Of a stretch of DNA of 64,000 nucleotides, positions 1-64,000 are shown one piece after another. The DNA comes from Shouchella rhizosphaerae (GTDB lineage: Bacteria > Bacillota > Bacilli > Bacillales > Bacillaceae_D): the NCBI RefSeq assembly GCF_900142675.1, contig NZ_FRBS01000005.1, positions 187,134 to 251,133 on the forward strand, in the 5' to 3' direction. The position numbers and the translations under genes were made by a program. The notes under the pieces were generated by a model. It did no database searches, was not told the DNA's origin, and saw nothing but the letters and a program-made list of their open reading frames with translations. Numbering within the stretch: the first letter of the stretch is position 1; the number at the start of each line of letters is the position of its first letter.

Positions 1-70
1 CTAAACTTTCATTCGAACGCTTGCGGCTTACCCGTACGCTCGGTGCCTTTCCCGTTTCCAATTTTGCCAT
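1..70 (-). CDS. Sugar ABC transporter permease, N-terminal fragment (cut by window edge)
   Basis: A GAGG-type ribosome binding site (AGGAGGGTGGAAG) is followed by ATG and an open frame of 23 codons running off the window edge: MAKLETGKAPSVRVSRKRSN, then ESL. The short basic N-terminus, 11 bases after the stop of the binding-protein gene, is what is expected for a MalF/UgpA-type permease of the same importer. Only the start is visible, so the family is inferred from position. Confidence 0.55.
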   Translation of the reverse strand, partial: MAKLETGKAPSVRVSRKRSNESL

Positions 71-81
71 CTTCCACCCTC

Positions 82-1386
82 CTAATTTTCCTCTTCGGCC
101 ACTTTTTTAGCGACTTTGTCAAGCAACGCCTGGGGCTCATCTCTGCCGTGGATCGCATACTCCACTGCCCTGTCGAGCTCGTTCCATAGCAATTGCCCGC
201 TTGCAATCGGAGGCCGCGAATTCGAATCCGGCAAAATATCAATAAATTCTTTCATAATCGGATCATCGCCATACAGTTCTTCATTGACCGTATCAATCAC
301 CGACATTTGGTGATCCATTTCGTTGAACGTACGCTGTCCTTGTTCGCTGCCGAAATATTTCATAAATTCCCACGCCTCTTCAGCGTGTTTGGCTCCTTTC
401 GGAATGATCAGCGACATCCCTCCTGACCAGGTCGCAAAATTGTCGCCTGTTGGCGTAGGGACAGGGGTCACCCCGTAATTTAAATCAGGATTGTATTGAT
501 TAATGGTAGAGATCGAGAACGGGCCATCGACTTTCATGCTATAAATTTCTTGAATAAAGGGGTCCATCTCATTGCTTCCTTGGGCCGTGTCAAAACTTGT
601 GACTGTCGCTGCGTCATACTTGTCGGCAATTGAAACGAGCCATTCCAGCGCTTCGACATTTTTCGGATGATTGATCGTCAACTCGCCTGTCTCAGGTTCG
701 TAAAAATCGCCGCCGAATGCCCACGCCCACGTGTAAAACCACCCTTGCGCCGTCCATGGCACCATACCAAGCTCCTGGACGCGCCCATCTTCAATCGTTG
801 AAAGCTTTTCAATCGCCTCTTCTAATTCATCAATCGTTGATGGCGGATGATCAGGATCTAGCCCCACTTCCATAAAGCGGTCTTTATTGTAAAAAAGCAG
901 CCTTGAATCGGTTGTGAGCGGCATGGCATAAATGTCGCCCTCGTAAGTCGATTCTTCAACAGCATAGTCATAATAAATCCCCATATCGTAGTGATCGGCT
1001 TCAATAAAAGGCGTCAGCGGTTCAAGGGAATTCTCTGCCGCATATTGAGCGACTTTGAAACGGTCGAAATGGGCAAGATCAGGTGGATTGCCGCCAGCAA
1101 TTGCTGTCAAAAGCCGCTGGTCGTCTCCTTCAGAAGAGGCGCTATAAATCGGTTGCACAAAAATGTCGTCCTGGCTTTCATTAAAGTCAGAAGCCACCTG
1201 TTCGATGGCTTCCAGTCCTTTTCCAGTATAATTGTGCCAATAAGTGACCGTCGTCCGTCCTTCGACGGTAATCACTTCTTCCTCAAGCTCTTCTGTACCC
1301 GTGTCTGTGCTGCTGCATGCCGTTTGAACAGTCGCGACTGCCGCCAAAAGACCGACCCATTTCAAGGAACGAAAACGAATAGACAT
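82..1386 (-). CDS. Sugar ABC transporter substrate-binding lipoprotein
   Basis: 434 residues. The N-terminus is a lipoprotein signal: basic MSIRFRSLK, a hydrophobic stretch and Cys in VQTAC followed by SSTDTG. The mature part has the features of extracellular binding proteins of the MalE/UgpB type (cluster 1): TVTYWHNYTGKGLEAIEQV near the start, the GGNPPDLAHFD motif, YAMPLTTDSRLLFYNKD, and a C-terminal EEAWEFMKYFGSEQGQ. The ATG at 1386 is chosen because GGAGGTGCCAATC precedes it; an in-frame start 15 bases upstream lacks spacing. It lies 14 bases downstream of a Gfo/Idh dehydrogenase gene and just before a permease start, so the operon probably imports and oxidises a sugar or polyol. The substrate cannot be named. 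Confidence 0.9.
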   Translation of the reverse strand: MSIRFRSLKWVGLLAAVATVQTACSSTDTGTEELEEEVITVEGRTTVTYWHNYTGKGLEAIEQVASDFNESQDDIFVQPIYSASSEGDDQRLLTAIAGGNPPDLAHFDRFKVAQYAAENSLEPLTPFIEADHYDMGIYYDYAVEESTYEGDIYAMPLTTDSRLLFYNKDRFMEVGLDPDHPPSTIDELEEAIEKLSTIEDGRVQELGMVPWTAQGWFYTWAWAFGGDFYEPETGELTINHPKNVEALEWLVSIADKYDAATVTSFDTAQGSNEMDPFIQEIYSMKVDGPFSISTINQYNPDLNYGVTPVPTPTGDNFATWSGGMSLIIPKGAKHAEEAWEFMKYFGSEQGQRTFNEMDHQMSVIDTVNEELYGDDPIMKEFIDILPDSNSRPPIASGQLLWNELDRAVEYAIHGRDEPQALLDKVAKKVAEEEN

Positions 1387-1400
1387 GATTGGCACCTCCA

Positions 1401-2513
1401 TTAATTGGTCGTCGCAGGTACATTGGCCTCATCAAAATAAATGGTTTTGCCTGTTTTCGCTGATTGATAAATCGCTTCCAAAATTTCACTGACAACAAGC
1501 GCTTGTTCCGCTTTCACGAGTGGCTCCGTGCCGTTGCGAATCGCCTCAATCCAAAGGCGCGCTTCCTTGTCTGCTTGGCTTTCCGCCCCGCCTTCATAAT
1601 AGGCGACTCCGCCAGCGTTTAAGTCAGGCTTCGTTACGTATAGGCGGCTTAATTTTTCACCGTTAATCCGCAAGCCGTCACGCATATCTGCGCCTGCTTT
1701 CGTGCCACACAACGTCGTTTTCGCTTCATCGACATCAAGCGTATTGAGGGCCCAGCTTGCCTCTAATGTAATCGTTGCGCCATTTTCCATCGTAATAAAG
1801 GCAAATGCCGAATCTTCAACGGTAAACTCTTTTGGATCCCACGGGCCAAAAGCATTGGCCGCATTTTCTGTATTCGACAGCTTGTAGTAAACATTGCCGA
1901 CAACACTTTTAACGTTGTAGTTATTCATCGTCCATAACGTCAAATCAAGGGCATGGGTACCGATGTCAATTAACGGGCCGCCCCCTTGTTCCTCCTCGTT
2001 TAAAAAAACGCCCCAAGTCGGTACCGCACGGCGCCGCACGGCATGTGCTTTCGCAAAGTAAATGTCGCCTAGCTCGCCTTGTTCCACAAGCTCCTTTAAA
2101 TAAAGGGAGTCATTGCGGTAACGGTTGTCATAGCCGATTGTCAGCTTTTTGCCTGTGCGCTTTGCTGTCTCCACCATTTGCCGTGCTTCAGCAGCCGTTT
2201 TCGCCATTGGCTTCTCGCACAGCACATGCTTGCCTGCTTCCATCGCTGCAATGCTAATCGGCGCATGGGACTTATTCGGGGTACACACATGGATGACTTC
2301 AATCGATGAATCCTTCAACAGCTCGGTGTAATCGGTATACACATTCGCGCCTTCGCTGCCGTACGTTTCCGCCGCTTTCTCTGCCCTTTCTTTAACAATG
2401 TCACAAAACGCCACCATTTCAACGCCTTTCACTTTAGCCAAACTCGGCATTTGTTTGCCATTGGCAATGCCTCCGCAGCCTATAATGCCAATTCTTACTG
2501 TCCGCTCTTCCAT
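1401..2513 (-). CDS. Gfo/Idh/MocA family NAD(P)-dependent oxidoreductase
   Basis: 370 residues. The N-terminal Rossmann fold begins RIGIIGCGGIANGKQ (GxGxxA), has the FCDIVKERAEK second strand and the CEKPMA motif whose Lys is the usual catalytic residue. The C-terminal half carries GGGPLIDIGTHALDLTLW, the typical GG-x-DxGxH substrate-side motif. Family members oxidise or reduce free sugars and inositols. AAAGGAG lies before the start. It sits between a sugar isomerase-like gene (14 bases upstream) and a binding protein, which supports a role in catabolism of the imported sugar. Confidence 0.9.
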   Translation of the reverse strand: MEERTVRIGIIGCGGIANGKQMPSLAKVKGVEMVAFCDIVKERAEKAAETYGSEGANVYTDYTELLKDSSIEVIHVCTPNKSHAPISIAAMEAGKHVLCEKPMAKTAAEARQMVETAKRTGKKLTIGYDNRYRNDSLYLKELVEQGELGDIYFAKAHAVRRRAVPTWGVFLNEEEQGGGPLIDIGTHALDLTLWTMNNYNVKSVVGNVYYKLSNTENAANAFGPWDPKEFTVEDSAFAFITMENGATITLEASWALNTLDVDEAKTTLCGTKAGADMRDGLRINGEKLSRLYVTKPDLNAGGVAYYEGGAESQADKEARLWIEAIRNGTEPLVKAEQALVVSEILEAIYQSAKTGKTIYFDEANVPATTN

Positions 2514-2527
2514 TTCAATCGCTCCTT

Positions 2528-3274
2528 TTATCGTAATGAATGCAAAAATTGGGCGCTTTCTTTAATCGAGTCAAACTCATCTTTATCAAACTGCTCTTGT
2601 TCAACCGTGTACCAGTCAACACCGTGTTGCTTTGCGGCTGCATGAATCCCGTGGAAATCCATGATGCCGCTGCCGACTTCGACATTGCGCAATTCCTGTA
2701 GGTTGTTCATATCTTTCATATGCAAAATTTTAATCCGGTCTTTGTAACGGTGAATCCAGTCAATCGACTTCTGCCCCGTTGCTTCCAACCAAAACGTATC
2801 AAGCTCCATAAACAGATAACGCGGGTCCGCAGCGGCAAATAACAGATCAAGTCCGTATTCGCCTTCAAATTGGGTAAGTTCGATGTCATGGTTGTGATAG
2901 CCGAACGCAATATTGGCCGCTGCTGCCTTTTCGCCGATTTTCGTCAACAGCTCCCCTGTACGTTTATAAGCATCGGCGCTGTCCCGATAAGACTCAGGCA
3001 AGCCAGGGCAAATAATGTAAGGGCTTTCAATTTCGCTTGCATAAGCAATCACTTCATCCAACTGACCTGTTAGTTGTTCGATCGATATATGGCTCCCCGC
3101 CGCCACGAGTTGGTTATCTGCTAACCTCTTTTTTAACTCCTTGCTGCTTTTGCCAAAATATCCGGCAAATTCAACGCCTTCATACCCTGACCTCGCGACT
3201 TCGTCTAATGTGCCAAAAAAATCAGCCGCACACCGTTCTTTAACGGAATACAATTGCAAGCCAATTCGAGCCAT
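2528..3274 (-). CDS. Sugar phosphate isomerase/epimerase (xylose isomerase-like TIM barrel)
   Basis: 248 residues. MARIGLQLYSVKERCAADFF is the standard opening of this family, followed by EVARSGYEGVEFAG, FGYHNHDIELTQFEG with the metal-binding His region, MELDTFWLEATGQ, and IKILHMKDM. The barrel uses a divalent metal held by Glu, Asp, His and Glu. It is the first gene of a leftward operon with a Gfo/Idh enzyme and an ABC importer, divergent from an AraC-type regulator. An AAAGGTGG ribosome binding site precedes ATG. The exact substrate (keto sugar or inosose type) is not decidable. Confidence 0.88.
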   Translation of the reverse strand: MARIGLQLYSVKERCAADFFGTLDEVARSGYEGVEFAGYFGKSSKELKKRLADNQLVAAGSHISIEQLTGQLDEVIAYASEIESPYIICPGLPESYRDSADAYKRTGELLTKIGEKAAAANIAFGYHNHDIELTQFEGEYGLDLLFAAADPRYLFMELDTFWLEATGQKSIDWIHRYKDRIKILHMKDMNNLQELRNVEVGSGIMDFHGIHAAAKQHGVDWYTVEQEQFDKDEFDSIKESAQFLHSLR

Positions 3275-3396
3275 GTTCGCACACCACCTTTACCGTTTTC
3301 TGAATTCTTTCGAAAAAATCGTACCATGTTCCCCTCAATTGATTATATACTAGAACTATTCAATTATATTAAATGTTTGACATAAGGAGAGATAGC

Positions 3397-4323
3397 ATGT
3401 TCACGCAATTAGATGCTTACAAAGAACAATTGCCAAGTGGAAATGACATTCGGGAGCCGATCCACTGCCATATGCAAACAAGCGAACCAAACCGACGGAT
3501 TGCTAGTCCCCATTTCCATGACGCAATTGAACTGCTCTATTCGTTTTCAGGGCGCGCCCGTGTTTTCGTGAGCGGGCAACCGTTCCTGATGGAGAAAGGC
3601 GACTTAGTGATAATCAACTCTAACGAAGTCCATGCAATATGGGGAGAGAGCGGCGAAAAGGTCGAGTACCTTGTAATTAAATTGGATCCCGAAGTCTTGT
3701 ATTCTACATCTCGCTCCATTTTTGAATCTAAGTACGTGTTTCCTTTTACGATGTCAAAGTCTAGCCCACAAACACTGCTAAAAAGCGGGGAAATGGCGAG
3801 CACTGTCATTCCAGCAACGATTGCAAAAATCAATGACGAATTTTCACACAAAGATTACGGCTATGACTTTGCGATCCGGATTCACATCTGCACGATTTTT
3901 TTAGCGGTTTTACGCCATTGGCGCCAATCAGGCATTTCTGTTGGGACGGAATCGATCAATGATAGCGATTTTCAGCTCATGCGGCAAGTGTTCCAGTTGT
4001 TAGAAAGCCACTACGCTACAGCGTTGACAGCAAAACAAGCAGCAGCTACTTGCAATTTAAGCTACAGCTATTTTTCTCGAAAAATCAAAAGCATTACCGG
4101 GCGTTCGTTCACTGAATTGCTAAACTACATTCGAATCACAGAAGCGGAGAAGCTGTTAACGACGACCGATTTAAGCATTACAGAGGTAGCTGTGAGCGTC
4201 GGCTATTCGAGCACAAGCTATTTTATCCAGCATTTTAAACAAGCTAAGCATCTCTCACCTTTACGCTTTAAAAAACGTCTCCAACAAAGCGTGTTTGATA
4301 AAAATGAAACTTTTTTGTCTTGA
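3397..4323 (+). CDS. AraC family transcriptional regulator with N-terminal cupin
   Basis: 308 residues. The N-terminal half is an AraC-type sugar-sensing cupin (SPHFHDAIELLYSFSGRARV, then FLMEKGDLVIINSNEVHAI). The C-terminal 100 residues are a double helix-turn-helix: ALTAKQAAATCNLSYSYFSR and LSITEVAVSVGYSSTSYFIQ, ending HLSPLRFKKR. ATG at 3397 has AAGGAG nine bases before it; an upstream in-frame ATG at 3373 has no such site. It is divergent from the isomerase-dehydrogenase-ABC operon and directly precedes a second dehydrogenase gene, so it probably activates one or both in response to the sugar. Confidence 0.9.
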   Translation: MFTQLDAYKEQLPSGNDIREPIHCHMQTSEPNRRIASPHFHDAIELLYSFSGRARVFVSGQPFLMEKGDLVIINSNEVHAIWGESGEKVEYLVIKLDPEVLYSTSRSIFESKYVFPFTMSKSSPQTLLKSGEMASTVIPATIAKINDEFSHKDYGYDFAIRIHICTIFLAVLRHWRQSGISVGTESINDSDFQLMRQVFQLLESHYATALTAKQAAATCNLSYSYFSRKIKSITGRSFTELLNYIRITEAEKLLTTTDLSITEVAVSVGYSSTSYFIQHFKQAKHLSPLRFKKRLQQSVFDKNETFLS

Positions 4324-4378
4324 CAGCCATTCACTCACTCTCTAGTATGGACTTTAATAACTGCTGAGGAGGAGTACA

Positions 4379-5386
4379 ATGATTCAAGTTGCATTATTAA
4401 GCCGCTGGCATGTTCATGCCAATGATTATGCCAGCCAAGCACTGGAGAACCCTAATTTGTCTGTCGTTGCTGTCTGGGATGAAGAACGAGAACGGGGTAA
4501 ACAGTGGGCGAAGGAGTTAGAGGTTGATTTTTTCGAAGATTTAAATGAATTGCTTGCCCAAGATCAAATCGACGGGGTGATTGTCGACACGCCTACTTCC
4601 ATGCACAAAGAGGTAATTCTTGCTTGTGCCGCTGCAAAAAAGCATATTTTTTCTGAAAAAGTGTTAGCGCTTACAGAGGAAGACTGTATTGCTATCTTTG
4701 AAGCTGTAGATAAAAACAATGTCTCGTTAATGCTGTCATTGCCTCGTTTAAATGACCCGTCTTACATTTATGCGCAACAAGCACTTGACAACGGCTGGCT
4801 TGGCCAATTGACATCGATCCGTTGCCGGCTTGAACATGGCGGCGCTTTGCCAACAGACACGCATCCAGACGGGTGGCTGCCTCCTCACTTCTATGACAAA
4901 AACCAATGCGGAGGCGGCGCCTTAATCGACTTAGGCGCCCATCCGATTTATTTAACAAACCGCCTTGCTGGCGAAGCAGCGTCTGTCATGTGCGAAATGG
5001 TTTCGTTCACCGGGCGTGAAGTCGATGACCATGCCTCAGTCATCGTCCGCTATGATTCTGGCGCAAGCGGTATTATCGAAGCCGGCTTTATTGGCAGTTC
5101 CAGCCCATTTTTGCTTGAGTTGCATGGCACAGAAGGCAGTTTGCTCGTTGAAGACCGCTCAGTCCGCATCCGTTCCAGCCAACTTGGCGACGGATCTTGG
5201 CAAACGCCTACACTACCAGAGCCGGGACCAAGCGCCATCGTCCAATGGGTTGCGGAAATCAAAGATGGCAAAAAGCCGCATATTACACGAGAGGATATGC
5301 TCCGTTTAACGCAAATCAATGAAGCTGCGCTGCAATCGGCCACAGAAGGGCGCCGTGTTTTCTTAAAAAGCGCGCAACCCGTCTAA
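4379..5386 (+). CDS. Gfo/Idh/MocA family oxidoreductase, second copy
   Basis: 335 residues, with GAGGAGG before ATG. Rossmann-type N-terminus and the family's GGGALIDLGAHPIYLTNRL motif are clear. Two departures are visible: the glycine-rich nucleotide loop is poorly kept (VALLSRWHVHANDYASQ) and the usual EKP motif reads SEKVLA, keeping Lys but losing Pro. It lies 55 bases after the AraC-type regulator, probably in the same transcript. It may act on the same substrate as the leftward operon; function beyond the family level is unknown. Confidence 0.85.
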   Translation: MIQVALLSRWHVHANDYASQALENPNLSVVAVWDEERERGKQWAKELEVDFFEDLNELLAQDQIDGVIVDTPTSMHKEVILACAAAKKHIFSEKVLALTEEDCIAIFEAVDKNNVSLMLSLPRLNDPSYIYAQQALDNGWLGQLTSIRCRLEHGGALPTDTHPDGWLPPHFYDKNQCGGGALIDLGAHPIYLTNRLAGEAASVMCEMVSFTGREVDDHASVIVRYDSGASGIIEAGFIGSSSPFLLELHGTEGSLLVEDRSVRIRSSQLGDGSWQTPTLPEPGPSAIVQWVAEIKDGKKPHITREDMLRLTQINEAALQSATEGRRVFLKSAQPV

Positions 5387-5437
5387 TGTGTTTAACTTGG
5401 ACAGTTTTCGGCAATACGGTTGTTGAGGTGAGTGGAC

Positions 5438-5815
5438 ATGAAAACCGATATTGTCTTTTATGACGCCCAATGCCCGTTGTGCCGAGCCATGAAAAAAGTC
5501 GTTATGAAACTAGACTGGAACAGGGAACTTCGCTGGTTCCCTGTCCAGTCCGTAAGCGAAACAACACGACAAAAAGCAGCACGCTATGTAGACATGTATG
5601 ACGAAATCTATGTCCTGTCAAAAGAAGGCCAAGTCTGGATTGGTTTCCAAGCTATACGCCAAATCCTCTCCCGCCTGCCTGCACTATCCTGGCTCACTCC
5701 GTTGCTTTCCTTTTCCTTGGTAGAGATCGTTGGAACGGCAGCGTACCGCTTCATTTCCAGCCACCGCCACCAATGGTTTGGACGACTGTCGCTTGATCAA
5801 GCGCTGCCGAGATGA
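5438..5815 (+). CDS. DCC-family (DUF393) thiol-disulfide oxidoreductase-like protein
   Basis: 125 residues. The N-terminus DIVFYDAQCPLCRAMKKVV contains the family's D-x-x-C-x-x-C motif (here CPLC). WFPVQSVSE and VWIGFQAIRQILSRLP are typical of the rest, and a hydrophobic segment lies in the C-terminal part. TTGAGGTG precedes ATG with good spacing; the GTG six bases earlier is too close. It stands alone between unrelated genes. The family's substrates are not known. Confidence 0.85.
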   Translation: MKTDIVFYDAQCPLCRAMKKVVMKLDWNRELRWFPVQSVSETTRQKAARYVDMYDEIYVLSKEGQVWIGFQAIRQILSRLPALSWLTPLLSFSLVEIVGTAAYRFISSHRHQWFGRLSLDQALPR

Positions 5816-5887
5816 AAGGATGGGCAGAAAACGTGGTAGTGTCAGCGAGAACGTTAGTTGAATAGAGCGAAGTTCCCTTGTTTAGCG

Positions 5888-6778
5888 CTATTCGCCTATT
5901 TCCACCATTAAGCTGCCGACATAAACGCCTTCTCCTTTAATCGAGACATGAGGCTTGCCGTTGTTGTCCGTCTGAACCACGACAAGAACGCGTCCATCTT
6001 TGCCGATTTCTTGCCCTTGTTCGACAAGCCACTCTTGTTTGCCGCTGTCAATATACATTGTGGCGTAAGCGCCCATTACACCAGATGCCGTCCCCGTGAC
6101 TGGGTCTTCGATCGTGCCTGAATATGGGGATGAAAAATGGCGGCCATGGAGATCGGCGTCTGGGTCTATCGTTTCCACGCAGAAGGGGTGGACTGAACAA
6201 CGGGGCTTTTCTGTTAAAATTGCTGGAAATTCACGGTTTTGTGGCTTCATTTGCGAAAAAGCGTGAATGCTTTTTATCGGCACAAGAAGCGTCCAAGTGC
6301 CTGTGCTGCCATACATAATCGGCAGTTGGTCGTCCAAATCAGATGAAGACAAGCCAAGTGCTTCCGCCAGTTTAGCAGCTGAGCCATTGAAGCGTTCAAA
6401 TTGAGGGGCAGCCTGTTCCATTGCAATGATTAACTGCCCTTCCTTAGTTTCCAGCTCAATGTTCAAAATGCCCGCTTTTGTTTCGAGCGTAAGTTTTGTT
6501 TGCTTATCAATCGTTCCCGCCTCGACGAGTGCTTGCAATGCGGCAACCGTACCGTGGCCGCACAAATCCATTTCATGTCCTGGCGTGAAATAGCGCAAGC
6601 GTAAATCTGCCACATCAGAGTGAAGAACAAAAGCTGTCTCGTTAAAGCCAACTTTCTTAGCAATTTCTTGCATGTTTCTTTCTGCTAACGCATCTCCTTC
6701 AAAAACAACGCCAGCTGGATTTCCTTTCCCTTTGTGTCTACTGAATGCTTCATAATGCCATACTTGTACCTGTTTCAT
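5888..6778 (-). CDS. PhzF family isomerase/epimerase
   Basis: 296 residues. The PhzF signatures are all present: GKGNPAGVVFEG, NETAFVLHS with the catalytic Glu, MDLCGHGTVAAL, and EDPVTGTASGVMGAYA near residue 230. The protein is two mirror-related diaminopimelate-epimerase-like halves in this family. GGGAGGAAGAAAG precedes ATG at 6778, which I prefer to a GTG 15 bases further out. It follows a serine hydrolase gene but a hairpin separates them. The substrate is unknown; most bacterial homologues have no assigned reaction. Confidence 0.9.
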   Translation of the reverse strand: MKQVQVWHYEAFSRHKGKGNPAGVVFEGDALAERNMQEIAKKVGFNETAFVLHSDVADLRLRYFTPGHEMDLCGHGTVAALQALVEAGTIDKQTKLTLETKAGILNIELETKEGQLIIAMEQAAPQFERFNGSAAKLAEALGLSSSDLDDQLPIMYGSTGTWTLLVPIKSIHAFSQMKPQNREFPAILTEKPRCSVHPFCVETIDPDADLHGRHFSSPYSGTIEDPVTGTASGVMGAYATMYIDSGKQEWLVEQGQEIGKDGRVLVVVQTDNNGKPHVSIKGEGVYVGSLMVEIGE

Positions 6779-6798
6779 CTTTCTTCCTCCCACACCTA

Positions 6799-6834
6799 AG
6801 AAACCCTCCCCCTATTTAGGGGGAAGGGGTTTCT
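6799..6834 (-). terminator. Hairpin between serine hydrolase gene and PhzF-like gene
   Basis: A long GC-rich inverted repeat (AGAAACCCTCCCCCT pairing with AGGGGGAAGGGGTTTCT, one bulge) with a short AT loop. It lies after the serine hydrolase stop. No long T-run follows on the minus strand, so termination is likely but not certain. Confidence 0.5.
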
Positions 6835-6935
6835 TTCGAAAATCTATGTTTGTTGCATATTGCAAGCGAGCTTCAGCCGTTGGTTTTTTGTCGCTTTCAA
6901 ACAATGCCTGAACACGGAGAGAACCTCATTGGCTC

Positions 6936-7952
6936 TTATGTGAAGAGCGCGGTTTCAATCGCCGTTTGCAGTTCGAATGCACCGTCAGAGTTGTTCGAAC
7001 ATACAACGAGTACATGCCCTGTTTCAGGGTAACAAGCCATTCGGAAATTGACTCCTGGATCATAGCCCATAAAGATATGTTTGTATACGCGGCCAGCTTC
7101 GCCCTTCATGTATCCGCCATAGCCGTAAAAAAGATCATCTTCGACTTGTACATGGGGCGCTAATAGCGACGCGACCATTTCCTTAGACATTAGCTTGCCT
7201 GCGCTTAACTCTTGCCACAGCCTCGCCATTTCTGGTGCTGTCACAAAAGCGCCCCCGTCGGCGCCTCCTTTAGCTGGAACAGAAAAGACATTTGTGCGCC
7301 ATTTGCCATTTTCTTCGTCAATGTAACCAAGCGCAGCGCCTTCTGGCAAAGCATCCATTTCGAAAAAACCGGATCTTGGCATGCCTGCTTTTTGAAAAAT
7401 CGCCCTTTCCACATAGTCGCTAAAGGAAAGCCCGCTTGCCTGTTCAACGACAAGGCCAAGAACAATGTAGCCAGAATTGTTGTACCGGAATGTCGTTCCT
7501 GGCTTCTCTTTCATTTCTTGTTGTTGGAAAAGCGGCAAAAAGTCTTTCCCCTTCCTCATCTGGTAAACAGCCGTTTGCTGCCAAAGCTCCTCATAGTCGT
7601 CCATGACCTCTTCATCAAAATAATCCGCAATGCCAGAAGTATGAGTTAACAGCTGGTGCACCGTTATTTCAGGGTCTATCGCTAAAAAATCGATTTCTAA
7701 ACAATCAGCCAATTTCGCATGCAACGATAACTTTCCTGAGTCCACTAGTTGGCAAATCGCCATCGCCGTTAGCAACTTTGTGCCTGATGCAATGCCATAG
7801 CGTGTATTTGTTTGGTTTGGGATTCGTTCGGCTCGGTTGGCAAAGCCAAAACTGTCTGTGACGATACCTTCTGGAGTCACTACATAATACGTGCCAGCAA
7901 ACGTTTCCGCTTTTGCCGTTTCTTTCGCTACTTGTTTGATCGTTTCCATCAT
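6936..7952 (-). CDS. Serine hydrolase of the class C beta-lactamase/PBP4* family
   Basis: 338 residues. The SxxK motif is ASGTKLLTA, and the YxN motif is FRYNNSGYIVLG. A C-terminal HIFMGYDPGVNFRM segment sits where the third (K/H-x-G) motif is expected. No signal peptide is visible, so it probably acts in the cytoplasm as an esterase or peptidase rather than as a resistance enzyme. ATG at 7952 lies eight bases after GGAGG; ATG at 7958 is closer. Its upstream region holds a small ORF and an 11-bp inverted repeat touching the ribosome binding site. Confidence 0.88.
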   Translation of the reverse strand: MMETIKQVAKETAKAETFAGTYYVVTPEGIVTDSFGFANRAERIPNQTNTRYGIASGTKLLTAMAICQLVDSGKLSLHAKLADCLEIDFLAIDPEITVHQLLTHTSGIADYFDEEVMDDYEELWQQTAVYQMRKGKDFLPLFQQQEMKEKPGTTFRYNNSGYIVLGLVVEQASGLSFSDYVERAIFQKAGMPRSGFFEMDALPEGAALGYIDEENGKWRTNVFSVPAKGGADGGAFVTAPEMARLWQELSAGKLMSKEMVASLLAPHVQVEDDLFYGYGGYMKGEAGRVYKHIFMGYDPGVNFRMACYPETGHVLVVCSNNSDGAFELQTAIETALFT

Positions 7953-7963
7953 ATTCATGTCCT

Positions 7964-8009
7964 CCTAAATGATCTTAATTGATGTTGTCAACAAATGTGA
8001 TCATTTAGG
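7964..8009 (-). promoter_or_regulatory. Inverted repeat overlapping the ribosome binding site of the serine hydrolase gene
   Basis: CCTAAATGATC at 7964-7974 and GATCATTTAGG at 7999-8009 are an exact 11-bp inverted repeat separated by 24 bases. In the leftward transcript the second arm ends with the AGG that forms the first half of the AGGAGG ribosome binding site. It could be an RNA hairpin that limits translation or a protein operator. Confidence 0.6.
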
Positions 8010-8016
8010 GTTAGGT

Positions 8017-8046
8017 TCATTTCAGTCTTACGCTTAAGTATAGCAT
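8017..8046 (-). CDS. Possible 9-residue leader peptide
   Basis: AAAGGAGGGAGCTTTTA precedes ATG, giving MLYLSVRLK then stop. The ribosome binding site is stronger than that of many real genes here. The stop lies seven bases before the 5' arm of the 7964-8009 hairpin, so a ribosome at the stop would cover the hairpin. This is the geometry of leader-peptide translational control, but nothing shows it is translated. Confidence 0.4.
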   Translation of the reverse strand: MLYLSVRLK

Positions 8047-8292
8047 TAAAAGCTCCCTCCTTTGCTCAAGTGTAACATATCCGTTGAGCTAATTGGTTGT
8101 CTATTCTTTCAAACCATTAAGGACCCATTTTCGTCGTTGGGTATTTCTTTTGAAACTTTTTGCAAGGGGACCATCTTCCTTTTCTGCTTCTGAAAATCCT
8201 TCTATCTTTTAGAAAGGTTCTTAATCCTTTTCATAGAGTGTGATATGATAAAACGGTAAAAATTACTATCTTCTCTATAAAAGGGCGATTCC
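8047..8292. other. Intergenic region between divergent genes
   Basis: AT-rich spacer between the leader of the leftward serine hydrolase gene and the rightward lipid-like operon. A possible leftward promoter is TAGACA with TATGTT 18 bases on. A small inverted repeat ACCCA/TGGGT lies near 8124-8142. No ORF above 30 codons with a ribosome binding site was found. Confidence 0.4.
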
Positions 8293-8838
8293 ATGTCATT
8301 TTTCCTACTCGTTGCCGTATCTTATGCATGTGGCTGTATAAACGGGGCTTACTATATCGGACATATGAAATACAAACAAGATATTCGCACTTTGGGGAGC
8401 ACGAACGCTGGGGCTCGAAATGCTGGACGTATTTTTGGAAAAAAAGCGTTTATCGGCACAGTCGTCATCGATGCGTTCAAAACAATCATTCCATTGGCCA
8501 TAGGGCAAATATGGCTAGACGTTTCTGAGATCGTTATTGGTGCAATGGCTTTGGCCATACTCATTGGCCATATTTGGCCGCTGCAGTTGCAGCGCTCAGG
8601 TGGAAAAGGAGTCGTCGTTTATTTGGCGGCTGCGCTTGTGCTTGCCCCCCTTGCTTTAGTCGTATGCGGCCTAGCACTTGCTGTTTTGCGCGCTTGCAAA
8701 CGATCGTTTACGGAGGCGGGCTTCATTGCCATTTGTACAATCCCACTCACATTGCTTTGCCAAACTGCATACAGCCTTGCTGGCTTGTTTGCGCTTTTGC
8801 TCATGATTGTGCTAGTTGCTCACAGAAAGGGGCATTGA
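8293..8838 (+). CDS. PlsY-like glycerol-3-phosphate acyltransferase family membrane protein
   Basis: 181 residues, mostly hydrophobic with about five membrane segments. Motif 1 of the PlsY family appears as LGSTNAGARNAGRIFG (normally GSGNxGATN) and motif 2 as GHIWPLQLQRSGGKGV. PlsY transfers an acyl group from acyl-phosphate to glycerol-3-phosphate in the membrane. The protein stops at LLMIVLVAHRKGH, right where the third conserved block (HRxNIxRLxxGxE) should continue, so it is shorter than typical PlsY (about 200) and probably a divergent paralogue, not the housekeeping enzyme. It starts a three-gene operon: the next ATG begins one base after its stop. Confidence 0.8.
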   Translation: MSFFLLVAVSYACGCINGAYYIGHMKYKQDIRTLGSTNAGARNAGRIFGKKAFIGTVVIDAFKTIIPLAIGQIWLDVSEIVIGAMALAILIGHIWPLQLQRSGGKGVVVYLAAALVLAPLALVVCGLALAVLRACKRSFTEAGFIAICTIPLTLLCQTAYSLAGLFALLLMIVLVAHRKGH

Positions 8839-8839
8839 G

Positions 8840-10453
8840 ATGGACACATCTGCCATTACATACAAGATTGCTGATTTAGATGAAGAATTCGATCAAATTC
8901 ATACGTTAAATTACGACACATTTGTCGAAGAGATCCCACAGCATCGCCCAAATACAGATAAGAGGCTCATTGACCGCTTTAATGACGAAAACATATATAT
9001 AATTGCCAAGCGCGGCCAAGAAATTATCGGCATGATTTCCGTTCGCGACACGCGCCCATTTTCGTTAGACAGTAAATTAGAGAACCTTGACTCTTACATA
9101 AACAGCGATGAAAAGCTATGCGAAATTAGGCTGCTTTCCATTAAACAAGCATACCGCAAAGGGGTTGTTTTTTACCGCCTCTGCGAGCAACTCGTTTCTT
9201 ATTGTCTAAAACAAGGATATACGATGGCCCTTATCTCAGGAACAACACGGCAATTAAAGCTTTATAAACGGATTGGCTTTGTGCCGTTTGGACCCATTGT
9301 CGGGTCTGGGGAAGCCCGTTACCAACCGATGTATTTAACAGAAGAAAATTTTAAAGCTTCAACCAAAGCGTTTCAAAAGTTAATGGAACGGCAGCAAGCG
9401 CCTATCCAGCAGTTGTTTTTGCCGGGGCCCGTCACACAACTGCAAGCCGTGCAAGAGGCTTGGGCAAAGGCTCCTGTATCCCACCGGGCCGAAGAATTCC
9501 ATCACGCGATGGCACAAACGAAAGAAAAGTTGCTCCAGCTAACAAATGGCCGTTATGTGGAACTTGCGGTCGGGACAGGGACACTTGCCAATGAGATGGT
9601 AGCAGCTCAACTGTCAACGCTACATCAAAAAGGTGTCATTCTCACAAGCGGTGAATTTGGCGAGCGGTTAGTCAAACAAGCAGAGCGGTGGGGATTATCA
9701 TTTGACCAATTGGCCCATTCCCAAACTGGCCCGGTACCTTACGAAAACATTGAGAAATGGCTAGAGGCCGATTCTGAGATTGGCTGGCTTTGGACTGTCC
9801 ATTGTGAAACGTCGACGGGCCGCCTTTATGCTCTTGACCGCCTTAAAGAGATTTGCGGCAAACATGGCGTTCGTTTATGCCTTGACGCATGCAGCAGCAT
9901 CGGCTCTGTTCCAGTTGACTTATCTGGCGTCTGGCTTGCTAGTTCAGTCAGCGGCAAAGGATTGGCAGCTTATCCCGGACTTGCCCTTGTCTTCCATGAC
10001 GAGCCAGCTTTCGCCAATGATTCGTTGCCTGCCTACCTTGACATTGGCACATATGAACAAGCAGAAAGTGTACCGTTTACCCATTGTTCAAATGGCTTGT
10101 ATGCATTAAATGAAGCACTAAACCATCCGGCTCCGCCATATGTTTCTTTATGTGAGTCCATATTGGCTATACTAGAAGCGAATGGCTTTACAGTAGTGCG
10201 CGGCGAGTCTTTTTCTCCTGCTATCATTACAGTTGATCTTTCTGGCCACTTGTCTGCAAGGGCATTTGGCGACCGTCTCAAACAACACGGCATTCATGTC
10301 AGTTATGAAAGCGCCTATTTACTTGAACGCAATTGGTTCCAGCTAGCATTAATGGGCCATATCGACGCTCGCCTTGCCAAAAAAGCAGTTCAAACCATTG
10401 CTACTATTTATGCAAAAATGAAACAAGAACAGGCGGTCCGCAGTTATGAATGA
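8840..10453 (+). CDS. Fusion of GNAT acyltransferase-like domain and class V aminotransferase
   Basis: 537 residues. Residues 1-180 form a GNAT-type domain whose opening (NYDTFVEEIPQHRPNTDKR) resembles acyl-ACP-using N-acyl amino acid/autoinducer synthases, followed by LLSIKQAYRKGVVFYRLCEQ. From about residue 190 an AGXT/PhnW-like class V aminotransferase follows: FLPGPVTQLQAVQEAW, VGTGTLANEMV, TVHCETSTGRL, LCLDACSSIGSVP and SSVSGKGLAAYPG, where K373 should bind PLP. AAAGGGG precedes ATG at 8840. The gene is coupled to a PlsY-like gene before and an LtaS-like gene after (8-base overlap). A plausible role is making and acylating an amine for an unusual lipid; this is inference. Confidence 0.85.
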   Translation: MDTSAITYKIADLDEEFDQIHTLNYDTFVEEIPQHRPNTDKRLIDRFNDENIYIIAKRGQEIIGMISVRDTRPFSLDSKLENLDSYINSDEKLCEIRLLSIKQAYRKGVVFYRLCEQLVSYCLKQGYTMALISGTTRQLKLYKRIGFVPFGPIVGSGEARYQPMYLTEENFKASTKAFQKLMERQQAPIQQLFLPGPVTQLQAVQEAWAKAPVSHRAEEFHHAMAQTKEKLLQLTNGRYVELAVGTGTLANEMVAAQLSTLHQKGVILTSGEFGERLVKQAERWGLSFDQLAHSQTGPVPYENIEKWLEADSEIGWLWTVHCETSTGRLYALDRLKEICGKHGVRLCLDACSSIGSVPVDLSGVWLASSVSGKGLAAYPGLALVFHDEPAFANDSLPAYLDIGTYEQAESVPFTHCSNGLYALNEALNHPAPPYVSLCESILAILEANGFTVVRGESFSPAIITVDLSGHLSARAFGDRLKQHGIHVSYESAYLLERNWFQLALMGHIDARLAKKAVQTIATIYAKMKQEQAVRSYE

Positions 10454-12284
10454 ACTTAAACATTTTTTAGCAAAACATCTTATTCCTTTAGGTGTTGTTG
10501 CACTTTGGTTGAAAACCGTGATTGTGTCGGCAACGGCTTTTTCGTTGCCTATCCAAAATGGCGTCGACGTCTTTTTGTTGCTGATCGGCCCTCTCGGTTC
10601 GCTTATGCTCTTGCTTGGCTTTAGTTTTTACTTTAGCAAGCATGTTCGCCCGCTCGTGTTTTTGCTTGTTTATCTCTTATGCACAGCGTTGTTGTTTGGG
10701 ACGCTTTTATACTACCGGTTTTACATTGATTTTCTGACCGTGTCCGTCTTCCTGCAATTCAGCAATGTGGGTGGACTCGGATCCAGTACAGCCGAGCTCG
10801 TTTCACCTTATGATTTGTTATTGCTCATCGACTTATTTGTCGTTGCTTGGTTCACCATTAGTGCCAAAATAGAACGACGCTCAATCGAGCGCCCACGCGG
10901 AAAAGGATTTGCCTGGTCAGGTTTGGTGGCGCTCGTGGTGGCACTAGGTGTCAGCCATATTCAAAATCCGTATTTGCTTAAGACCGACTACGCTAGAGAT
11001 GAACTTGTCGCGTCTCTTGGCCTTTATAATTATCAATTGGTCAATCTCGCTCAAGGCATTAGTGCGCCGCTGAAAGAATCGTGGGCCAACGAAGCAACCG
11101 CTTCTGACATAAAAGCGGAAATGCAGGAAAAACCTTCTCCTGACGTGGATGTTTTTGGGCTCGCCCAAGGAAAAAATATCGTAATGATTAGCCTTGAGTC
11201 CACGCAAAATTTCGTTATCGGGCAAACGGTAAATGGCGAAGAACTGACGCCGTTCTTAAACCAATTGATTGAAGAGAGCTTTTATTTTCCAAACATTTAT
11301 GACCAAACCGCACAAGGCAAGTCATCGGATATGGAGTTTATGCTCGATACCGGCTTTTACCCGCTTTCCAGTGGCTCGGCCTTTGTGCGCCGTTATGAAA
11401 ATACATTTCGCTCCCTTCCTCAGATCTTGAAAGAACAAGGGTATACATCGGCCGCTTTCCACGCCAATGACGCGACTTTTTGGAACCGTGAAGCGATGTA
11501 TGAAATGCTAGGATATGACGAGTTTTTCTCAAAAGACGATTATGAGGTAACAGATGAGTTGAGTGTCAACTATGGGCTGAAAGACAAACCCTTTTTTGCC
11601 CAATCGATTGACCATCTTAACACGTTGGAATCGCCATATATGGCTAAATTTATCCCTTTGACGAACCATTTCCCGTTCTTGCTTGAACAAGAGGACCAAT
11701 CAATTGATCCTGCTGATACAGGAGTCGATGTCGTCAATCGCTATGTGACGACCATTCGCTATCAAGATGAAGCGATTGAGCAATTTTTTGCCGATCTCAA
11801 AAAAGAAGGCCATTATGAAGATACCATCTTCTTGTTATACGGCGACCATTACGGGATTTCCCGCCAATATGAAAGCGGCGTTCACACATTGCTTGACCAA
11901 GAAGAAAACACACTAACTCATTTGGACTTGCAAAAAGTACCACTCATTATCCATATTCCTGGGCAAACTGGACAAACGATTGAAACCGAAGGTGGACAAA
12001 TCGATATTCATGCGACACTGCTTCAACTCTTAGGCCTTTCTGCCAATGAAAACTTAACGTTTAGCTACGACTTGTTCACCCGCCCTAGCGACGTGCCGAT
12101 TATCTTTCGCGATGGCCGATTTGTGTCTGAGGAGTATTTGTATGCAGACCATACTTGTTATGACCGTAAAACTGAACAGCCTGTAGAGGAAACATACTGT
12201 GCCAAAGATAAAGAAATTGTCCGAGAGCAGTTGTCGCTCTCTGATGAAATTTTACTTGGCGATCTACTCCGCTTTCTTGACTAA
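10446..12284 (+). CDS. LtaS-like membrane phosphotransferase (sulfatase fold) with Ser nucleophile
   Basis: 612 residues. About five membrane helices (residues 10-195) precede an extracellular sulfatase-type domain. Family motifs are VMISLESTQNF (metal-binding Glu about 250), DQTAQGKSSDMEFML, TNHFPFLL and LLYGDHYGIS (Asp467, His468). In lipoteichoic acid synthases the nucleophile is the Thr of GKTSD; here that position is Ser293. The size and fold match LtaS/YvgJ/YqgS. The gene overlaps the preceding fusion gene by eight bases and ends at a strong terminator, so it is the last gene of a three-gene operon. It likely transfers a phospho-head group from a lipid to an acceptor outside the membrane, but neither is known. 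Confidence 0.88.
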   Translation: MNELKHFLAKHLIPLGVVALWLKTVIVSATAFSLPIQNGVDVFLLLIGPLGSLMLLLGFSFYFSKHVRPLVFLLVYLLCTALLFGTLLYYRFYIDFLTVSVFLQFSNVGGLGSSTAELVSPYDLLLLIDLFVVAWFTISAKIERRSIERPRGKGFAWSGLVALVVALGVSHIQNPYLLKTDYARDELVASLGLYNYQLVNLAQGISAPLKESWANEATASDIKAEMQEKPSPDVDVFGLAQGKNIVMISLESTQNFVIGQTVNGEELTPFLNQLIEESFYFPNIYDQTAQGKSSDMEFMLDTGFYPLSSGSAFVRRYENTFRSLPQILKEQGYTSAAFHANDATFWNREAMYEMLGYDEFFSKDDYEVTDELSVNYGLKDKPFFAQSIDHLNTLESPYMAKFIPLTNHFPFLLEQEDQSIDPADTGVDVVNRYVTTIRYQDEAIEQFFADLKKEGHYEDTIFLLYGDHYGISRQYESGVHTLLDQEENTLTHLDLQKVPLIIHIPGQTGQTIETEGGQIDIHATLLQLLGLSANENLTFSYDLFTRPSDVPIIFRDGRFVSEEYLYADHTCYDRKTEQPVEETYCAKDKEIVREQLSLSDEILLGDLLRFLD

Positions 12285-12291
12285 TTATTAT

Positions 12292-12318
12292 ACACGGCCA
12301 TTGGCCGTGTTTTTTTTC
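12292..12318 (+). terminator. Intrinsic terminator of the PlsY-like/fusion/LtaS-like operon
   Basis: ACACGGCCA and TGGCCGTGT form a 9-bp stem with a one-base centre, followed directly by a run of eight to nine T, eight bases after the stop codon. Confidence 0.9.
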
Positions 12319-12328
12319 TTCACTCCAC

Positions 12329-12355
12329 AAAAAAAGCCCGCTTGCTTAGCGGGCT
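12329..12355 (-). terminator. Intrinsic terminator of the VOC gene
   Basis: AGCCCGC/GCGGGCT stem with a 7-base loop and a seven-T run on the minus strand. The stop codon of the VOC gene lies inside the stem. Confidence 0.85.
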
Positions 12356-12749
12356 AAAGGTGCTCTATATGAATCACTTCCCATAAGTTTCCGTCTGGAT
12401 CTGAAAAAACAAATGAGTAAGACCATTCATCGCGCTGGAGCGGGTGAATGAAGTGTGCAGAGGTTGCGGCTACATTGGCAAAAGCAGCATCGACTTCTTC
12501 ATCTGACTCGCAGGCCATCGTTAAAATCGTGCTATTGTTCGCTTTTTCGGTTATGCCGTAAATTCGGGAAACTTCCGATCTAAGCATGAGGACAAGGCCT
12601 AGGCCATCTTTTACTTTGAGCGCCACATGCGTAGTATCTGGCTGAATTGTCTTTTTTACTGGTTGAAACGGCAATGCCTTTTCATAAAAACTTAGTGCCC
12701 GTTTTAAGTTGCAGACAGGCAATGTAATCATTCGCAATGATGGTTCCAT
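12354..12749 (-). CDS. VOC family protein (glyoxalase/bleomycin resistance fold)
   Basis: 131 residues. Two beta-alpha-beta-beta-beta modules are visible: MITLPVCNLKRALSFYEKAL with HVALKVKDGLGLVLM, then STILTMACESDEEVDAAF with YSFVFSDPDGNLWEVIHIEHL. The DPDGNLWE ending is characteristic. Metal-site residues (His, Glu) are partly present, but the reaction is unknown. ATG at 12749 sits seven bases after GGGAAG. It is a single gene, convergent with the LtaS-like operon, with back-to-back terminators between them. Confidence 0.85.
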   Translation of the reverse strand: MEPSLRMITLPVCNLKRALSFYEKALPFQPVKKTIQPDTTHVALKVKDGLGLVLMLRSEVSRIYGITEKANNSTILTMACESDEEVDAAFANVAATSAHFIHPLQRDEWSYSFVFSDPDGNLWEVIHIEHL

Positions 12750-12921
12750 GGGCACTCTTCCCTTTCCTTTATTTTTTCATTCTGCCCGATACGCGCTGTT
12801 TTACCCATAAAAAGCGTATTTTTAGCCAACTTCCTGCGCTTTCTTTCTATGAATCTGTTTATTTTTTCTGCTAGATGGCTAGACTGCTAAGGCAGGGTGA
12901 CTTAGACAGGAGGTATTTTTT

Positions 12922-13776
12922 ATGAAATGCAATCAAATGACACTTTGTCTTTTCTTTTTTATCGTATTCGCGCTTTCTTCAGTTGTGATTTCTGAAGATG
13001 TGCATGCCATAGCAGCAAAAACAGGAGAAGTCGATACACAAACTTCTTTAAATGTCCGTAGCGGACCGAGCACGAGCCACGAAGTTGTCGGATCGCTGAC
13101 ACCTGGCGAACAAGTGGCGTATACCGACAACGGTGATGGTTGGGGCGAGCTAGTCGACGGCAGTGGTTATATCAGCCTTCATTATATTACCAATCACGAT
13201 GGAGAACCTGTCGACCGGAGCAGCACCAAACATGACAGTGTCCCGTTAAACAATGAACGGATTGTGTTGGACCCTGGGCACGGGGGGAAAGATAGCGGAG
13301 CTGTAGCGAACGGCTTAATGGAAAAAGAAATTGTATTGGATATCGGCAAACGAACACGTGACATTTTAGAAAATGCTGGCTTTTCCGTATTGATGACACG
13401 AGACGAAGATGTATTTGTCAGCTTAGAAGAGAGAACAGCAATGGCAAACGCTTGGGGAGCTGACCAGTTTATTAGCATACATGCAAATGGGTTCTCTAAC
13501 CCAGCTGCAAATGGTGTCGAAACTTATTATTTCCCGGGAAGTGCAGCAGGCAAGCATATGGCCGCTAATGTCCAAAACCAATTAGTTGAACACACAGATC
13601 GAACCGACCGTGGCATTTTTGAGGAAAGCTTTTATGTCATTAGCCATACAACCATGCCAGCTATTCTAGTGGAAACAGGTTTTGTGTCGAATGCTGACGA
13701 CGCGAGCCAACTTGCGGATGCCAATTATCGACAAACAGTGGCAGAAGCGATTGCGAACAGCGTTATCGATGGCTAG
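12922..13776 (+). CDS. Secreted N-acetylmuramoyl-L-alanine amidase with SH3b domain
   Basis: 284 residues. A signal peptide (to about residue 32) is followed by an SH3b wall-binding domain (residues 38-90, SLNVRSGPSTSHEVVGSL) and a zinc-dependent Amidase_3 domain. The ligands are in IVLDPGHGGKDSG (His), LMEKEIVLDIG (Glu) and FISIHANGFSNP (His); the catalytic Glu is in ILVETGFVSN. It cleaves the bond between MurNAc and L-Ala in peptidoglycan outside the cell. AGGAGG precedes ATG. It is a single gene with its own promoter region; a sporulation or cell-separation role is possible. Confidence 0.93.
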   Translation: MKCNQMTLCLFFFIVFALSSVVISEDVHAIAAKTGEVDTQTSLNVRSGPSTSHEVVGSLTPGEQVAYTDNGDGWGELVDGSGYISLHYITNHDGEPVDRSSTKHDSVPLNNERIVLDPGHGGKDSGAVANGLMEKEIVLDIGKRTRDILENAGFSVLMTRDEDVFVSLEERTAMANAWGADQFISIHANGFSNPAANGVETYYFPGSAAGKHMAANVQNQLVEHTDRTDRGIFEESFYVISHTTMPAILVETGFVSNADDASQLADANYRQTVAEAIANSVIDG

Positions 13777-13810
13777 TACCCGTATACTGCTGTGTCGGCG
13801 ACAATAACAA

Positions 13811-13975
13811 TCAACGGACTCCCCAGTGCAGTGTGTCATCGTTGTCGTCGACATCACCAGACAAATGCGTCCTATTAACATTGTTAAAAGTATCCCAATA
13901 GGCCAGGAAGTAAATATTCATATCATCATATTTATCAAGCTTAAAACTTGGTAGGTTGAGCATATTGGGAGTCAT
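13811..13975 (-). CDS. Small hypothetical protein, 54 residues
   Basis: An ATG nine bases after AAGGA opens a frame of 54 codons. The product is acidic in its C-terminal half (SGDVDDNDDTLHWGVR) with an aromatic middle (NIYFLAYWDTFNN). An in-frame TGA lies 24 bases upstream. It lies 71 bases downstream of the YjaZ-like gene on the same strand and could share its transcript. I recognise no family; it may be a remnant. Confidence 0.45.
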   Translation of the reverse strand: MTPNMLNLPSFKLDKYDDMNIYFLAYWDTFNNVNRTHLSGDVDDNDDTLHWGVR

Positions 13976-14046
13976 TATTTCATTTCCTTTATGGTATCAA
14001 TTATTTTCCAATAAGAATTTAGGAATTGCTGTTAAACCATTCATAG

Positions 14047-14940
14047 TTAGGAAAACAGTCCACAATTGTTTAGTATTTCCTCTGCACTTAGTAAGGTAGC
14101 TTCTCCTATCCCCACATTATTGGCTTTCATGAAGGACTGTACTGCTTGGTATCCTACTGCATATCCCGCAAATGGTGATAACCCAACAGGTTGATACCCC
14201 TGTTCTTTTGCAATGGTGTCGCCAAACATATAACTGCTGACCTCTGCAAATCCTTTAACAGTTAATGCATCTTTTATTATTTCAGTTGAGTATTCTAAGT
14301 CCTCTTTATCAAAAGAAGTAACCCAAGGACCTAAAAGGTCTTTTCCATAAAGCTCTTTTGCAAATGACTCTGCTAACCCCTCTATAATTAGGTAATCTCC
14401 AACTGTAACGTTCCCATGATCCCAATCAAAATAAGAAAAACGGAGATTATGATGAAATTCATGGGCAATCACAGCAGGGATTTTAGGAACATTATAGGAG
14501 CTAGGGAAAATTGAGACTTGAATAAATCCTGGAATTCCCCCAAAGCCACAATAACCTTTTTGTAATTCGAGCTTTTTCGGATCAGCTATATACATTCCAA
14601 ATTTCAATTCGTCAGTAGTTATTTTTAACTTATTCTCCTGTATAAACTCTACACAGTGATTCAAGGTATCATATGCCGTTTGAAGAGCTTGAACCTCCCT
14701 TAATTGCTCTAACGCGCCCTTTCCCATTTCGGTTTCCGTTATATCAAGATACCCAAGCATTTTTGTAGCCATGATTACGTCATATCCATTTGGTTGATTG
14801 GCTTTTAAAGGAACATTAATGGCATTCCACATTTTTTCGAAAGGCGCCATCATGGAGTATCGAAAGTAGTTTTCTTTTTCTTCCTTCATAGAGAACAACT
14901 TTTCATATTGCTCGATTGTATTTTCAATGACTATTTTCAT
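14047..14940 (-). CDS. YjaZ-like DUF2268 putative Zn-dependent protease
   Basis: 297 residues. The HExxH metal motif is H160-EFHH (VIAHEFHHNLRFSYFDWDHG), followed by a Glu in LIIEGLAESFAKELYG that would complete a gluzincin-type site. GGIPGFIQVSIFPSSY and GGAVGYQAVQ-like text (YAVGYQAVQSFMK) fit the DUF2268 family, of which B. subtilis YjaZ is a member. No signal peptide. AAAGGTGG precedes ATG at 14940. It lies immediately downstream of a decayed TipA-type regulator gene, which may once have shared its transcript. Confidence 0.85.
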   Translation of the reverse strand: MKIVIENTIEQYEKLFSMKEEKENYFRYSMMAPFEKMWNAINVPLKANQPNGYDVIMATKMLGYLDITETEMGKGALEQLREVQALQTAYDTLNHCVEFIQENKLKITTDELKFGMYIADPKKLELQKGYCGFGGIPGFIQVSIFPSSYNVPKIPAVIAHEFHHNLRFSYFDWDHGNVTVGDYLIIEGLAESFAKELYGKDLLGPWVTSFDKEDLEYSTEIIKDALTVKGFAEVSSYMFGDTIAKEQGYQPVGLSPFAGYAVGYQAVQSFMKANNVGIGEATLLSAEEILNNCGLFS

Positions 14941-14955
14941 TGCTACCACCTTTGT

Positions 14956-15316
14956 TATTTTTGATTATCTAAATAGACGTTCATTGCTCGCTCATAAAAT
15001 GAGCTAATCGATAACTATATTGATCAATGTTTTTGGTGAAATCGTTCATATAGAGTTGACCCAATCCACAAAAGGCATCAGGGTTTCATTTAAAAAGTCA
15101 TGCCATTCTTGAATGGTTGCTTGTCCTTCTTTAGACTTGGGAGATTTACGAAGGAGTCCCAAGTTTATTGAAAGTTTTTTCTCACTTTTCAGATAAAAAT
15201 TTATGTTCATCTTTAGTCATGCTCTCTAATTTAGACTTCATTTTGTTGACAGGTTGATCTCCTCAACGGTTGCCGACCTCTTTCTCCTCAAACCATAGGT
15301 TTAATCGTTTTTTCAT
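14956..15316 (-). pseudogene. Decayed MerR/TipA-type regulator (TipAS effector domain remnant)
   Basis: Read across frames, the stretch encodes KSPKSKEGQATIQEWHDFLN, FCGLGQLYMNDFTKNIDQYS, YRLAHFMSE and AMNVYLDNQK, matching the TipAS antibiotic-binding domain of TipA/Mta-type MerR regulators. It contains at least two in-frame stops and three frame changes. The first part begins MKKRLNLWFEEKEV; the N-terminal MerR helix-turn-helix is missing. A MerR-type promoter and a GGAGG site still stand upstream. Confidence 0.8.
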
Positions 15317-15347
15317 ATCCACCTTTTTTGCACCTCCTTCAACTGCT

Positions 15348-15378
15348 ACTATAAAGCATTACGCAACGTAAACGTCAA
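15348..15378 (-). promoter_or_regulatory. MerR-type promoter (19-bp spacer) upstream of the TipA-type remnant
   Basis: On the minus strand TTGACG (15373-15378) and TATAGT (15348-15353) are separated by exactly 19 bases. The spacer holds the dyad TTACG-TTG-CGTAA. A long spacer with a central dyad is the hallmark of promoters activated by MerR-family proteins. Confidence 0.75.
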
Positions 15379-15528
15379 TCGTTAACGCATATTATTTTTA
15401 TACGCTTTTCTATATAAAGGGGGTTTAGACAAGTTTTGAATGAGGAGAGGTTTCTATCGGTTTTCATCCTGTCATCCGGTTTATGGTTAATATTAGGTAA
15501 TTGTATACGATAATCGATTACCGATAAA

Positions 15529-15549
15529 TAAAAAAGCCCAAATGGGCTT
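15529..15549 (-). terminator. Intrinsic terminator of htpX
   Basis: AAGCCCA/TGGGCTT stem with a short loop and a T-run on the minus strand, seven bases after the htpX stop codon. Confidence 0.85.
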
Positions 15550-15556
15550 TATTCAC

Positions 15557-16465
15557 CTACCGCTCTTGTAGACGGGCGATTCGGTCATTTAAATCAGGGT
15601 GTGTTGAAAATAGTTTTAGCATGGAGTTACCGCCACTAATTTTCATCGTCTGTACAGCTGTATCATCTGTGTGGTCATTGGCTTTCGCTCGGTCCACATA
15701 ATTTTTTAGCGCATGTAAGGCATGAACCATTTTATCTTTCCCAGCCAAATCAGCGCCGCCTCTGTCTGCGTGATATTCACGATAACGTGAGTATGCGTTG
15801 ACAACAAGGCTGCCAAGGATAGAGAACAAGATTTGCAATATAATAATGGCCAGGAATTGCACAATAAACTGAAGTTCAGGCTTCACAAACCGTGAGACAA
15901 CGATCGCTAAAACACGGGACAAAAAGACAACAAATGTGTTCACAATCCCTTGCAGCAACGTCATCGTCACCATATCTCCATTGGCGACGTGGGCGACTTC
16001 ATGGGCGATGACCCCTTCGACTGCATCGTCATCCATCACGTCTAACAAGCCAGTGGATACGGCGACAAGAGAACGTTTTTTAGATGGGCCTGTTGCAAAA
16101 GCATTGACTTCCGCCGATTGGTAAATCCCGACTTCCGGCATATGTGTCAGCCCTGCCGCCCTCGACAAACGGTGCACTTTTTCAACAATCGCTTTCTGTT
16201 CAGCATTGAGCGGCCCATCTGGATCAAGCACCTGGACTTTCATCATTTTTTTCGCAATCCAGCGCGACATCGCTAGCGAAATAAACGAGCCTGAGAACCC
16301 GACAATGAGACTAAAGATTAGGATCGGAACAAATTGAATTGCGCCACTGCTGCTTACAAACGAACCGTCTATGCCTGTAAACGATGTAACCAACGTCCAA
16401 ACGACCATAATTGTCGTCAAGACCAAGATATTTGTCCCGATAAACAAAAGGATACGTTTCCCCAT
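15557..16465 (-). CDS. htpX: Membrane zinc metalloprotease HtpX
   Basis: 302 residues. Two N-terminal membrane segments (residues 5-27 and 43-67), then the zinc site H155-EVAH with [15 protein letters not shown] supplying the downstream Glu region, and two further hydrophobic segments between residues 170 and 225. HtpX degrades misfolded membrane proteins. GGAGGGG precedes ATG. Length is slightly above the usual 280-300. It stands as a single gene with its own terminator, as in many bacilli. Confidence 0.95.
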
Positions 16466-16586
16466 TCTACCCCTCCAACATTAAAATTCATTTGACCTTT
16501 TTAGTGTACCAGTGATTGTAAGCAAACTAAAGAGCCAATTAGGCGTTTTTTTGCGCTGTGCTCCTTTTTCTGAGCATTTCTCCCAC

Positions 16587-17231
16587 CTACTCGTCTTTGA
16601 TTTTTAAGCCAAGCAATTTCGCAAATCCAACTGCTTGCGCTTTTGAGATGGTAAGGCCATCCAGTTGCGCCAGAGACGTTTGAATGCGGTTGTATGTACA
16701 CGTACTTATGTCCAACCCATCTAACAGTGTTTGCCCAAAATGAATGTCGTCAATATTGCATTCATTCAGTTCGACTGGCTTTAACAGGCAATCGGAAAAG
16801 TTGGCAGCTTCCAGGGAACACTGGCGAAAAGCGACATGTTTTAAACGGGCTTCAACAAAATCGGTTAAATTTACTAAGCAATCTTGAAACGCCACATGGC
16901 CAAGATTCGCTTCAGAAAAGGCTGTCCCAGTCAATTTGCAGCCTATAAATTGGACACGATGAAAAATTGCCCCATGAAACGTACAATTGGAAAAATCACA
17001 CCGTTCGAACACAACATCTGTAAAATCGGCTTTTGGGAAAGCACTATGTAAAAATTTGCTTTGCTTAACGATCGATTTCGAAACGGTTAGTTTCTCTACG
17101 TGCAAAGCAGCCTTTTCTTCCCCATTAAAGGCCCTATTCATTAAAAACGGTTCTTCTTCTTCAAGTTGTGTTGCAAAGTCACTTTCCTCAAACTGCACCG
17201 GCAAAGTCGGCGCTTTTAACTTCATTGGCAT
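16587..17231 (-). CDS. Qnr-like pentapeptide repeat protein
   Basis: 214 residues. From about residue 55 to 190 the sequence repeats A(D/N)LxF-type pentapeptides: FPKADFTDVVFERCDFSNCT, FSEANLGHVAFQDC, LEAANFSDC, building a right-handed quadrilateral beta helix. The length and the C-terminal AQAVGFAKLLGLKIKDE resemble Qnr proteins, whose C-terminus (QA..LA..LG) forms the dimer and which shield DNA gyrase from quinolones. Activity is not shown by sequence alone. ATG at 17231 follows AAAAAGGAG by eight bases. A LexA-type box stands 109 bases upstream. Confidence 0.8.
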   Translation of the reverse strand: MPMKLKAPTLPVQFEESDFATQLEEEEPFLMNRAFNGEEKAALHVEKLTVSKSIVKQSKFLHSAFPKADFTDVVFERCDFSNCTFHGAIFHRVQFIGCKLTGTAFSEANLGHVAFQDCLVNLTDFVEARLKHVAFRQCSLEAANFSDCLLKPVELNECNIDDIHFGQTLLDGLDISTCTYNRIQTSLAQLDGLTISKAQAVGFAKLLGLKIKDE

Positions 17232-17339
17232 TTTGCTCACTCCTTTTTGCGTAGCTGGGAATTAAGCTCCTACGGGCCTTGTACTAAATTCGACATTTTG
17301 GCTACCATCTCCTTATGTTCTGTTCAGCATATCATAAAT

Positions 17340-17353
17340 AGAACGTTCGTTCC
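17340..17353 (-). promoter_or_regulatory. Candidate LexA/DinR (SOS) box upstream of the pentapeptide protein
   Basis: On the minus strand GGAACGAACGTTCT. The core GAAC-GAAC-GTTC fits the Bacillus LexA consensus CGAACRNRYGTTYC at all 12 inner positions; only the two outermost bases differ. It lies in the spacer between a possible -35 (TTCACG) and -10 (TATGAT), where a repressor would block transcription. Confidence 0.6.
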
Positions 17354-17389
17354 GTGAATACACCATCGACTTTTTCGGCAAAGCGCTTC

Positions 17390-17424
17390 AAAAAAGCGGG
17401 CACCCGTTCCCCGAATACCCGCTT
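17390..17424 (-). terminator. Terminator of the second sugar ABC operon
   Basis: AAGCGGG and CCCGCTT form a 7-bp stem with further pairing in the loop (CACCCG/CGGGG) and a T-run on the minus strand, just past the last permease gene. Confidence 0.7.
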
Positions 17425-17435
17425 GCTTCTATAAG

Positions 17436-18254
17436 TTACTCTTTTACAGCCCCACTTGATATTCCTGCAATGAAGTACCGTTGCAAAAACAAGAACATGA
17501 TAAAAATTGGCAAAACAGAAATAGTAGCGGCGAGCATAAGTTGGCCATAATCCAAGTTGTCTTGTCCGCCTAAAATCGACAAGACGATTGGTAGCGTATA
17601 CATATCTTCAGTGACAATGACGACTAAAGGCCACAGAAAGTTGTTCCATTGATGGGTGAACAAGAAAATACCTACAGCGCCAATGGCAGGCAACATCGTC
17701 GGCAACGCGATTTGGAAAAACATCCGGTACTCGCCGCACCCGTCGATTCGTGCCGATTCCAGTACCGAATCAGGGATCGACTTCATGCTTTGCCGCATTA
17801 AAAAGATCGCAAACGGATAGGCAAGCTGGGGCAGGATGATGGCGCTATAGGAATTAAGGATACCCATTCGCGCAAACAGCTCGAATTGCGGGATGATCAA
17901 TGCTTGATACGGAATCATCATTGATACAAGAAACATCGAAAATATAGCATTCTTGCCTTTAAATTCATATTTGGCAAATGCATACCCTGCCGCTGCACTA
18001 AACAGCCCAGCGATAACTGTAAATGTGACCGTTATGAAAATCGAGTTCCACAAGGCTCGGAAAATATCGATGTTGTTTAAGAGATTGCGAGCATTTTCTA
18101 GCAAATGTGTCCCTGGTATCACGTTCGGTGGCACGGATAGCAATGCCCCAGATGAATTGGTCGCTCCTACAACCATCCAGTAGAATGGTCCAAGCGTAAT
18201 AAACAAGCCAGCTGCCAGCACTACATATTTGCCTAGTTTTCCGATCCATTTCAT
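17436..18254 (-). CDS. Carbohydrate ABC transporter permease, MalG/AraQ type
   Basis: 272 residues with six membrane segments. The cytoplasmic coupling motif is ESARIDGCGEYRMFFQIALP, matching EAAxxDGAxxxxxF..I.LP. MIPYQALIIPQF and TLPIVLSILGGQDNLDYGQLMLAA are typical of this permease class. It overlaps the other permease gene by four bases (ATGA) and ends the operon. No ATP-binding subunit gene is present here; such importers often use a shared MsmX-type ATPase. Confidence 0.92.
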   Translation of the reverse strand: MKWIGKLGKYVVLAAGLFITLGPFYWMVVGATNSSGALLSVPPNVIPGTHLLENARNLLNNIDIFRALWNSIFITVTFTVIAGLFSAAAGYAFAKYEFKGKNAIFSMFLVSMMIPYQALIIPQFELFARMGILNSYSAIILPQLAYPFAIFLMRQSMKSIPDSVLESARIDGCGEYRMFFQIALPTMLPAIGAVGIFLFTHQWNNFLWPLVVIVTEDMYTLPIVLSILGGQDNLDYGQLMLAATISVLPIFIMFLFLQRYFIAGISSGAVKE

Positions 18255-19156
18255 TCACGATCACCTGCCACTTTAAACTGGATGAAGGACAAGAAGGCAA
18301 TAATAATGACAATGACGTAGGCAATTGCTGATGCATAGCCAAAGTCAAAGTACTCAAAGCCATTTTCGTATAAATACATCGTCACCGTCATCGTTGCGTT
18401 TATCGGACCGCCTCCAGTCAAAATAAACACTTCATCAAACAGTTGGAATGTTCCGATCGTCGACATGACAAAAGCAAACAAAAGCACCGGTTTCAATTGG
18501 GGAACGGTAATCGAGAAAAACTTTTTTATGGTGCTTGCCCCATCTATTTCGGCGGCTTCATACAGGTCTTTCGGAATGACTTGCAGCCCAGCAAGAATAA
18601 TTACCATATTATAACCGGTCCACCGCCAAAGAATTGTAAGAATGACAGATACTTTGGCCCAAAACGGATCGTTTAGCCAAGGGATCCGCTCTATACCAAC
18701 ACTTGTTAGCACATAGTTGATGATGCCGAAGTCTTGGTTTAAAATCAGCAGAAAAATAACCGCTGTCGCTACTAACGATGTGACTGTCGGCGTAAAAAAC
18801 GCTACGCGGAGAGGCCCTTTAAAACGGCGGATACCACTGTGGAGCACGTTCGCCAGTATAACGGCCATACAAATCATTACAGGCACTTGTACAAGCAAAA
18901 TAATAAACGTATTAAAAAGCGCTTCATAAAACAAACTATCTTGGAACAAGCGAATGTAATTGCTAAGACCAGCAAACGTGTTAACGCCGTTCTCGTTTAC
19001 CGTAAAACTGAGCACAAACGAGTAAATAACCGGGTAGCCGGTAAAGATGATAAACAAAATCGCAGCGGGCGCAATGAAAACATAAGGCGCTAGTCCTGTT
19101 GATGCCTTTTTCCCTTTTATGTGCTTTGTTCCTTTTGACAATGCTGGATTACTCAT
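18251..19156 (-). CDS. Carbohydrate ABC transporter permease, MalF/UgpA type
   Basis: 301 residues. GLAPYVFIAPAAILFIIFTG opens the first membrane segment, and EAAEIDGASTIKKFFSITVP is the coupling motif. ATG at 19156 is chosen over longer upstream starts because GGGGGGCTAGCA precedes it and MSNPALSKGTKH is a normal N-terminus; longer readings would overlap the binding-protein gene. Overlap with the binding-protein gene is eight bases and with the second permease four, so the three are one transcript. Confidence 0.92.
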   Translation of the reverse strand: MSNPALSKGTKHIKGKKASTGLAPYVFIAPAAILFIIFTGYPVIYSFVLSFTVNENGVNTFAGLSNYIRLFQDSLFYEALFNTFIILLVQVPVMICMAVILANVLHSGIRRFKGPLRVAFFTPTVTSLVATAVIFLLILNQDFGIINYVLTSVGIERIPWLNDPFWAKVSVILTILWRWTGYNMVIILAGLQVIPKDLYEAAEIDGASTIKKFFSITVPQLKPVLLFAFVMSTIGTFQLFDEVFILTGGGPINATMTVTMYLYENGFEYFDFGYASAIAYVIVIIIAFLSFIQFKVAGDRE

Positions 19157-20444
19157 TGCTAGCCCCCCGTCCTGTGCTGGCTTCAAGCCTGTTGGCTGCT
19201 GTCTCAAGCGCTTCCTCAACAGGCACATCTTGGAGGACGACACGCCCGATCGCATCGTTATACGTTTCCCTGGCACGTAAAAAGTCGCTTGTAAAATTGA
19301 CAACAGGCAAATCAACCGCCTCTTCCGCAAAAATCGAAAAGATTTTTTGCCCACCGTAAAACGGGATGCCCTCATCCAGTTCAGGCCGCTCAATCGCATC
19401 TATTAAGGCAGGATAAGCTCCGTATTCCATTGCGCCATAAAGCTGATTTTCGACATCGACAGAAGCAAATTCGCCAAATAAATAGGCCGCCTCTTTGTTG
19501 CTTGATACCGATGTGATCGCCAAGTTGGAACCACCGTCATTAGCAGCGGTCAAACCATCTTCTACAAAAGCAGGCATTTTCATGACCCGCCATAACCCTT
19601 CTTGCTCAGGCATTTGATCCTCAATGATTCCCTTTTGCCAAGAACCGCTTATGACCGAAGCGACCGCGTCGTTTTTAATGGCTGCGTTAATTTCTTCTGC
19701 TGTAGCAGCATGAAGCAAAATGCCTGCGTCGTCCATTTTTTTGAGCATTTCCATTGAGCGGTGCGCCGCCTCGGTATTGGCAGCAACATTGCCTTCTAAG
19801 TCAAAATAGAACAGTTCATGCTGCTGGAGCATCGCACGGTAAAACGACGTGTCGTGGTTAAGCTGGATGCCTGTCATCAGCGTCCCAGTTTGTTCATGCA
19901 TGGTCACGCCCGCTTCTACGTAATCATTCCATGTTTTTATGTCGGCTGGGTCAATGCCTGCTTCTTCAAACAAATCAGCGCGATAAAAGACAGCCATCGG
20001 TCCTATATCCCGGGGAAACGCCATGACGCCGCCATCCTCGTTCATTAATGGCGCGATTTTTCCTTCAACAAATTTATCGCGATGTTCATCAAAGCCCATT
20101 TCTGATAAATCGACAAAACTTTCACGAAACCGGTCCATATACAAATCAATGCGCTGGTTTTCGACCTGGACCAAGTCAGGCAATTGGCTTTCTATTCCTG
20201 CAGCCAGCCCTGTCGTCAGCCGTTGGTAAACTTGGTCAGCGCTCAACTTTAACACATTTACCTTAATATCAGGATACTTTTCTTCAAAAGCTGGGACGAT
20301 ATCTTTTAAATATTCCGCTTCTAAATTCCAAGCCCAGACAGTGATTTCTTCTGAAGGCTTATCCACCGCCTGGTCTGTCTCCTGACTGCATCCTCCTAGA
20401 GCAATCAGTAAAGCCATTCCTAGCAGCATGACTATTCTCTGCAT
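19149..20444 (-). CDS. Sugar ABC transporter substrate-binding lipoprotein, second operon
   Basis: 431 residues. The lipoprotein signal is MQRIVMLLGMALLIALGGCS with a clean LGGC lipobox. The mature protein has EITVWAWNLEAEYLKDIVPAF, VMAFPRDIGPMAVFYRADLF and NDGGSNLAITSVSSNKEAAY, typical of cluster 1 binding proteins. AAAAAGGAGTGGACGCC precedes ATG at 20444. It is the first gene of a three-gene importer under a sigma-A-type promoter that overlaps a perfect cre site, so catabolite repression is expected. The ligand is unknown. Confidence 0.92.
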   Translation of the reverse strand: MQRIVMLLGMALLIALGGCSQETDQAVDKPSEEITVWAWNLEAEYLKDIVPAFEEKYPDIKVNVLKLSADQVYQRLTTGLAAGIESQLPDLVQVENQRIDLYMDRFRESFVDLSEMGFDEHRDKFVEGKIAPLMNEDGGVMAFPRDIGPMAVFYRADLFEEAGIDPADIKTWNDYVEAGVTMHEQTGTLMTGIQLNHDTSFYRAMLQQHELFYFDLEGNVAANTEAAHRSMEMLKKMDDAGILLHAATAEEINAAIKNDAVASVISGSWQKGIIEDQMPEQEGLWRVMKMPAFVEDGLTAANDGGSNLAITSVSSNKEAAYLFGEFASVDVENQLYGAMEYGAYPALIDAIERPELDEGIPFYGGQKIFSIFAEEAVDLPVVNFTSDFLRARETYNDAIGRVVLQDVPVEEALETAANRLEASTGRGASNE

Positions 20445-20488
20445 GGCGTCCACTCCTTTTTGGTAAATAATAAGAAAGTTGCACCACG

Positions 20489-20517
20489 ATGATAACGCTT
20501 TCAATTATTGCCGTCAA
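20489..20517 (-). promoter_or_regulatory. Promoter with overlapping cre site for the second sugar ABC operon
   Basis: On the minus strand TTGACG (20512-20517), 17 bases, TATCAT (20489-20494). The 15 bases at 20490-20504 read TTGAAAGCGTTATCA and fit the cre consensus WTGNAANCGNWNNCW at every defined position. The cre covers the spacer and -10, so bound CcpA would block initiation. Confidence 0.8.
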
Positions 20518-20619
20518 ATGTTGTCCTTTTTTAAAAAGGAATAAAGCATCCGTTATGAAGCCTCCAGTGCCTGAAGCGATGGCGCTTACCTAATGCTTTG
20601 CAAAAGCAAAATTTGGATG

Positions 20620-20943
20620 CTATAAATGATGTAGCAGATAACGGGCAGCCATCCCGACTAGGACGCCAGCCACGACTGCAAGCAAAAAGCGCTTCCTCAA
20701 TTGAAGAACAACGGCACAAGCAATACAACCAAATAGCATTGGATAAGACAGGCTCATCCGTCCGGCTTCTGAGGAAACGATTTGGTTGGCAATTAACGCT
20801 GCCATCATCGCAATAGGGACATAACGAAAAAACGTTTGTAATTTTGGCGGCAACGGACGCTTGGCCATCAGTTCGATGCCAGCAATGCGAGACAGATAAG
20901 TAATGACAGCGATTCCTATAATTAACGGCCAGTTATTGTCCAT
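20620..20943 (-). CDS. azlD: Branched-chain amino acid exporter/transport subunit AzlD
   Basis: 107 residues with three to four membrane segments. VITYLSRIAGIELM and LPPKLQTFFRYVPIAMMAALIANQI are the AzlD family pattern. AzlD is the small partner of AzlC in transport of branched-chain amino acids or their analogues. It overlaps azlC by 11 bases. Confidence 0.88.
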   Translation of the reverse strand: MDNNWPLIIGIAVITYLSRIAGIELMAKRPLPPKLQTFFRYVPIAMMAALIANQIVSSEAGRMSLSYPMLFGCIACAVVLQLRKRFLLAVVAGVLVGMAARYLLHHL

Positions 20944-21625
20944 CGCTCTTCCTCCCCCCAGCCATTAGCCCTGCGAGGGGAGCGAGCATGCCCGCCGCAA
21001 TCACGATTAGTTCTTCGCGGAAGCCAGAATAGTGGAACAGCAGGCAAATGCCAATCGCCGCAAGAGCTGTGGCCATCGCTGGACGGCCCTTTAACGAAGG
21101 GACAAGCAATGCTGTAAACGTTACAGGAAAAACGAAATCGAGCCCCCAGGTGAGTGGATCGACTTGGGCGCCGAGAAGTGCGCCAGCCAAAGAAGCAAAT
21201 ACCCAAGACAAGTAAAAGCAAACAAACACGATCGCAAAATAAAAAGGGTCCGGCCCATGTTTTTGTTCCCTGGCGCTTGCAAGCACAAACGGTTCGTCTG
21301 ACACACCAAAAGCAAGGGCAAAGCGCCATTTTCCTGCTAATGATACCGTGTTGGCTAAGGCAGCGCCATATAACAAATTGCGCAAATTTAATAGCAACAC
21401 TGCAGCTAGTATGCTGATCGCACTTGCGCCGCCTGCCATCATACCAGCTGTTACAAGTTGCGCCGATCCGGAAAAAACAAACATCGACATCGTCACTGTT
21501 TGCCCGAATGTAAACCCACCTTGTGTAGCAAGCACTCCATAAGAAATGCCATACGCAGCAATTGCAAGCGCAAGAGGAAACGCTTCGGTGATCGCTGCTT
21601 GCGTTATTTGTTTTCGGCCAACCAT
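20933..21625 (-). CDS. azlC: AzlC family branched-chain amino acid transport protein
   Basis: 230 residues, with about five to six hydrophobic segments. The family motif appears as AFPLALAIAAYGISYGVLA followed by FVFSGSAQLVTAGMMAGGAS and RNLLYGAALA, then FGVSDEPFVLAS. ATG at 21625 follows GGGGG by seven bases. It is divergent from an XRE-cupin regulator gene, and a 28-bp palindrome in the shared promoter region probably couples the two. Confidence 0.92.
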   Translation of the reverse strand: MVGRKQITQAAITEAFPLALAIAAYGISYGVLATQGGFTFGQTVTMSMFVFSGSAQLVTAGMMAGGASAISILAAVLLLNLRNLLYGAALANTVSLAGKWRFALAFGVSDEPFVLASAREQKHGPDPFYFAIVFVCFYLSWVFASLAGALLGAQVDPLTWGLDFVFPVTFTALLVPSLKGRPAMATALAAIGICLLFHYSGFREELIVIAAGMLAPLAGLMAGGRKSDGQ

Positions 21626-21655
21626 TGTCACACCCCCATGTATATTTAAAATTAC

Positions 21656-21683
21656 AATATGGTATATTATAATATACCATATT
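21656..21683. promoter_or_regulatory. Perfect 28-bp palindrome in the azlC/regulator divergent promoter
   Basis: The sequence is its own reverse complement over 28 bases. The centre is TATTATAATA flanked by AATATGG on one side and its complement on the other, and it includes TATAAT-like -10 elements on both strands. It probably is the operator of the divergent XRE-cupin regulator. Confidence 0.75.
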
Positions 21684-21727
21684 ATTCATTCGTTATCTAT
21701 TACATGTTTGAGAAAGGAGTGATCCAA

Positions 21728-22300
21728 TTGGAGAAAGAAGAGCTTTCCAAAAATCAAGAAGCCGGCAAACAAATTGGGAAAAACCTACGGCAATTGCGGA
21801 CAAGCAAAGGAATGAGCATCGAGGCACTTGCCCAACAAATTGGTGTCAGCAAACTGACATTGCTAAAAATTGAACAAGGGGAAGGCAACCCGACTCTATC
21901 TGTCATTTGGAAAATCGCCAACGGTCTTCATATTCCGATTACTGCCTTGCTCTCATTTGAAGCTGATGTGGCTATCGCTCGGGCCAACAAGGCGATGAAA
22001 CTCTCAAGCTCAGATGACGAGTTCATCGTTGAGCCATTGTTTCGCTCACAAGGGCTGATGGAATGCTATCGTGGTTATTTGCAGCCTCAATGTCGCTATG
22101 AATCAGAAGCGCACCGCCTTGGCGTAGTCGAAACGGTAACGGTTATGGCTGGACAACTGACGATTGAAGTCGAGGGGGAAAGCCACCATTTGTCAGCCTA
22201 TGACTCGATCCATTTCAAAGGCGACCGCCCTCATGCTTACATCAATCTAGGAAAAGAGACAGCTGTGCTCCATTTTCTCATTTCTTACTCCCTTCTTTAA
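21728..22300 (+). CDS. XRE family regulator with C-terminal cupin
   Basis: 190 residues from a TTG start, seven bases after AAAGGAG. Residues 15-70 are an XRE helix-turn-helix (IGKNLRQLRTSKGMSIEALA, then QQIGVSKLTLLKIEQGEGNP). Residues 105-185 are a cupin (VVETVTVMAGQLTIEVEGE, SAYDSIHFKGDRPHAYIN) that could sense a small ligand. Such regulators often sit beside azlCD genes; the 28-bp palindrome upstream would serve autoregulation and control of azlC. Confidence 0.9.
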   Translation: MEKEELSKNQEAGKQIGKNLRQLRTSKGMSIEALAQQIGVSKLTLLKIEQGEGNPTLSVIWKIANGLHIPITALLSFEADVAIARANKAMKLSSSDDEFIVEPLFRSQGLMECYRGYLQPQCRYESEAHRLGVVETVTVMAGQLTIEVEGESHHLSAYDSIHFKGDRPHAYINLGKETAVLHFLISYSLL

Positions 22301-22306
22301 CGCCAA

Positions 22307-22335
22307 AAGCTGGCCATCAATCATCTGGCCAGCTT
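22307..22335. terminator. Convergent hairpin between the XRE-cupin gene and a GNAT gene
   Basis: AAGCTGGCCA/TGGCCAGCTT, a perfect 10-bp stem with a 9-base loop. No clear T-run on either side, so efficiency is uncertain. Confidence 0.45.
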
Positions 22336-22377
22336 CAGGTTAGTTGCATATGCATGAACACTCCATAAAAAAAGGCA

Positions 22378-22887
22378 CTAAATTTCCAAATCGACGCTCT
22401 CCCATTTATACACATATAAGCGCAGAAGTTTGCCGGCAATGGCAATCGAAGTCGTTGCATGCCATTTCGCGTTGAGTTTTTCATAAAAACGGCAAGCATC
22501 ATTTTCGGCAAGGACTTCCACATATATCGTTTCACAGCCTTTTGCCTTCAATCGGCTGAAAAGCATCCTAACGAACTGCCGACCAATCCCTTTCCCGCAG
22601 TCTTTTTTCAACAAATAAATCGCCTTCAATTCCCCGACAAGAGGGCGTTTGTCTTCCTGTATCGCGCCACTAACAAAACCAACGATCTTACCCTCGTTAT
22701 TTTCCACCACTAAAATTTCTTGCCTTGGATCGGCAACAAGCTCTTTCCATCCTTTTTCCCTTGATTCGTACGTAAGGCTTTCTAAGAACTGATCTGGAAT
22801 GATGCCATTATACGTTTCTTGCCAACTGTCTACATGGACTTTGGCGATTCCTTCTATATCGTTTTTACAAGCAGCACGAATTTGCAT
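22378..22887 (-). CDS. GNAT family N-acetyltransferase
   Basis: 169 residues. MQIRAACKNDIEGIAKVHVD is the standard opening, ELKAIYLLKKDCGKGIGRQF contains the acetyl-CoA loop (Q/RxxGxG/A), and VLAENDACRFYEKLNAKW is the C-terminal motif B. GAGGAGGAACC precedes ATG at 22887. Substrate unknown; the region near residue 35 (IIPDQFLESLTYESREKGW) is common in a broad Bacillus subgroup. Confidence 0.9.
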   Translation of the reverse strand: MQIRAACKNDIEGIAKVHVDSWQETYNGIIPDQFLESLTYESREKGWKELVADPRQEILVVENNEGKIVGFVSGAIQEDKRPLVGELKAIYLLKKDCGKGIGRQFVRMLFSRLKAKGCETIYVEVLAENDACRFYEKLNAKWHATTSIAIAGKLLRLYVYKWESVDLEI

Positions 22888-22962
22888 GGTTCCTCCTCTT
22901 CTATGCATCACCAAAACAACAGCTCTGGCACTTCCACTGACATCCATAAAAAAACAAGCTCT

Positions 22963-23832
22963 TTAATGTATCCTCGGCTCCTTGCCGATCAAAACAGCAA
23001 AATCAATGGTTACGTCCATCACATCTTGGTCAAGAAAGGCTATTTTTCTTTCATTCTGTGCTTTCCAGGTAAGAGGCGTCATCTTCAATAAAGCAGGCAA
23101 ATCACTTTTTTTAATCATTGCAGAATATGTGATCGTCTTAATAGTCGTTTCACGAAAATGCTGTTTGAACAAAGAAATCATCTCTTCGTTTGAATACGTT
23201 TCTTTTTCCTGGCCTGCATAAAAAAATGTCCGTAACTCCTGCAAATACCCTCTTTGTGGTACAACTTTAACCACATTACCTCCAGGCGCAAGCAGGCGTT
23301 TGTATTCCTTGTAGTTAGAAGGAGACAGGATCGTTAAAATTACATCCATCGAGTGTGCTTTAAAAGGGCTATACGCCAAATCGCCTACAAGCCAAAGAAT
23401 TCCTTCATACGATTTTGCTGCTTGTACAATCCCTTCTTTCGCAATGTCAAGCCCAATCGCTACCGTTGCCTCCTCGTTGACAATCGACTTTAAATGAGAG
23501 CCCTCCCCACAGCCAAGATCGACGACAGTGCCCGTCGTTCCCGCCAGGAGTTTCCTCATCTTGGCATGGAAACGGTCAAACAGCCCGCTTTCCATAATGA
23601 TTTGTTGGCGCGCCTCAAAAAGGGATGTGTTATATTGGCTTGGTTTTCTTTTTTGTCCAGTCAGCAAATAGAGGTGCCCTTGCTTTGCAAAGTCAAATGT
23701 ATGTTTTTGCTTACAAATGAAACTTGCCTCATGCTCGACATGCATGTCTAATTGACAATATGGACACTGAAACAGTGTTTCGATTGATTTTGCCCGTATG
23801 GCCGCTTTTGCTTTTTTGGTTAGTTTGGCCAT
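22963..23832 (-). CDS. RlmA/TlrB-like rRNA (guanine-N1) methyltransferase
   Basis: 289 residues. The N-terminal zinc finger reads LFQCPYCQLDMHVEHE with a second pair in FICKQKHTFDFAKQGHLYLL, the signature of RlmA-type enzymes that methylate a guanine in helix 35 of 23S rRNA. The SAM-binding loop is VVDLGCGEGSHL, and LTILSPSNYKEYKRLLAPGG follows. ATG at 23832 has AAGGAGG five bases upstream; a second ATG sits immediately before it. It is divergent from a small gene at 23950. B. subtilis YxjB is a likely relative. Confidence 0.88.
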   Translation of the reverse strand: MAKLTKKAKAAIRAKSIETLFQCPYCQLDMHVEHEASFICKQKHTFDFAKQGHLYLLTGQKRKPSQYNTSLFEARQQIIMESGLFDRFHAKMRKLLAGTTGTVVDLGCGEGSHLKSIVNEEATVAIGLDIAKEGIVQAAKSYEGILWLVGDLAYSPFKAHSMDVILTILSPSNYKEYKRLLAPGGNVVKVVPQRGYLQELRTFFYAGQEKETYSNEEMISLFKQHFRETTIKTITYSAMIKKSDLPALLKMTPLTWKAQNERKIAFLDQDVMDVTIDFAVLIGKEPRIH

Positions 23833-23949
23833 CATGTCCTCCTTATCAGACCCTTCTCTTTCTTAAAAGCTTTCGTTCACTAATTGTCTTAACACTTTGT
23901 TAATGGTAAAATAGGAGAGGAACACGGCTATGAGAAAAGGGGTTCCATT

Positions 23950-24108
23950 ATGTCTGAAGATTTAGCAGCACGTTTTCTCGCCTTAAAACAGGATTTTGAA
24001 AAACGCTTATGCCGCGAATTAACCGCACAAGAAAGCATATTGCTCCAAGAAATGATGGCGAAAGAGGAAAAGAAAGAGATGCCTTATTCCTCCCAGTTTT
24101 GCCCATGA
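23950..24108 (+). CDS. Small helical protein, 52 residues
   Basis: ATG follows AAAAGGGG by seven bases. The product MSEDLAARFLALKQDFEKRL, with CRELTAQESILLQEMMAKEE next, is almost entirely amphipathic helix rich in Glu/Lys, ending PYSSQFCP. It is divergent from the RlmA-like gene. Codon use looks like its neighbours. No family is recognised. Confidence 0.6.
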   Translation: MSEDLAARFLALKQDFEKRLCRELTAQESILLQEMMAKEEKKEMPYSSQFCP

Positions 24109-24335
24109 ATTCATCACTTGAACATGTTATCGTATACGCGTTTTCACAATGGTGGCAGGCAAGACAGCTTTATCGCCTTCCTCTGCACCGTTTATCTTTC
24201 ACAACGCGACTAAACGATAGCCCTGACGTGTCTCGCCTTTTTGAGAAAGCGTTTCCAACTACCATATATGTTTCCTCGTTGTCGTCCATTTTTTATCGAT
24301 GCCGCCCAGCCTTGCTTCTTTTCATGATAGCATAG

Positions 24336-24360
24336 GTTTTATTTTTAAAAAGCCGGGAAT
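24336..24360 (+). promoter_or_regulatory. Sigma-B-type promoter of the GlsB-like gene
   Basis: GTTTTA (24336-24341), 13 bases, GGGAAT (24355-24360). This matches the general-stress consensus GTTTAA-N12-14-GGGTAT at five of six positions in each box and lies 37 bases before the ATG. Confidence 0.65.
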
Positions 24361-24396
24361 ACTAAAACCGTACTGCTAATGATTGGAGTGAATCGC

Positions 24397-24645
24397 ATGA
24401 GTATTATTTGGAACTTAATTGTCGGTGGTTTAATTGGCTGGGCAGCTGGAGCCATTACAGGAAGAGACATACCATTCGGTATTATCGGCAACATTATTGC
24501 CGGCTTTATTGGCGCAAATATCGGAGCTGCCATTTTTGGTAGTTGGGGCCCTACGCTTGGCAACTTTGCGATTTTGCCAGCGTTATTAGGCGCTATCATA
24601 TTAGTGGCGATTGTTAGTCTTATCCTTCGCCTCTTCAGAAAATAA
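24397..24645 (+). CDS. GlsB/YeaQ/YmgE family small membrane protein
   Basis: 82 residues, three membrane segments rich in Gly and Ala: IWNLIVGGLIGWAAGAITG, then IIGNIIAGFIGANIGAAIFG, and a final segment ending LILRLFRK. This is the transglycosylase-associated protein family, of unknown mechanism, often induced by general stress in bacilli. TTGGAG precedes ATG at 24397. A sigma-B-type promoter and a strong terminator bracket it as a single-gene unit. Confidence 0.9.
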   Translation: MSIIWNLIVGGLIGWAAGAITGRDIPFGIIGNIIAGFIGANIGAAIFGSWGPTLGNFAILPALLGAIILVAIVSLILRLFRK

Positions 24646-24658
24646 AGACAAGATCAAA

Positions 24659-24694
24659 CGCGGTGAACGCCAAGTGTGTTCACCGCGTTTTTTT
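24659..24694 (+). terminator. Terminator of the GlsB-like gene
   Basis: CGCGGTGAAC/GTTCACCGCG 10-bp perfect stem, 9-base loop, then seven T. Confidence 0.92.
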
Positions 24695-24764
24695 CAATTA
24701 GCGAAAGTCGGACGTTCAATCTGAATGAAAACGGGTATGGATCTATATGAAAGGAGGACTGTCT

Positions 24765-25313
24765 ATGTTTGGCTTGTCCGACTTCCTGCAACTTTTGATG
24801 TCGGTGCTGATCATTTTGCCTCTGGCGACCATTATTCGTGAATCAGGCTATTACCTCGTAGCCATTCTCCTTGGCGCTACCAAGAAAAAACTAGTCATTG
24901 GTAACGGCCCTAAACTTTTTTCCTTGTCTACGATTGAAGTTCGCCGCTATTTTTTCATGTACAGTTGGATGGAGTACGACGAACTAAAAACAAACAGACG
25001 TTTTTGGCATGGCTTTATGTATGCGTCGCCAATCCTGACATGTATGATAGTTGGCTTTTCAATCAATGCCTTTATTGCTGCTGAGGTTTTGCCAAACAAT
25101 ATGTTTTTCCAAACATTTTTATTCTACATTTTCTATTTTGTCTTTTTCGATGTGATCCCTGTTTATTTGCCTGATGGGCAACCGACCAATGGGCGTGCCA
25201 TTTTCGATTTACTCTATTATGGTGAACGCTCTGATTATTTAAAGGAACGGGAGCAGACGAACAGACAGCAAAGCAACAGGAAGGGATCAAAAGAAGGGAA
25301 AGGGACCGGGTAA
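24765..25313 (+). CDS. M50 (site-2 protease) family-like membrane protein lacking the zinc motif
   Basis: 182 residues with four hydrophobic segments. The stretch IIRESGYYLVAILLGATKKK followed by LVIGNGPKLFSL aligns with HExGHxxxAxxxGV...IGFGPKLF of M50 intramembrane proteases, but HExxH reads RESGY, so both His ligands are gone. The later NxxPxxPLDGG-type motif is degenerate (VIPVYLPDGQPTNGRAIFDL) though Asp-Gly remain. The tail is basic and soluble. AAAGGAGG precedes ATG at 24765. It is probably a catalytically dead member; role unknown. Confidence 0.65.
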   Translation: MFGLSDFLQLLMSVLIILPLATIIRESGYYLVAILLGATKKKLVIGNGPKLFSLSTIEVRRYFFMYSWMEYDELKTNRRFWHGFMYASPILTCMIVGFSINAFIAAEVLPNNMFFQTFLFYIFYFVFFDVIPVYLPDGQPTNGRAIFDLLYYGERSDYLKEREQTNRQQSNRKGSKEGKGTG

Positions 25314-25389
25314 AGCCGAGCACCGATGCCAATCCCCCAGCAAAGATTTTTATTGCGTTGTCGAACAAAAGCAGCGGCAACCAGTGTTT

Positions 25390-26667
25390 CTAAAAAGAGA
25401 AAGGAACGTGTTGTTCGGCGCCAGTCTCCATGTTTTTAAGCTTATAATGGCCCGAAGCCACTTCCTCTTCTCCAATAAGAATCACAAATGGAATCTTTTC
25501 TTTGTTTGCTCTATCCAGCGCTTTAGTAAGTTTTTTGTTTTTGAACTCTACGTCTACACGAAAGCCTTGTTTCCGCAATGAAGAAGCGACAGCAAGCGCT
25601 TCTTTTTGTTTCTGCAATGGAATAACGTAGTAATCGAGTAACGGCTTTTGGTTAATACGCCCCTCCATCTTTAAAGCTGTGTAAATGACATCAATGCCAA
25701 ACGAGATCCCGACTGTCGGTATAGGCTGTTCCTCGCCAGTTAAACCGCTGATCGCTTGGTCATAACGGCCGCCGCTGCCCACACTTGATTGGATCGCCCC
25801 CTCTGTCAAAAACAATTCATATACAGTGCCTGTATAAATTTCAAGGCCTCTAGCTAAAAAAGGATTAAACGTACATTGGCTATCAATGTTTAAGTAGCGA
25901 AGCGCTTCTTCTAATTCTTGCAGCTCTGCTATCCCTTCAGCCATTATCGGTGTAGTGGGATGGTCGGTGGCAAAATCGACAATTCCACTTTGGCTCATTT
26001 GCTTTAACCATTGTGCAATTTTGCTAATCGCTTTCCCGTCAACGCCCATTTCCTTTAATTCGTTTACCACTTGTTTATCACCGATTTTTTCTCGTTTATC
26101 AAGTATCAATATAACAGCACTATGTTGATCTTTGCTAACTCCGCAAATGTCCAACATCCCTGTCAACAGCTTGCGATTATTGTACTGGATGGTCATGTTT
26201 AGCCCGATCCGCCGGAACACTTCGGTCGCCATCTCTAATAGTTCTGCTTCTGCCAATGGAGAATCGACACCAGCTACGTCAACATCGCACTGGGTAAACT
26301 CACGGAAACGCCCTGCTTTAATCGGGCCATCTCGAAACACTTTGCCGATCTCATAGCGTTTAAACGGCTTGCGAATGTCCGGATTCATCGCCATCACTTT
26401 TGCAAACGGAATTGTTAAATCATAGCGGAGCGCCAATGCTCGTTTGCCGCGATCTGTCAACGTATACATTTCTTTTTTAATTTCTGCCCCTCCGCCGTAT
26501 TTTGAAGCAAGCAAGTCGGTGTAATTGATCATTGGCGTTTCCATTGGCTTGCATCCATACTGCTGAAACACTTCTTCCAGCTCTCTGCGCAGCCAAACAC
26601 GGACACTTTCATCTTCAGGCAAATAATCCTGTGTGCCACGTACATTTTGATAATCCCATTTCTTCAT
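25390..26667 (-). CDS. hisS: Histidyl-tRNA synthetase, eukaryote/archaea-like variant
   Basis: 425 residues. Class II motif 1 region follows VRGTQDYLPEDESV; motif 2 is KRYEIGKVFRDGPIKAGRFR with EFTQCDVDVAG; motif 3 lies in GGRYDQAISGL...VGISFGIDVI. The His-specific block reads LARGLEIYTGTVYELF. LALRYDLTIPFAKVMAMN resembles eukaryotic and archaeal HisRS more than the usual bacterial LRPEGTA form. A C-terminal anticodon domain is present. It is alone (not next to aspS as in B. subtilis), behind a T-box-like leader, so it may be a second HisRS in this genome. Confidence 0.88.
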   Translation of the reverse strand: MKKWDYQNVRGTQDYLPEDESVRVWLRRELEEVFQQYGCKPMETPMINYTDLLASKYGGGAEIKKEMYTLTDRGKRALALRYDLTIPFAKVMAMNPDIRKPFKRYEIGKVFRDGPIKAGRFREFTQCDVDVAGVDSPLAEAELLEMATEVFRRIGLNMTIQYNNRKLLTGMLDICGVSKDQHSAVILILDKREKIGDKQVVNELKEMGVDGKAISKIAQWLKQMSQSGIVDFATDHPTTPIMAEGIAELQELEEALRYLNIDSQCTFNPFLARGLEIYTGTVYELFLTEGAIQSSVGSGGRYDQAISGLTGEEQPIPTVGISFGIDVIYTALKMEGRINQKPLLDYYVIPLQKQKEALAVASSLRKQGFRVDVEFKNKKLTKALDRANKEKIPFVILIGEEEVASGHYKLKNMETGAEQHVPFSF

Positions 26668-26689
26668 TTAATTTGCCTCCTTTTTTTAA

Positions 26690-26880
26690 AACAAAAAAAC
26701 CGCATGGGATCCACCTTTCAAAACGAATCCATGCGGTTATGCAAAATAGCCTTCCTATGTATGATTTTTTAAAAATCAACTAGCAAGGCTAATTCATATG
26801 ATGTTGTTTGTTTTGATTAGCGATAACGGAAAACATGCAGCATCTCTCCTAGTACAAACACACTAACATAAATACACGTT
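26690..26880 (-). promoter_or_regulatory. T-box-like leader of the HisRS gene
   Basis: The leader of about 200 bases between the HD gene and hisS contains GAAAGGTGGATCC, close to the T-box core AGGGTGGNACC (9 of 11), placed inside a terminator whose 5' arm (GGAT) could pair with ATCC to form an antiterminator. An upstream GCTAAT/ATTAGC hairpin is present. Stem I and a His specifier could not be drawn with confidence. Confidence 0.6.
26692..26738 (-). terminator. Leader terminator of the HisRS T-box
   Basis: AACCGCATGG/CCATGCGGTT 10-bp stem with seven T on the minus strand, ending 25 bases before the hisS start codon. Confidence 0.8.
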
Positions 26881-26896
26881 GCTGAAAAGACCTTTC

Positions 26897-27547
26897 TTAG
26901 CCGTTTCCATCCCATTCTGCATAAAAGCGTTTTAAAAACTGTTCCATAAACGCATGCCGTGATTCAGCCAATTTCTTACCTGTATGTGTATTCATTCGGT
27001 CTTTCAACAAAAGCAGTTTTTCATAAAAATGGTGAATGGCTGATCCCTGTCCACTCCGATATTCGGCTTTCGTCATCTCTGTCCGCACGTTTGCTTTTGG
27101 ATCATATAGAACATGCCCTTTTGCGCCTGCATATTGGAACGTGCGGGCAATGCCGATTGCACCAATCGCATCAAGGCGGTCTGCATCTTGGACGACTTTT
27201 GCTTCTAACGTACGCAACGGCTTGCCTTTGCTAAAAGAAATCGTCTCAATGATTTCAATAATATGAGCTGAATCGGCTTTTTCCACTGACCTATCTACAA
27301 GCCAGTTATTGATTTCCTGTATGCCTTCCTCTTCACTCGCCACAAGTTTGTCGTCTGCTAAATCATGAAGCAGTGCTGCCATTTCTACCACAAACAGGTC
27401 AGCGCCCTCTTCTGCGGCAATCGCTTTAGCCATTTCTGTGACGCGCTCAATATGGTACCAATCATGGCCCGTTGACTCTGTTAATAATTGGTCCCTCACC
27501 CAATCAGCCGTTGATTTAACTGTTTGCTTTTTTTCCTGTTCCCCCAT
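26897..27547 (-). CDS. HD domain phosphohydrolase (YedJ type)
   Basis: 216 residues. The HD metal ligands are visible in STGHDWYHIERVTEMAKAIA (His, His), ALLHDLADDKL (HD) and VVQDADRLDAIGAIGIARTF (Asp), the typical order for this family. AEYRSGQGSAIHHFYEKLL follows. Members hydrolyse nucleotides or related phosphates. ATG at 27547 has GAGGAGG before it. It lies directly upstream of the T-box leader of hisS on the same strand. Confidence 0.9.
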   Translation of the reverse strand: MGEQEKKQTVKSTADWVRDQLLTESTGHDWYHIERVTEMAKAIAAEEGADLFVVEMAALLHDLADDKLVASEEEGIQEINNWLVDRSVEKADSAHIIEIIETISFSKGKPLRTLEAKVVQDADRLDAIGAIGIARTFQYAGAKGHVLYDPKANVRTEMTKAEYRSGQGSAIHHFYEKLLLLKDRMNTHTGKKLAESRHAFMEQFLKRFYAEWDGNG

Positions 27548-27659
27548 AATGGCCTCCTCATGGATGTAGCACAATTTTTCCTATTTTATCAAGTAACCGA
27601 ATCTTTTACTAGCTACCACCCGTAACTAAGTCAACTGTGTTTTATGAGGAGGCGAAACA

Positions 27660-27863
27660 ATGACAATTCCATGGTGGATACTCATCCCCCTTGCCGCAAT
27701 TTTGGTACCAGTCATTACCAACTATCTTGAGAGCCGCTCTCGTTTACGAGAACTTGAAATGCGCCAAGGCTTTGGCCCAGAAATTGAAGATATCGACAAA
27801 AAACTGGATCAAGTGTTGGCCAAACTAGACCGATTGGAAAAACAAGATGACGAGAAACAATAA
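27660..27863 (+). CDS. Small membrane-anchored coiled-coil protein
   Basis: 67 residues: one membrane segment (PWWILIPLAAILVPVITNYL) followed by a charged coiled coil (EIEDIDKKLDQVLAKLDRLE). GAGGAGG precedes ATG. Similar short proteins of unknown function are common in Bacillaceae. It is divergent from the HD gene and ends just before a convergent hairpin. Confidence 0.8.
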   Translation: MTIPWWILIPLAAILVPVITNYLESRSRLRELEMRQGFGPEIEDIDKKLDQVLAKLDRLEKQDDEKQ

Positions 27864-27878
27864 CGACAAGTAGGCGGC

Positions 27879-27908
27879 ATGAGCCAGTGCACGATGGCAC
27901 TGGCTCAT
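27879..27908. terminator. Convergent hairpin after the small coiled-coil gene and the hydantoinase operon
   Basis: ATGAGCCAGTGC/GCACTGGCTCAT, a perfect 12-bp stem with loop ACGATG. No T-run, but the position between two convergent genes suggests a bidirectional terminator. Confidence 0.5.
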
Positions 27909-27958
27909 ATACCGGTTTAATGTGAATTTCGCTTCGTTCGCTAGTGACCAAGTGGGCT

Positions 27959-29512
27959 TTATTTTGTATCCAGCTCTCCGACTGCCTTTACTTTAATAAA
28001 AACGGAGTTTCCTGGCATGTATGCAAGTGGGACGTCCTCAACAGAGACAATTTTGACTGTGTCCGGAACCGCTCCTGCCTCGACCGCATTCCCAATTGCA
28101 TTTTGTTTTGCTTCTTCGACTGCATCTTCATACGTCCGCCCTTCCAACGCATAGATGTTTTCCGCTTCGCCGGAAATAGTCCCCAATGCAGCCCCAATTG
28201 CATTTGCGACATCATGATGGTCTGGCTTTATTACTTCTGAAGCCCCCGTTAATCGACTGTTGACTAGAATGCTGCCACCGCCTGTTAAAATGACAGGAAC
28301 AGGCTCTTTTGACGTTTTCATTTGGTCAATCGCAACCTCAAGCTTTTCGATTATTTGTTTGTACGCCTGTTGACAGGCGTCGCTGTCTAAATCGCTTGTA
28401 TCAGCGCCAGCAATCGTTTTGTCTGTCACAGCTAACACCACATCCGTTGCTGTCAATGTCTCGCCTCCAAAAGAGCGCGCTTCTTGCAATAAACGATAAC
28501 CGACTGAATCAGGGCCAACCGTGATTGCGCCCTGTTCGTCTGTACGGATAATTGTTCCGCCTCCTAAGCCAACTGAGAGAATGTCCGGCATGCGGAAGTT
28601 GGTGCGGATGCCGCCGACATCAACGGCAATGGCTGACTGGCGCGGAAATCCATTTGATAGAACACCGATATCAGAAGTCGTTCCACCGATGTCTAGAACA
28701 AGGGCGTCTTTTAAACCAGACAAAAACGAGGCCCCGCGAATCGAATTCGTTGGCCCGCAGCCAATTGTCAAAATCGGGTAACGGATTGCATAATCGGCTT
28801 CCATTAATGTGCCGTCATTTTGGCCAATAAAGATTTGCGCAGGGATGCCAAGTTTGCTAAGTGCTTCACGGAACCCGGAAACGACGGTACGTATCGTCGT
28901 TTGCAGTGCTGCATTTAAAATCGTTGCATTCTCCCGTTCCAACAAACCAATGCTGCCAATTTGATGGGACAGCGAAATCGGCACGTCAGGCATGATATCA
29001 TGGGCAAGGCGCGCTACTTTCAGTTCTTGCTCGGCTCGGGCTGGCGAAAATATGCCTGTAACCGCAATGGATTTAACGTTTTCTTTCATATCCTCCAGTG
29101 CAGAACGGATTTCATTTTCGTCTAGTTCTGAAATCAACGCGCCATCGTACTCATACCCGCCAGCTACTAAATAGTGGTGCTCGCCCACTGCCGCTTTTAA
29201 GTCATCAGGCCAAGCCGCTAAAGGGGGCACAGCCGTTGCTGCCGGTTTACAAAGGCGAATGATGCCAACTTTATTTAGCTGTTTCCGCTCAACAATGGCA
29301 TTTGTGCAATGGGTAGTGCCAAGCATTGCATAGCCAATTTCGCCAGGCGATATAGCTGATTCCTCTAGAATGGCAGTTAACACTTTCCAAATACCAGTCA
29401 TGACATCCTCGGTAGTTGGCTGTTTTGCTTTCGCTATTACGTGCAATGTGTGATCAAGTAGGACGGCATCTGTGTTTGTGCCGCCTACATCAATTCCAAT
29501 CCGATAGCTCAT
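27959..29512 (-). CDS. Hydantoinase/oxoprolinase family protein (HyuA-like)
   Basis: 517 residues. The N-terminal ATPase fold begins YRIGIDVGGTNTDAVLLD and the second phosphate loop is VLDIGGTTSDIGVLSNGFP; AMLGTTHCTNAIVERKQLNK is the family's GTTxxTNA block. The enzyme class couples ATP hydrolysis to opening of cyclic amides such as hydantoins or 5-oxoproline. It is shorter than full HyuA (about 680), as in the DUF917-associated subgroup. It overlaps the DUF917 gene by four bases and ends the TetR-permease-DUF917 operon. Confidence 0.9.
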   Translation of the reverse strand: MSYRIGIDVGGTNTDAVLLDHTLHVIAKAKQPTTEDVMTGIWKVLTAILEESAISPGEIGYAMLGTTHCTNAIVERKQLNKVGIIRLCKPAATAVPPLAAWPDDLKAAVGEHHYLVAGGYEYDGALISELDENEIRSALEDMKENVKSIAVTGIFSPARAEQELKVARLAHDIMPDVPISLSHQIGSIGLLERENATILNAALQTTIRTVVSGFREALSKLGIPAQIFIGQNDGTLMEADYAIRYPILTIGCGPTNSIRGASFLSGLKDALVLDIGGTTSDIGVLSNGFPRQSAIAVDVGGIRTNFRMPDILSVGLGGGTIIRTDEQGAITVGPDSVGYRLLQEARSFGGETLTATDVVLAVTDKTIAGADTSDLDSDACQQAYKQIIEKLEVAIDQMKTSKEPVPVILTGGGSILVNSRLTGASEVIKPDHHDVANAIGAALGTISGEAENIYALEGRTYEDAVEEAKQNAIGNAVEAGAVPDTVKIVSVEDVPLAYMPGNSVFIKVKAVGELDTK

Positions 29513-30600
29513 TTGCCTCCACCTTCCTGCAACTTTTCTACAGGCTCATACTCCACAGGATAGCCAAAATAACGAGGTCCTGCCGTTTCAATACCTTTCT
29601 TTGTACGCCATTTCGGGTCGCACGGAAATGCAATGACCGTCACCCGCATGCCGTAGCGCAATCCTTCAGTCGTAATGGGCTGCCCCGTTTCAACATCAAG
29701 GATCGCTATCAAATCAGGCGTAATGGCCAGTGGTTTTTCCCCTTCTGTCGCTAACAATTGTTCATTTTGAAAATGGAGTGTAACCATCCGTCCTGCATCG
29801 TCATGGATCCCTTCGACTTCACAAATTCCCCGAGTAAAACCGCCCGTTAGTGTGCGCTGGATATCAGTAAGTTTGCCAGTTAACAGCTCGTAGCCGTTAA
29901 GGACGGCAAGCAGCCGTTTAATCGGATGTGTGCCATCTCCGCTTTTATGAAGCAACAGCCGCCCTATTTCTTCTGATTTTGTCAACGTGCCTGGAATGGC
30001 GCTCTTTTTTACAACAGAACCAGGAAGTGCATAGTCGCACACCGTACTAGACCCACCCATTTGCACAGTGATGGCCCGGGCAAGCTTTTCGCCCCAGTGG
30101 CCGTCCTTTGGCGTAATCACAACCGTATTGCCTTTTTCATCAGCTAACACGGTCGGATCAGCCGAATGGCCATCCAAGTAAAAAGTGACCATTTGACTCT
30201 CTGGAAAAGCACGCCCCATTGCGTCTGCGTCCACAAGAGGCAAGCCTTTTGCCGCAGCAGCTAGTACAGGCACAAGTGAATTGACGCCTCCGACCTCAAT
30301 TGGCATCAAGGCAGCTGCTTTTTGGCCAAGCGTCTCCTCGATTTTTTCAAGTGGAGCCACCAATTCTTCAATCGAAGGAATTTTTTCAACGCCTATCGTC
30401 GGTGAACCCATCATCGATAGAGGCACAATTAAGGCATCGTCTGCCAATTCTTCAATCGACAGCAACTTAATCGGTCCATATGTTTTGATCGCCTCAAGCG
30501 CCATCAATTTACCTAGGTATGGATCTCCCCCTCCTCCAGTACCTAGAACGGCCGCCCCCAAGGCGATATGTTCAATCGATTCTTCCGTTAGCCATCTCAT
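29509..30600 (-). CDS. DUF917 (S-methyl thiohydantoin desulfurase-like) family protein
   Basis: 363 residues. ALGAAVLGTGGGGDPYLGKL near the start and MSMMGSPTIG-like text (VPLSMMGSPTIGVEKIPS) with PLVDADAMGRAFPESQM are the DUF917 signature. The family is almost always paired with a HyuA-like ATPase, as here, and some members act on thiohydantoins. Its operon also encodes an NCS1 permease, so an imported hydantoin-like or pyrimidine-like ring is the likely substrate; that is inference. Confidence 0.88.
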   Translation of the reverse strand: MRWLTEESIEHIALGAAVLGTGGGGDPYLGKLMALEAIKTYGPIKLLSIEELADDALIVPLSMMGSPTIGVEKIPSIEELVAPLEKIEETLGQKAAALMPIEVGGVNSLVPVLAAAAKGLPLVDADAMGRAFPESQMVTFYLDGHSADPTVLADEKGNTVVITPKDGHWGEKLARAITVQMGGSSTVCDYALPGSVVKKSAIPGTLTKSEEIGRLLLHKSGDGTHPIKRLLAVLNGYELLTGKLTDIQRTLTGGFTRGICEVEGIHDDAGRMVTLHFQNEQLLATEGEKPLAITPDLIAILDVETGQPITTEGLRYGMRVTVIAFPCDPKWRTKKGIETAGPRYFGYPVEYEPVEKLQEGGGK

Positions 30601-30621
30601 ACTTTGTTCTCCTTTTCCTGT

Positions 30622-31911
30622 TTATCTGTTCTTGCGTGCGAACACAGCTTTTCCAATTAGCGCTTGCAAAACAAATGCGACGATAAAGCCATCAAGTGCT
30701 GGAATGGTTGTGAAAACGAGCAGGCCCAACCCATCTGGCGCCGGCGTTGTCAGCCAACAAAACAATGACGTGACTAGCCATACGGCCAGCGAACGGCCGA
30801 TCAGCTTACGGCTGTGAAGGGCTTGAAACGAGAATTTCTGTTTGTCGACAACATAATATTCAGCAGCATACACTCCTCCAACTGGAGCGATCAACATCGT
30901 CATCAATGATAAAAACGTAATAAAGTGGTCAAATATGCCTATAAACGCTAATGCCGAAGCGGCTATTCCCATTACAAGCGTCAACACGGGACGCTTTGCT
31001 TTTGGAATTAGCACCGACATGCTTAAAGAAGCAGAATAGAGATTATTTGTATTCGTCGTCCACTGGGAAAAAGTAAGGACAATTAACGCTGGTAAACTTA
31101 AACCAAGCAGGATAAATACTTGGGCCAAATCTTCTGTGTTTAACAATTTCGACAACAGCACGGCAATAACGACCATAAAGCTATTTCCAAAGAAAAAGCC
31201 TAAGAAAGCAGCAATCATCGCATCTTTCTTTGATTTTGCCCATCTAGAAATATCAGGAGAAAGAATCGTGCCAAGTACATAAATGCCTACCACTAAAGAA
31301 ACAGCGACTCCGAATGAAAACTTCGCTTCTACTGGTGCCAACACGGCGCTAGCATCTCTTTGCGTAAATGCTAATACCAACGCTGCTAAAATTAAGACAA
31401 CAAGCAGCGGGCTTGTCCAATTTGTTAGCTTTTCGAACCATCTAAACGCAAATGCGGTCGTCATCATTAGTAGTCCGCCAACAAAGGCAACTACCGGAAG
31501 GGGCAGAGCCCAGCCTGTTAAATGTTCAACAACAGATACCGTATTTTCGGCAAAAAATCCAGCTTGGACGCCGAACCATCCGATCATCGAAATTGATATA
31601 ACGACTGAAATCACTTTTGCTCCAGCCGCGCCAAAAACAAAATTGGAAATCATCGTTGTGGACAGGCCGGTTGCAGCGCCAATATTGGCACAAATTGCGC
31701 CTAGCACGCCAAGAAAAAGAGAGCCGACGGCAACTGCCAGCAACGCCTCAACAAATGGGATCCCCGCTCCAAGTTGTGCGCCTAACAACATGCCTGATAA
31801 ATCAATGCCGATGGCAAACCAAACAGTCGCCATCGGCAGCCAGCCTTTTCGCACTTCTTTTGGCACAGGCTCCCTTTCAAAGTCATTGATTGTTTTATAT
31901 GCTTCTTCCAT
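30622..31911 (-). CDS. NCS1 family permease (CodB-like)
   Basis: 429 residues with about twelve membrane segments. The start WLPMATVWFAIGIDLSGMLL followed by GAQLGAGIPFVEALLAVAVG fits cytosine permease CodB and its relatives, which import pyrimidines, allantoin or hydantoins with a cation. It sits between a TetR regulator (18-base gap) and the DUF917 gene (21-base gap), so it should import the substrate of that pathway. Confidence 0.9.
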   Translation of the reverse strand: MEEAYKTINDFEREPVPKEVRKGWLPMATVWFAIGIDLSGMLLGAQLGAGIPFVEALLAVAVGSLFLGVLGAICANIGAATGLSTTMISNFVFGAAGAKVISVVISISMIGWFGVQAGFFAENTVSVVEHLTGWALPLPVVAFVGGLLMMTTAFAFRWFEKLTNWTSPLLVVLILAALVLAFTQRDASAVLAPVEAKFSFGVAVSLVVGIYVLGTILSPDISRWAKSKKDAMIAAFLGFFFGNSFMVVIAVLLSKLLNTEDLAQVFILLGLSLPALIVLTFSQWTTNTNNLYSASLSMSVLIPKAKRPVLTLVMGIAASALAFIGIFDHFITFLSLMTMLIAPVGGVYAAEYYVVDKQKFSFQALHSRKLIGRSLAVWLVTSLFCWLTTPAPDGLGLLVFTTIPALDGFIVAFVLQALIGKAVFARKNR

Positions 31912-31929
31912 CTCTCGCTCACTTCCTTG

Positions 31930-32523
31930 TTAACAATTGGCCGTACGATTAGATATGCCTTGCCAATAAAATTTCCACGCATGAAAAAAGGAGGTTTCCA
32001 ACGTTTCTTTGTTATAGTAAAACGTTTGTAAAAACAATCCATCCAATAAGCAAAGAAAAGAATCGACCAGCTCATGCAACGGTTCGCTCTGAATATCCCC
32101 TTGTTTAATCCCTTCCGAAAAAATAGCAACTAAAGAGGAACGGATCTGTTGTTCATTAGCAGCAAACCGGCTGCGCATCTCATCCTTAAGAAAATCAGGA
32201 GGAAACAAATTGACACGTGTTAAAAATTCCGTTTTTGTTTGCTCTCGGAGATGATAATCAAGCATGGCTTCCACCACTTTGCGAAGCCGCTGTTCACTTC
32301 CTTCGATCTCCATCACATTAGTTTGCTGAACTAATTGAGCGGCATGCTCATCAAGCAGTTCGTGATAAATGGTCATAAACAAGTCTTGCTTGCTTTTAAA
32401 AAACGCGTAAATCGAAGGTGTTTTGATCCCAACTGCACTGGCGACTTCCGCCAGGCTCATTCCCTCGTAGCCGCCTTTGGCAAACGCAACCAATGCCGCT
32501 TGTTTGATTTTTTCTTTTGTCAT
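31930..32523 (-). CDS. TetR family regulator of the hydantoin-like operon
   Basis: 197 residues. The helix-turn-helix is KIKQAALVAFAKGGYEGMSL followed by AEVASAVGIKTPSIYAFFKS, the standard TetR pattern; the remainder is the ligand-binding helical bundle. ATG at 32523 has AGGTG seven bases before it; another ATG is two codons upstream. It is the first gene of its operon, and an 18-bp near-palindrome lies just before its ribosome binding site, which suggests autorepression of the whole unit. Confidence 0.9.
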   Translation of the reverse strand: MTKEKIKQAALVAFAKGGYEGMSLAEVASAVGIKTPSIYAFFKSKQDLFMTIYHELLDEHAAQLVQQTNVMEIEGSEQRLRKVVEAMLDYHLREQTKTEFLTRVNLFPPDFLKDEMRSRFAANEQQIRSSLVAIFSEGIKQGDIQSEPLHELVDSFLCLLDGLFLQTFYYNKETLETSFFHAWKFYWQGISNRTANC

Positions 32524-32533
32524 CGCCATTCAC

Positions 32534-32551
32534 CTAACGAATATTAGTTAG
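32534..32551. promoter_or_regulatory. Candidate TetR operator
   Basis: CTAACGAATATTAGTTAG is an 18-bp palindrome with one mismatched pair, located just upstream of the TetR gene's ribosome binding site. Confidence 0.6.
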
Positions 32552-32637
32552 CAACAGTTTAGTCCCCTTCCTCTTAAAAAGCAAGCACAAATTTATGTAA
32601 ATTAACGAAAAGGAATATTTATGCACTGCCACTGCGC

Positions 32638-32669
32638 AAAAAAGAGCTGCCCATTACGGCACAGCTCTT
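32638..32669 (-). terminator. Terminator of the GNAT gene at 32668-33474
   Basis: AAGAGCTG/CAGCTCTT 8-bp stem with a T-run on the minus strand; the stop codon lies in the stem. Confidence 0.8.
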
Positions 32670-33474
32670 ATGAAACACGCTGCCAAAGCGCTTTCGTATA
32701 AATGGTTTGCAAGCCTGAGCGCTCCATATTGCGCTGACTTGTTGTCGCAAATCCGGCTTGGCCACAAATGTATGTACATCCAGCAGCTGTGGCGTCTGCC
32801 TGTCGCCTAGCAATGAGCGCTTGCTGTACACCTTGCGTTCGAAATCGAGCAAGCACGGCGCAAGCAGCAAGTACAGCAATGGTGCCACTAGTGAATAAAG
32901 CGGCAACCCCTACTGGTTCTTCCTCGACTTCAGCCAAATAAAATGTCCAATTTCGTTCTTCATGCAACACGGCGTTGTTTGTCGCTACACTTTCCTTAAA
33001 AAAAGCAGGCATACCGAAACTTTCTGTATAAATATGGCCATAAAGATAATAGTCTTCCAGTTTTAGCGTTCGAATCGCTATCCTTTCGTGCCTCTCCTCT
33101 ACTTGTCTGCTACAACGTCCTGCAAGAACAGAATGAAAACCGGTTTGGCAAAAGCCCTGTCGCCACAGAGCTTGCATCACTTTGCTCCCAGCGGCGCCAG
33201 GCACTAATTGAATTTGTGGTTCTAGTTCTTTCTTTTCATAAAACGAAATGATTTCGCCAATTTGTCTTTCCTCTTCCTCGTGCAAGCCTCGGACTGTATT
33301 AAACGCGGGTCCTGGCATACGCTTTGCAGAAAACGCGTATGCCTGTCCAAATGTTTCAATCGCTACTCCGAGCGAATTGCCGTCTATCGTTTCTATTGCT
33401 TTCAAGCGTGAACTGAGCATGTTCGTCTCGGCCTCTTCCAAACGATCCACAAACGCCGTTGTCGTAATGATCAT
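32668..33474 (-). CDS. GNAT family acetyltransferase-like protein, two-domain
   Basis: 268 residues. The C-terminal half is recognisable as GNAT: WTFYLAEVEEEPVGVAALFT, then AACAVLARFRTQGVQQALIA with the acetyl-CoA loop RxQGVQ, and AGFATTSQRNMERSGLQTIYTK. The N-terminal 120 residues are a second, weaker GNAT-like half (GVAIETFGQAYAFSAKRM). GGGGAGGGGTT precedes ATG. It lies 12 bases after the SpoIIP-like gene and could be cotranscribed. Substrate unknown. Confidence 0.8.
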   Translation of the reverse strand: MIITTTAFVDRLEEAETNMLSSRLKAIETIDGNSLGVAIETFGQAYAFSAKRMPGPAFNTVRGLHEEEERQIGEIISFYEKKELEPQIQLVPGAAGSKVMQALWRQGFCQTGFHSVLAGRCSRQVEERHERIAIRTLKLEDYYLYGHIYTESFGMPAFFKESVATNNAVLHEERNWTFYLAEVEEEPVGVAALFTSGTIAVLAACAVLARFRTQGVQQALIARRQADATAAGCTYICGQAGFATTSQRNMERSGLQTIYTKALWQRVS

Positions 33475-33486
33475 AACCCCTCCCCG

Positions 33487-33993
33487 CTAATCGAAATCGA
33501 CGACTCTTCCGCTCCGTTCCTGGACTTGTTTGATCTTAAGCTTTTCTGCCATTTCCTGAACGAGGACAATCGCCATGTCTATTTCTTCCTTGCCATTTTC
33601 CTGCCCGCCTACATAGACAGACACTGAGTTTGGATCCGCTGTTGCTGCCTGAGCAACATCAGCCAAAACCCCTCTGCTTAAACCTGGGTAAGCCTCTTCC
33701 AATTCGTCATGAAGCGCTTGTGCGACGGCGACTTGTTGCTTGTAATTGTCCGCTTCGCCATTCACTTTCATCCACACGCGGGCAATCGGTTGTTGATCGT
33801 AGATGAGTGTGCTCTCCGAATAAGAAATGCCCTCTTCCTGGATTTTATAGTGCAAATGGGGTTCTTCATTTTGATCGACTACTTCTGTTATCGCTGGCTG
33901 CTCTTTTTTTGTTTCTGCTTTCTTTTGATCGCCTGCTGGCTGTCCAATAAGCAGCAAAGCAGCAGCAACACTTAGCACCACACGCTTGTCCAT
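33487..33993 (-). CDS. Exported protein resembling the C-terminal part of SpoIIP
   Basis: 168 residues. An N-terminal signal (MDKRVVLSVAAALLLIGQPA) is followed by a charged linker. The C-terminal half, with AQALHDELEEAYPGLSRGVL and VSVYVGGQENGKEEIDMAIV, resembles the end of the SpoIIP amidase/endopeptidase domain, but the zinc-binding His/Glu motif (HTHxTE) of SpoIIP is absent. It could be a small regulator or binding module; the similarity is by eye. It starts the pair with the GNAT gene. Confidence 0.5.
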   Translation of the reverse strand: MDKRVVLSVAAALLLIGQPAGDQKKAETKKEQPAITEVVDQNEEPHLHYKIQEEGISYSESTLIYDQQPIARVWMKVNGEADNYKQQVAVAQALHDELEEAYPGLSRGVLADVAQAATADPNSVSVYVGGQENGKEEIDMAIVLVQEMAEKLKIKQVQERSGRVVDFD

Positions 33994-34113
33994 CTAGGAA
34001 CCTCCTAAAACTCTTTTTGTTTTACGTGTATTCCTAGTTTGGACAAACGATGCCTCGATACATACTAGATTTTTCATTTAAGCGCTGTTGATGTGGTTTG
34101 CGCCTTTGTCTCT

Positions 34114-34974
34114 TTAACGTTTTTTTGCCTCTTGCCATGCTGCAACGAAAGCAGCAACAGTCGGAAAACGCGCTTCTCGCTCTGCTGCTGTTGCCTGTTT
34201 TGCCACTTCGAATAAAGCGTTGCTAGCGTCCCAGTTTTCCTCCGTCCGCTTGTTTTCATTCCCTAACAAAGCAAAAGCAACGGCCCCCATTGTGTAGACA
34301 TTCGTCTGTGCATCAATCGCTGCGCCAAGTTGGAATTCTTCCGGGGCCATAAATCGCTTTGACCCCCACATTCTTCCCATTGTATTGACATAAGGTTTTT
34401 TCCGATACAAATCGATGTCGCATATCGTCGTTACCCCTGTTGAAAAGTCATACAAAATGCTGCCATCATAAAAGTCAATCGCGACGTAACCGTTACGTTC
34501 GACGTGTTCGTGAAAGGAATAAATACGATCAAGCGTATCTAACCGCTTCGCTACAGGCAACCGTTTATGCTTATAGGTCGGCGAGTTTGGATCGGTATAC
34601 TTGGCAGGCGGCGGAAACAACCAATGGGCATGCAAACATTCGCCCTCTGCCCAAGGAAACACAAGGGCATAGCCCCCATTAGTGGCGAAATGGTTATGCA
34701 ATGTAACCAAGTTTGGATGAGCAAGATGTTCATAAACAGCAACCGCTTCTTTTATACGCTCAACTGCCTGTTGAATATCCCCCTCATAGTAAAGCGTCTT
34801 AGCACCTGCATATTTGACAAACCACTTCTTGTCCCCATCCGCTACCCCAAAACTTACATTTCCAGAGTCTTGTTGGTCAAAAACAGCAAAGATATCCCCT
34901 AGTTCTGAAAGCCAATCAAACTCATGTGCTTCTTTTAATGAAATGCTCTTGCTTCCTAGTGTTTGTATGACCAT
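34114..34974 (-). CDS. Hanks-type serine/threonine kinase-like protein with variant catalytic loop
   Basis: 286 residues, soluble. The N-lobe Lys is in KKWFVKYAGAK, VAVYEHLAHPNLVTLHNHF is the alphaC/beta4 region, the catalytic loop reads GYVAIDFYDGSILYDF (HRDxKxxN normally) keeping Asp but not His-Arg, Lys or Asn, DFG reads CDIDLY, and APE is present in RFMAPEEFQLG. No extracellular PASTA repeats or membrane segment. AAGGAGATCTGTCT precedes ATG. Activity is doubtful; some bacterial kinase-like proteins phosphorylate small molecules. Confidence 0.8.
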   Translation of the reverse strand: MVIQTLGSKSISLKEAHEFDWLSELGDIFAVFDQQDSGNVSFGVADGDKKWFVKYAGAKTLYYEGDIQQAVERIKEAVAVYEHLAHPNLVTLHNHFATNGGYALVFPWAEGECLHAHWLFPPPAKYTDPNSPTYKHKRLPVAKRLDTLDRIYSFHEHVERNGYVAIDFYDGSILYDFSTGVTTICDIDLYRKKPYVNTMGRMWGSKRFMAPEEFQLGAAIDAQTNVYTMGAVAFALLGNENKRTEENWDASNALFEVAKQATAAEREARFPTVAAFVAAWQEAKKR

Positions 34975-35016
34975 AGACAGATCTCCTTCTCTAGCGTTTT
35001 CTGACTTGTCTATTAC

Positions 35017-35349
35017 TCATTTAAGTGGCTTGCCAAATGCAATATGCCAATGCAAGTGTTTAGAATCTTGGTAGGTGCCAAGGTTTGTCAACACACGGCA
35101 GGCGCCATGCTCAGCCTTAACTTGTGCAGCGACTGTTTTGATAACAGAAAACAGTTCAAGCAAAAGGGCATCGTCTTCTTCCTCTAACGACAATAATGAG
35201 GGAATATGCTTTTTGGGGATCGCGACAATATGTACAGGGTAATAAGGATTTGTATGGTGGTAAGCAAGGACATTTTCTGTTTCCATTACTTTTTTCACTG
35301 CTGTTTTGCCACTTAACACTTCTTCACAATAAAAGTCTTCTGTCTTCAT
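35017..35349 (-). CDS. HIT family protein (Hint-like nucleotide hydrolase)
   Basis: 110 residues. The histidine triad is HLHWHIAFG near the C-terminus (HxHxH). YHHTNPYYPVHIVAIPKKHI in the first half is the typical substrate-side strand. HIT proteins hydrolyse or transfer nucleotidyl groups on adenosine or related compounds. Single gene between a kinase-like gene and an HD gene, both on the same strand. Confidence 0.9.
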   Translation of the reverse strand: MKTEDFYCEEVLSGKTAVKKVMETENVLAYHHTNPYYPVHIVAIPKKHIPSLLSLEEEDDALLLELFSVIKTVAAQVKAEHGACRVLTNLGTYQDSKHLHWHIAFGKPLK

Positions 35350-35409
35350 CGTATATTCCTACTTTCTAGTTCGTATATTCACCCTTCAAGTATACAGGTG
35401 TGCCACGAA

Positions 35410-36387
35410 TTAATTATGCATGACTTTCAAATAAATGCCTTTTTCTGCCTTCTCTCTCGCTTTGCTGATTAGGTCAGCCGCTTTTCTAGAGCATTTTGAC
35501 ACAGGCACGAACGCGCCACCTACATCTATCAACGGGTCAACGATACGGACTTTGTTTTTATGGTAATGATCGTATGCGCCTGTTGCTTCCTTTACACACA
35601 CGCCAGAATAAATCTCGGCCAGAAGGCGCCGGACCTGTTCATCCCCACTTTCGTTCAGTTTTTTTACGAGTTCTTCATCCTCAGCTAATAGATCCGATTC
35701 GTTTATTGCGCCGCGCTCAAGGGCTAATCGCAATGCCTCGGAGATTTTCCAGTTGGCATACACATTTCGCGGTTCCATGAAAAATTCGATTGTTTCTTTA
35801 TAGTAGGCTTCGATAAACCATTCTGCCGCAGCCAACGATTGAACAACCATTTTCCCTTTTCTTACAATAAGCTGTTCTAAGAAACGATGGGCTTCCTGAA
35901 GGGAAATAAATCGATAAGCATATAAATCCCGCAATGTATAGTCGATTCGGTCCGCACATAAATGTGGAGCAGGCTGTTCAAGCAACGGCCATTTCTCGAT
36001 CTCATTGATAATCTCGTTTACATCGACTTGGTGCTTTTTCAAAATGGCAGGAATGTCCGATTCGGCAATTCGTTTATGAAACAGTTGTTCATGATAATCT
36101 TCCTTTTCATTCTTAAACACATAGTCAGATACATGGGAAAAAGCTGTGTGAGAAACATCATGTAGCAAGCCAGCGGCCTGCTCTTTTAACGAACCTCCTA
36201 ATCGGCGTATTAACAACATGACTCCAATCGAGTGCTCATAGCGAGTTACATTCCACTCCGGACAAACAAGATAAGCCGCTCCAGCCTGATGGACACCTTT
36301 TAATCGCTGAAGCGGCCTGCTGTTCACTAAATCGCGTAGTACCGGCTCAACTTCCATTGAACCATAAAGCTTGTCTTCCAACATCAT
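35410..36387 (-). CDS. HD domain protein, dNTPase/SAMHD1-like (YwfO type)
   Basis: 325 residues. The HD ligands are in TRYEHSIGVMLLIRRLG and AAGLLHDVSHTAFSHVSDYV, then CADRIDYTLRDLYAYRF supplies the final Asp, the pattern of deoxynucleoside triphosphate triphosphohydrolases. ATG at 36387 is nine bases after TTGGAGTG; longer readings overlap the upstream gene's end. B. subtilis YwfO is a likely relative. It follows a Rap-like gene, with a 78-base gap. Confidence 0.85.
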   Translation of the reverse strand: MMLEDKLYGSMEVEPVLRDLVNSRPLQRLKGVHQAGAAYLVCPEWNVTRYEHSIGVMLLIRRLGGSLKEQAAGLLHDVSHTAFSHVSDYVFKNEKEDYHEQLFHKRIAESDIPAILKKHQVDVNEIINEIEKWPLLEQPAPHLCADRIDYTLRDLYAYRFISLQEAHRFLEQLIVRKGKMVVQSLAAAEWFIEAYYKETIEFFMEPRNVYANWKISEALRLALERGAINESDLLAEDEELVKKLNESGDEQVRRLLAEIYSGVCVKEATGAYDHYHKNKVRIVDPLIDVGGAFVPVSKCSRKAADLISKAREKAEKGIYLKVMHN

Positions 36388-36465
36388 CGTTTTTATCACT
36401 CCAATTAAAAAATGCAGCCAAACTTGCCCGCAGCAGACTGTGCCTAATGCTTGCATGCGGGTCGT

Positions 36466-37401
36466 TTACCCCGCCCAAATACTCTGGAACGACCACGCCT
36501 GTCCTATTCGTATTCGAAATCTCTCCTCGCCCGAAAAGCGTTTTAGTGAGTTTGTCGATAAACCGCCTCCACTTGCCCTTAAAGCTTCCTTTAACAACTT
36601 GCTCCCCTTTTCTACATTTGGCGGCTGTTGCCTAAATAACGCATTTGCCAGTTCTGCTTTCGTTTTTGTCGAATAGCGACTAGTGCGATGGCCTGAATGA
36701 GCCAACGCTTGCTGATAATACGTTTCTGCTTTATAAAAATGATGATTGCGAACAGCGTTTTGTCCAAGAGAGCGTAAAATGAGCGCTTCCGTTTCCTCAA
36801 GGCCTGCAGCCCGTTCTAGCAAATTTAAAAAATGCGCTTCTGCCTTCTCGTATTGGCCCGTTTCCGATAAGAGGTTGCCGAGTATCATTTCCGCCTGCAA
36901 TTCCTTTTCCACGTACATTGGATCAAGGGCGAAAAAGCGTCTTGCCTTGTCTAAATAAGGCATAGCCCGGTCAAATCGGTCAATTTTATAATAACAAACG
37001 CCCGCACGGTTATAAAATTCTCCATGCTCCATTTCGTCTTGAATATGCGCTAATTCTTTTTCCGCTTGTTCATATAAATCGACAGCTTCCGTAAACCGTT
37101 CTTTGTAGAAGGCATATTGGCCACTGAAGAAATAATAGTAATAATTCAACAAAAAATCCGACTGCAAACAATTGACGAGTGCCTCTAGCTGATGGGGTTC
37201 TTGCAACTGTTCAAGCATCATTTGATAGCGAAAACAAACGAGATTGTAATACGCAACCATTTTGTCATCGCGAAGCAGTTCTTTGAAGCACACATCAAGC
37301 TCTTCTTTTAAGATGGCTGCTTGTTGAACTTGGCGTTTGACAATACAACGGTACAACTGGGCGACTTTTTTGCCGATTTCACTATTGCGTACTGCATTCA
37401 C
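36466..37401 (-). CDS. Rap-like tetratricopeptide protein, C-terminally short
   Basis: 311 residues from a GTG start with GAGGAGGGG upstream. The N-terminal 3-helix bundle (ELLRDDKMVAYYNLVCFRYQ) and TPR helices (GVCYYKIDRFDRAMPYLDKA, GNLLSETGQYEKAEAHFLNL, YYQQALAHSG) match the Rap family of response-regulator phosphatases and transcription-factor inhibitors, normally about 370-380 residues. The last 40 residues are Ser/Arg/Gly rich and not TPR-like, so the final repeats are missing. No phr-like signal-peptide gene follows. Confidence 0.8.
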   Translation of the reverse strand: MNAVRNSEIGKKVAQLYRCIVKRQVQQAAILKEELDVCFKELLRDDKMVAYYNLVCFRYQMMLEQLQEPHQLEALVNCLQSDFLLNYYYYFFSGQYAFYKERFTEAVDLYEQAEKELAHIQDEMEHGEFYNRAGVCYYKIDRFDRAMPYLDKARRFFALDPMYVEKELQAEMILGNLLSETGQYEKAEAHFLNLLERAAGLEETEALILRSLGQNAVRNHHFYKAETYYQQALAHSGHRTSRYSTKTKAELANALFRQQPPNVEKGSKLLKEALRASGGGLSTNSLKRFSGEERFRIRIGQAWSFQSIWAG

Positions 37402-37534
37402 ACTCTCCCCTCCTCTTATTTATTATTATATCGGATTGTCTCGCAAAAAAGGGAATTTATTACTGAAACCCTCACGCCCAATGTTTTCACTTTTTGCATA
37501 GAGTGATTTCCATTTTCGGAACAGTCTAGCAACA

Positions 37535-38059
37535 TTAAGCAAACCACTTTATTGCTTTGAGCTTATCGCCAAGCGGTTGTTGCTTTAACCGTTCAAGCAT
37601 AGCCGGATTTGCCCCATGCATTTGCAAGTACGACTCGAGCATCGCTGCCTTTTTCTCTCGTCCCATTAAGACGTAGGCAACAAGCCAAGCTTCAGGGCTT
37701 CCTACTGGTATGCCTTGCCAATGAAAAGCAGCATCCGCAGGAATGTGGCAAATGCCTGCTTCTGAGCGAAGCGCAAAACCGCCGATGATTTCAACTTCTT
37801 GGCCGTTTTTTTCGACAAATAGCTTATAACTACTCGTAAATAAATGGTCACCCGTTTGTCCTGTTTCGAACGCTTTTATTGGGAAAAGGGCTTGCGTCAC
37901 AGCGTTCTTGTTAGCGTTTGTCATAATGTCCCAATCGTTTACCGTTTCCGTCAACCCTAATGCATACAGCAGACCGCTCCCCCCTAATGAAAAAGCAATC
38001 TGATTTGCTTTTAACTTGCTTGCTACCGTAAAAAGGGCGTCGATTTTTTGTTGGTCCAT
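37535..38059 (-). CDS. Nucleotidyltransferase-fold protein
   Basis: 174 residues. FSLGGSGLLYALGLTETVND with WDIMTNANKN gives the GG/S...DxD pattern of minimal nucleotidyltransferases (NDWDI), followed by VEIIGGFAL. Similar proteins in bacilli have no known substrate. ATG at 38059 has GAGGAGG before it; the reading upstream of it lacks a site. Confidence 0.75.
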   Translation of the reverse strand: MDQQKIDALFTVASKLKANQIAFSLGGSGLLYALGLTETVNDWDIMTNANKNAVTQALFPIKAFETGQTGDHLFTSSYKLFVEKNGQEVEIIGGFALRSEAGICHIPADAAFHWQGIPVGSPEAWLVAYVLMGREKKAAMLESYLQMHGANPAMLERLKQQPLGDKLKAIKWFA

Positions 38060-38312
38060 AAGTGCCTCCTCTTTTTTTGACTTACAACAGGACGTATGAA
38101 TCACATTCGCGTCATTGCCATTTACTCGTATTTTCGTCAGTTTCCTTTCAGCAAACGTTGCGAAAACTGGGAGCCGATTTAGGTTGTTTTCTCGTGAAAT
38201 AGGCTTCTTTCAATTATTTTATCATTCGCAACGTTTTTGGCAAAAATTTTCCCGTCAAGGGCTTGCTTCTCACGCTTTGTTGCGATAATCTAATCAAGTC
38301 GGAACTTTTTAT

Positions 38313-38386
38313 GCGCCTATAGCTCAATCGGATAGAGCATCAGCCTCCTAAGCTGAGGGTTGCAGGTTCAATTCCTGCTAGGCGCG
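38313..38386 (+). tRNA. tRNA-Arg (anticodon CCU)
   Basis: 74 bases fold as a clover leaf: acceptor GCGCCTA/TAGGCGC, D stem GCTC/GAGC, anticodon stem TCAGC/GCTGA with loop CTCCTAA (anticodon CCT), T stem GCAGG/CCTGC with TTCAATT loop, discriminator G. CCA is not encoded. It reads the rare Arg codon AGG. Confidence 0.97.
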
Positions 38387-38788
38387 TCCTCTATGTTTCC
38401 TTCTATTTGGCTTCGCTCCCCAAGTTCTTACGCAAAGTTTCCTAAACATTGATTTAGAAAAAAAGTAGATGATTCAATCTGTAGCCTATTTGCGTGCAGA
38501 GGTAGTAAAAGAGACGAGCCTTTTCGACATTATGTATAAATGTGTGTTATTATGAGAGAAAACCAGACAAATCTCTTGCGTTCGCAACAATTTATTCATA
38601 TAATAAAAGATAAGAACAACGATTCAAGTACATGCTCGTTTGTTATGATAAGAATAGCTCGTCCTCGTTCTTTATTAACTGCAATTGCTTGACTGTACAC
38701 ACAATGATTCATTTTTTTCATATACTAAATAAAAGTATCTAAATTTTCAAACTTATGATCCGGACCTTGTTATGAAGGAGTTGATGTG
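38387..38788. other. Intergenic region after tRNA-Arg
   Basis: About 400 AT-rich bases. Promoter-like boxes occur (TCGACA with TATTAT near 38530; TTGACT near 38690) but none is well placed. No ORF with a ribosome binding site, no integrase and no repeat of the tRNA 3' end were seen, so there is no sign of an island at this tRNA. Confidence 0.5.
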
Positions 38789-39754
38789 ATGGGAAACACA
38801 TTCAGCTTTAAGAAATGGCTTTTGATTGTTTTGACCACCCTTATGGCTATTGTGGTTCTCCTTGCTGCATTAACTGTATTTATTGGCTATAAAGTAACGA
38901 ACCCAACGATCCGCTTGCTTCATACAAACCCAAATAACGTGGGCCTTGACTATGAAGATGTCTCATTCTCAAACATCGTTGACAATATATCGTTAAGTGG
39001 CTGGTGGATTCCTTCCGACCAGCAATCGCTTTTTCAAAATGAAAAAGCGGTTATATTTTCACATGGTTATGGCTACAACCGTACCGAAATGCCGTTTTCC
39101 AGTCTTGAATTGGCGGCGGCCATGCATGAAGCTGGCTATCATGTTTTCATGTTTGACTTCCGCAATTCTGGCATGTCTGAAAAAGCACCTACAACATTTG
39201 GCGGAAACGAAAAAAGCGATTTGCTTAGCGCGATCCGCTATGTACATGATCAACAAGGGATTGAAAACATTGCCTTGGTAGGTTGGTCGATGGGTGCGGC
39301 CACTTCTATCATGGCAGGAGCAGAAGCCGATGAAGTCAAAGCAGTGGTTGCCGACAGTCCATTTTCCGATCTAAACGAATACGCTAAAAACAGTTTCCAC
39401 TATTGGACCGGGCTGCCGAAGTCCCTTGCGGCAGGAACAGCCCGGGCAGTTGAAGCAATTGTCCCAACGTTTAACTTAGAAGACGTAAGGCCCATTTATG
39501 CAGCAACCCAGTACAATCAAGAAAAAGGCTTGTTTTTAATCCATAGCCGCAAAGATGGAGCCATTCCTTACACAGAGTCAGAAGCGATACACAGTCACGC
39601 CGCTGGCAGTGAGCTTTGGCTACCTGAAAAAGGCGGCCATATAAGAAGCTATTTTCATTACAAAGCTGAGTACGAGGAACGTGTGTTAAACTTTCTTGAC
39701 CGGACCTTTAAAAAATATGAGCCACAAATTGTGGAAGCCCGCTATTTCACTTAA
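38789..39754 (+). CDS. Membrane-anchored alpha/beta hydrolase
   Basis: 321 residues. One N-terminal membrane segment (LLIVLTTLMAIVVLLAALTV) and then an alpha/beta hydrolase outside or at the membrane: VIFSHGYGYNRTE oxyanion loop, VGWSMGAATS nucleophile Ser, HSRKDGAIPY acid and KGGHIRSY His. B. subtilis YqkD is of this type. AAGGAG lies eight bases before ATG; the GTG just upstream is less well placed. Confidence 0.9.
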   Translation: MGNTFSFKKWLLIVLTTLMAIVVLLAALTVFIGYKVTNPTIRLLHTNPNNVGLDYEDVSFSNIVDNISLSGWWIPSDQQSLFQNEKAVIFSHGYGYNRTEMPFSSLELAAAMHEAGYHVFMFDFRNSGMSEKAPTTFGGNEKSDLLSAIRYVHDQQGIENIALVGWSMGAATSIMAGAEADEVKAVVADSPFSDLNEYAKNSFHYWTGLPKSLAAGTARAVEAIVPTFNLEDVRPIYAATQYNQEKGLFLIHSRKDGAIPYTESEAIHSHAAGSELWLPEKGGHIRSYFHYKAEYEERVLNFLDRTFKKYEPQIVEARYFT

Positions 39755-39759
39755 CAGGA

Positions 39760-39801
39760 AAAACCCCTCTCTCCAACTCGTTGCACTGGAAGAGGGGTTT
39801 T
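39760..39801. terminator. Bidirectional terminator between the hydrolase and the hut-like operon
   Basis: AAAACCCCTCT/AGAGGGGTTTT 11-bp stem with an inner TCCA/TGGA pair; A- and T-runs on both sides serve both converging genes. Confidence 0.8.
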
Positions 39802-39825
39802 GACATGTGCGCCAGTTTTTACTCC

Positions 39826-41166
39826 TTATAAAAACAAATGAGCAATTGGCGCAGCCAACAAGATGCTTAACACAACCCGTTCAAACCAAATGACAAGCAA
39901 TTTCGGCACACTGACAGGAATGTCGGTCGCCAAGATCGTCGGAATGACCGCGGAAAAAAACAGCACGGAAGACACACAAACAACTCCAATCGTAAAACGG
40001 GTGATGAGATCAGCGTCGGCAGCAATAGCTGCTGGCAAAAACATTTCAGCAATGGAAGTTGCAGCAGCACTTGCAGCAAAGGCAGGATCAGGCAATTGGA
40101 CGAGTGCTGTTACTGGGAAAAATAACACTCCAAGCCACGCAAACAGAGGCGTATACTTAGCCAGCGCTAACCCGAAAAGGCCAATGGACATAATCGATGG
40201 CAAAATGTTCATCGTCATGCGGAACCCATCACGGACGTTTGCGCAAATATTGGCAGATAGGCTCAGGCTCCCTTGCGCTTGTGCCATCGCCTGCGCCCAG
40301 CCACGTTGGAGTCGGCGCCCTTGCTGCTCTGCTTCAGGCTTGCCTGTCATCCCGTTATAATAGCTTTCCGTTGTTTGTTTTAATGGCCAGACTCTAGCCG
40401 TTACCGCCGTCACTGTAAATGTAACGACTAAACAAGACCAAAAATACACGTTCCAGTTCGCCATTAAATCGAGTGTATTGGCAACGACCACCATAAAAGT
40501 AACGGAAACGGTGGAAAAGCCAGTGGCAATGATCGTTGCTTCTTTTACCGAATAGCGCCCCTCGCGAAAAAGCCTGTTCGTAATCAGCAATCCAAGTGAA
40601 TAACTGCCGACAAACGAAGCAACAACATCAATCGCAGAACGCCCTGGCAGGTTCCAACCTTTCCTCATAATGGGCTGCATCCATACACCGGCAAGCTCAA
40701 GCAAACCATATCCTGTTAACATGGCCAAAAATACAGCCCCAATTGGGACAAGAAGACCTACAGCGACAACAAGGCGATCAAAAAGAAATGGGCCCATGTC
40801 CTCTGCCAACATCCATTGCGGGCCGATGCCGAATAGCACCATGACAGTAATTGCTAAACCAGCAAGTTTAAAAACAGCCAAAAGCAAATCGGTCTTTGTC
40901 TGCCGCCATGTCCCCTTGTAAAACGGATAAAGCGCGCCAAGAAAAATCACAAGCAACGCATAATACGGCACAATTGCAGGGAAAGCCTGCCTCATTGCGG
41001 TCACGATATGGTCAAGCATAATGGAAGATGTACCGTTGATTGGCACGGGCACGAAAAACATAAACGCGCCAATGCTGCTATAAAGCAAGAAACGGATCAG
41101 CGCTCGAGGGGAAGAACCGTTTCCTTGCTTAGCCTCTAATCGTGGCTGTTGCTTAAAGGGCTCCAT
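39826..41166 (-). CDS. YjiH family membrane protein (nucleoside-recognition/Gate domains)
   Basis: 446 residues with about ten membrane segments. LLYSSIGAFMFFVPVPINGT opens the family pattern, and two Gate-type segments (VASFVGSYSLGLLITNRLFR, and AASAAATSIAEMFLPAAIAA) are visible. Members are presumed transporters. It is the last gene of the hutU-hutI-M20-deaminase operon (nine-base gap), so it may import urocanate, formiminoglutamate or histidine-derived compounds; inference from context. Confidence 0.82.
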   Translation of the reverse strand: MEPFKQQPRLEAKQGNGSSPRALIRFLLYSSIGAFMFFVPVPINGTSSIMLDHIVTAMRQAFPAIVPYYALLVIFLGALYPFYKGTWRQTKTDLLLAVFKLAGLAITVMVLFGIGPQWMLAEDMGPFLFDRLVVAVGLLVPIGAVFLAMLTGYGLLELAGVWMQPIMRKGWNLPGRSAIDVVASFVGSYSLGLLITNRLFREGRYSVKEATIIATGFSTVSVTFMVVVANTLDLMANWNVYFWSCLVVTFTVTAVTARVWPLKQTTESYYNGMTGKPEAEQQGRRLQRGWAQAMAQAQGSLSLSANICANVRDGFRMTMNILPSIMSIGLFGLALAKYTPLFAWLGVLFFPVTALVQLPDPAFAASAAATSIAEMFLPAAIAADADLITRFTIGVVCVSSVLFFSAVIPTILATDIPVSVPKLLVIWFERVVLSILLAAPIAHLFL

Positions 41167-41175
41167 GGCGCCCCC

Positions 41176-42507
41176 TTACTGGGCAGCTAGGGCATGAGCC
41201 CATGTTTGATGGAGACGTCCCACTTTCTCGACAATTGCTTTTTCAGATTGCGTGACGAGCTGTTTGTTCGCCACTACATGCTTGCCGTCCACAAATACGT
41301 CGGCAATCGCTGTTGGCTGCATCGCATACACGAGATTTGCCAACAAATCGGTTCGTGGCGATAAAGAGAAGTCATTCAAATCGAGTGCAATAAAATCCGC
41401 GCGGAAGCCTTTTTTCAATTCACCAGTTTGCAGCTTTAGCAAAGCAGCTCCTGTTTGTGTGCCCATTTCAAATACTTGCTTCCCAGTGATGCATGTGCCG
41501 TCCAGACGCGTGACTTTTTGCAGCAATGAGCACATCCGCATTTCTTCAAACACGCTAATGCGGTTATTGCTGCAAGCTCCATCTGAACCGAGGCCAATGC
41601 GCACGCCCGCTTGCTGGAGATCGGGAATGCGCGTCACGCCATCTGAAAGAAACATGTTGCTTGATGGGCAATAGGCCAATCCCGCCCCTTTGTTGCCAAG
41701 CAGAGTTACTTCCGAATCGTCAAGCCAGACAAGGTGGATCGCAATCATGCTTTCATCAACGACGCCTAATGAGTCCAAATAATGAACGGGCCGCAAGCCA
41801 TATGCATTCAACGTTTCGTCGACTTCAAACGGCTCTTCTGCTACATGGATATGGAACGGCGTGCCTAGCTCTTGGGCAAGACGGTGGCCAGCCTTGATCA
41901 TTTCTGGCGAGGCAGCATGTGGGCTATGAGGGGCTGGCTGGATCGACACCATCGGATCACTCTCGTATTTGGCCGCCAATTTCCGTGTCCGTGCAACAGC
42001 TTCGTCGACTGATTCTTGGTATGCTTCTGGCGCCCCAGCCCAATCATACATTGTCCGTGCAAAAACAAGGCGTATCCCGACATCTTTCGCTGCTTGGATC
42101 ACCGCTTCATCGGTTTCCACGCCTCCACGATGGACGTAGAAAAAGTCACTGACTGTCGTCGCGCCGTACTTCAACATTTCACCAAAAGCAAAGAGGGCCC
42201 CTGTATAAATTGCATCCTCATCCAAGAAAGGCGTGTACCGGTACAGTGCCTTGTCGCGCCACTCTAAAAACGGCTGATCGGCGGCAATGCCTCTTAGCAA
42301 GCTTTGGAAAGAATGGTTATGGGCATTCACTGTGCCAGGCACAATCGCTTTGCCATCCATGGCCACAAGAGGCACATGGCTATATAAGCGTGACATGTTT
42401 TCTTGCGGGCCAATGGCTTCAATTTCCCCGTTGTTTACACACATCGCATAGCTTTGTTGAAACGCGCCATCTGTATATATCAAATCAGCTGAATAAAGCG
42501 TCCTCAT
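41176..42507 (-). CDS. COG0402 amidohydrolase, likely formiminoglutamate deiminase-type enzyme
   Basis: 443 residues. Metal ligands are VPGTVNAHNHSFQSLLRG (HxH), TPFHIHVAEEPFEVDE (His, catalytic Glu), IHLVWLDD (His) and IGLGSDGACSNNR (Asp). The family covers SAH/methylthioadenosine, guanine and N-formimino-glutamate (HutF) deaminases. In a cluster with hutU and hutI, deimination of formiminoglutamate to N-formylglutamate is the most economical role, though motif detail also fits SAH deaminases. It overlaps the M20 gene by four bases. Confidence 0.78.
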   Translation of the reverse strand: MRTLYSADLIYTDGAFQQSYAMCVNNGEIEAIGPQENMSRLYSHVPLVAMDGKAIVPGTVNAHNHSFQSLLRGIAADQPFLEWRDKALYRYTPFLDEDAIYTGALFAFGEMLKYGATTVSDFFYVHRGGVETDEAVIQAAKDVGIRLVFARTMYDWAGAPEAYQESVDEAVARTRKLAAKYESDPMVSIQPAPHSPHAASPEMIKAGHRLAQELGTPFHIHVAEEPFEVDETLNAYGLRPVHYLDSLGVVDESMIAIHLVWLDDSEVTLLGNKGAGLAYCPSSNMFLSDGVTRIPDLQQAGVRIGLGSDGACSNNRISVFEEMRMCSLLQKVTRLDGTCITGKQVFEMGTQTGAALLKLQTGELKKGFRADFIALDLNDFSLSPRTDLLANLVYAMQPTAIADVFVDGKHVVANKQLVTQSEKAIVEKVGRLHQTWAHALAAQ

Positions 42508-43775
42508 CTGGTATCCGTCCCTTTCTGGTCAAGGTTTTGGTCAAGTTTCAGCAGCGCATGGAACAACACATTCGCAGCTGCCTCAATGTCACAGAGTGCA
42601 CTTGCTTCTTCAGGGCAATGGCTTTTGCCGCCAATGCTAGGCACAAACAACATGCCACTTCTTGTCACTGCCGCCATATGGGCTGCATCATGTCCAGCCA
42701 TGCTCCCGAGTGTCAGCGTCTTGTAGCCAAGTGAATCGGCTTGCTCCGCCAATGTATCGATTAGTAATTTGTCCATTGGCACAGGCCGTTGCGATAAAAA
42801 CGTTTCTTGCTTTATCGAAACGCCACGTCTCCTTGCGAGTTCTGCAATTTGGCTGTTTAATGCATGGCGGACAGCATCGATTTCTGCGCTTGTTTTGCCA
42901 CGAATTTCGACAACCATTTCCACTTGGCCAGGGATAATATTGGCGGCGTTCGGGCGCACGTCAAGTGTGCCAACTGTTGCGACTACTTCTTCTGCCTGCA
43001 TTTCCGCGGCCGCCTGTTCGACAGCTACAACCACTTCCGCCGCAGCGGCGAGTGCATCCTTACGTCCGGCCATGACAGTCGTCCCCGCATGATTGGCATC
43101 ACCTGTTACAGTTACAAGCTCTCTGTAAATGCCCGTAATGCCAGAAACAATGCCAACAGGAATACTGCTTGTGACTAAGCGTTTCCCTTGTTCAATATGG
43201 ACTTCAAGGTAAGCAGATAAAGGCGGCGCTAACGCGTGCGTGTCCTCAAAGCGATCGGGATCTCCCCCTGCTTGCCTAAGCGCTTCCGTCAACAACAGCT
43301 CATTGTCATCTGTCACACCCTCTAAGTCTTGCTTTGTTAACTTTCCTGCTACTGCCCGGCTGCCAAATGTCGATAAGCCAAACGGGTTCGGCTCCTCTGC
43401 CGTAAAGGAAACGAGTGCGAATGGATGGCGTGTTTCGATTCTTTCTTCGTTCAGTCGTTCCATTACTTCTAAGGCAATGAGAACACCGAGCGCGCCATCA
43501 TACATGCCACCGTTTGGCACCGTATCCATATGGGAGCCAAACGAAATAGCAGGAAGAGGTTGTCGCCCGTTGCGAAAAGCCCATATATTGGCGGCGGGAT
43601 CGCACTTAACATCAAGCCCAAGGCTGACACATTGTGTTTGCAACCATTCCCGAGCAGCGAGTTCCGCCGACGTGAACGTTGTCCGATCTAACCCGCCTTT
43701 CTCATTTTTGCCAAATTGGCCGAGTTCCTCGATCTTCCGTTGCAAGCGAGCACCGTTGATTGTCGGTTTTTTCAA
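42504..43775 (-). CDS. M20 amidohydrolase (AllC/N-carbamoyl amino acid hydrolase type)
   Basis: 423 residues from the TTG at 43775 ([20 protein letters not shown]). Zinc ligands: SFGSHMDTVPNGGMYDGALG (His, Asp), VSFTAEEPNPFG (Glu-Glu), EVHIEQGKRL (His) and a late His in AGHDAAHMA. Family members hydrolyse N-carbamoyl or ureido groups of amino acids, and some act on N-formyl groups. Between hutI and a HutF-like gene it could complete histidine breakdown by removing formyl from glutamate. It overlaps the hutI frame by 74 bases, an unusual length; the start is therefore uncertain. Confidence 0.8.
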   Translation of the reverse strand: MKKPTINGARLQRKIEELGQFGKNEKGGLDRTTFTSAELAAREWLQTQCVSLGLDVKCDPAANIWAFRNGRQPLPAISFGSHMDTVPNGGMYDGALGVLIALEVMERLNEERIETRHPFALVSFTAEEPNPFGLSTFGSRAVAGKLTKQDLEGVTDDNELLLTEALRQAGGDPDRFEDTHALAPPLSAYLEVHIEQGKRLVTSSIPVGIVSGITGIYRELVTVTGDANHAGTTVMAGRKDALAAAAEVVVAVEQAAAEMQAEEVVATVGTLDVRPNAANIIPGQVEMVVEIRGKTSAEIDAVRHALNSQIAELARRRGVSIKQETFLSQRPVPMDKLLIDTLAEQADSLGYKTLTLGSMAGHDAAHMAAVTRSGMLFVPSIGGKSHCPEEASALCDIEAAANVLFHALLKLDQNLDQKGTDTR

Positions 43776-45045
43776 GTAACACACCGCCTTCCACAACGAT
43801 TTTCCCTGCTTTCATGACTGTATCGACTCGATTAACAGCATAGTTATACTGCAATGTTTGATAGTTGGGCGCGTCAAATAGCACGAGATCAGCGTTTTTG
43901 CCTGCTTCAATGCTGCCGATGTCCTTCGCTCGGCCAATGGCGTGTGCGGCATTGATCGTGGAAGCGGCAAGCACCTCTTCTGGCGTCATTTTCATTGTCA
44001 GGCAAGCCAAATTCATTATGAATGGCAATGACTCAGTCGGCGATGAACCTGGGTTACGGTCTGTCGATAAGGCAACTGGTACTCCTGCTTCGATCATCGC
44101 CCGAGCATTGGCGGGCTCGGTCATTAGAAAAAAGGCTGTTCCTGGCAGAAGCACGGCGATAACGCCTGCCTCGGCCATTTGTTCGATGCCTGTTGGTGAG
44201 GCCTTTAACAAATGGTCTGCACTGACTGCCCCGACTTTTGCGGCAAGCTCAGCCCCTCCAAAGGAAACCAACTCATCGGCGTGGATTTTCGGCTTTAGCC
44301 CATGCTTTTTCCCTTCCTCCAAAATGTATTGCGATTGGGCGACCGTAAAGACGCCCTCTTCACAAAAGACATCACAAAACTCAGCTAAGTTTTCAGCTGC
44401 GACTTGGGGAATCATTTCTTCTGCCACTAATTGTACAAACCCATCAGGATCCTGTTTCCACTCAGGCGGAATCGCATGTGCCCCCATAAAAGTCGAGACG
44501 ACGTCTACTGGGTGTTCATTGTTTAATTGTTGAGCGACACGGAGCTGTTTTAGTTCAGCGTCTGTCGCTAACCCGTAGCCGCTTTTCGCCTCAACGGTCG
44601 TCACCCCGTGCTTCAAAAAACGGTCAAGCCGCAGCCGCGATTCATGGGCCAACTGGTCAGCAGTGGCTGCTCTCGTGCTTTTTGTTGTGCTTAAAATGCC
44701 GCCGCCTGCCTGTAAAATGCTCATATACGACTTGCCTTTCAAACGCATCGTCAATTCTTGTTCACGGCTGCCAGCAAAGACGAGATGTGTATGAGGGTCG
44801 ACGAGTCCAGGCGTGAGGATTTTCCCCGTTGCCTCAATCGTTTTCACCTTTCCAGAACGTTTTTGCAAGTAATGACGAGCATCTGCGTCTGTACCGGCAA
44901 AGGCAATCTTCTCTCCCTCAACGATGACACTCCCCCGTTCAATGACGCCAATTTCAGATAAGTCCTCTCCTACTTTTGGTTTGTCGCTTGCTCCGGCAAC
45001 AGTGACAACTTGTTCAGCTTCCTTGAGATATAAAAGTTCAGCCAT
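43702..45045 (-). CDS. hutI: Imidazolonepropionase HutI
   Basis: 447 residues. [20 protein letters not shown] (HxH), [36 protein letters not shown] (His, Glu) and [17 protein letters not shown] (Asp) are HutI signatures. The enzyme opens imidazolone-5-propionate to N-formimino-L-glutamate with a metal. AGGGAGGG precedes ATG; the start overlaps the hutU end by eight bases. The protein is about 25 residues longer than usual: after [14 protein letters not shown] the tail [18 protein letters not shown] runs through the next gene's start. Confidence 0.94.
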
Positions 45046-46717
45046 TTTCTTTTCCCTCCCTTGCAAGGGCTGGAATGACAATGCCTGTTGCTTTTGCCGT
45101 TTCGATAGCTTTTTGATAACCAGCATCGGCATGGCGAACGACGCCTAGGCCTGGATCCGTTGTTAGCACACGCTCCAAACGCCGTGCCGCTTCCGCTGTC
45201 CCATCTGCGACGACAACCATGCCAGCGTGAAGGGAGTAGCCCATACCGACGCCGCCACCATGATGGACAGATACCCAGCTTGCCCCTGCAGCTGTATTCA
45301 CAAGTGCATTTAAAATTGGCCAATCAGCAACGGCGTCACTGCCGTCTTTCATTGCTTCTGTTTCCCGATTCGGCGAGGCGACCGAGCCTGCATCAAGGTG
45401 GTCACGTCCGATCACAATGGGGGCGGACAATTCTCCAGAAGCGACCATTTCATTAATCCGTTTGCCAAAACGGGCACGTTCCCCATAGCCGAGCCAGCAA
45501 ATCCTTGCCGGAAGGCCTTGGAAAGAAATATGGCGACGTGCCATGCGGATCCACTGGCATAACGGTTCATTGTCGGCAAACTCTTGCAAGATCACTTCAT
45601 CCGTTTTATCAATATCTGCTGGATCGCCAGAAAGGGCCACCCAGCGGAAAGGCCCTTTGCCTTCGCAAAATTGCGGGCGGATATATGCAGGAACAAAACC
45701 AGGAAATGAAAAGGCGTCACGAATCCCTTCATCAAAAGCAACTTGGCGAATATTATTGCCATAATCGAACACGATCGCGCCACGCTTTTTTAACTCAAGC
45801 ATCGCTTCAACATGCTCGGCCATACTCTTTTTCGCAAGGCTAATGTAAGCTTGGGGATCTTGCCTTCGCAGCACTTGCCCTTGTTCAAGGGTGAACCCTT
45901 TTGGCAAATAGCCATTCAAAGGATCATGCGCAGACGTTTGATCAGTGACAATGTCTGGAACAAACCCGCGATCAAGCATTTCTGGCAACACTTCAGCCGC
46001 ATTGCCGACTAAGCCGATTGAAAGGGGGATGCCTTCCTTTTTCGCGAGTTCTGCTTCCTCAATGGCCTCTGTTAGCGTATGGGCGACAATATCCAAATAG
46101 TTGGTCTCCATACGTTTGTCGATCCGGGAACGGTCCACGTCAACGCAAATAGCCACCCCATTTGCCATCGTGACCGCTAATGGTTGGGCGCCGCCCATGC
46201 CTCCTAATCCAGCTGTTACGGTAATCGTCCCTTTTAATGAGCCGCCAAAATGTTGTCGTGCACATTCGGCAAACGTCTCGTAAGTCCCTTGAACAATGCC
46301 TTGACTACCAATATAAATCCAACTTCCAGCTGTCATTTGCCCGTACATGGTTAAGCCTTTCTTATCAAGCTCATGAAAGGTATCCCAATTCGCCCAAGCA
46401 GGGACAAGGTTGGAATTGGCAAGCAACACCCGCGGAGCATCTTCATGTGTTTTAAAGACAGCAACCGGTTTCCCAGATTGAATGAGCAACGTTTCATCGT
46501 TATCAAGCGTTGTTAACGATGAAACAATACTATGATAAGACGGCCAATTGCGCGCAGCCTTGCCAATCCCGCCGTAGACAACTAATTGATCTGGATGCTC
46601 TGCTACTTCTTCATCTAAATTATTCATAAGCATACGGAGCGCTGCTTCCTGCACCCACCCTTTGGCCGTTAAGGCAGTGCCTCTTTTCGCACGAATCGGT
46701 TCATTGTTCAGATTCAC
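45038..46717 (-). CDS. hutU: Urocanate hydratase HutU
   Basis: 559 residues (family 550-560). MILGRE-type urocanase features are clear: [20 protein letters not shown], the NAD-binding [19 protein letters not shown], and [13 protein letters not shown]-like [19 protein letters not shown], with the conserved Cys of [10 protein letters not shown]. HutU converts urocanate to imidazolonepropionate using tightly bound NAD. A GTG start follows GGGGG. It heads a five-gene leftward operon; no hutH (histidase) or hutP lies in the window. Confidence 0.95.
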
Positions 46718-46870
46718 TGTGGCATTTCCCCCTTTACATGTCTTACTTAGCAGTATAGGGAGCTACATCATTTGCGCCTAGCTGATTTCGATTGGATTTT
46801 TATTTCATATATTCGACTTTTCATTTATTTCTGTCCGAAAATTTTCCTTTCATTTGCACTTTTTTTAGGT

Positions 46871-48349
46871 TTAATCCTTTTCTGTAGTTAGTTCTCGAAT
46901 GCGGTACTGGTTCGGACTGTACGCGGTTTGTTTTTTAAATGCCTTTGAAAAATAGGCTGGGTTTGCATAGCCTACCCGTTCGGCAATCTCACCGATGGCG
47001 AGCATAGGGTCAGCAAGGAGCTCCTTGGCCGCCGCAATCCGAATGTCTTGCAGCGCGTGGCGAAACGATTGTTTGAGCCGTATGGAAAACAACTGGCTTA
47101 AATACGAAGGATTTCTGCCGACATGCTCTGCTACACGGGTTAAATTAAGCTTAGGGTTTTGGTAATGCTTGTTCATATATCGGAGCGCTTCATGGACAAC
47201 GTCCGTTTTTTGGACCGTTTCCACGCGACGCGTTTGCTCAAACAGAAATTGAATAAACAAAATGAGCTCTTGGACAATCCTTGCTAAAACTGGCATATTT
47301 AATACGCTATTAAACAAATTGTAATAGGCGCGTTCCACGTCCTCTCCTGCCATTTTCCAATTACGCATATACCGGCGCACTTGGGCAAGAATGCTTGTCA
47401 ACTTAATCCGCAGCAGTCTAGGATCGGGCAAAGCGCCACTGGCATAATAAAATTCCCCGTATAGCCATTGCTTAAGGGAAGTGAGTTTATTTTCTCTCAG
47501 CATTTCGATCCAAATTCGTTGTTCCTCTGGTGTCAAAAGTGGATCAATTCGTTCCCATGAAAATGCTTCGCCAGTTACGATCACTTGGTCAAAACCAATA
47601 AAAAATGCTCGTTGCAAATGGAGTAGCGCTCGCTGATACGCTTCCTGCAAAGTACGATTTTCCTTTTGGTCCAAAACAAAGACAGCTAAGCCGTTGTTTT
47701 CGTCCCCCCAACTATTAAGCAGCTTATGGCACAGTTTTTCCCGCCAAGGGTCCCGATCAGGAAACACAAGTATCACCACGTCACTAAGCGGGAGAATAGC
47801 CGGTTTATCTGTAAATGGGAAAGCTTCGGCAAATTCAAGCAATTTTACGGTTTTTCTTTTCTCTTCATGTTGGATGAGCACCACATCTCCTGAAAACGAA
47901 TCGGTCCGACCAGGCAAAAAAAGGTCACGGTACGATGGACAGGGCCACTCAGGCTCTTCTTTTTCGCTCTGGACAACAGAGTGCTTTTCTCGCAGTAACT
48001 TGTGTAAATGCCGCAATAGTTTCTCAGAATCAAGTGGTTTTATAAGCAAGTCGACACAGCCAAGTTCTAGCGCCTGCATTGCTTTTGCATACGTTCCTTC
48101 TGCAGAAACCGCCACAAGAGCAGGCGTAAAGATGGCCGTATAATGTTTTAATTGTTCCCATTCACGCCCCTGAAACATATCCAATTCAAGGCAAATGACA
48201 TCAGGCCGTTCTGTTTCCATTTGTTCAAACAGTTCTTCCGGCGAACATGCAATGCCGGCACGCTCTACTTGCAAATGAGAAGAACGAATCAACCACTCCA
48301 TTCCGTAGCACTCGCTTAAGTCACGGTCACACACAATAATACGCTTCAT
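46871..48349 (-). CDS. AraC-type response regulator-like protein with Glu at the phosphorylation site
   Basis: 492 residues. Residues 1-120 are a receiver domain (IIVCDRDLSECYGMEWLIRS), but the phosphoacceptor Asp is replaced by Glu55 in VICLELDMFQG; the Ser and Lys (VAVSAEG, LLIKPLDSEKL) remain. The C-terminal 100 residues are an AraC double helix-turn-helix: LTRVAEHVGRNPSYLSQLFS and AIGEIAERVGYANPAYFSKA. The middle is of YesN type. GGGTGG lies before ATG. It lies directly upstream of hutU in the same direction (153-base gap), so it may control the hut operon. No partner kinase is adjacent. Confidence 0.88.
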   Translation of the reverse strand: MKRIIVCDRDLSECYGMEWLIRSSHLQVERAGIACSPEELFEQMETERPDVICLELDMFQGREWEQLKHYTAIFTPALVAVSAEGTYAKAMQALELGCVDLLIKPLDSEKLLRHLHKLLREKHSVVQSEKEEPEWPCPSYRDLFLPGRTDSFSGDVVLIQHEEKRKTVKLLEFAEAFPFTDKPAILPLSDVVILVFPDRDPWREKLCHKLLNSWGDENNGLAVFVLDQKENRTLQEAYQRALLHLQRAFFIGFDQVIVTGEAFSWERIDPLLTPEEQRIWIEMLRENKLTSLKQWLYGEFYYASGALPDPRLLRIKLTSILAQVRRYMRNWKMAGEDVERAYYNLFNSVLNMPVLARIVQELILFIQFLFEQTRRVETVQKTDVVHEALRYMNKHYQNPKLNLTRVAEHVGRNPSYLSQLFSIRLKQSFRHALQDIRIAAAKELLADPMLAIGEIAERVGYANPAYFSKAFKKQTAYSPNQYRIRELTTEKD

Positions 48350-48516
48350 CTCAACACCACCCTTTGCTAATCGTTTATACTTCAGTTTAAAAGATTTCTC
48401 CTCTAAATGGAATGGAATTACATTTTCCCAACATAACATTGCTTATAAAAAAATGAAAAAACACCCGTAAGCCGGACAAATCGAATTTATGACCATCATG
48501 CCTCTTCGCCAAAATC

Positions 48517-48564
48517 AAACGTCAAAACCGAAGGAGAAGGGACTCTCCTTCGGTTTTGACGTTT
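48517..48564. terminator. Long hairpin terminator downstream of the MFS gene
   Basis: A perfect 21-bp inverted repeat (arm starting AAACGTCAAAACCGAAGGAG, other arm its complement) with a 6-base loop AGGGAC, 32 bases after the MFS stop on the minus strand. T-tracts (GTTTGATTTTGG) follow. Confidence 0.75.
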
Positions 48565-48595
48565 TCCTCTCTCCTAAATTACAATCATGTTTTTC

Positions 48596-49858
48596 CTATA
48601 CCGACTGACTTTGCACTGGCTTTTGAACAAACAAAGAGGCTTTTTCAATGGCCGGAAGCTTTCGAAGGACTGGGTGAACCAACCAGCTGGCACTAAATAA
48701 CAACATCGCTATCCCACAAAACGCCACAGGCAAGACGGGGGTAAAGGTAGAGCCAAGCGCCCCACCTATAAGGGAACCAACCGGCACACCGACTGCTGCT
48801 GCACTGGATAGGACTGTCACGACACGGCCAATCATCGCTTCTTCCACTTGTTGTTGGATGGACGAAAAAATGAGGATATTAAAGATGCCAATCGCGATAC
48901 TGCCGATACAGAAGCAAGGCAAAGAAAAGTAAACGGGCAGAAAAGCAGTACCAAGCCAGGCAATGCCGGTACTAGAAAAACCAATGACCGTTAGCAGCCC
49001 GAAACGGCATTCTTTGACTATCGGAGTCACTAGTGTGCCAATCATGACGCCAAGTGACAATCCAGCCAAATAAAAACCATAAATGGCTTCACTATTGCCT
49101 TTCATTAATGTAAAGGCAGGCAAATTCGGAACCATTACGCCCAGCGCCATATTAATAAAAATAATCGACCCAATCATTTTTGGGATAAGCGATTGAGAAA
49201 TATACGTCATCCCTGCCTTTAAATCTGTTTTGTAGGCGACCACGCTTTGTTTCATGCCTTGTCTGTCTTGAGGGACAGTGTTTTGTCTAAAGCGGAATAA
49301 TGTATACGTTAATGATGACAACAAATGGCAAACCGCTGTAATTAAAATGGCTTGAACAGGGCCGATGAAAGCAACAAGAACACCGGCCCCAGCAACAAAA
49401 GCGATACCCATTCCTTCCCTCACCGTTTGCAAATACGCATTTGCTTTAATAATGTTTTCTTTACCAACAATAATTGGCATAATCGTTGATTCGATCGGGT
49501 ATGTAAACTTGGCTAGCAAAGAAACAGCAAATAGCAATGTGATGACATAATAAACGTTCAGGCCAATCGTTGCGTAGAACAGTGGTAGTGTAAATAGCAA
49601 TGCTGACTTCAACACTTCGCATACGATTAAGCCTTTTTTGTACGTGACGTATCGAGCAAATGGCGCGATTAAGAAAGCCAACGCATTTGCCAATGTTACT
49701 GCGAAATAAGCGAGACCTGAATAAAAGACATTTCCGCTCAAATAGAGGACAAGCAACATACCCGAAACCGCATAAACGCCTGCACCAATTCCATTAATAA
49801 ACACGCCAGAAAGCAAAATCATAAAATTTCTTTCACGTAAAAATGATCGTGTTTTCAT
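48596..49858 (-). CDS. MFS transporter (MefA/EntS-like efflux group)
   Basis: 420 residues with about twelve membrane segments. GVFINGIGAGVYAVSGMLLV and FAVTLANALAFLIAPFARYV followed by KKGLIVCEVLKSALLF resemble the macrolide/siderophore exporter-type MFS_3 group. A conserved AVGVPVGSLIGGALGSTFTP is in the second half. GAGGGG precedes ATG. It is divergent from a two-component operon with an Fnr-like box between. Substrate unknown. Confidence 0.85.
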   Translation of the reverse strand: MKTRSFLRERNFMILLSGVFINGIGAGVYAVSGMLLVLYLSGNVFYSGLAYFAVTLANALAFLIAPFARYVTYKKGLIVCEVLKSALLFTLPLFYATIGLNVYYVITLLFAVSLLAKFTYPIESTIMPIIVGKENIIKANAYLQTVREGMGIAFVAGAGVLVAFIGPVQAILITAVCHLLSSLTYTLFRFRQNTVPQDRQGMKQSVVAYKTDLKAGMTYISQSLIPKMIGSIIFINMALGVMVPNLPAFTLMKGNSEAIYGFYLAGLSLGVMIGTLVTPIVKECRFGLLTVIGFSSTGIAWLGTAFLPVYFSLPCFCIGSIAIGIFNILIFSSIQQQVEEAMIGRVVTVLSSAAAVGVPVGSLIGGALGSTFTPVLPVAFCGIAMLLFSASWLVHPVLRKLPAIEKASLFVQKPVQSQSV

Positions 49859-50170
49859 TTACGTCCCCTCTTCATCATTCTTTTTTGTTCCTCCCATCTT
49901 TTACATAATGCATGCATCAATGGAATGTGGAGGTTAAGGTTACTGTCAAAGCAGAGAGCGAGACCGCCCTTCTTTTGATCACACAACAGCTTTTTCTTTA
50001 CGTTCTATCATACAATTTAAAAATTTAAATCACAACATTTTTTTAAATCAATTTACGTGTGACACCTGTCACAAAAAAGCAATGACATCTATGAATAGCA
50101 CTCTAGCCGGTTATCGCTTAATCTATAAAGGCGCTATAATATAAGGGATTGCCTATAAAGGAGCCTCCCT
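49859..50170. other. Divergent promoter region between MFS gene and two-component operon
   Basis: Very AT-rich, with a CRP/Fnr-type box at 50058-50073 and a TATAAT at 50135-50140 upstream of the kinase gene (no good -35). CTATAAAGG occurs twice near 50123 and 50152. No gene is seen. Confidence 0.5.
50058..50073. promoter_or_regulatory. Candidate Fnr/CRP-family box
   Basis: TGTGACACCTGTCACA is a perfect TGTGA-N6-TCACA dyad, the consensus for Bacillus Fnr and related Crp-family regulators. It lies 98 bases before the histidine kinase start and about 200 from the MFS start. Confidence 0.6.
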
Positions 50171-51265
50171 ATGATTCGACTTTATCCCCGGGAACAAATG
50201 AAACGCTATCTTTTCGTTGATATTTTCGTGTTTACTTTTTTGTTTTTTAATTTGTTAACGTTAGAAAGCGAAGTGCCTTTGTTGCTACGCTTGTTTTGTT
50301 TTGCGGCTATTTTAGCTGCTTATTATGTAGCACTATGGTGGAAGGATTGGCGCTTTGTCGCTGCGAGCGCCGCCGGCATTTGTCTGTTCGCATTTGCCGC
50401 AATATTGATTGATCACAGCTTATTGATTTATCTTTTTCTTTTTAGCGATGTAAGTGGCAGAGTCCGTTTTTGGCCTTACTTATGCCTGTCAATGTTGTTC
50501 TTGACGTCCAGTTATCTGGCTGTCTTTACGGTCACAACAGGCAAGCCTCTTTCGTTTTTGACGACTGTTTATGCGCCTTTTTTATTCTTACAACTCATTT
50601 TGCCAGTAACGATTCGCTATATGAAACGAGCCCACAGTCTCGAACGAGATCTCGCTAGTGCCCAATCAGAACTTGCTGCCTTTGCGAAAGAAGAAGAACG
50701 AAACCGGATTGCTAGAGATTTGCACGATACGCTAGGCCACACACTTGCCGTCATTAAATTTAAAAGCGAACTGGCGATCCGATTAGCAGACAGCCATCCC
50801 CTAGCAGCCAAACGGGAAATGGAGGATGTCCTTGATACAGCACGTTCCGCTGCCAAGCAAGTCCGCGAGGTGGTGTCTGGTTTAAAGCATATCGAAATCA
50901 AGCCTGAAATCGACCATGCGAAAACGTTGTTTAAAGGAACGTTCACCACCTTTTCTGTCCGCGGTGAAGAACAAATCCCTACACTTACGGAAGTGGTTGA
51001 AACCATGGTGGCGTTGTCGATTCGAGAAGCGCTTGTAAACTGTTATAAACATAGCCGCGCTGATAGAGTGGAATTGGCGTTTTCCCATACAGAGCGCGAG
51101 CTTGTTTGCCACATTCGCGATGACGGAGTGGGAATCGGATCACCTGACATAAAAAAAGGCGACGGCATCGCCTCAATGAAAGAGCGCATGCGCCTCGTTG
51201 GCGGCACATGTTTATGGGAAAGCGGTAGCTCAGGCACAACGGTTACGTTGGCCGTGCCAACTTGA
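50171..51265 (+). CDS. Sensor histidine kinase, DesK/NarL-partner type
   Basis: 364 residues. Five or so membrane segments (residues 13-150) without a large extracellular domain, then a coiled coil and the HisKA_3 motif RIARDLHDTLGHTLAVIKFK with His185, and a HATPase domain (ALSIREALVNCYKHSRADRV, IRDDGVGIGSPDIKKGDGIA). The architecture resembles the membrane-thickness sensor DesK. AAAGGAG precedes ATG. It is followed 20 bases later by its NarL-type response regulator. Confidence 0.93.
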   Translation: MIRLYPREQMKRYLFVDIFVFTFLFFNLLTLESEVPLLLRLFCFAAILAAYYVALWWKDWRFVAASAAGICLFAFAAILIDHSLLIYLFLFSDVSGRVRFWPYLCLSMLFLTSSYLAVFTVTTGKPLSFLTTVYAPFLFLQLILPVTIRYMKRAHSLERDLASAQSELAAFAKEEERNRIARDLHDTLGHTLAVIKFKSELAIRLADSHPLAAKREMEDVLDTARSAAKQVREVVSGLKHIEIKPEIDHAKTLFKGTFTTFSVRGEEQIPTLTEVVETMVALSIREALVNCYKHSRADRVELAFSHTERELVCHIRDDGVGIGSPDIKKGDGIASMKERMRLVGGTCLWESGSSGTTVTLAVPT

Positions 51266-51285
51266 CACGTAAAAGGAGAAGGAAA

Positions 51286-51891
51286 ATGATTCAAATATTA
51301 ATTGCTGAAGATCAAACGATTTTGCGCAATGCGCTTGAGTCACTGCTTAACTTAGAAAAAGACATTCATGTAGCCGGAGCCGTTTCTAGCGGCGCTTCAG
51401 TCCGCTCGTTTCCCGGCCTTGGGGAGCTAGATTTGCTTCTCATGGATATCGAAATGCCTGATGGGACAGGGCTCGAGACAGCGAAATACATGAAACAGCA
51501 TGGATTCAAAGGGAAAATTGCGCTGTTGACGACCTTTTCGCGGCCAGGCTATATTGAACAAGCGATGAAACTTGGCGTGGACGGCTATTTGCTTAAAGAT
51601 GACCCGATTGATCAATTGATTGTAGCGATCCGCCGCATTGTAGCTGGCGAACACGTCATCTCTCCGGCTCTTAGCAACATGTTGTTTCGTTTGCAGCCCA
51701 ACCCATTAAATGACCGTGAACAAGAGATGCTCCGGCGAGTGCGCAATGGCGAAAGCACAGAAACGATCGCCTCTGCCATGCACCTTTCCCTCGGAACAGT
51801 CCGCAACTATTTATCATCTGCGATGCAAAAACTTGAAACGACTAACCGCCACGACGCATTGCGGATCGCAGAAGAGAAAGGATGGATATAA
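51286..51891 (+). CDS. NarL/FixJ family response regulator
   Basis: 201 residues. Receiver domain with the phosphoacceptor Asp54 (LDLLLMDIEMPDGTG), Thr in LLTTFSRPGY and Lys in YLLKDDPID. LuxR-type helix-turn-helix at residues 140-195 (LNDREQEMLRRVRNGESTET, ASAMHLSLGTVRNYLSSAMQ). ATG at 51286 has AAAAGGAGAAGG before it. It pairs with the kinase upstream; DesR of B. subtilis, which controls lipid desaturation, is similar in shape. Confidence 0.93.
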   Translation: MIQILIAEDQTILRNALESLLNLEKDIHVAGAVSSGASVRSFPGLGELDLLLMDIEMPDGTGLETAKYMKQHGFKGKIALLTTFSRPGYIEQAMKLGVDGYLLKDDPIDQLIVAIRRIVAGEHVISPALSNMLFRLQPNPLNDREQEMLRRVRNGESTETIASAMHLSLGTVRNYLSSAMQKLETTNRHDALRIAEEKGWI

Positions 51892-51894
51892 GAC

Positions 51895-52548
51895 ATGCAT
51901 GCAATGGAAGGAATTATCGAATTTGCCGCACCGCTTTTTATTGCAATGGAACTTGCATCGCTCGTTTGCCTGCTTTTGTTTGGCGTGGTCCGTTACGGCC
52001 TTGATAAACGGAAGGCCAGCATGGTCTTTATTTTTTTGTTTATTGGCATTACTGCGTTGGAAGCCGGGCTTGGCTGGTTGTTGTACAAAGAAACTGGTGA
52101 ATTATCAACATTGCAAATCATTATTACGGTCTTTGTCCTGTACGCTGTCACATTTGGCATCCAAGATTTTAAAAAGCTTGACCGTTGGATGAAACAAAAA
52201 ATTGGCCGTTTACGGGGCATTGATTTGCTTACAGACAAAGACCGGGAGCAAATCGCAAAACAAAAGGACCCCAGTTATCAAGCTCGGATGTACCGCCGAT
52301 CCTCTTTTGCCCATTTGTTGGTGTTTCTCATTGGGCAAACGGTGTTTTTTGCACTCGGTACGAGCAATTGGGACGACGCGCTTTCTTATGTACGCGATTT
52401 GTCTTGGCTAAGCAGCGAAGCGTACAATCCAGCTAACAGCCCTTATCCGAATGAAACGATCCACTCGATTTCGATGCTTTGGGGTGTCATTTTCTTGATC
52501 GACACGATTTATTCATGGTCCTATACAGTTTGGCCGAAACGTTCCTAG
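51895..52548 (+). CDS. Membrane protein in the two-component operon
   Basis: 217 residues with four to five membrane segments (LFIAMELASLVCLLLFGVVR, MVFIFLFIGITALEAGLGWL, IITVFVLYAVTFGI, and two late ones around LLVFLIGQTVFFALG and MLWGVIFLIDTIYSW) and a basic cytoplasmic loop (KKLDRWMKQKIGRLRGIDLL). It begins three bases after the response regulator stop, so it is cotranscribed and may be the target or an accessory of the sensor. Family unknown to me. Confidence 0.8.
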   Translation: MHAMEGIIEFAAPLFIAMELASLVCLLLFGVVRYGLDKRKASMVFIFLFIGITALEAGLGWLLYKETGELSTLQIIITVFVLYAVTFGIQDFKKLDRWMKQKIGRLRGIDLLTDKDREQIAKQKDPSYQARMYRRSSFAHLLVFLIGQTVFFALGTSNWDDALSYVRDLSWLSSEAYNPANSPYPNETIHSISMLWGVIFLIDTIYSWSYTVWPKRS

Positions 52549-52641
52549 CTAGCCTATTCAGCGAACAATACCCCGATAGTGGCGGCTGCAAGAAATGCCT
52601 TCCCTTTGCGCTCCGGCAAGCATGACTTCCACTTCTCGCTA

Positions 52642-52670
52642 TTTACGGAAATGCTTTCATATACTATAAT
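52642..52670 (+). promoter_or_regulatory. Promoter of the antiterminator gene
   Basis: TTTACG (52642-52647), 17 bases, TATAAT (52665-52670). The transcript would begin near 52677, just before the RAT element. Confidence 0.6.
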
Positions 52671-52686
52671 ACGTACAAACAAGGTC

Positions 52687-52718
52687 GTACGTGTTACTGA
52701 TCCGATCAGGCATCAGCT
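52687..52718 (+). promoter_or_regulatory. RAT element (ribonucleic antiterminator), first copy
   Basis: CGTGTTACTG...CAGGCATCA with a 7-base centre matches the RAT consensus recognised by LicT/SacY-type proteins and repeats in the second copy. It lies in the leader of the antiterminator gene itself. No T-rich terminator is obvious here. Confidence 0.65.
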
Positions 52719-52748
52719 ATGGCCGCTCTGATGGCTAGGAGGCATCGC

Positions 52749-53582
52749 ATGAACCTCATCAAATCGTTTAATAACAATATTGCTTTGGTGGAGGATGCTG
52801 CTGGCTTAGAATGGGTTGTGATTGGAACAGGCGTCGGCTTTAACCGCAAAAAAGGCGATGCGATTGATGAAACATTGGTCACTAAAAAATATTCGGCTGA
52901 AAGGTCTAGCACTCACCCCTTTTCAGAGTTGATTGACAACATTCCCGTTGCCGTTTTCGAAGTGGCAGCGATGATGATCCGTAAAGCGGAAACAATTATT
53001 GGCGTCCAGTTAAGCGACCATTTGTTTTTGGCGCTGGCCGACCATCTCAATTACGCGATTCAGCGCACGTTAGATGGCATCGATTACCCCCATTCACATC
53101 CGTGGGAGCTTGATCGCCTTTACCCAAAAGAGCATAAGGCTGCAAAAGAAGCGGTTCGGATTGTCTTTGATGAATTAGATGTGCTATTGCCGAAAAGCGA
53201 AGAGTCGTTTTTAACGTACCATTTTGTGAATGCCCAAGGGCAACAACGACATATGAAAGAAACGGTAAAAATGACGGAAGTGATCAACCGGATTGTCAAA
53301 ATCATTGAGTTCGATTACGAGCTCCAGCTAAATGAAGAATCATTTGATTACTTGCGGCTGCTCACGCATTTACGGTACTTTGTTTTACGCCAGCTTCACC
53401 AAGAGAAAGTCGAATACAAACAATTTAACCCTGAATTAATTGAACTTATCCAAGGAACATACAAAAAAGCCTATCAATGTGCAACAAAAATTGGCCGTAT
53501 CCTTCATAAGCAGTACGGCTGGGAACTCTCCTCCAATGAAGAGCTCTATTTAACGTTGCATATTTGGCGGTTGCTTTATTAA
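52749..53582 (+). CDS. LicT/BglG family transcriptional antiterminator
   Basis: 277 residues. The RNA-binding CAT domain is residues 1-60 (MNLIKSFNNNIALVEDAAGL, ending TLVTKKYSAER), followed by two PRD domains with phosphorylation His residues (LSDHLFLALADHLNYAIQRT, THLRYFVLRQLHQEKVEYKQ). Such proteins bind RAT RNA and prevent terminator formation when their sugar is present, inhibited by the PTS EII otherwise. AGGAGG precedes ATG. The target should be the EIICB gene downstream, which has a RAT-terminator leader. Confidence 0.94.
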   Translation: MNLIKSFNNNIALVEDAAGLEWVVIGTGVGFNRKKGDAIDETLVTKKYSAERSSTHPFSELIDNIPVAVFEVAAMMIRKAETIIGVQLSDHLFLALADHLNYAIQRTLDGIDYPHSHPWELDRLYPKEHKAAKEAVRIVFDELDVLLPKSEESFLTYHFVNAQGQQRHMKETVKMTEVINRIVKIIEFDYELQLNEESFDYLRLLTHLRYFVLRQLHQEKVEYKQFNPELIELIQGTYKKAYQCATKIGRILHKQYGWELSSNEELYLTLHIWRLLY

Positions 53583-53600
53583 ATAACGTAATAGACAATT

Positions 53601-53632
53601 GGCGTGTTACTGGGAAAAACCAGGCATTATCC
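53601..53632 (+). promoter_or_regulatory. RAT element upstream of the EIICB gene
   Basis: GGCGTGTTACTG...CAGGCATTATCC, closely matching the first RAT. Its 3' end (ATCC) overlaps the 5' arm of the terminator that follows, the standard mutually exclusive arrangement. Confidence 0.8.
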
Positions 53633-53671
53633 AAATGGCAGCATGTTTTATGCTGCTATTTGGATTTTTTT
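53629..53671 (+). terminator. RAT-controlled terminator of the EIICB leader
   Basis: Arms ATCCAAATGGCAGCAT and ATGCTGCTATTTGGAT (one mismatch) with a 5-base loop, followed by seven T. It lies 140 bases before the EIICB start. Confidence 0.88.
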
Positions 53672-53811
53672 ATGGAGATCATTCCGTTCATGCTGGCAGA
53701 GGGCGTTAAGCGATTACGTTTCCATGCGCTACCTCCGCCATTCCTTATTGCCATCAGGATGTTGAAAAGACGGTTGCAACAAACACTACTTTAAAAAAGG
53801 ATGGATCGTTG

Positions 53812-55272
53812 ATGATGAATTACTTACAGCGCATTGGGCGCTCATTGATGTTGCCAGTTGCCGTGCTGCCTGCAGCTGCGATATTAATGGGAATCGGCTA
53901 TTGGATGGACCCGAGCGGTTGGGGAGAAGGCAATCCGGTCGCTGCCTTTTTAATTGCAGCAGGCGAATCTCTTGTTAGCGGGCCGAGCATGGGCCTTTTG
54001 TTTGCAATCGGTGTAGCCCTAGGCATGGCAAAGGAGCGTGATGGATCAGCTGCACTAAGCGGGCTCGTTGCTTTCCTCGTTGTAACCCACTTGTTGTCTA
54101 CCGATTCAGTTGCACTGCTGACAAGCACGGACCCAGAAAATGTAAATGCCGCGTTTGGTTCGATTCAGACGCAATTTATTGGGATTTTATCCGGTATTGT
54201 CGCTGCTATGATGTATAACCGTTTCAGCCATGTCCAACTTCCGGCCGCATTTGCTTTTTTCAGCGGAAAACGGCTCGTGCCAATTATGACGGCAGCTTCC
54301 ATGTTGGTCATTTCCGCCGTTCTTTTTATCGTTTGGCCATTTGTTTACTCTGGCCTTGTCACATTTGGAACGTGGATTAGCAACTTGCACTATGTAGGAG
54401 CTGGTGTATATGGATTTTTTAACCGCCTTCTCATTCCAACTGGTCTTCACCATGCCTTAAATTCCGTCTTTTGGTTTGACGTTGCTGGCATCAATGACAT
54501 TGCGAATTTCTGGTCTGGAAGCGGTGAAAAAGGCATTACAGGCATGTACCAAGCTGGCTTTTTTCCAGTTATGATGTTTGGTCTTCCAGCCGCAGCGCTA
54601 GCAATGTACCATACGGCGAAAACGAAACGCAAAAAACAAACAGCGTCGTTGCTACTCGCTGCAGGATTTGCTTCGTTTTTCACAGGCGTGACCGAGCCAT
54701 TTGAATTCGCGTTTATGTTTGTAGCACCTGTTCTTTATGTAATCCACGCGGTGCTTACCGGCTTATCGTTGGCCATTGCCGCTTATTTTCAGTGGACAGC
54801 TGGATTCGGCTTTAGCGCCGGACTAATTGACTTTATTTTAAGCTCAAGGCTGCCGCTAGCGAACCAGCCATGGATGCTGCTTGTGCAAGGGCTTGGCTTT
54901 GCTGTCGTTTATTACGCGCTATTCCGCTTTACGATTGTCAAATTTAACTTGATGACGCCTGGGCGTGAAGAGGAGAACGATGAAGAAAAAGTGCCAGAGG
55001 ATACTGAAAACGCTCAAGACAAGAGCAAGTATACAGCAATGGCGGCCATGATCTATGATGGACTAGGCGGTGATCGTAATGTTGTCTCAATTGAGAACTG
55101 TGTCACCCGCTTACGTGTTGAAGTCAAAAATATGGCTCAAGTCGACCAAACAAAAATTAAACGCACCGGCATTCCTGGCATTAATGTCGTATCCAACCAT
55201 AATATTCAAGTCATTATTGGCCCACATGTACAATTTGTCGCTGACGAAATCGAGAAAATCCGTACTCGTTAA
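53812..55272 (+). CDS. nagP: PTS EIICB transporter of the N-acetylglucosamine type
   Basis: 486 residues. EIIC begins LQRIGRSLMLPVAVLPAAAI, contains FNRLLIPTGLHHALNSVFWF and GVTEPFEFAFMFVAPVLY, then the C-terminal EIIB with SIENCVTRLRVEV, whose Cys is phosphorylated. Order IIC-IIB without IIA is typical of NagP and PtsG-type. An ATG 10 bases after AAGGA is chosen. It transports and phosphorylates its sugar (GlcNAc or similar hexose) using EIIA from elsewhere. It is controlled by the LicT-type protein through the RAT-terminator leader. Confidence 0.9.
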   Translation: MMNYLQRIGRSLMLPVAVLPAAAILMGIGYWMDPSGWGEGNPVAAFLIAAGESLVSGPSMGLLFAIGVALGMAKERDGSAALSGLVAFLVVTHLLSTDSVALLTSTDPENVNAAFGSIQTQFIGILSGIVAAMMYNRFSHVQLPAAFAFFSGKRLVPIMTAASMLVISAVLFIVWPFVYSGLVTFGTWISNLHYVGAGVYGFFNRLLIPTGLHHALNSVFWFDVAGINDIANFWSGSGEKGITGMYQAGFFPVMMFGLPAAALAMYHTAKTKRKKQTASLLLAAGFASFFTGVTEPFEFAFMFVAPVLYVIHAVLTGLSLAIAAYFQWTAGFGFSAGLIDFILSSRLPLANQPWMLLVQGLGFAVVYYALFRFTIVKFNLMTPGREEENDEEKVPEDTENAQDKSKYTAMAAMIYDGLGGDRNVVSIENCVTRLRVEVKNMAQVDQTKIKRTGIPGINVVSNHNIQVIIGPHVQFVADEIEKIRTR

Positions 55273-55497
55273 AATCGACTCAGACTAATTATAGAACATG
55301 TTTTGCTCAAAGGAAGTTGTTGAGCAACAATTGCAAAGCATACACGAGACAAATGAACGTGTGCGCTTGAGCCCTCCACTAATCAGTGTGCAGGGCTTTC
55401 GCTTGTTTGGATGTAAATGGTCGTGATTTGCTGTTCTTTGTGCAGGCCTCCTCCACATATACATGCAAAAGCAAGGACGCCGCAAAGGAGGTATACT

Positions 55498-56418
55498 ATG
55501 GCCCAAAAACCACCGCGTTTACAGCAAGGGGATGCAGTTGGGATCGTCGCTCTTGGTAGCCCCCGCTCTGCTGATGCGATAAATGCGAATGTTGCTTACT
55601 TAAGGGGGCTCGGCTTCCAGCCTGTGCTCGGCGAACATGTCTATGCCCGTACCGGATTTTTAGCTGGTCCGCCACAAGACCGCGCCAGTGATTTTATGAC
55701 GATGATCGAAGACCCTTCGATTAAATGGATTTTGCCGACACGAGGCGGCGTAGGCGTTGCTGGCATTTTTCCATACCTTGATTTTGATACCATACGCGCC
55801 AATCCAAAAATCATTTCAGGCTATAGCGACATTACGATTTTATTAAACGTGCTTTACCAGGAAGCAGACTTGATTGGCTTCCATAGTTTGCTTTTGCTTG
55901 ATTTTCAAAACGGCACGCCTGACTACAATTTCAACCAGTTCTTCTCGTCAACCATGATGCCATCAAGCCCACGCCTTCTAGAAAACCCACCTGGCTTCCC
56001 GCTTAACGGCCTCGTTAATGGAAGAGGAAGAGGCCCGCTTGTTGGTGGCAACCTCACCTCTTTTGTTGACAGCCTTGGCACGCCTTATGAAATTGATACA
56101 GCCGGAAAAGTCATTTTTTTAGAAGATACGCATGAACCAGTCAATACTGTCTACCGCTATTTGGCACACCTCGAAGCTGCTGGCAAATTCGCTGATTGCG
56201 AAGCGATTATTATGGGCACATGCACGAGCTGCCCGATCGCCTACAACACAAGCTATGACGAATTGATTTCCGGTTTTCTTGTGCCTTTAGGCAAACCACT
56301 TGTCACGAATCTTCAATCAGGACATGGTTACTACAAAGCCAGTGTGCCAATCGGAGCAGAAGTAGAAGTAGACGGAACAAACGGGCGGATTACGATTTTG
56401 GAAAATACCGTGAGTTAA
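55498..56418 (+). CDS. Peptidase family S66 LD-carboxypeptidase (LdcA/MccF type)
   Basis: 306 residues. LQQGDAVGIVALGSPRSADA at the start, IISGYSDITILLNVLY with the nucleophile Ser, KVIFLEDTHEPVNTVYRY with Glu, and NLQSGHGYYKASVPIG with His form the S66 triad. Such enzymes trim L,D-peptide bonds in muropeptides or inactivate microcin C-like peptides. AAAGGAGG precedes ATG. Cytoplasmic, single gene. Between it and nagP lies a possible hairpin AGCCCT/AGGGCT (near 55372-55396). Confidence 0.9.
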   Translation: MAQKPPRLQQGDAVGIVALGSPRSADAINANVAYLRGLGFQPVLGEHVYARTGFLAGPPQDRASDFMTMIEDPSIKWILPTRGGVGVAGIFPYLDFDTIRANPKIISGYSDITILLNVLYQEADLIGFHSLLLLDFQNGTPDYNFNQFFSSTMMPSSPRLLENPPGFPLNGLVNGRGRGPLVGGNLTSFVDSLGTPYEIDTAGKVIFLEDTHEPVNTVYRYLAHLEAAGKFADCEAIIMGTCTSCPIAYNTSYDELISGFLVPLGKPLVTNLQSGHGYYKASVPIGAEVEVDGTNGRITILENTVS

Positions 56419-56448
56419 ACTATCCCCATTTCAACAAATGGTTTGAAG

Positions 56449-56484
56449 GAAGCTTATGCCTCAAAATGGGGCGAGCTTCTTTTT
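56449..56484 (+). terminator. Terminator of the S66 peptidase gene
   Basis: GAAGCT/AGCTTC outer stem with inner GCC/GGC pairs, followed by five T. Confidence 0.75.
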
Positions 56485-56538
56485 CCACTTTCTCTACTTC
56501 CGCCTCTATCTAAAACAGGATCTCTCTGAAAAAAGGGT

Positions 56539-56564
56539 GTTTTTTACATACCCCTCTAGGGTAT
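56539..56564 (+). promoter_or_regulatory. Sigma-B-type promoter of ydhK with overlapping inverted repeat
   Basis: GTTTTT (56539-56544), 14 bases, GGGTAT (56559-56564) fits the sigma-B pattern. The region also carries ATACCC-CTCTA-GGGTAT (56548-56564), an inverted repeat like CsoR operators, and TATAAT at 56562-56567. Which factor acts is open. Confidence 0.6.
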
Positions 56565-56598
56565 AATATGAAAAGAGAATGGAAAAGGAGGCATTTTG

Positions 56599-57162
56599 AT
56601 GAGGAAACGATTACTAATAACAAGTACTGTACTGGCCGTTAGTTTGGCAGGTTGCGGTGCTGGTTCGGACAACCCAGAGCCTGAACAACCAGCTCATGAA
56701 GAGACAGGCGACCACAACAGCGAGCACCACCATGGGGACCATTCAAGTTCTGGTGAAGTACCTGAAGGCTTAAAGGAAGCAGACAATCCTTCCTATCCAG
56801 TCGGGAGCAAAGCAACGATGGAAGCTAACCATATGCCAGGAATGAAAGGAACGGAAGCGACCATTGTCGGCGCCTATACAACAACGGCTTATGCTGTATC
56901 GTATACGCCAACGACGGGGGAAGCTCCTGTCGAAAACCATAAATGGGTCATACACGAAGAGTTGGAAGGTTATGAAGATGAGGCTTATGCCCCTGGCGAT
57001 ACTGTCGTGCTAAACGCAGATCATATGGAAGGGATGGCTGGAGCCGAGGCAGTCATTGATTCGAGTGAACAGACAACGGTTTATATGGTTGATTTTGAGG
57101 CAGATGGCGAAACAGTTCAAAACCATAAATGGGTAACAGAAGACGAATTGCGGTCGCCGTAA
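56599..57162 (+). CDS. ydhK: YdhK family lipoprotein (DUF1541)
   Basis: 187 residues. Lipoprotein signal ending LAVSLAGCGAG, then an acidic His-rich stretch (HNSEHHHGDHSS) and two DUF1541 repeats, each with a HMxGMxGxEA motif and NHKWV (TMEANHMPGMKGTEA, ending VENHKWVIHEEL; then LNADHMEGMAGAEA, ending QNHKWVTEDEL). The His cluster suggests metal binding. The ATG at 56599 has GGAGG before it. In B. subtilis ydhK is a stress-type gene; the promoter here agrees. Confidence 0.9.
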   Translation: MRKRLLITSTVLAVSLAGCGAGSDNPEPEQPAHEETGDHNSEHHHGDHSSSGEVPEGLKEADNPSYPVGSKATMEANHMPGMKGTEATIVGAYTTTAYAVSYTPTTGEAPVENHKWVIHEELEGYEDEAYAPGDTVVLNADHMEGMAGAEAVIDSSEQTTVYMVDFEADGETVQNHKWVTEDELRSP

Positions 57163-57178
57163 TCGTCTAACGAACCAC

Positions 57179-57216
57179 AACCATAGCCTAATTGCTGCTT
57201 GGCAAGGGCTATGGTT
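57179..57216. terminator. Hairpin after ydhK
   Basis: AACCATAGCC/GGCTATGGTT 10-bp stem with an 18-base loop and no T-run; probably a weak terminator of ydhK. Confidence 0.4.
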
Positions 57217-57302
57217 GCTCAAGACTTGGAAGCCATCCCCCTTAATGAGGGGAATCGACTCTTCCTTCCTACGATGTACGAATGAATCGTGTAGAACGTA
57301 GC

Positions 57303-57617
57303 TTATCTCCTTTTTGGTGGAAAGGCGCCATTCGTAATCTTTTTAAGTACTTTTTCTAGGAAAAACATGCAAACAAACAATACAATAATGAGCAACCCAA
57401 AGCGAGCAGCTAGCTTTAGCAGCTCATTGGCAATCGGCTCCGTTACTGGCTGCACCACATAATAGAGCGCAGCCACAATGATAGCGACCGCAGCGCCATA
57501 CGCAACGAAAACACCGGCAGTTTGCCCAATTGAAAGCTGTTTGAACGTTTCTTTGTTTTTCTGATAGGCATACCACAAAACGGCGATCAATACGAGCAGA
57601 AGCACAAAAGAATACAT
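57303..57617 (-). CDS. Small membrane protein, three segments
   Basis: 104 residues. Three hydrophobic stretches: YSFVLLLVLIAVLWYAY, GVFVAYGAAVAIIVAALYYV and FGLLIIVLFVCMFFLEKVL, with a basic tail TNGAFPPKRR. AAGGCGG precedes the ATG at 57617; a longer reading (140 codons) has no good site. No family recognised. It is convergent with ydhK. Confidence 0.7.
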   Translation of the reverse strand: MYSFVLLLVLIAVLWYAYQKNKETFKQLSIGQTAGVFVAYGAAVAIIVAALYYVVQPVTEPIANELLKLAARFGLLIIVLFVCMFFLEKVLKKITNGAFPPKRR

Positions 57618-58045
57618 CGGTTGTCCCGCCTTACAGTTAAAATAAGTACACCGCGAGTAGCGAACATCGTGGGCACTTATCACGTATTGTAGCATAGTTT
57701 TTGCCGCCCGCCATCCGTAAAACATCGGCTAGACTCCTCTTGGCTAAAGCTAACTAACGAGCGAACAGTCAGCTGTTCAAAATGAACAGCTGAAACGCAA
57801 TGAAAAACCACTACATTTCGGTTGAAGAGCAACCTCTCTACATATAATGAAAAGCCGTAGAATCACTTATTCAATTATTGATCTTCCTTAGCATCCTATC
57901 AACGTTTTAATTTGAAGTTAGACTGGTCCTTTTCTATATAAAACCGGGCAAACCGTTCATTGGTTCACCCAGTTTCGATCTTTCCTGTATTTTAGTTTAA
58001 ATGTCTTATTCTGTTTTTAGCGGTTTTGAGTGAACTTGCGATCCC
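57618..58045. other. Intergenic region upstream of the small membrane gene
   Basis: Holds a 10-bp inverted repeat CAGCTGTTCA/TGAACAGCTG with a 3-base loop at 57770-57792 and several AT-rich promoter-like boxes. After it, the ABC-F gene's end at 58046 is preceded by a T-rich hairpin-poor stretch. No ORF with a ribosome binding site was found. Confidence 0.45.
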
Positions 58046-59668
58046 TCACTGCAAAAGCCGCTTTTTTTCAGCAAGCAACTGCTGAAAGGTTTGGTCCAGT
58101 TCCTGCTTTTCGTGTTCATCGACTGCTGTCGAAAGGCGGCCGAGCGTTTCCGACAGCTTCAGTTCAACTGCCAATAGCGCTGCTTTCACCTCTTCAGCAC
58201 CGTCTCGTTTATGCTCTTCTGCATCAGGCGCAACCATTGTTACGGTCGGTTCCTCGTCAGCGAAGGAAAGGATATGGGTTGCAAGGTCGTCAATCAGTGC
58301 TCGTTCATGGGTAACAAAACAAATGGTCCCAGGGTAGGCCTTCAGCACTTCTAACAGTGAGTCCTTTGTCGCGATATCCAAGTAGTTCGTTGGTTCATCA
58401 AGGACAAGGACATTGCAATTTGAAAGGAAGACTTTGGCAAGGGAAGCCCTTACTCGCTCACCGCCGCTCAACACAGCCGCTTTCTTATCGACTTCGTCCC
58501 TGGAAAATGCCAACCTTGACAAGACTGTGCGGATGAACGTTTGTGTATACGGGCTGTCTTCGATCATATTTTCTAAAACGGTTTTTCCTTCGTGCAAGTT
58601 TTCTTGCTGCTGTTGAAAAAATCCGACCTTAGCTGGTGCTGCTACATGCAAGCCGCCGCTGCGGTCAACAATTTGCCGGGCAAGCGTTGTTTTTCCCGAT
58701 CCGTTCGGTCCAATAATCGCCAACCTAGACCCTGTCGGCACTTCTCCATGAACGTTTGCTTTTAGAATGTTGGCGCCGATTTGTACAGGGCAGCCTTGGA
58801 ATTGGACCGCTCGTTTGCTATGAAGAGTAGGAAATTGGGCCATATCAAAACGAATTGGCTCAACCTCCTTCGGCTTTTCTTTCACTTCAAGCTGCTCGAT
58901 TCTCGTCCGCATTGCTTCAGCAGCGCGGTTTAACTTTGCTTTCTGGACACCTGAACTCCGTTTATGCAACCGTGCTTCTGAATTGCCCATCCTGCTCGGT
59001 GCTTTCTTAATTTTCGCAGACTTTGCTTGGATCTGTTTGGCTGCCTGCTCCAGCCTGTTCTTTTCTTGGACAAATGCTTCGTATTCTTTGTGTGCTTTTT
59101 GCTTGTTGGCCTGTTTTTGCTTAAGATAATGATCGTAATTTCCCTCATATACAGTGAGGCAGCCATCTTCCAGTTCCCAAATGGTCGTACACACTTTATT
59201 AACCAATACTTTATCATGGGAAGTTAACAGCACTGCACCATTAAAAGCCGTTAACTCCTTCTCTAGTTGTTCGATTCCGTCTATATCCAAATGGCTCGTT
59301 GGCTCATCGGCAATAAAAATATGCGGATCGGATGCTAAAGCAGCGGCAATTTTTTTGCGTGTTTGTTCCCCGCCACTCATTGTTTGGACGCTTCCATCTG
59401 GGACATGCCATTTGCTGGCCAACTCTCCTGCCACTGCCTCATTTTCGTTTTCTAGCTGGGGCACATAAGCGACTGAGCCATACGTTTCCACAGTCGCCAA
59501 ATCAGCCTTTCCCTCGCCGGCCAGTATGCGCAAAAGCGTCGACTTGCCTGCGCCATTGTTTCCGACAAGCCCGACACGGTCGCCTTTATAAAGATAGAGC
59601 CCCTTAATATTCAACAGTTCCCGTGCACCAACGCTTTTCTTAATCTCTTTTGCTTTCATTAACAACAT
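58046..59668 (-). CDS. ABC-F family ribosome-associated ATPase (Vga/Msr/VmlR-like)
   Basis: 540 residues without membrane segments. Two ABC domains: Walker A GNNGAGKSTLLR with signature TMSGGEQTRKKIA and ADEPTSHLDI; then GPNGSGKTTLAR with LSGGERVRASLA and LDEPTNYLDI. The basic linker (residues 190-265, QKAHKEYEAFVQEKNRLEQA) is the P-site tRNA interaction domain. Such proteins displace antibiotics from the ribosome (lincosamide, streptogramin A, pleuromutilin) or act in translation; which is not decidable. The ribosome binding site GAGGGGG is inside a terminator hairpin, and the leader is long (about 260 bases), suggesting antibiotic-induced attenuation. Confidence 0.9.
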   Translation of the reverse strand: MLLMKAKEIKKSVGARELLNIKGLYLYKGDRVGLVGNNGAGKSTLLRILAGEGKADLATVETYGSVAYVPQLENENEAVAGELASKWHVPDGSVQTMSGGEQTRKKIAAALASDPHIFIADEPTSHLDIDGIEQLEKELTAFNGAVLLTSHDKVLVNKVCTTIWELEDGCLTVYEGNYDHYLKQKQANKQKAHKEYEAFVQEKNRLEQAAKQIQAKSAKIKKAPSRMGNSEARLHKRSSGVQKAKLNRAAEAMRTRIEQLEVKEKPKEVEPIRFDMAQFPTLHSKRAVQFQGCPVQIGANILKANVHGEVPTGSRLAIIGPNGSGKTTLARQIVDRSGGLHVAAPAKVGFFQQQQENLHEGKTVLENMIEDSPYTQTFIRTVLSRLAFSRDEVDKKAAVLSGGERVRASLAKVFLSNCNVLVLDEPTNYLDIATKDSLLEVLKAYPGTICFVTHERALIDDLATHILSFADEEPTVTMVAPDAEEHKRDGAEEVKAALLAVELKLSETLGRLSTAVDEHEKQELDQTFQQLLAEKKRLLQ

Positions 59669-59698
59669 AAAAAAACCCCCTCTATATGCTAGAGAGAG
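59669..59698 (-). terminator. Attenuator-like hairpin abutting the ABC-F start codon
   Basis: CTCTCTCTA/TAGAGGGGG stem (with G-U pairs), loop GCATA, then seven T directly followed by ATG. The GAGGGGG arm doubles as the ribosome binding site. Confidence 0.65.
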
Positions 59699-59779
59699 TC
59701 CGTCCGCAGGAATGTGCGCATACGTCGACCTACTTTTGCCTATACGGGCAGAAAAAATCGCAGTATACGTGCACCTCTA

Positions 59780-59812
59780 TCAAAAAAGCAGACGAATCCC
59801 ATCTCTAAACAT
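59780..59812 (-). CDS. Possible 10-residue leader peptide of the ABC-F gene
   Basis: ATG TTT AGA GAT GGG ATT CGT CTG CTT TTT TGA codes for MFRDGIRLLF. It lies in the ABC-F leader, upstream of the attenuator. Only a weak ribosome binding site is seen, and other short frames (MKQ, MNMAINYV) are possible, so the peptide is a guess. Confidence 0.3.
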   Translation of the reverse strand: MFRDGIRLLF

Positions 59813-59936
59813 AATTAATCGCCATATTCATGGAGCGGACATAAACGCTCGTTCAATGGATGTTTAATTACTGTTTGTAGATAGAATTACTGCTTCATTG
59901 GCTGAGGTACCTTTTCCTTTCTTCGTATTTGACGTT

Positions 59937-59965
59937 ATCATGTCATATGAAAGCCAATCTGTCAA
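59937..59965 (-). promoter_or_regulatory. Sigma-A-type promoter of the ABC-F gene
   Basis: TTGACA (59960-59965), 17 bases, CATGAT (59937-59942). It places the start about 260 bases upstream of the coding region, leaving room for an attenuation leader. Confidence 0.7.
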
Positions 59966-60127
59966 CTGCCCACATGAAAATAAGAAAAAAATTGTTAACA
60001 GGCATAAGAGCCAGGGCTTAACTCCAACGCCATTACATTCGTTCATCATCAAAACTGTTTATCTCTAAAAATTCGCCTTTATTTCCTGGGAAATCGAACC
60101 GTCTTGACATACTTTGGCGAACAAACG

Positions 60128-61213
60128 CTATTTCAGATGATTGATGGCTCGTTCTTTCTGCCCTGTTTTCCCTGGATAAAGCAACGTTTTTATATACCCT
60201 GGGGAACCGCTGGCCATTTCCTTAAAAACAAATGGCCCATCGGATAAAGGCAACCGGTGTGTAATGAGTGGCTTTACTTGCAATGCTCCTGTTTGCAAAG
60301 AATGAATCGCCGTTTTCCATTCTTTGCCCGGAAACGGGGCGGACAGCCCATTCCAAGAACCATGGACACGCAATTCGTTTCGTACAATTTTTTCAAAGTA
60401 AAAACGCTCGATTGTCACGTCCCCGTATGGAATCCCAAGAAAAACAACTTCTCCGCCTTTCTTCGGCAATGCTAATGCTTGGGCAGAAGTAACCGGAGTC
60501 CCCGCTGCTTCAATCGCCACATCTACCCCTTCTCCAGCAGTGAAATCGTGAATTTGTTCATGCACTGGGCCATCAAGTGGATTCACTCGTTGGTCGGCGC
60601 CAAGTTCTTTAGCCACTTTTAATTTTTGTTCATCGATATCAATTGCGTATACATATCTGGCACCAAACAATTTTGCCCATTGAATGGCAAGCAAGCCGAT
60701 GCTTCCGCAGCCGATAATGGCCACATCTGCTCCTGGTTCAATCGCCGTCTTGTAAAAACCGTGTGCCACAACAGCAGCCGGCTCAATGAACGCTGCCGTA
60801 TCAGCATCAATTTCATTCGGCAATGGGAGGACATTTTCAGCAGGCAACTTCACATATTCTGCAAACGCCCCTGGCTGGACAGCTCCGATAACGGTTAGCG
60901 ACGGGCACCGTGAATAAGCCCCTTGCCGACATTGGGTGCAGTCGCCGCACGGGAGAGCAGGGCATACGGCGACTCGCATTCCCTCCTTTAAATGGCTGAC
61001 ATTGCTGCCTACTTCCTCAATCGTACCTGAACATTCATGGCCAAACGTCGTCCCGGGAATATAAGGCCCTAGTTTTTTATAACGGGATAAGTCTGATCCG
61101 CAAATCCCTGCCGTTTCTACACGGACGATGACTTCATTGTCATTCATGATCGTTGGCTTTGGCGATTGCTCAAAACGGATGTCGCCAGCACCATATAAAT
61201 TTAAAGCCTCCAC
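60128..61213 (-). CDS. Zn-dependent alcohol dehydrogenase, galactitol-1-phosphate 5-dehydrogenase type
   Basis: 361 residues. Catalytic zinc region ETAGICGSDLSRYKK and TTFGHECSGTIEEVG; structural zinc with four Cys in LPCGDCTQCRQGAYSRC; NAD site VAIIGCGSIGLLAIQWAKLF. The pattern and the neighbours (gatC-like EIIC, EIIB) fit GatD, which oxidises galactitol-1-phosphate to tagatose-6-phosphate. A GTG start follows AGGAGG. Last gene of the visible operon. Confidence 0.85.
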   Translation of the reverse strand: MEALNLYGAGDIRFEQSPKPTIMNDNEVIVRVETAGICGSDLSRYKKLGPYIPGTTFGHECSGTIEEVGSNVSHLKEGMRVAVCPALPCGDCTQCRQGAYSRCPSLTVIGAVQPGAFAEYVKLPAENVLPLPNEIDADTAAFIEPAAVVAHGFYKTAIEPGADVAIIGCGSIGLLAIQWAKLFGARYVYAIDIDEQKLKVAKELGADQRVNPLDGPVHEQIHDFTAGEGVDVAIEAAGTPVTSAQALALPKKGGEVVFLGIPYGDVTIERFYFEKIVRNELRVHGSWNGLSAPFPGKEWKTAIHSLQTGALQVKPLITHRLPLSDGPFVFKEMASGSPGYIKTLLYPGKTGQKERAINHLK

Positions 61214-61234
61214 TCGCTTTCCTCCTAAATCGCT

Positions 61235-61387
61235 TTACTCGTTATGCTGTGGCTTTTTTTTATGGCGGATGATGTTAGCGAACGCCACAGCCACAATAAG
61301 CGTATTAAAGATGAGTTGGTGTTCAAAGTAAAAGCGCCCCAGTCCTCTAAGCGGCCCAAGCATAAAATCTAGCAAATGTTCAACCAT
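61235..61387 (-). CDS. Small membrane protein of the polyol PTS operon, 50 residues
   Basis: ATG follows GGAGGGACAGA. The product MVEHLLDFMLGPLRGLGRFY, then FEHQLIFNTLIVAVAFANII and RHKKKPQHNE, has one membrane segment with a basic tail. It lies between two dehydrogenase genes with 21- and 25-base gaps, in the same direction, so it is part of the operon. Codon use and ribosome binding site look real. No family recognised; a transporter or enzyme accessory is possible. Confidence 0.7.
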   Translation of the reverse strand: MVEHLLDFMLGPLRGLGRFYFEHQLIFNTLIVAVAFANIIRHKKKPQHNE

Positions 61388-61412
61388 TCTGTCCCTCCGT
61401 TGCAGTTCTGCT

Positions 61413-62441
61413 TTACTCTGGTTTTAAAAGCACTTTTATCGCTTCTCCGCTTTTTATCGCTTGATAAGCTTCCTCCCATTGATGAAGCTCGTATTCATGG
61501 GTGACCAGATCACGAGCGTTGACATTGCCTGTTTTTAATAGCATCAGAGAAGGTTCCCAATCAGCTGGCTTCTGACTTCTGCTGCCAATGACGCATATTT
61601 CTTTCTGAATAATTGTTTCGAGGTCAAAGGGAATTTCTGATGTAGCAAAAATGCCGACTTGGCTATACTGCCCCTTTTTCCGCAATAACTTTAGCCCTTG
61701 ATTGGCTGCTTTTACGGCCCCAGAACATTCAAGCACCACATCGGCTCCGTAGCCGTTTGTCAGTTCATTTACGACTTCGCCGACATTCGTTTCTTCGCCA
61801 TTGACGACGTAATCAATCCCAAGGGCACGCGCCTTCTCAAGGCGAACCTTGTCATGATTGAGGCCGGTTATCAGGACTTTTGCGCCTTTGCTTTTCGCGG
61901 CTTGGGCAGCGAGTAAGCCAATTGGACCAGGACCAATGACAACACACAAATCGCCTGCGTTGATTGTTGTTTTCGCTAGCGCATGGTGCGTGCAGGCTAA
62001 CGGTTCTGTCATCGTTGCTGAACGGAAATCAACATTGTCTGGCAAAAGATGCAAACTCTCTTCCCGGGCAAGTACATACTCAGCGAACCCGCCATCTTGC
62101 TGGGTACCAAGGCCTTTGCGCTCGCTGCAAAGGTTGTAGTCTTTCGTTTGGCAATAAGGACATTGCCCGCAAACGGAGAAAGTGGTTTCAGAGGTGACCC
62201 GATCCCCTACTTTAAAAGATTGAACGCCAGGCCCGACTTCAACAATTTCTCCTGCAAATTCATGGCCAAGTGTTACCGGGAAGGCCACTTTATAATGGCC
62301 TTCATACGTATGGATATCGGACCCACAAATGCCCGCATATTTGACTTTTATTTTGACTTGCTTTTCCCCTGGAGCAGGTTCGGGCTTGTTTTGGAGTTCA
62401 ACATGTCCAAATCCAGGTGCTGTTTTTACTAATGCTTTCAA
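61413..62441 (-). CDS. Zn-dependent polyol dehydrogenase (sorbitol dehydrogenase-like)
   Basis: 342 residues from a TTG start after AGGAGG. VKYAGICGSDIHTYEGHY and VTLGHEFAGEIVEVG hold the catalytic zinc ligands, FSVCGQCPYCQTKDYNLC the structural zinc, and CVVIGPGPIGLLAAQAAKSK the NAD site. It belongs to the same family as the GatD-like protein, but the two differ strongly, so they probably act on different polyols or phosphates. Confidence 0.88.
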   Translation of the reverse strand: MKALVKTAPGFGHVELQNKPEPAPGEKQVKIKVKYAGICGSDIHTYEGHYKVAFPVTLGHEFAGEIVEVGPGVQSFKVGDRVTSETTFSVCGQCPYCQTKDYNLCSERKGLGTQQDGGFAEYVLAREESLHLLPDNVDFRSATMTEPLACTHHALAKTTINAGDLCVVIGPGPIGLLAAQAAKSKGAKVLITGLNHDKVRLEKARALGIDYVVNGEETNVGEVVNELTNGYGADVVLECSGAVKAANQGLKLLRKKGQYSQVGIFATSEIPFDLETIIQKEICVIGSRSQKPADWEPSLMLLKTGNVNARDLVTHEYELHQWEEAYQAIKSGEAIKVLLKPE

Positions 62442-62467
62442 TTCTAGCCCTCCTACTTTTCGTAAAA

Positions 62468-63727
62468 TTAATCGAATATACCGAATAAACGAACGATTAT
62501 CCAGTTAATCAGGTTGCCTCCTTGGTCAATGCTGGATATTTGTGCCGAATCTTCCGGCATTGTAAAGTTCCCTTCCATTGCCATTTGCGTAAATAATGGG
62601 GCAACATCTGTGGCCAGATAAAGCGAAATCGCAATCATAATCGTTCCTACGATGACTGAATGGACGATATTGCCTCGAGCAGCGCCAACAATAAACGCAA
62701 CAATAAACGGAATTGTAGCCAAATCGCCAAAAGGCAAAAGCGCATTGCCAGGAAGAATGATTGCTAAAGCGACTGTAATGGGCACTAAAATAAGAGCGGT
62801 TGAAATAACAGACGGATGCCCGAGTGCGACGGCTGCGTCAAGACCGATATAAATTTCCCGGTCGCCAAAACGTTTATTCAGCCATTCGCGAGCCGATTCC
62901 GATATTGGCAAGAGCCCTTCCATTAAAATTTTAACCATTCGTGGCATTAACACCATTACTGCAGCCATAGCAATGCCAATATCGATCACATCGCCAATGC
63001 CATAGCCAGCAAGCAAGCCAATGGCAGCACCGAGAACTAAGCCTATGAACATCGATTCTCCTAAAATGCCAAACCGTTTTTCAATCGTCGCTGGGTCAGC
63101 GTTCCATTTATTGACGCCTGGGAGCTTTTGCAGTCCTTTTACTAAAAAGATGCCTGGTGCATAGGAAATCGTGCTACCTGTGGCAATGGAAACCCCAGGC
63201 AAGTCATAAAATTCGCTCACCATCGGCGCCGTCCAATCGGCAATCTTTAAACAAATAACTTGAAAAATCACGGCTGCCAGCAAAGACAAAAACAAATTGG
63301 ACGTTGCCACATATACCATGGCTGCTGTAAACGTATAGTGCCAGAAATTCCATATATCGACGTTCATTGTCTTTGTCGTTTTTGTCACAAGCATAAGCAC
63401 ATTGACCAAAAGACCTAACGGAATAATAAAAGCAGCCACCATGGAAGCCCAAGCAATCGATGAAGATGCCGGCCAGCCTACATCAATAACATTCAGTTCC
63501 ACACCTAGCCGGTCAACCATCCCTTGTGCAGCCGGCCCTAGATTGTTGACGAGCAAGTCGACGACTAGAAAAATGCCGACGAAGGCAATGCCAATCGTTA
63601 ACCCAGACCGAAACGCTTTACCTGGTTTTTGCCCGAACAACAACCCTAATAAAAAGATAGCAACGGGCAAAATAACGGTTGCGCCTAAATCTAAGAACCC
63701 TTGAATAAAGTTGACAAACCCATCCAT
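62468..63727 (-). CDS. gatC: PTS galactitol-type EIIC transporter
   Basis: 419 residues with about ten membrane segments. LDLGATVILPVAIFLLGLLF and GIAFVGIFLVVDLLVNNLGP are the start of GatC; PLGLLVNVLMLVTKTTKTMN and DLPGVSIATGSTISYAPGIF follow. EIIC forms the membrane channel for galactitol or a related polyol. GAGGAGGAACGTC precedes ATG. It is 35 bases downstream of the EIIB gene. Confidence 0.92.
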   Translation of the reverse strand: MDGFVNFIQGFLDLGATVILPVAIFLLGLLFGQKPGKAFRSGLTIGIAFVGIFLVVDLLVNNLGPAAQGMVDRLGVELNVIDVGWPASSSIAWASMVAAFIIPLGLLVNVLMLVTKTTKTMNVDIWNFWHYTFTAAMVYVATSNLFLSLLAAVIFQVICLKIADWTAPMVSEFYDLPGVSIATGSTISYAPGIFLVKGLQKLPGVNKWNADPATIEKRFGILGESMFIGLVLGAAIGLLAGYGIGDVIDIGIAMAAVMVLMPRMVKILMEGLLPISESAREWLNKRFGDREIYIGLDAAVALGHPSVISTALILVPITVALAIILPGNALLPFGDLATIPFIVAFIVGAARGNIVHSVIVGTIMIAISLYLATDVAPLFTQMAMEGNFTMPEDSAQISSIDQGGNLINWIIVRLFGIFD

Positions 63728-63762
63728 GACGTTCCTCCTCTTTTGAAAACACTCAGTTTCGC

Positions 63763-64000
63763 TTAAGCTTTAAGCGCTTCTAAAATTTCTTTTTTTGTTT
63801 GCTCCGTGCCGATGCCTGTTAAAAAAGAGCGGGCATTGATCACAGGGAAAGGAAAATCTGCTTGCGTCATCGCTGTTGTGACTAGCAAGTCAGCAGTATC
63901 CTTATGGCTGCCTACTTCCGAAATCTTGATCTGCACTAAGTTGACCTTTAAGCCGTTCTCTTTTGCCATTTCTTCAATCGCGCTATTTACCACTGTCGAT
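63763..64000 (-). CDS. gatB: PTS galactitol-type EIIB component (N-terminus beyond window)
   Basis: The open frame runs off the window end; readable part STVVNSAIEEMAKENGLKVN to TEQTKKEILEALKA, about 78 residues. STVVNSAIEE follows the phosphocysteine loop (CGTGIATS) in GatB proteins, so the Cys and about 15 residues lie outside. EIIB passes phosphate from EIIA to the polyol via EIIC. Confidence 0.88.
   Translation of the reverse strand, partial: STVVNSAIEEMAKENGLKVNLVQIKISEVGSHKDTADLLVTTAMTQADFPFPVINARSFLTGIGTEQTKKEILEALKA

Follow-up and report, generated by a model that had tools for sequence, protein, structure and literature searches.

The locus analysed here raises the question of why a PlsY-like acyltransferase, a fusion of a GNAT and an aminotransferase domain, and an LtaS-like phosphotransferase are encoded together, and what product they would make. 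The window, a stretch of 64,000 nucleotides from Shouchella rhizosphaerae, encodes on the + strand a 181 aa PlsY-like acyltransferase of a divergent clade (8293..8838; assigned by Pfam, NCBIfam, tree and residue alignment), a 537 aa GNAT-aminotransferase fusion, the predicted N-acyl serinol(-phosphate) synthase (8840..10453), and a 612 aa LtaS-like membrane phosphotransferase (10446..12284; Pfam, NCBIfam and alignment to LtaS structures). The fusion is taken to start at ATG 8840, the mechanical ORF beginning at TTG 8816; its GNAT/N-acyl synthase domain (FeeM, PF13444, GNAT) was mapped by Pfam to 8897..9337 (residues ~20-166) and its class V aminotransferase domain by NCBIfam and alignments to 9413..10402 (residues ~192-521), both on the + strand. 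The ORF coordinates bear out the three-gene operon proposed in the initial annotation, with a 1-base gap between the PlsY-like and fusion genes, an 8-base overlap between the fusion and LtaS-like genes and all three ORFs on the same strand; this operon is real. The single terminator proposed there corresponds to an intrinsic-terminator-like hairpin with a T-run (12292..12317, + strand; hairpin at 12292-12310, 8 pairs, 6 of them G-C) located 3' of the last stop. Because the whole terminator scan gives 5 such sites compared to a shuffle mean of 5.7, i.e., no excess, the weight of this hairpin comes from its position. The promoter scan found no sigma-70-like promoter upstream of the operon on the + strand.

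The family assignments of the initial annotation also hold. The first protein matches PF02660 (110.3 bits against a cut-off of 24.1), the fusion matches FeeM/Acetyltransf_5 plus Aminotran_5 (PF13444, 25.9 bits against 22.4, and 29.7 bits in the genome search; FeeM, 36.3 bits against 27), and the third protein matches PF00884 (145 bits). All three proteins nevertheless miss the NCBIfam cut-offs of the canonical PlsY (TIGR00023, 77.2 vs 137.2; NF001254, 87.5 vs 199), PhnW (PhnW-AepZ TIGR03301, the best NCBIfam match of the aminotransferase domain, 141.1 vs 360.8) and LtaS (NF053595, about 623 vs 970). Elsewhere in the source genome, there are a PlsY paralogue with a higher score (183 bits vs 110 for the operon PlsY) and, likewise with higher scores, two more LtaS paralogues (1010 and 811 bits vs ~624 for the operon copy), which indicates that the operon members are divergent paralogues rather than the housekeeping copies. 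The LtaS-like protein aligns with the LtaS structures 2w8d and 4uoo over the whole catalytic domain of the Sulfatase/LTA synthase type and retains the metal motif GDHYG. It differs from LtaS in being the third paralogue of its genome, in its score below the cut-off and in the catalytic Thr, with GKSSD in place of GKTSD, a Ser that is found only in Shouchella loci among the 13 operon-type LtaS compared.

The fusion cannot be put down to an error in a single genome: it is found near full length in 14 of 100 related genomes, its own included, with 42-97% identity to the 13 others (97% to G010), and is split into two pieces in one further genome, G027. In a separate comparison, the protein is 94% identical to S. 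tritolerans records and 93% identical to those of S. clausii. Among 398 evenly sampled Bacilli, the fusion profile has matches at E <= 1e-50 in 56 genomes; five of them (G202, G212, G232, G253 and G273) were dropped as aminotransferase-only, leaving 51 fusion-bearing genomes. This set still includes G439, where the fusion is a fragment located at the end of a contig, and G318, where it is broken. At E <= 1e-60, a sample of 398 genomes from the whole phylum, with some Bacilli among them, gives G000 plus G812 and G850, the latter two being the only genomes in that sample with the fusion outside Bacilli. Both encode reductive dehalogenases that score over the cut-off and, partly on these grounds, appear to be Desulfitobacterium-like. 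In both, the fusion is the only PF13444 match and a PlsY gene is located directly upstream of it, the copy in G850 being interrupted by a stop. The full three-gene set is also present in Cytobacillus spongiae (L033); Bacillus sp. 2_A_57_CT2, which is considered below, presumably belongs to Cytobacillus as well. In four loci (L092-L095), a FAD oxidoreductase that is ThiO-like, with a score below the cut-off, is encoded upstream of the fusion.

The neighbourhood of the fusion was examined in 45 fusion-bearing genomes. A PlsY gene lies directly upstream of the fusion on the same strand in 33 genomes (32 identified by script, G423 by coordinates), the other 12 loci having no adjacent PlsY, and an LtaS gene lies directly downstream in 14 and is absent there in 31. 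Going by coordinates, among the matches listed, at least 35 of the 51 fusion-bearing Bacilli have the PlsY gene next to the fusion and 12 do not, with G180, G318, G327 and G336 outside these counts. At least two PF02660 genes are encoded in all 51 fusion-bearing Bacilli vs 81 of the 347 fusion-free ones (Fisher p 1.4e-28, with relatedness ignored). A fairer view is given by the family f62, where two PlsY copies are present in 23/23 genomes with the fusion and a single copy in 14/14 genomes without it. Gene decay follows the same lines: in G005, remnants of PlsY and of the fusion lie beside an intact LtaS, and in G027 both PlsY and the fusion are broken. This joint decay, together with the co-occurrence, indicates that PlsY and the fusion form the functional unit, to which LtaS is an add-on. 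LtaS was accordingly rejected as a fixed operon member and is an optional third gene. Thus, of the single pathway envisaged in the initial annotation and of the co-occurrence of the three families that it proposed to examine, the part that joins amine formation, N-acylation and PlsY-type acyl transfer stands, whereas obligate membership of LtaS does not. For PlsY and the fusion, the lack of co-occurrence that would have spoken against that pathway is not what the genomes show.

In 11 of the 12 genomes whose fusion has no PlsY gene beside it, there is an unlinked PlsY that scores 165-180 bits on the operon-PlsY profile, and the six PlsYs of this kind that were placed on the tree all fall with the operon PlsYs. 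In G204, the fusion is present with no clear divergent PlsY; that genome has one PlsY, encoded beside gpsA and an EngA-type GTPase gene and grouped with the housekeeping proteins, and a fragment. The 12 loci with no adjacent PlsY, the situation in G204 and the stop within the upstream PlsY of G850 all count against the serinol-lipid reading proposed below. A DegV family gene follows the unlinked PlsY in 7/7 loci (by blastp clustering, with a Pfam run on one) and is, we assume, of the FakB kind. Acyl-phosphate bound to FakB is a substrate of PlsY (PMC9136124), and this neighbour is consistent with the use of acyl-phosphate by the unlinked PlsY. In three loci (L033, L038 and L039), PlsY is preceded by a gene of one cluster, whose member in L033 matches TIGR02206, a TMEM164-related membrane acyltransferase.

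The aminotransferase domain of the fusion shares with PhnW/AepZ and AGT the class V fold family, the PLP lysine (Lys373, codon 9956-9958), Asp349 and the HxETSTG motif; Lys373, Asp349, Glu323, His215 and Gln501 are invariant in all 33 aligned fusions. It differs from these enzymes in its scores below the curated cut-offs, in its occurrence in genomes without a phosphonate pathway and in having Gln501 (codon 10340-10342) at the position of their substrate-binding Arg. All five PDB relatives shown (7e7g, 1vjo, 2dr1, 9os7 and 1m32) have Arg at this position, which we take to be the carboxylate/phosphonate-binding Arg of the class V family and, in PhnW, presumably Arg340 of 1m32. Two of these relatives, 1m32 and 7e7g, are AEP transaminases. 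Loss of this Arg is what one would expect if the substrate, like DHAP, has no carboxylate. The conversion of DHAP to serinol phosphate is ascribed to RtxA of Bradyrhizobium in one report (PMC3222319), and a slow conversion of the same kind to the human class V enzyme PSAT1 in another (PMC9283133); the likeness of the fusion to the N-terminal domain of RtxA (the DHAP aminotransferase of Bradyrhizobium elkanii) is by predicted reaction only, homology apart. With respect to binding of the amino donor, the loss of the carboxylate-binding Arg counts against the proposed reading. The candidate replacement, Arg216, is kept in all 33 aligned fusions, with Gln in L032. An AlphaFold2 model, built with three sequences, had a mean pLDDT of 35.8 and was not usable.

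The N-acyl synthases reported from the human microbiome belong to PF13444 (PMC9762135), and the genes of D. hafniense DP7 and Bacillus sp. 2_A_57_CT2 are described as giving N-palmitoyl serinol in E. coli (PMC9605164). N-acyl serinol is listed for Gemella as well (PMC10666787; PMC11271093). These hm-NAS enzymes share with the fusion the PF13444-type, acyl-ACP-dependent GNAT kind, and the two that gave N-palmitoyl serinol are probably its homologues. Given that PF13444 matches nothing but the fusion in the two Desulfitobacterium-like genomes and given the reported product of the D. hafniense gene, the fusion can be predicted, from sequence, to be an N-acyl serinol synthase, an assignment that we consider likely. 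The initial annotation knew of no described system with this set of genes; this holds for the operon within the open-access literature searched but not for the fusion, which appears to match the N-acyl serinol synthases of PMC9605164. The hm-NAS reports consulted deal with a single gene and free N-acyl serinol, whereas the fusion here is encoded with a dedicated PlsY and, often, LtaS.

In a first tree of 45 sequences, 20 operon PlsYs and 7 unlinked ones are separated from the housekeeping PlsYs with support 99/95. In a second tree, with aaPlsY added, the housekeeping PlsY clade has support 100/99; branches within the divergent group are weakly supported, and only the split from the housekeeping clade is relied upon. 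The profile score alone was rejected as a test for divergent PlsYs, housekeeping-like proteins reaching ~162 bits and true operon members going down to ~148, and trees and adjacency were used instead.

According to the aaPlsY structure report (PMC5700162), the phosphate of G3P is clamped by Ser35, Arg45, Lys104 and Asn180, its 2-OH is contacted by Ser142 and His177, and the acyl-phosphate is held by His92, Thr41 and loop 3. Residues were counted, in aaPlsY numbering, in 27 divergent PlsYs, one of which (L116, G206) comes from a fusion-free genome, vs 17 housekeeping PlsYs; the G204 fragment (L130) was left out of the counts and of the second tree. Ser142 is absent from all 27 divergent proteins (Gly in 17, Met in 9, Ala in 1) vs present in 13 of the 17 housekeeping ones, the remaining four, a further paralogue group, having Val. 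Asn180 is found in 6/27 (Asp in 10) vs 17/17, and the Thr41 position is occupied by Arg in 22 and by Thr in 5 of the 27 vs Thr/Ser in 17/17. Compared to aaPlsY (5xj5), the divergent kind forms a separate clade with Ser142 lost in 27/27, Asn180 lost in 21/27 and Thr41 replaced by Arg in 22/27. The two are alike in the PF02660 fold family, the GGKG loop and the residues His92 (26/27), Asn37 (26/27), Ser35 (27/27) and His177 (27/27); Lys104 is kept in 26/27 and Arg45 in 18/27. Among these, His92, Lys104 and Asn37 are residues of the acyl-phosphate site. The PlsY encoded in the window departs from the full G3P pocket, retaining Ser35, Arg45, Lys104 and His177 but having Gly in place of Ser142 (Gly143, codon 8719-8721) and of Asn180; Arg42 (codon 8416-8418) is at the Thr41 position. 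A largely kept acyl-phosphate site with a lost contact to position 2 is the pattern that an acceptor N-acylated at position 2 would need; the 2-amido idea was formed before the PlsY residues were compared. The low retention of Asn180 and the partial retention of Arg45 weaken the view that the acceptor is phosphorylated; it may carry no phosphate.

A divergent PlsY, scoring >163 bits on the operon profile and falling outside the housekeeping clade in the tree, is also present in 10 of the 347 fusion-free Bacilli, in which a relaxed search for the fusion gave aminotransferase-only matches or none. Besides L116, the nine others of these ten, placed on the second tree, likewise lack Ser142. The genes of such PlsYs adjoin those for DegV (f49), a desaturase and DesK (L149, L150) or an MFS protein (L143, L144). 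Because the same changes occur in fusion-free genomes, they cannot be tied to N-acyl serinol alone; this kind of PlsY may act on a different acceptor or may have persisted after the fusion was lost.

Taken together with the linkage and the co-occurrence, these observations lead us to favour, on balance, the view that the product of the operon is a lipid whose backbone is serinol (2-amino-1,3-propanediol) in place of glycerol, with one chain amide-linked. In the first step, the aminotransferase domain would turn dihydroxyacetone phosphate into serinol phosphate, which the fused GNAT domain would then N-acylate, presumably with acyl-ACP, as the literature and the probable homology suggest. The hydroxyl group still free in N-acyl serinol phosphate (or in N-acyl serinol) would next be acylated by the divergent PlsY, with acyl-phosphate as the donor of this second chain, to yield an analogue of phosphatidic acid (or diacylglycerol) with an amide-linked 2-acyl chain. 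This O-acylation to an amide lipid, to which linkage, co-occurrence and the active-site changes point, is a reasonably plausible role for the PlsY partner. Where LtaS is present, it could transfer a phosphoglycerol unit outside the membrane, with the amide lipid as acceptor or anchor, or as donor; this role is a guess, and rather unlikely to be right.

An alternative, which seems unlikely though by no means negligible, is that the pathway ends with free N-acyl serinol, which would be secreted as an amphiphile or signal, as in the microbiome reports; the PlsY-like protein would then assist by making lysophosphatidic acid or by using up acyl-phosphate. The product reported in E. coli (PMC9605164), the listing of N-acyl serinol for Gemella (PMC10666787; PMC11271093) and the ten genomes that have a divergent PlsY and no fusion are all compatible with this; however, E. 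coli lacks the native partner gene, and an ordinary lysophosphatidic acid synthase would explain neither the tight linkage of PlsY to the fusion nor the altered 2-OH pocket. The order of the reactions or the acceptor could also differ, with the PlsY-like protein acylating DHAP or serinol phosphate before the fusion acts on the acylated compound, which would lead to the same product, or with unphosphorylated N-acyl serinol as the acceptor and LtaS adding phosphoglycerol to diacyl serinol. The partial loss of the phosphate clamp at Asn180 and Arg45 and the LtaS gene downstream of the fusion in 14/45 genomes would suit such a scheme, but it appears improbable considering that LtaS is missing beside the other 31 fusions and that Ser35 and Lys104 of the clamp are kept in 27/27 and 26/27 proteins, respectively.

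The initial annotation had instead suggested PhnW-like chemistry that would build an aminated, N-acylated headgroup to be moved outside by LtaS. The PhnW-AepZ model is, at 141 bits, indeed the best NCBIfam match of the aminotransferase domain, and the third gene of the operon is an LtaS gene here and in 14/45 genomes. This scenario is nonetheless very improbable: the match is below the PhnW cut-off, the substrate Arg is replaced by Gln, 31 of the 45 fusions have no LtaS beside them, and PEP mutase scores over the cut-off in 0 of 36 fusion-bearing genomes. The phosphonate route (to N-acyl 2-aminoethylphosphonate) was rejected on the latter ground, the weaker PEP mutase matches in 11 of these 36 genomes being taken as other members of that superfamily. 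A changed backbone, with serinol for glycerol, is a better reading of the locus than a new headgroup.

In the open-access literature searched, no report joins PlsY with serinol lipids, names a bacterial serinol phospholipid or combines these families, and other searches yielded reviews of serinol and of N-acyl serinol as a ligand for the host; within that literature, the operon is undescribed, and the new point is the PlsY partner of the fusion. The conversion of N-acyl serinols to phospholipid-like species is raised in the available text of one review, as speculation only and for host enzymes (PMC12594153); here, bacterial genes appear to be set for such a conversion. More broadly, and tentatively, a further type of phospholipid might be present in many Bacilli and in Desulfitobacterium: a 2-amido phosphatidic acid with a serinol backbone, produced by the fusion and its dedicated PlsY, as a source of amide-linked membrane lipids or of a lipoteichoic-acid anchor. 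Such a lipid could have been overlooked because it is only ~0.98 Da (about 0.984) lighter than its ester twin, and it would be stable to mild alkaline hydrolysis and to phospholipases acting at position 2. If this proposal is correct, PlsY, the enzyme of the committed step of bacterial phospholipid synthesis, would gain a paralogue with a new acceptor, and an enzyme for a host-active signalling lipid would gain a native role in membrane lipid synthesis. Free N-acyl serinols, known as GPR119 agonists, would on this view arise from a membrane lipid, by spill-over or breakdown. That could account for their production by bacteria; until now, they have been known for their action on a receptor of the human gut.

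In one lineage, the gene for the GNAT-aminotransferase fusion, the predicted N-acyl serinol(-phosphate) synthase, is not adjoined by a PlsY gene (L090-L095, in genomes G196, G365, G185, G406, G312 and G226). Four of these loci (L092-L095) encode an FAD-oxidoreductase of a single cluster, ThiO-like with a score under the cut-off, whose gene ends 13-17 bases 5' of the fusion gene; this arrangement is a distinct operon variant. A third, very divergent group of PlsY paralogues (L131-L134, from G365, G339, G196 and G206) forms a long branch in the tree and contains Val at the position of aaPlsY Ser142, the residue that contacts the 2-OH of glycerol-3-phosphate. A class V aminotransferase related to that of the fusion is found in proteins of ~617-623 aa, namely L047 and those of the family f80 genomes (G202, G212, G232, G253 and G273), where it is preceded by a different N-terminal part; these are possibly phosphonate-type fusions.

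Elsewhere in the window, a 420-aa ORF (48599-49858, minus strand), with the gene for an AraC-type regulator on one side and that for a histidine kinase on the other, yielded no Pfam matches at E <= 1e-10. The group at 43705-46717 (minus strand), in which the urocanase gene overlaps an amidohydrolase gene, with an M20 peptidase and another amidohydrolase encoded downstream, looks like a histidine degradation locus.

Finally, in the congener G005 (locus L046), the LtaS-like gene is intact, with the fusion and PlsY genes reduced to remnants; here, the proposed serinol-based amide lipid pathway has been lost naturally.
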